10,212 nucleotides of DNA from a bacterium (GTDB taxonomy: Bacteria; JAJVIF01; JAGGVT01), in NCBI GenBank assembly GCA_021157815.1, contig JAGGVT010000200.1:1-10212 (forward strand). The letters run 5' to 3'. Under the pieces are notes generated by a model. The model ran no database searches, was not told where the DNA came from, and saw nothing but the letters and a program-made list of their open reading frames with translations. The position numbers were made by a program, and so were the translations under genes. Positions 1 through 10,212 of this stretch are shown one piece after another. Position 1 is the stretch's first letter, and the number at the start of each line of letters is the position of its first letter.

Positions 1-2
1 AC

Positions 3-110
3 AACGAGTTCAATCGCGGATTTAGGGTATTCACTTACGATTCATGTCTGATAGATACCAATAAGCCGGTATGTTCTTTATTAATCAGCAATACGGTAAT
101 AGGCCTCTAA
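3..110 (+). CDS. Possible 3' end of a gene entering from the left edge (partial, hypothetical)
   Basis: Plus-strand frame 3 is open from the window edge to a TAA at 108-110, giving a 35-residue tail that begins NEFNRGFRVFTYD and ends NTVIGL. The other five frames close sooner in this stretch. The mixed hydrophobic and polar composition looks protein-like, and a gene ending here would converge on the GGDEF gene, leaving the octanucleotide array as the spacer between two converging 3' ends. An open run this short can easily occur by chance, I recognise no family, and no terminator follows. It is a weak call that the sequence to the left would settle. Confidence 0.3.
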   Translation, partial: NEFNRGFRVFTYDSCLIDTNKPVCSLLISNTVIGL

Positions 111-130
111 TTTAACCGGACAGTAGTGTA

Positions 131-450
131 CTAACCTACTAACCTACTAACTTGCTAACTTGCTAACCTGCTAACCTACTAACCTGCTAACTTACTAACC
201 TGCTAACTTACTAACTTACTAACTTGCTAACCTACTAACCTGCTAACTTACTAACTTACTAACCTGCTAACCTGCTAACTTGCTAACTTGCTAACCTGCT
301 AACTTACTAACCTGCTAACTTACTAACTTACTAACTTGCTAACCTGCTAACTTACTAACTTACTAACCTGCTAACTTGCTAACCTGCTAACCTGCTAACT
401 TGCTAACCTGCTAACCTGCTAACTTGCTAACCTGTTAACCTGCTAACCTG
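131..450. repeat. Octanucleotide tandem array, 40 units of CTAACYTR
   Basis: The array is 320 bp and divides into exactly 40 in-register 8-bp units. Six unit positions are fixed and two vary, only by transitions: position 6 is C or T and position 8 is A or G. All four types occur by hand count: CTAACCTG 17, CTAACTTA 10, CTAACTTG 9, CTAACCTA 4. The only other change is a C-to-T at 435, which makes unit 39 TTAACCTG. The array starts abruptly after GTGTA at 126-130. It ends inside the last codons of the GGDEF gene, whose stop is in unit 40. The plus strand is G-poor and every unit contains TAA on plus and TAG on minus, so no frame stays open. There are no spacers and no within-strand dyad, so it is not a CRISPR array or a hairpin. 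It is a minisatellite-type array, presumably length-variable by slippage or unequal recombination. Confidence 0.97.
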
Positions 451-1978
451 CTTCCAATGAACCTTCCACAATTCTGTTACGGCCTGTTTCCTTTGCCTCG
501 TACAACGCCTTGTCCGCTGCGTTGATTATATTGTCCAGTGAATAGTCCGCTCCTTTTTCGAGGCAGACAAGTCCAACCGAAACAGTAATATGCATTTTCT
601 CATCGGATTCAAGCATGTCGATAGGATGATTTTCAATGGTTTTGTGAAGACGGCCAATTACCGCTCTTGCGCTTTTAAGGCTGGTTCTGGGAAGAAGAAT
701 CACGAATTCCTCACCGCCGTAACGCGCGATTATATCTACCTTGTTCCTGATGCTTGAACTGAAAACAGTCGCGACATTTTTCAGAACAACATCACCCTGC
801 AAATGGCCATAAGTGTCGTTTACACGCTTGAAATGGTCGATGTCAAGCATTGCAAGGGACAGTGTGTCGTTAAAGCGTTTGCACCTGACCAGTTCGTTCT
901 GGAAATCCTCATAGAACGCACGTCGATTCGGAAGCCCTGTCAGTTCATCAACGGTTGAAAGGCGATGAATCTCCTGATACAAAAGTGCGTTGTTCAGTGC
1001 AAGCGAAATGTGATACGCCATCAAATGAAGCGTTTTCAGATAGTAATCCCGTTTTGCCGCGGTTTTGTGTGTTTCTAATGTAAGTGTACCAAGCGTTGTA
1101 TGGCGCGCCTCAAGTGGCACAGTGAAAATGGTCGGGCTTTCGGATTCAGTATGATTTCTTGGCGGAAACGTACCAAGCGGGATTTCAGTTGGCTCCTCGG
1201 TGAATTCAGGCACGTCAACCGGCTTGTAGATCTTGCTGTATCCCTCAGATTCATGCAGGAAAGCTAGCTTTTTATCGTCAGGTATTTTCTTTTCAATGAA
1301 ACTAAAAATTTCATTGTTACGGAAAATTTGAATCGCGCCAGCGGAGTATTCCAGAATGTTGCCAAGCAGAAGCATTATTGAACGTGTCATTTTTCTGAAA
1401 TCGGTTGGTTCCTGTGCAAGCAGGGCGATTCGACTGGCAATTGATCCCTCAATCAGGGACTGATCAAACAAATGAGAGTAGTTTTCAACAAACGAGTAAC
1501 CTGAAAGCTCGTTTTTTATATTCAACCATGTTTCATCATCAATACTGTCAGAGGCGCTTTTTGCAGCCAGTTGATTAGCAATGCTGATCATCTCGTTGAA
1601 TTCCATATCAGTCGAATTCTTGCAGAAATCCAGATTCATTTCACCCGCCCAGAATTCACCGATTTGATAATCCCTGCTGACTATCATCATCAGAGGAATT
1701 CTTGCAAGATCAGGATGCCTTCTCATGATATGGGCGACTTGAAATCCGGATATTGTTGCAAGATCCGATTCAAGAATGACCAGATGCGGTTTGTGTCGAT
1801 GCAGGGATTGAAGCAGCTTAAGCCCGTCGCTGAACTCAACGATGTTATGTTGCTTTCCAAGCTCATTTTTGAGGGTTGCAAGACTAGTCAACGTATTTAT
1901 GCCGATTACAATACGATAGGCTTCCGTTGAGTTATCAACTGTCTTGTCTGTAATTTCACTTACCTCTGCTGGATTCAT
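443..1978 (-). CDS. Diguanylate cyclase with degenerate receiver, GAF-like region and GGDEF domain
   Basis: Predicted cytoplasmic enzyme making c-di-GMP from two GTP. The ATG at 1978 (511 aa) is preferred over an in-frame TTG at 1996, because GGGGGA at 1989-1994 sits 10 nt upstream of the ATG and nothing comparable precedes the TTG. Residues about 21-124 have a receiver-like fold pattern (LVILESDLATISGFQV), but the first acidic pair is absent and the phospho-acceptor Asp is Glu70, so phosphorylation is unlikely. Residues about 184-332 are GAF-like. Residues about 342-505 form the cyclase domain with DELTGLPNRR, DIDHFK at 379-384 and an intact GGEEF at 421-425. The RxxD inhibitory-site position reads NKVD (412-415), so canonical product inhibition is probably lost. 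No membrane segment is seen. The final Ala-Gly and the TAG stop lie in the octanucleotide array. The cyclase call is firm; the input signal is unknown. Confidence 0.93.
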   Translation of the reverse strand: MNPAEVSEITDKTVDNSTEAYRIVIGINTLTSLATLKNELGKQHNIVEFSDGLKLLQSLHRHKPHLVILESDLATISGFQVAHIMRRHPDLARIPLMMIVSRDYQIGEFWAGEMNLDFCKNSTDMEFNEMISIANQLAAKSASDSIDDETWLNIKNELSGYSFVENYSHLFDQSLIEGSIASRIALLAQEPTDFRKMTRSIMLLLGNILEYSAGAIQIFRNNEIFSFIEKKIPDDKKLAFLHESEGYSKIYKPVDVPEFTEEPTEIPLGTFPPRNHTESESPTIFTVPLEARHTTLGTLTLETHKTAAKRDYYLKTLHLMAYHISLALNNALLYQEIHRLSTVDELTGLPNRRAFYEDFQNELVRCKRFNDTLSLAMLDIDHFKRVNDTYGHLQGDVVLKNVATVFSSSIRNKVDIIARYGGEEFVILLPRTSLKSARAVIGRLHKTIENHPIDMLESDEKMHITVSVGLVCLEKGADYSLDNIINAADKALYEAKETGRNRIVEGSLEAG

Positions 1979-1988
1979 GTAAATAATA

Positions 1989-1994
1989 TCCCCC
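1989..1994 (-). promoter_or_regulatory. Shine-Dalgarno-like GGGGGA that decides the GGDEF start
   Basis: On the minus strand GGGGGA lies 10 nt before the ATG at 1978. The alternative TTG start at 1996 overlaps the left side of this G run and has no purine-rich site before it. This favours the shorter 511-residue product, though the spacing is slightly long. Confidence 0.5.
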
Positions 1995-2022
1995 AATGCA
2001 ATCAGGATTTGTTTCGCCTAAC

Positions 2023-2028
2023 ATTATA
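2023..2028 (-). promoter_or_regulatory. Candidate -10 box (TATAAT) for the GGDEF gene
   Basis: A perfect TATAAT on the minus strand lies 44 nt before the chosen ATG, predicting a leader of roughly 38 nt. No good TTGACA-like hexamer is found 16-18 nt upstream, where the sequence is T-rich. It would therefore be a weak or activator-dependent sigma-70-type promoter, or chance in AT-rich DNA. Confidence 0.4.
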
Positions 2029-2100
2029 TAACACAAACAGAAAATATCTTTCTTAATTTGTGGCTTATGGAACTACCGGTCAGGTCGAATTGTCGCTCAT

Positions 2101-2128
2101 GTAGAATAACCGTTAAGGTAGAATAACC
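2101..2128. repeat. Two direct copies of GTAGAATAACC, 17 bp apart
   Basis: GTAGAATAACC occurs at 2101-2111 and again, perfectly, at 2118-2128. The copies lie about 75-105 bp upstream of the candidate -10 of the GGDEF gene. They could be tandem binding sites for a regulator, or simply a remnant of a small duplication. No known operator is recognised. Confidence 0.6.
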
Positions 2129-2149
2129 TATCAATTCGAGTAACACGTC

Positions 2150-2169
2150 ATTTTCGCGAAAGCGGGAAT
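2150..2169 (+). repeat. REP/dRS3-like palindrome, left copy (diverged)
   Basis: The 20-mer ATTTTCGCGAAAGCGGGAAT fits the pattern ATTCCC-N8-GGGAAT of dRS3-type repeats, with two mismatches in the left arm. Read on the opposite strand, it and its flank (TTAGATTCCCGCTTTCGCG) match the right copy at 2282-2301, so the two are inverted relative to each other. Confidence 0.75.
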
Positions 2170-2281
2170 CTAATTTCTTCTGATTCAAATGTAGGACAAT
2201 ATATGGATGATTGTGTTGGGTTGATAACATTAACCAGGAATGAAAAAACGAGTGCGATAGTCTGGTTTAAGAATAAAATAG

Positions 2282-2301
2282 ATTCCCGCTTTCGCGGGAA
2301 T
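2282..2301 (-). repeat. REP/dRS3-like palindrome, right copy (perfect)
   Basis: ATTCCCGCTTTCGCGGGAAT is a perfect ATTCCC-N8-GGGAAT element; most of the N8 core also pairs. With the left copy it brackets about 110 bp of non-coding DNA, an arrangement like a REP doublet or a small MITE with roughly 28-bp terminal inverted repeats. Such elements are known in several phyla, and RAYT transposases are thought to move related ones. No such gene is present here. Confidence 0.8.
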
Positions 2302-2326
2302 GGCGTAATCTCTTTTGCCGGAATTT

Positions 2327-2391
2327 TACCGGTGTCAGACCCCTTGATAATGGTATTGTCAAGGGCTCTGTCAAGGGCTCTGACACCGGTA
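2327..2391. repeat. 21-bp inverted repeat of the GGTGTCAGACCCC type
   Basis: The arms 2327-2347 (starting TACCGGTGTCAGA) and 2371-2391 (ending TGACACCGGTA) are inverted copies with one mismatch, separated by 23 bp. The loop contains an extra copy of the inner part of the right arm, so TCAAGGGCTCTG occurs twice in tandem at 2359-2370 and 2371-2382. The left arm could pair with either copy. The structure is too long and lacks a T tract on either side, so it does not look like a simple terminator. It resembles dispersed palindromic repeats of intergenic DNA. Confidence 0.8.
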
Positions 2392-2427
2392 TCCCAAGTA
2401 AATTTCAAATGCCATATATAGTAAAAC

Positions 2428-2442
2428 TTGTCTACCAGACAA
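2428..2442. repeat. Small inverted repeat TTGTCT-ACC-AGACAA
   Basis: Perfect 6-bp arms with a 3-nt loop, lying between the larger GTGTC-type palindromes and sharing the GTCT/AGAC core. It may be a degenerate member of the same group or chance. Confidence 0.4.
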
Positions 2443-2479
2443 TCCATGCCCCGCAGCATCATTGTGCAATTAATATGAA

Positions 2480-2507
2480 AGTGTCCGACCCCCTACATTC
2501 GGACACT
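2480..2507. repeat. Hairpin AGTGTCCGA / TCGGACACT
   Basis: Perfect 9-bp arms at 2480-2488 and 2499-2507 enclose the 10-nt loop CCCCCTACAT. The GTGTCCGACCCCC edge parallels GTGTCAGACCCC in the inverted repeat at 2327, which suggests one repeat family. Confidence 0.7.
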
Positions 2508-2511
2508 CAAG

Positions 2512-2535
2512 GTGTCTAGACACAAGTGTCTGACA
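2512..2535. repeat. Palindrome GTGTCTAGACAC plus an adjacent GTGTCTGACA
   Basis: Positions 2512-2523 are a perfect 12-bp palindrome. It is followed after 2 nt by GTGTCTGACA at 2526-2535, another GTGTC-type half element. These continue the cluster that starts at 2327. Confidence 0.65.
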
Positions 2536-2701
2536 TCGATTTATTGCCCATTTTGATCCTTCTGATTTTACCGAAATTAATATCAAAATCGATTCAATCC
2601 GAACACGATATGTACCCGTTTCTCAATCCTTTCCGAAAATTAGTACAAGTTTCACCCAGGGATGCCGACTCTCCCGGCGTGAGTATTTCATCACATTCCA
2701 C

Positions 2702-2729
2702 AAATAAAAAAAGGCGGCTAATAGCCGCC
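2702..2729 (-). terminator. Intrinsic terminator of the pseudopilin operon
   Basis: On the minus strand, GGCGGCTA-T-TAGCCGCC (2713-2729, seven or eight GC-rich pairs with a tiny loop) runs directly into TTTTTTTATTT (2712-2702). It begins 27 nt after the TAA of the giant GspK-like gene. The geometry is that of a classical Rho-independent terminator for minus-strand transcription. Confidence 0.93.
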
Positions 2730-2755
2730 GATTAAATATCAAATGTAAATTGCAT

Positions 2756-5700
2756 TTATGTCTTTGGCGGTGTGAATGAACCGCGTGTGAGACGTACGCC
2801 GTCAACCGGAACCTCCTCAAACGCCTTGATTGCGTAAGGCTGGTTTGAACTGTTATTCATAAGAACTCGCTGGTCAATTGTCTCATCGGGGTCAAATTCC
2901 CATCCGGTTGTTTCATAGCTGAGATAGTTTTCAGCGCCGAAGTCAACGATCCAGAATTTGTCGCGGGAAACATCAAGCTTGCTCGTTCCATTCGCAACTC
3001 GCACCGTACCGCGCGATTCAACACGATAAACATAACTTCTCGTAGTTATGTAGGGGCTTATCCACTTGAAATCATCAGCGCTGAACAACCTGAACCGCTG
3101 CTGTTTATAGTAGCGAGTGTCAGGGTTTTTCGGTGCCGAACTGTCACCCGCTTCATACGGGCTTAATAATTCAACACCATCAACAGCGTCATGAAGCCCA
3201 AATGTAACCGGGAATTCTGTCTGGTATATTGGTCCCCAAACCGCAAGAGCGTTGGGGCCATCGTCAATATCCCCAGATGCCTCATTGTCATTTGCCTGAT
3301 CGTACGCAGTTGGCACAACATGCCTGTTGTTAACAGTATCTTCCGGATCAGGCCCGTAATCGTTGTCGTAACCCTCCAACAGCCAGTTGACCGGCAATTC
3401 GCCGTTGTAAAGCGCAACATTGAACAGATCGGCGATATTTCTAAATGGCGGTTCGGGGTCGTACAACGGACGATCTTTTGTGAATGGGTCATCATCGAGG
3501 TCATACGGCGCGAACGGATTGGCACGGTAATTTTTTCCCGTTTCTCCACCGACGACCGGGAATATCAAATTATCGGGAACCGTTTCACGTGTAATGGAGA
3601 AAGTATGGCTATTGTTATCGTAACATGGAGAATTGAAAGATTTTGACCTGTTGTTATAAACCCATCTGCGGTATTCATCAACCTGGTGCGCGTATGTGTC
3701 AGCTATCGCGAGAGCGTAAAGCCTGTCAACATTTGATGTTCGATCATAACCAAGATTGATGGGCGTAGGCCTCATTGAGATTGTGCTCTCAATCATTGGC
3801 GCTGAACCATGATTATTACTGTTACTGTCCTGATAAACCGCTCCCTGGAACATAAGAAGGAATAACGCTCTAAGCACACTGCGAGGAGCGGTATTTATAT
3901 TCACTTTTCCGGGATATGCCTGTGGGATGAACGTGAACGGCTCATCACTTGGAAGTGTTGGTGTGTAGGATGGCCTGAAACAAAGGACATCCGCGCACAT
4001 TTGTATCGGATCAACCATGTGCTGGGGCATTACCGGGAGATCCATTAATCTCCAGTTCTGGTCATCACCCTCGTCGAGGTCTTCCCTGAAAGCCAGTGAC
4101 GCTTTCTGAATCACCTGAGCGAGTTCCTCTCTAAGTGCCTCATCCCACGGATCACCGGCAAGATTAATCGGACCAGCTGGATATGCAACTGCAGTTCCTC
4201 TTGAGCCGCCGGGATCTCCATCGCTCTGGGTTGCTACAAGTGTCATTCCCCAGCCCCACGATGGGAACAGTTCGTTTTGAGGGCTGGTGGTAAGGTTTGT
4301 CAGATTTGAACCGCTTCTGCCAACAGTGTAAATGTCAGTAGAGCCGCCAAAAATTGGCACTCCCATGAAACACAGCTTGTTGCCGTACGGATCCCAGTCA
4401 GGAGCAAGCATGAATAAATCCGGTCGTACAAGAACCAACTCCCTGCGGTTGTCAATGAGATTCTGGATTACAATCATGAAAGCATTTCCAACCGGGGGAG
4501 GGAATAGCTCATTGAAATTGATAAGAGTGTATGCCAACCATTCACCGTCAGGACTGAAATCGGGATACAAGGCGAAGTAGCCATCGGGGAGATTGGTGAT
4601 ATTGTCCGGCATTCCAGCTGTGGGCCCATCAAGTCGAACCACATAAATATCAGTGTGCTCTGTCAGCGGGTCAGCGGAGAAATCAAGTTCACCCCCGCCG
4701 GCAAACGCCACCGTGTTTGCAACAGGCGACCAGTCAGGCGACGCGGCTTCAAAGAAATCTCCACCGGGGCCTAACGGGATGCTCATTTTGGCTAGAGGAA
4801 CATTGCTGTTCCAGTTTGTGCTTACTCTTGAATCCGAAGGGATATCATAAACGGAAAGCGTCTGGTCTCCCATGCCGACATCTTTATCAACATAAATGAA
4901 TTGCGTTCCTTCGGAATTATATGATGGATGATATCCCTCGGCGTTGCTCATCTGAGTAAGAACGTCGCCACGCGGGATATCCACTTCATACACGTCTTCA
5001 AGAGCGTTCAATGTGTCGAACATAAGCCTGGTTCCTGTGAAATCGATATCACAGGCAAGCCCATCGTCTGTATTGGGAATTGGGATTCCCGGTCCGCCCA
5101 CATTGGTCGGTTCGAATGTGCTCAGGCCGGCGCCGTCAATTGACGCGATTATCTGCGTATCTCTTACAGACATTGGAACCATTGCGAGTGTTCCAAGGTC
5201 GGGAACATTGAGCATCGCCGGATATGCAGGATTTGCCGGATCCTGGAAATTGAAATGTTCTCGCTCGCGGTATGTAATCTGGCTGACTGGCTGCGAATCA
5301 GTCGTCATGTTTGTTTCCGCTTCTGCTGTAGCGGGGTCTTTTACGGGTTGAAGGATATATTCATCGTTAAGGTCGCCGTCAGCGTTAAGGTCAACAAGAC
5401 CATCTCGCCATCTGAAAAGCGATCTGGTTCGCTCGGCACCAAGCGTTTTGTTGAAGAATGTCTTTACGAAGTAATCATCCTCGTTGCAGAAGTTGAAGTT
5501 TATACGGTAATCCAGATGGTCGGAGAAATAATCGCTGGTTTCCGCATCGGCTGTATGCTCTGTTTCGTATGTGTAAACCGTACAGGTGCGATTGAGAGTT
5601 TCAAAATCCTCCATCGCGAGCGGCGTATAATTAGGATAATCGCGATAATTAAAACGTCCGGGATCGTTTAAAAAGTCCTTTGGATTATTGTAAATCCTCC

Positions 5701-7276
5701 ACGTTCCCTGATTGGGCCTTGTGGCATCGCCTATCCTGCCTCGTCCGTTCATTGGGACATCTTCGAGAGTAGTCATGGATGGGTCGGGATATGTAATATC
5801 AATCTCGTCAGCTATTCCATCGTCATTGGCATCGTAATTTAGATCAAGTTTTTCCCTGACAATGAGCATGTTTCTGAGAATCCACTGCGCTTTCTGCTGT
5901 GCTGTTTCGAATCTGACAAGGCTGGTAAGTTCCCTGTCCTCCATGAGCAGAGCTGTTATCATGTCGCGTGCGATAAGGAAGTTTGAATAGTTCGGATGAT
6001 CATCATCGGTAATCAATTTGTCATAATCGCCCAGCACCAGGCCGTAATCATCATATCTGACAAGGGGAACCTCAAGTGCTGTGCCTTCCGAGTTGTAATC
6101 GTAATTCGCGCCCTGATAAATAATATTCAGAATCGTGTTCAAATTGAACCTTGCGGATTCATCCGAAACAATTGACTGGAACCATGCGGGAAGGTAATCA
6201 TCACCGGATGAACCGACCGGATACTGTGTAACTGAACCGGGAAGAGGTTTGTATTCTTTGTTTTTACTCGTCAGGTTACCAGGCCCGAAATGCAGGTTCG
6301 ACCACTCGGAATTCAGAACCGCTTCCTGCAGTACAGGGTTGTTTAAATATTGATTCTTGTCGTCTTCACCAAATGCACCGTTGTCGTCGATATCATCCAA
6401 ACGGCCGTCATAAACAAGCGCGTCCTCAATCTCGTTATTGTAAACAACGCTTCCAGCAGCTTCACCCGGATTAGTGTTTCTAAAATAACTACCCGGCCGT
6501 GCAATATATTTAGGTTTAACATAATCAGGATGCGATGAGGACATTTGCCATTCCTCTGTCACATAAACGGGCGGCGCCTGTTCTTCGTTGGAATCATCCG
6601 TATCCGCGGCGTATGCGTTAATAGGGGTAACCTGGCCCGCGCCCGGGAAAGTGTCCATGGGTAGAAGCATATCCGACAGCGTGTTGTAATGCGCATTGAA
6701 TGATCTCTCACCATGGTCATCCATTCCAAACGGAACGTTCATCATAATCCATCTTGTCGGAACGCTGTATTCATCGGGATTGCCCGGAGGGTCTGGATTG
6801 AACGGCGGGTTTTCAAGAAGTTCGTTTTCTCGCGAATGTTCCGCCATGAAGTATGTGAAATTGTCGGGATGCCGCGCCCACGATTCCGCGAGGTAGTCTA
6901 TATCATGGCGCCCTCGTGCCATTCCGGGAACCCAAAATGTATCATTCGGTCCTATCTCCAGTGGGAAAAGAAGTGGAACATGTCGAGTCGGATCGACGAT
7001 ATAATCACCGTAGAATCCATCCTGATTGTCTTCCATTAACGCCGCCATCGCCATGTCGAAACCCTTGTCGGCTTCGTGCAGCGCGATTTTGGTGTAACCC
7101 TCGTTTGTGGGCAGCATTGTCTCAATCTCAATCGTATTGAGAATAATCAGCGTTACAGGCAGGATGAGTGATATGAATATCAAAACCGTGGCGAGTACAA
7201 TTCCTTTTTCATTCTCAAACGGTTCTGAGAGTCTTTTTCTAATCATGTTAATTATGGCCATTTGAGGTAACCTCAT
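2756..7276 (-). CDS. Giant GspK-like minor pseudopilin with an inserted TolB/PD40 beta-propeller
   Basis: At 1506 aa this is several times the length of a usual GspK (about 300-350 aa). The ATG at 7276 is chosen because AGGTGA (7282-7287) lies 5 nt upstream; a GTG at 7285 overlaps that site, and ATGs at 7261 and 7246 are alternatives. After a basic stretch, residues about 25-50 (EKGIVLATVLIFISLILPV) form a prepilin-like membrane helix with no Glu at +5, as in GspK. GspK hallmarks follow: DESARFNLNT near 372-381, KVNINTAP at 1124-1131 with SVLRAL, PFRNIADLF near 1277-1285, and YRVESRGTV near 1416-1424. Between them, residues about 740-1017 carry six PD40-type motifs (for example YPDFSPDGEWLAY, APDWDPYGNKLCF). 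DxNxDG-type Ca-binding loops occur at about 482-493 and 629-640. It is inferred to cap a pseudopilus and display the propeller outside the inner membrane. The GspK assignment is by motif only. Confidence 0.85.
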   Translation of the reverse strand: MRLPQMAIINMIRKRLSEPFENEKGIVLATVLIFISLILPVTLIILNTIEIETMLPTNEGYTKIALHEADKGFDMAMAALMEDNQDGFYGDYIVDPTRHVPLLFPLEIGPNDTFWVPGMARGRHDIDYLAESWARHPDNFTYFMAEHSRENELLENPPFNPDPPGNPDEYSVPTRWIMMNVPFGMDDHGERSFNAHYNTLSDMLLPMDTFPGAGQVTPINAYAADTDDSNEEQAPPVYVTEEWQMSSSHPDYVKPKYIARPGSYFRNTNPGEAAGSVVYNNEIEDALVYDGRLDDIDDNGAFGEDDKNQYLNNPVLQEAVLNSEWSNLHFGPGNLTSKNKEYKPLPGSVTQYPVGSSGDDYLPAWFQSIVSDESARFNLNTILNIIYQGANYDYNSEGTALEVPLVRYDDYGLVLGDYDKLITDDDHPNYSNFLIARDMITALLMEDRELTSLVRFETAQQKAQWILRNMLIVREKLDLNYDANDDGIADEIDITYPDPSMTTLEDVPMNGRGRIGDATRPNQGTWRIYNNPKDFLNDPGRFNYRDYPNYTPLAMEDFETLNRTCTVYTYETEHTADAETSDYFSDHLDYRINFNFCNEDDYFVKTFFNKTLGAERTRSLFRWRDGLVDLNADGDLNDEYILQPVKDPATAEAETNMTTDSQPVSQITYREREHFNFQDPANPAYPAMLNVPDLGTLAMVPMSVRDTQIIASIDGAGLSTFEPTNVGGPGIPIPNTDDGLACDIDFTGTRLMFDTLNALEDVYEVDIPRGDVLTQMSNAEGYHPSYNSEGTQFIYVDKDVGMGDQTLSVYDIPSDSRVSTNWNSNVPLAKMSIPLGPGGDFFEAASPDWSPVANTVAFAGGGELDFSADPLTEHTDIYVVRLDGPTAGMPDNITNLPDGYFALYPDFSPDGEWLAYTLINFNELFPPPVGNAFMIVIQNLIDNRRELVLVRPDLFMLAPDWDPYGNKLCFMGVPIFGGSTDIYTVGRSGSNLTNLTTSPQNELFPSWGWGMTLVATQSDGDPGGSRGTAVAYPAGPINLAGDPWDEALREELAQVIQKASLAFREDLDEGDDQNWRLMDLPVMPQHMVDPIQMCADVLCFRPSYTPTLPSDEPFTFIPQAYPGKVNINTAPRSVLRALFLLMFQGAVYQDSNSNNHGSAPMIESTISMRPTPINLGYDRTSNVDRLYALAIADTYAHQVDEYRRWVYNNRSKSFNSPCYDNNSHTFSITRETVPDNLIFPVVGGETGKNYRANPFAPYDLDDDPFTKDRPLYDPEPPFRNIADLFNVALYNGELPVNWLLEGYDNDYGPDPEDTVNNRHVVPTAYDQANDNEASGDIDDGPNALAVWGPIYQTEFPVTFGLHDAVDGVELLSPYEAGDSSAPKNPDTRYYKQQRFRLFSADDFKWISPYITTRSYVYRVESRGTVRVANGTSKLDVSRDKFWIVDFGAENYLSYETTGWEFDPDETIDQRVLMNNSSNQPYAIKAFEEVPVDGVRLTRGSFTPPKT

Positions 7277-7281
7277 TAAAA

Positions 7282-7287
7282 TCACCT
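7282..7287 (-). promoter_or_regulatory. Shine-Dalgarno AGGTGA that decides the GspK-like start
   Basis: AGGTGA on the minus strand sits 5 nt before the ATG at 7276, and the upstream in-frame GTG is part of this site. Just inside the gene, 7264-7274 reads GAGGTTACCTC on the minus strand, a palindrome that also offers a ribosome site for the ATG at 7261. Confidence 0.6.
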
Positions 7288-7318
7288 GGCAAAAGATTCT
7301 ATCTTTATAAAGTATAAA

Positions 7319-7324
7319 ATTATA
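7319..7324 (-). promoter_or_regulatory. Weak candidate internal -10 box upstream of the GspK-like gene
   Basis: TATAAT on the minus strand lies 42 nt before the ATG at 7276, in very AT-rich DNA. The nearest -35-like hexamer, TTGTTA, is about 20 nt away, which is too far for a good match. It is listed only because it follows a possible attenuator. Confidence 0.22.
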
Positions 7325-7337
7325 ATCCGATTGTAAT

Positions 7338-7367
7338 TAAAAACTAACAATGGGCTTAAGCCTATTG
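7338..7367 (-). terminator. Possible weak terminator or attenuator between the J-like and K-like genes
   Basis: On the minus strand, CAATAGGCTTAAGCCCATTG (7367-7348) forms a stem with one A-C mismatch around the palindrome GGCTTAAGCC. TTAGTTTTTA follows immediately. It starts 8 nt after the TAG of the GspJ-like gene. The stem is short, so partial termination that sets the K:J ratio is more plausible than a full stop. Confidence 0.4.
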
Positions 7368-7375
7368 CCTTCATG

Positions 7376-9031
7376 CTATAAGAAACTAAGACCCATGCGA
7401 AGATGTCCGGCGGCTTCACGCGATGTCGAATACAGCACGGGCGGTGAGACAATTGTCTGCAATGTAACAAACCGTCCCGGGTCGAATCCCGCATTGCCGT
7501 TCGGATCAACAAAGTCAAAAAGCACGTCAGAATCACCTGGATTGATAATAAAATCTCCGGGGATCACAACACCTTCCCTGTAGCTGTCCAGAGCATGCCA
7601 TAAAGGATCAATCTCGTTCCGATCATCCAGTCGAGATGCGCCTTTCTGGAAATCGACAAAACCAAGTCCCCAGTCGGGACGAGTCGTATCACCACCGCTT
7701 ATAATATCGTGCGAAATTGAAGTGAAATAATTCTCCTGAAGTTCTGTATTCGCGGCTTTGATTGTTATCATTATTGTGTTGACATATCGCCAGCCCTCGA
7801 AGAGAAGCAGTCCGCGCTCAAATTCATTTGTAGGCATGAATGTATAGCGGTCGTCGGATGGATCTTCATCTTTCCAGTGTTCGATTATTTCAGCCCTTGT
7901 GGAATTTGCAGGTGGCAGGTTAAGATCGCCGTCAGGTGTCGCCCAGGAAAAAATCTCGTCTCCGTATTTTGTATAATAACGGTAGTATCCGTCATTTATG
8001 TTACTGGGCATTGTGTGCCCCTGAGCAACATGTTCTGTATGAGGATCATAACGAATCTCAATCCATTCGCCGCCTCTGATATGGAAATACCTGAACCTGA
8101 TATCCGCTATATGATCTGCCACTATCTGGCGAAGATCCTCTGATGGGCGAGTCAAATCGATTCCGCTGTCGTTGCCGAGTGGGTCAACGAGATTATGGAA
8201 TTTAAACGATTCGTTGAATCCCCAATGGTTCGGTCCGCCGCCTGTTACATTCTCAATCTCAAAACTCCTCAACAGAACGAAAGGCTTTTTGAAAAGATTG
8301 ACTCCGCCTCCTGAACTTCCGAGAATAGGCAGATGAAGGTTTTTCAACAACCCTTCGTCTTCAAGCAATCCCCAGCGCGGAGGCTGTTTCTGATGCTCAA
8401 ACGTTACTCTAACATCAGCCGCTTGAGCATTGTCAAAATTGCGCAAGGCATCCATGGATGTGCCGTCAATATCGATTATTCCACCCGGTATGGATGGATT
8501 CATGTTTGAATATCGTGTATGCGGGAAATAGGATGCCTGGTTCATTTTGAAATTAATTTTGTTGGGAAACAAGGGACGAACATCATACGGCATCCCGTCA
8601 CTTCTGAAATCCTCGTATTCATCAACCCCACCCGAGGCGTCCCTGTGGTTGAGATCAATATATCCGCGCAAACTGCCATCTGTTGACTGCCTTAGAAATG
8701 GATAAACCTCGTTAAAGAAACTGTCTTCACATTCCCCGTTGGTTGGAAAACCGCCTGTTCTGGGATCGCGGTATTCAGAATAAGATGGCGATTCAAGCTC
8801 GCTCATCTGCTTGATATCATCAGCTAGAAAGTTGATTGCGATACGCCCGTTTTGCTGTGCGACCGTTCGCTGGTCGCCGGTTTTCATGGTTTGAATGGTC
8901 GCTACAACAACCGCGGTGAACGATACGAAGAAAACACTCGCAATGGTCATTGCCACCATCATTTCAATCAGTGTGAAACCAGCCTCTGAGCGGCATTGGG
9001 AATTTACTCTGTTTTGTAAATATTTATCCAT
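7376..9031 (-). CDS. GspJ/PilW-like minor pseudopilin (prepilin-type N-terminus)
   Basis: 551 aa, against roughly 200-350 for typical GspJ or PilW. The ATG at 9031 has AGGA 6 nt upstream (9038-9041). The leader ends RSEAG, with the expected prepilin-peptidase cut between Gly18 and Phe19. The mature N-terminus FTLIEMMVAMTIASVFFVSF keeps Glu at +5 (Glu23) and forms the membrane helix and assembly spine. Residues 51-76 (TGDQRTVAQQNGRIAINFLADDI) resemble the conserved helix of GspJ/PilW. IVADHIADIRFRYFHIRGGEW (303-323) resembles the GspJ/PilW strand in which the fitted bond line reads fry.. followed by a tryptophan. The C-terminus ends in strand-like segments (FVTLQTIVSPPVLY). A DPNGNAGFDPGR loop at 509-520 may bind Ca2+. 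The gene lies 56 bp after the G-like gene and 99 bp before the K-like gene, in one operon. The exact J versus PilW assignment is uncertain. Confidence 0.88.
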   Translation of the reverse strand: MDKYLQNRVNSQCRSEAGFTLIEMMVAMTIASVFFVSFTAVVVATIQTMKTGDQRTVAQQNGRIAINFLADDIKQMSELESPSYSEYRDPRTGGFPTNGECEDSFFNEVYPFLRQSTDGSLRGYIDLNHRDASGGVDEYEDFRSDGMPYDVRPLFPNKINFKMNQASYFPHTRYSNMNPSIPGGIIDIDGTSMDALRNFDNAQAADVRVTFEHQKQPPRWGLLEDEGLLKNLHLPILGSSGGGVNLFKKPFVLLRSFEIENVTGGGPNHWGFNESFKFHNLVDPLGNDSGIDLTRPSEDLRQIVADHIADIRFRYFHIRGGEWIEIRYDPHTEHVAQGHTMPSNINDGYYRYYTKYGDEIFSWATPDGDLNLPPANSTRAEIIEHWKDEDPSDDRYTFMPTNEFERGLLLFEGWRYVNTIMITIKAANTELQENYFTSISHDIISGGDTTRPDWGLGFVDFQKGASRLDDRNEIDPLWHALDSYREGVVIPGDFIINPGDSDVLFDFVDPNGNAGFDPGRFVTLQTIVSPPVLYSTSREAAGHLRMGLSFL

Positions 9032-9087
9032 AATTTATCCTTGCCTTGTAAAAAATTCTGTTCCCTGGCAAATATTACCTTCGCAAA

Positions 9088-10149
9088 TTATGATTGATCA
9101 GAGACACGAATCTGATCCATATAAGCTGTGCCTTTTACCAATAAGGCGCCACACAAAGCTCTCTGCACCATTCGTTCGTAAGCTGTAAAAGTGTTGGGAT
9201 TGCCGTCGCCAAGCGGTCGCGGCAAATTCGGCATAATATTCGCGTATCTGTTAGCGCGAGCTGTGTCCATTGAGCCGTAGCCCACAATCCAGTAATTCTT
9301 GCAGAAGACCATGAAATCACCTGCGGTTGGATCAGGCTGAATCGGATCGAGCGGAATGTATGCAAAATCGCCCATCGGGAAAACATACATCGTCTGCTGA
9401 TCTTCGGGTGTGAAACGGTTATCGCCGTTGCGATCCCACCTAAGGTTATTGGCATTCACCGGAGCTGCTTGTGTCTCGCTGAAACCGGCTTCATCAAAAA
9501 ACGGGTCAGCAATTCGGAGTGGGAAACTGTAGTTTCCATTTGTAAAGTCGCCATACAGATTCGTATAGCTGATGTTAATGTCCAATGCCACCAATCCGTT
9601 GCCTCTGTCAGCTGGATGATTCAGAAATTCAAGTCCGAAGATATTCATCATCGGAATACCGGCATCTGTAACACCCTTGATATTCTGCCTGAACGGGTTT
9701 GTGGGGTACGCGTCGAGCGAACCGTCAGCTATCAGCCTGTCAGGAAGCTGTGGTGGTGGAAATGCTTCAGGGTCGATTGAATTCGGTTGGAAATAAAATG
9801 CGTCCAGGAAACGCAGGGATGGATCATTTGGCTTGACTATCCCGCCGCCAATTATCCCTCTCATACCGAAATATTCTAATCCGTTATCGGGGTCAAAATG
9901 GTGAAAAAATGGAACATTAATGTCGATGTCCGTAATCGGAAGCGCAACGCCGGGATAAAGGCCGTCATGGTTCAACTGGTAATTCTCAAGCGCGTTCATG
10001 ATGACAGAGATACCAGCTCTAACCTGTGTGTCCCGAGCTTTGTTTTTTATTTTGGAATAATTAGGAACCGCGATTGCAATCAGAATTCCAATGATTGTGA
10101 TAACAACCAGGAGTTCCACCAGTGTAAATCCGTTTTGTGACTTCTTCAT
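9088..10149 (-). CDS. GspG-like pseudopilin (prepilin-type N-terminus)
   Basis: 353 aa, against about 140-150 for classical GspG. The ATG at 10149 has GAGGTGA (10157-10163) 7 nt upstream. A short basic leader MKKSQNG precedes the cut at Gly7/Phe8. The mature FTLVELLVVITIIGILIAIA keeps Glu at +5 (Glu12). The segment AGISVIMNALENYQLNHDGLYPG (45-67) matches the GspG helix that ends in a Tyr-Pro, and LPDRLIADGSLDAYPTNPF (135-153) resembles the GspG region before its Ca-binding loop. The remaining C-terminal extension holds a dockerin/EF-type loop DRNGDNRFTPED (239-250) and two cysteines (283, 333). It is probably the shaft-type subunit and first gene of the visible operon. It could instead be a stand-alone pilin-like surface protein, since no assembly machinery is in view. 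Confidence 0.88.
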   Translation of the reverse strand: MKKSQNGFTLVELLVVITIIGILIAIAVPNYSKIKNKARDTQVRAGISVIMNALENYQLNHDGLYPGVALPITDIDINVPFFHHFDPDNGLEYFGMRGIIGGGIVKPNDPSLRFLDAFYFQPNSIDPEAFPPPQLPDRLIADGSLDAYPTNPFRQNIKGVTDAGIPMMNIFGLEFLNHPADRGNGLVALDINISYTNLYGDFTNGNYSFPLRIADPFFDEAGFSETQAAPVNANNLRWDRNGDNRFTPEDQQTMYVFPMGDFAYIPLDPIQPDPTAGDFMVFCKNYWIVGYGSMDTARANRYANIMPNLPRPLGDGNPNTFTAYERMVQRALCGALLVKGTAYMDQIRVSDQS

Positions 10150-10193
10150 TTAATTCTCACCTCAAGGTGTTCGGTATTGTTATAAATATATAA

Positions 10194-10199
10194 ATTATA
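10194..10199 (-). promoter_or_regulatory. Candidate -10 box for the pseudopilin operon
   Basis: TATAAT on the minus strand lies 44 nt before the GspG-like ATG, in an AT-rich leader. The matching -35 would fall just outside the right edge, so it cannot be checked. Between box and gene, 10158-10169 is CACCTTGAGGTG on the minus strand, a dyad that includes the ribosome site. Confidence 0.35.
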
Positions 10200-10212
10200 G
10201 AAACCTCTGAAA

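Follow-up and report, generated by a model that had tools for sequence, protein, structure and literature searches.

A TolB-type propeller within a GspK-like minor pseudopilin, and a possible insertion slot shared with giant K-type proteins of other lineages

GspK has been proposed to cap the type II pseudopilus (PMC7541494), and the locus studied here encodes a GspK-like protein of about 1500 residues. The window, by which we mean the whole stretch of DNA analysed (10,212 nucleotides), is one entire 10.2-kb contig (C17) of a 3.2-Mb MAG in 221 contigs. An earlier note, made from the sequence alone, had described an uninterrupted frame for an enlarged protein of ~1500 residues, and this description holds: the frame at 2756-7285 on the minus strand is unbroken across 1509 codons, counted from a GTG at 7285 that also serves for our residue numbering. 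Judged from the sequence, the likeliest start of the gene is the ATG at 7276, which is preceded by the Shine-Dalgarno-like AGGTGA and is a better candidate than the GTG; it is the start that the earlier note had chosen. The features of the window are as follows.

2756..7276, minus strand: giant GspK-like minor (pseudo)pilin gene, 1506 aa from ATG 7276, with four collinear GspK matches
7130..7276, minus strand: hydrophobic helix preceded by a class III signal peptide, predicted to be cleaved after G28 (residues counted from GTG 7285); canonical GspK columns 22-92 align with residues 18-88
6125..6190, minus strand: GspK motif 1 region SIVSDESARFNLN, residues 366-387, hhalign match to canonical GspK
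5558..5581, minus strand: TVYTYETE, residues 569-576, where the putative alpha-domain would end and the insertion slot open; alone E 0.38
5213..5557, minus strand: entry segment, residues 577-691, including RINFN and WRDGLVDLNADGDLNDEY; 41-51% identity with relatives
4133..5212, minus strand: TolB-type beta-propeller, residues 692-1051, profile and fold matches
3848..3919, minus strand: GspK motif 2 KVNINTAPRSVLRAL, residues 1123-1146, T2SSK-type
2960..3067, minus strand: C-terminal pilin beta-strand region TTRSYVYRVESRGTVRVANG, residues 1407-1442; hhalign match weak alone
7376..9031, minus strand: GspJ-like minor pseudopilin, enlarged, 551 aa; N_methyl 8.9e-8, HpsC 6e-7, Verru_Chthon C 2e-6
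9088..10149, minus strand: enlarged GspG-like pseudopilin of 353 aa, whose N-terminal 60 aa match TIGR01710 (1.9e-13)

The prepilin-like segment of the protein reads ENEKG/IVLATVLIFISLILPV, with T rather than Glu at mature position 5. The processing site (ENEKG/IVLAT) has counterparts in the relatives (RRG/SIIAT and ERG/VVLIA), and Glu5 is missing throughout, as it is in GspK and likewise in PilX (PMC7541494).

As a canonical reference we aligned 16 GspKs from other genomes, drawn from a PF03934 search over 385 genomes that also returned many proteins of other sizes and did not list the giants cleanly, and compared this alignment with the window K family by hhalign. Four local matches were obtained: the N-terminal helix (residues 18-88, E 8e-4), the DESxRFNLN region (366-387, E 0.0026), the NINTAP region (1123-1146, E 4e-5) and the C-terminal strand (1407-1442, E 0.05), the last being the best-conserved stretch of the window K family. 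Singly these matches are weak to moderate, and we accept a GspK core because all four keep the canonical order. The prepilin-like N-terminus and the GspK-type motifs pointed out earlier, DESARFNLN near residue 375 and KVNINTAP near residue 1127, thus align collinearly with canonical GspK. Pfam T2SSK and NCBIfam GspK both match NINTAP below their curated cut-offs; since the GspK equivalog NF037980 reaches only 15.8 bits against a cut-off of 130 bits, we call the protein GspK-like and not an NCBIfam equivalog.

Between these two motifs GspK proteins have an inserted alpha-domain. In the window protein TVYT alone of this domain is recognisable by profile, and the domain is more distinct in two giants discussed below, G166 and G359. 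RINFN in the entry segment may, from its sequence, be a first NxN copy. An AlphaFold2 (AF2) run on residues 360-1509 with three sequences gave no confident model (pLDDT 27) and was discarded. Compared with GspK/PulK (T2SSK, NF037980), the protein shares the class III leader without Glu5, DExGxxNLN, NxNTA(P), the C-terminal strand and a place in the gene order alongside H, I, G and J; it differs in its ~1500 aa, against roughly 300-450 aa in canonical members, in ~550 extra residues, including the propeller, before NINTAP, in being expanded also ahead of motif 1 and beyond NINTAP, and in scores that stay under the curated cut-offs.

The propeller sits between the second and third GspK matches, DESxRFNLN and NINTAP. 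TIGR02800, the TolB model, matches residues 904-1010 (E=1.2e-8), and because its score of 34.4 bits is far from the 343-bit cut-off we regard the protein not as TolB but as the bearer of a TolB-type propeller; the PD40-type fold and sequence signature are shared with TolB, but the signature is confined here to the propeller. Pfam PD40 is sub-threshold on the window protein (E 0.33) and clear in the propellers of the relatives (4e-7, and 1.3e-8 as the best among four propeller segments). Searching the PDB with a profile built from the four propeller segments gave 2ojh at 8.3e-10 and TolB structures at 1e-5, whereas phmmer with the whole window protein found no match there. The AF2 model of residues 692-1051 is of modest confidence (pLDDT 54, pTM 0.65); as had been proposed for a structural check, it was compared with known folds, and Foldseek returned TolB as the top match (3.5e-9), while VIA-align returned propellers at Z ~20 over 250-290 residues. 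Since the fold matches take in both six-bladed TolB and seven-bladed propellers, the blade count may be six or seven; the propeller of the earlier note is borne out by profiles and fold. Four strict blade motifs fall in the propeller against 0.10 expected after shuffling, a count reached in 0/5000 shuffles, which we treat as supportive only because the motif was written by hand after the sequence had been read. The window genome has 20 matches to other TolB-like propeller stretches, and these are a possible source of the propeller in the K protein.

The fusion, which the earlier note had proposed to look for in related genomes, was found in all three same-class relatives examined: it is 1605 aa long in G001 (contig JAPKYR010000137, from a Lac Pavin sediment MAG) and 1595 aa in G002, and is split across two contigs in G003, one of which is DAOVJF010000310 (Planctomycetota bacterium). 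A single-sequence scan of genome contigs with the window protein had detected no relative. Among the three full-length members (window, G001, G002) identity is mostly 41-65% in the core blocks (33-38% for residues 1217-1395) and 22-32% in the propeller, the least conserved part. The window is a complete 10.2-kb MAG contig, and the operon is broken over contigs, circumstances under which assembly or annotation might have joined two separate genes; but the fusion recurs at ~40% identity in three further genomes, one of them 99% complete in four contigs, and with orthologues carrying the same GspK-propeller fusion we rule this artefact out as next to impossible.

The GspJ-like and GspG-like genes lie upstream of the giant K gene on the same strand. 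The genes run prepilin peptidase, H, I, G, J, K in both G002 and G003, and K is followed by a secretin and PilM/N-like genes in G002 and G001; an association with secretion-machine genes is present, and the K protein has the gspG/H/I/J and machinery neighbours of a GspK. PilM and PilN are fused in the operon, in a GspL-like manner, and the operon secretin of G002 consists of AMIN and Secretin domains. In the window genome, H and I stand at the end of contig C85, and the secretin, PilM/N and PilO on C67; C85 terminates in palindrome-like repeats, which may be why the contig breaks there, and a search for an overlap joining C85 to C17 found none. PilT-like (retraction-ATPase) genes lie upstream of the K locus in G003, and in G002 several kb upstream on the opposite strand. 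Contig C80 of the window genome holds a separate locus with small pilins whose gene lengths and order resemble a type IVa pilus locus, the genes being named by order, length and PilM/N and secretin matches. In operons of this type all the pseudopilins H, I, G and J are enlarged, to ~340-610 aa (window 7376-10149; L036; L039; L089), and the operon secretins contain long Gly-rich stretches (L036:14147-17185 and L037:7107-9995).

A family HMM run over 385 genomes gave N-terminal matches in very large ORFs of other lineages. Another small phylum, that of G166, has giants of 3108, 3600 and 3647 aa, and in 9/10 of its genomes ORFs of 2149-3807 aa match the N-terminal 700 residues of G166; in one giant the T2SSK_1st and T2SSK parts are ~2,170 residues apart, with PKD matches within the insert. 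We compared motif positions in seven giants of this phylum, the window protein, G002, G001, G359 and G226. The order DExxRxNLN-like, TVY(S/T)YDT-like, NINTA was found in all except G226, a large K-like protein (1306 aa) that has no TVY motif and was for this reason left out of the slot count; the TVYTYETE-like motif is common to giants of the window's class, of the other phylum and G359. TVY and NINTA are separated by 559 residues in the window protein, 590 in G002, 645 in G001, 595 in G359 and ~2,070-2,780 in the seven giants (~3,000-3,650 aa), as against ~15 to NINTAP in the canonical GspK consensus; the passengers of the seven giants amount to ~2,100-2,800 residues, some of them with PKD/Ig-like matches. 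This regularity is descriptive, because the motifs were picked by eye on some of the same sequences. Support independent of those motifs comes from hhalign, which places the slot in both G166 and G359; the latter, a 1049-aa GspK with ~590 residues in the slot, gives the strongest alignment to canonical GspK (E 2.8e-11 and 2.3e-10), with the same split. The ~3,000-3,650-residue K-type pseudopilins (L073:2855-12178, minus strand; L074:1946-12745, minus strand; L075:6017-16957, plus strand; L126-L129) are possibly the largest pilins, and in the three that were scanned the insert has only weak or single PKD/Ig-like matches.

Because lineages insert different large modules at one spot, the filament tip resembles a socket for swappable tools. 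We put at about even chances the general proposal that K-type tip pseudopilins hold a fixed acceptor slot, from TVYSYDT to NINTAP, filled with lineage-specific passengers, that the resulting proteins may be larger than any known pilin, and that the tip is an interchangeable tool holder replacing a PilY1-like protein.

For the window protein itself, we suggest that it is probably a K-type minor pilin in the GspK/PilX position, with the slot loop enlarged by a TolB-type propeller that serves as a ligand-binding module displayed at the tip, an analogue of PilX plus PilY1. A prepilin peptidase would remove the leader of the giant K protein, which, without Glu5, would cap the I-J-K complex that initiates the filament; the filament would then drive the tip in the direction of the secretin or through it, where the fast-evolving propeller could bind a ligand (a surface polymer, another cell or an exported protein), like PilY1 on type IVa pili, and other lineages would load other passengers into the same slot. 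The tip position, the passage through the secretin, the binding of a ligand and the role in secretion or in a pilus are inferred.

On this last point the neighbouring genes point both ways, the H-I-G-J-K set and the GspL-like PilM-PilN fusion towards a T2SS, the AMIN secretin and nearby PilT-like genes towards a type IV pilus. In a true T2SS the propeller could instead act as a receptor for substrates in the periplasm, where the tip would stay, binding folded exoproteins and pushing them through the secretin. Such a receptor would suit the pseudopilin set and the fusion, the presence of a separate type IVa-like pilus locus with small pilins on C80, and the interaction with substrates that has been proposed for GspK (PMC7541494); we nonetheless think it unlikely, since an AMIN domain is present in the operon secretin, PilT-like ATPases lie near the K locus in G003 and G002, and no cargo gene was recognised beside the operon. 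The AMIN domain is a feature of PilQ secretins. That the enlarged tip is mainly mechanical or gating, a plug for a wide secretin or a steric block on extension in which the propeller only adds bulk, appears less probable still. Enlargement of every pseudopilin of the operon fits such a role, as do the giants of the other phylum with their much bigger inserts and only PKD/Ig-like matches, but a propeller is more specific than bulk requires; divergence focused in the propeller suits change on a ligand-facing surface, although relaxed constraint would look identical.

A close comparison is with the type IVa pilus tip of PilX and PilY1, the latter sitting on the former (PMC7541494). Shared are a K-type minor pilin and a propeller presumably at the tip; the window protein differs in being a single polypeptide with a TolB/PD40-type propeller outside the PilY1 family, and PF05567 (PilY1) has no Pfam match in it. 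PF05567 occurs in 32/192 genomes and in none of G000-G003, an absence that fits replacement by a built-in propeller and is weak evidence because most of the 192 genomes also do without PilY1.

Modular pilins display binding domains (PMC8179133), and the window protein, having a pilin N-terminus and a domain that is not pilus-specific, is one by that definition. With S. sanguinis PilB and PilC and Thermus ComZ, which has an inserted beta-solenoid, it has in common a pilin that bears an added functional module, either attached or inserted (PMC8179133); here the module is inside a GspK-type subunit, after what is probably that subunit's own alpha-domain, whereas that of PilB is C-terminal. The Verru_Chthon cassette protein A family (TIGR02600, 1296 model positions) likewise comprises very large proteins and is matched by G359 (1.4e-9); the window protein gave no match to it at E up to 1. 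Our literature search found no GspK-type subunit with a TolB-type propeller, no insertion slot common to lineages with different passengers, and no paper linking Verru_Chthon and pilin by name. The earlier statement that no such arrangement was known to be described holds only in part, as there are precedents in modular pilins, in the alpha-domain that GspK has, in the solenoid inserted into ComZ (PMC8179133) and in TIGR02600 with its large proteins. The TolB-type propeller within a GspK-type subunit is real and conserved.

The giant K protein may be a single-gene equivalent of the PilX-PilY1 tip. It also offers a testable view of how filament tips can be re-tooled, in which one molecule with a conserved site of insertion both starts assembly and makes contact with the outside. 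In understudied phyla, GspK-like tip proteins score under curated cut-offs and can be missed.

Downstream of the giant K gene, on the same strand, lies a response-regulator-like gene with a GGDEF domain (443-1996, minus strand; GGDEF E 3.5e-49); we can only guess at a tie to surface sensing. An 8-bp tandem repeat, CTAACCTG, in ~40 copies at 131-452 extends into the 3' end of this gene. The gap between the two genes holds an inverted repeat with TTCGCGAAAGCGGGAATC-type arms (2145-2306), and a similar repeat ends contig C85.
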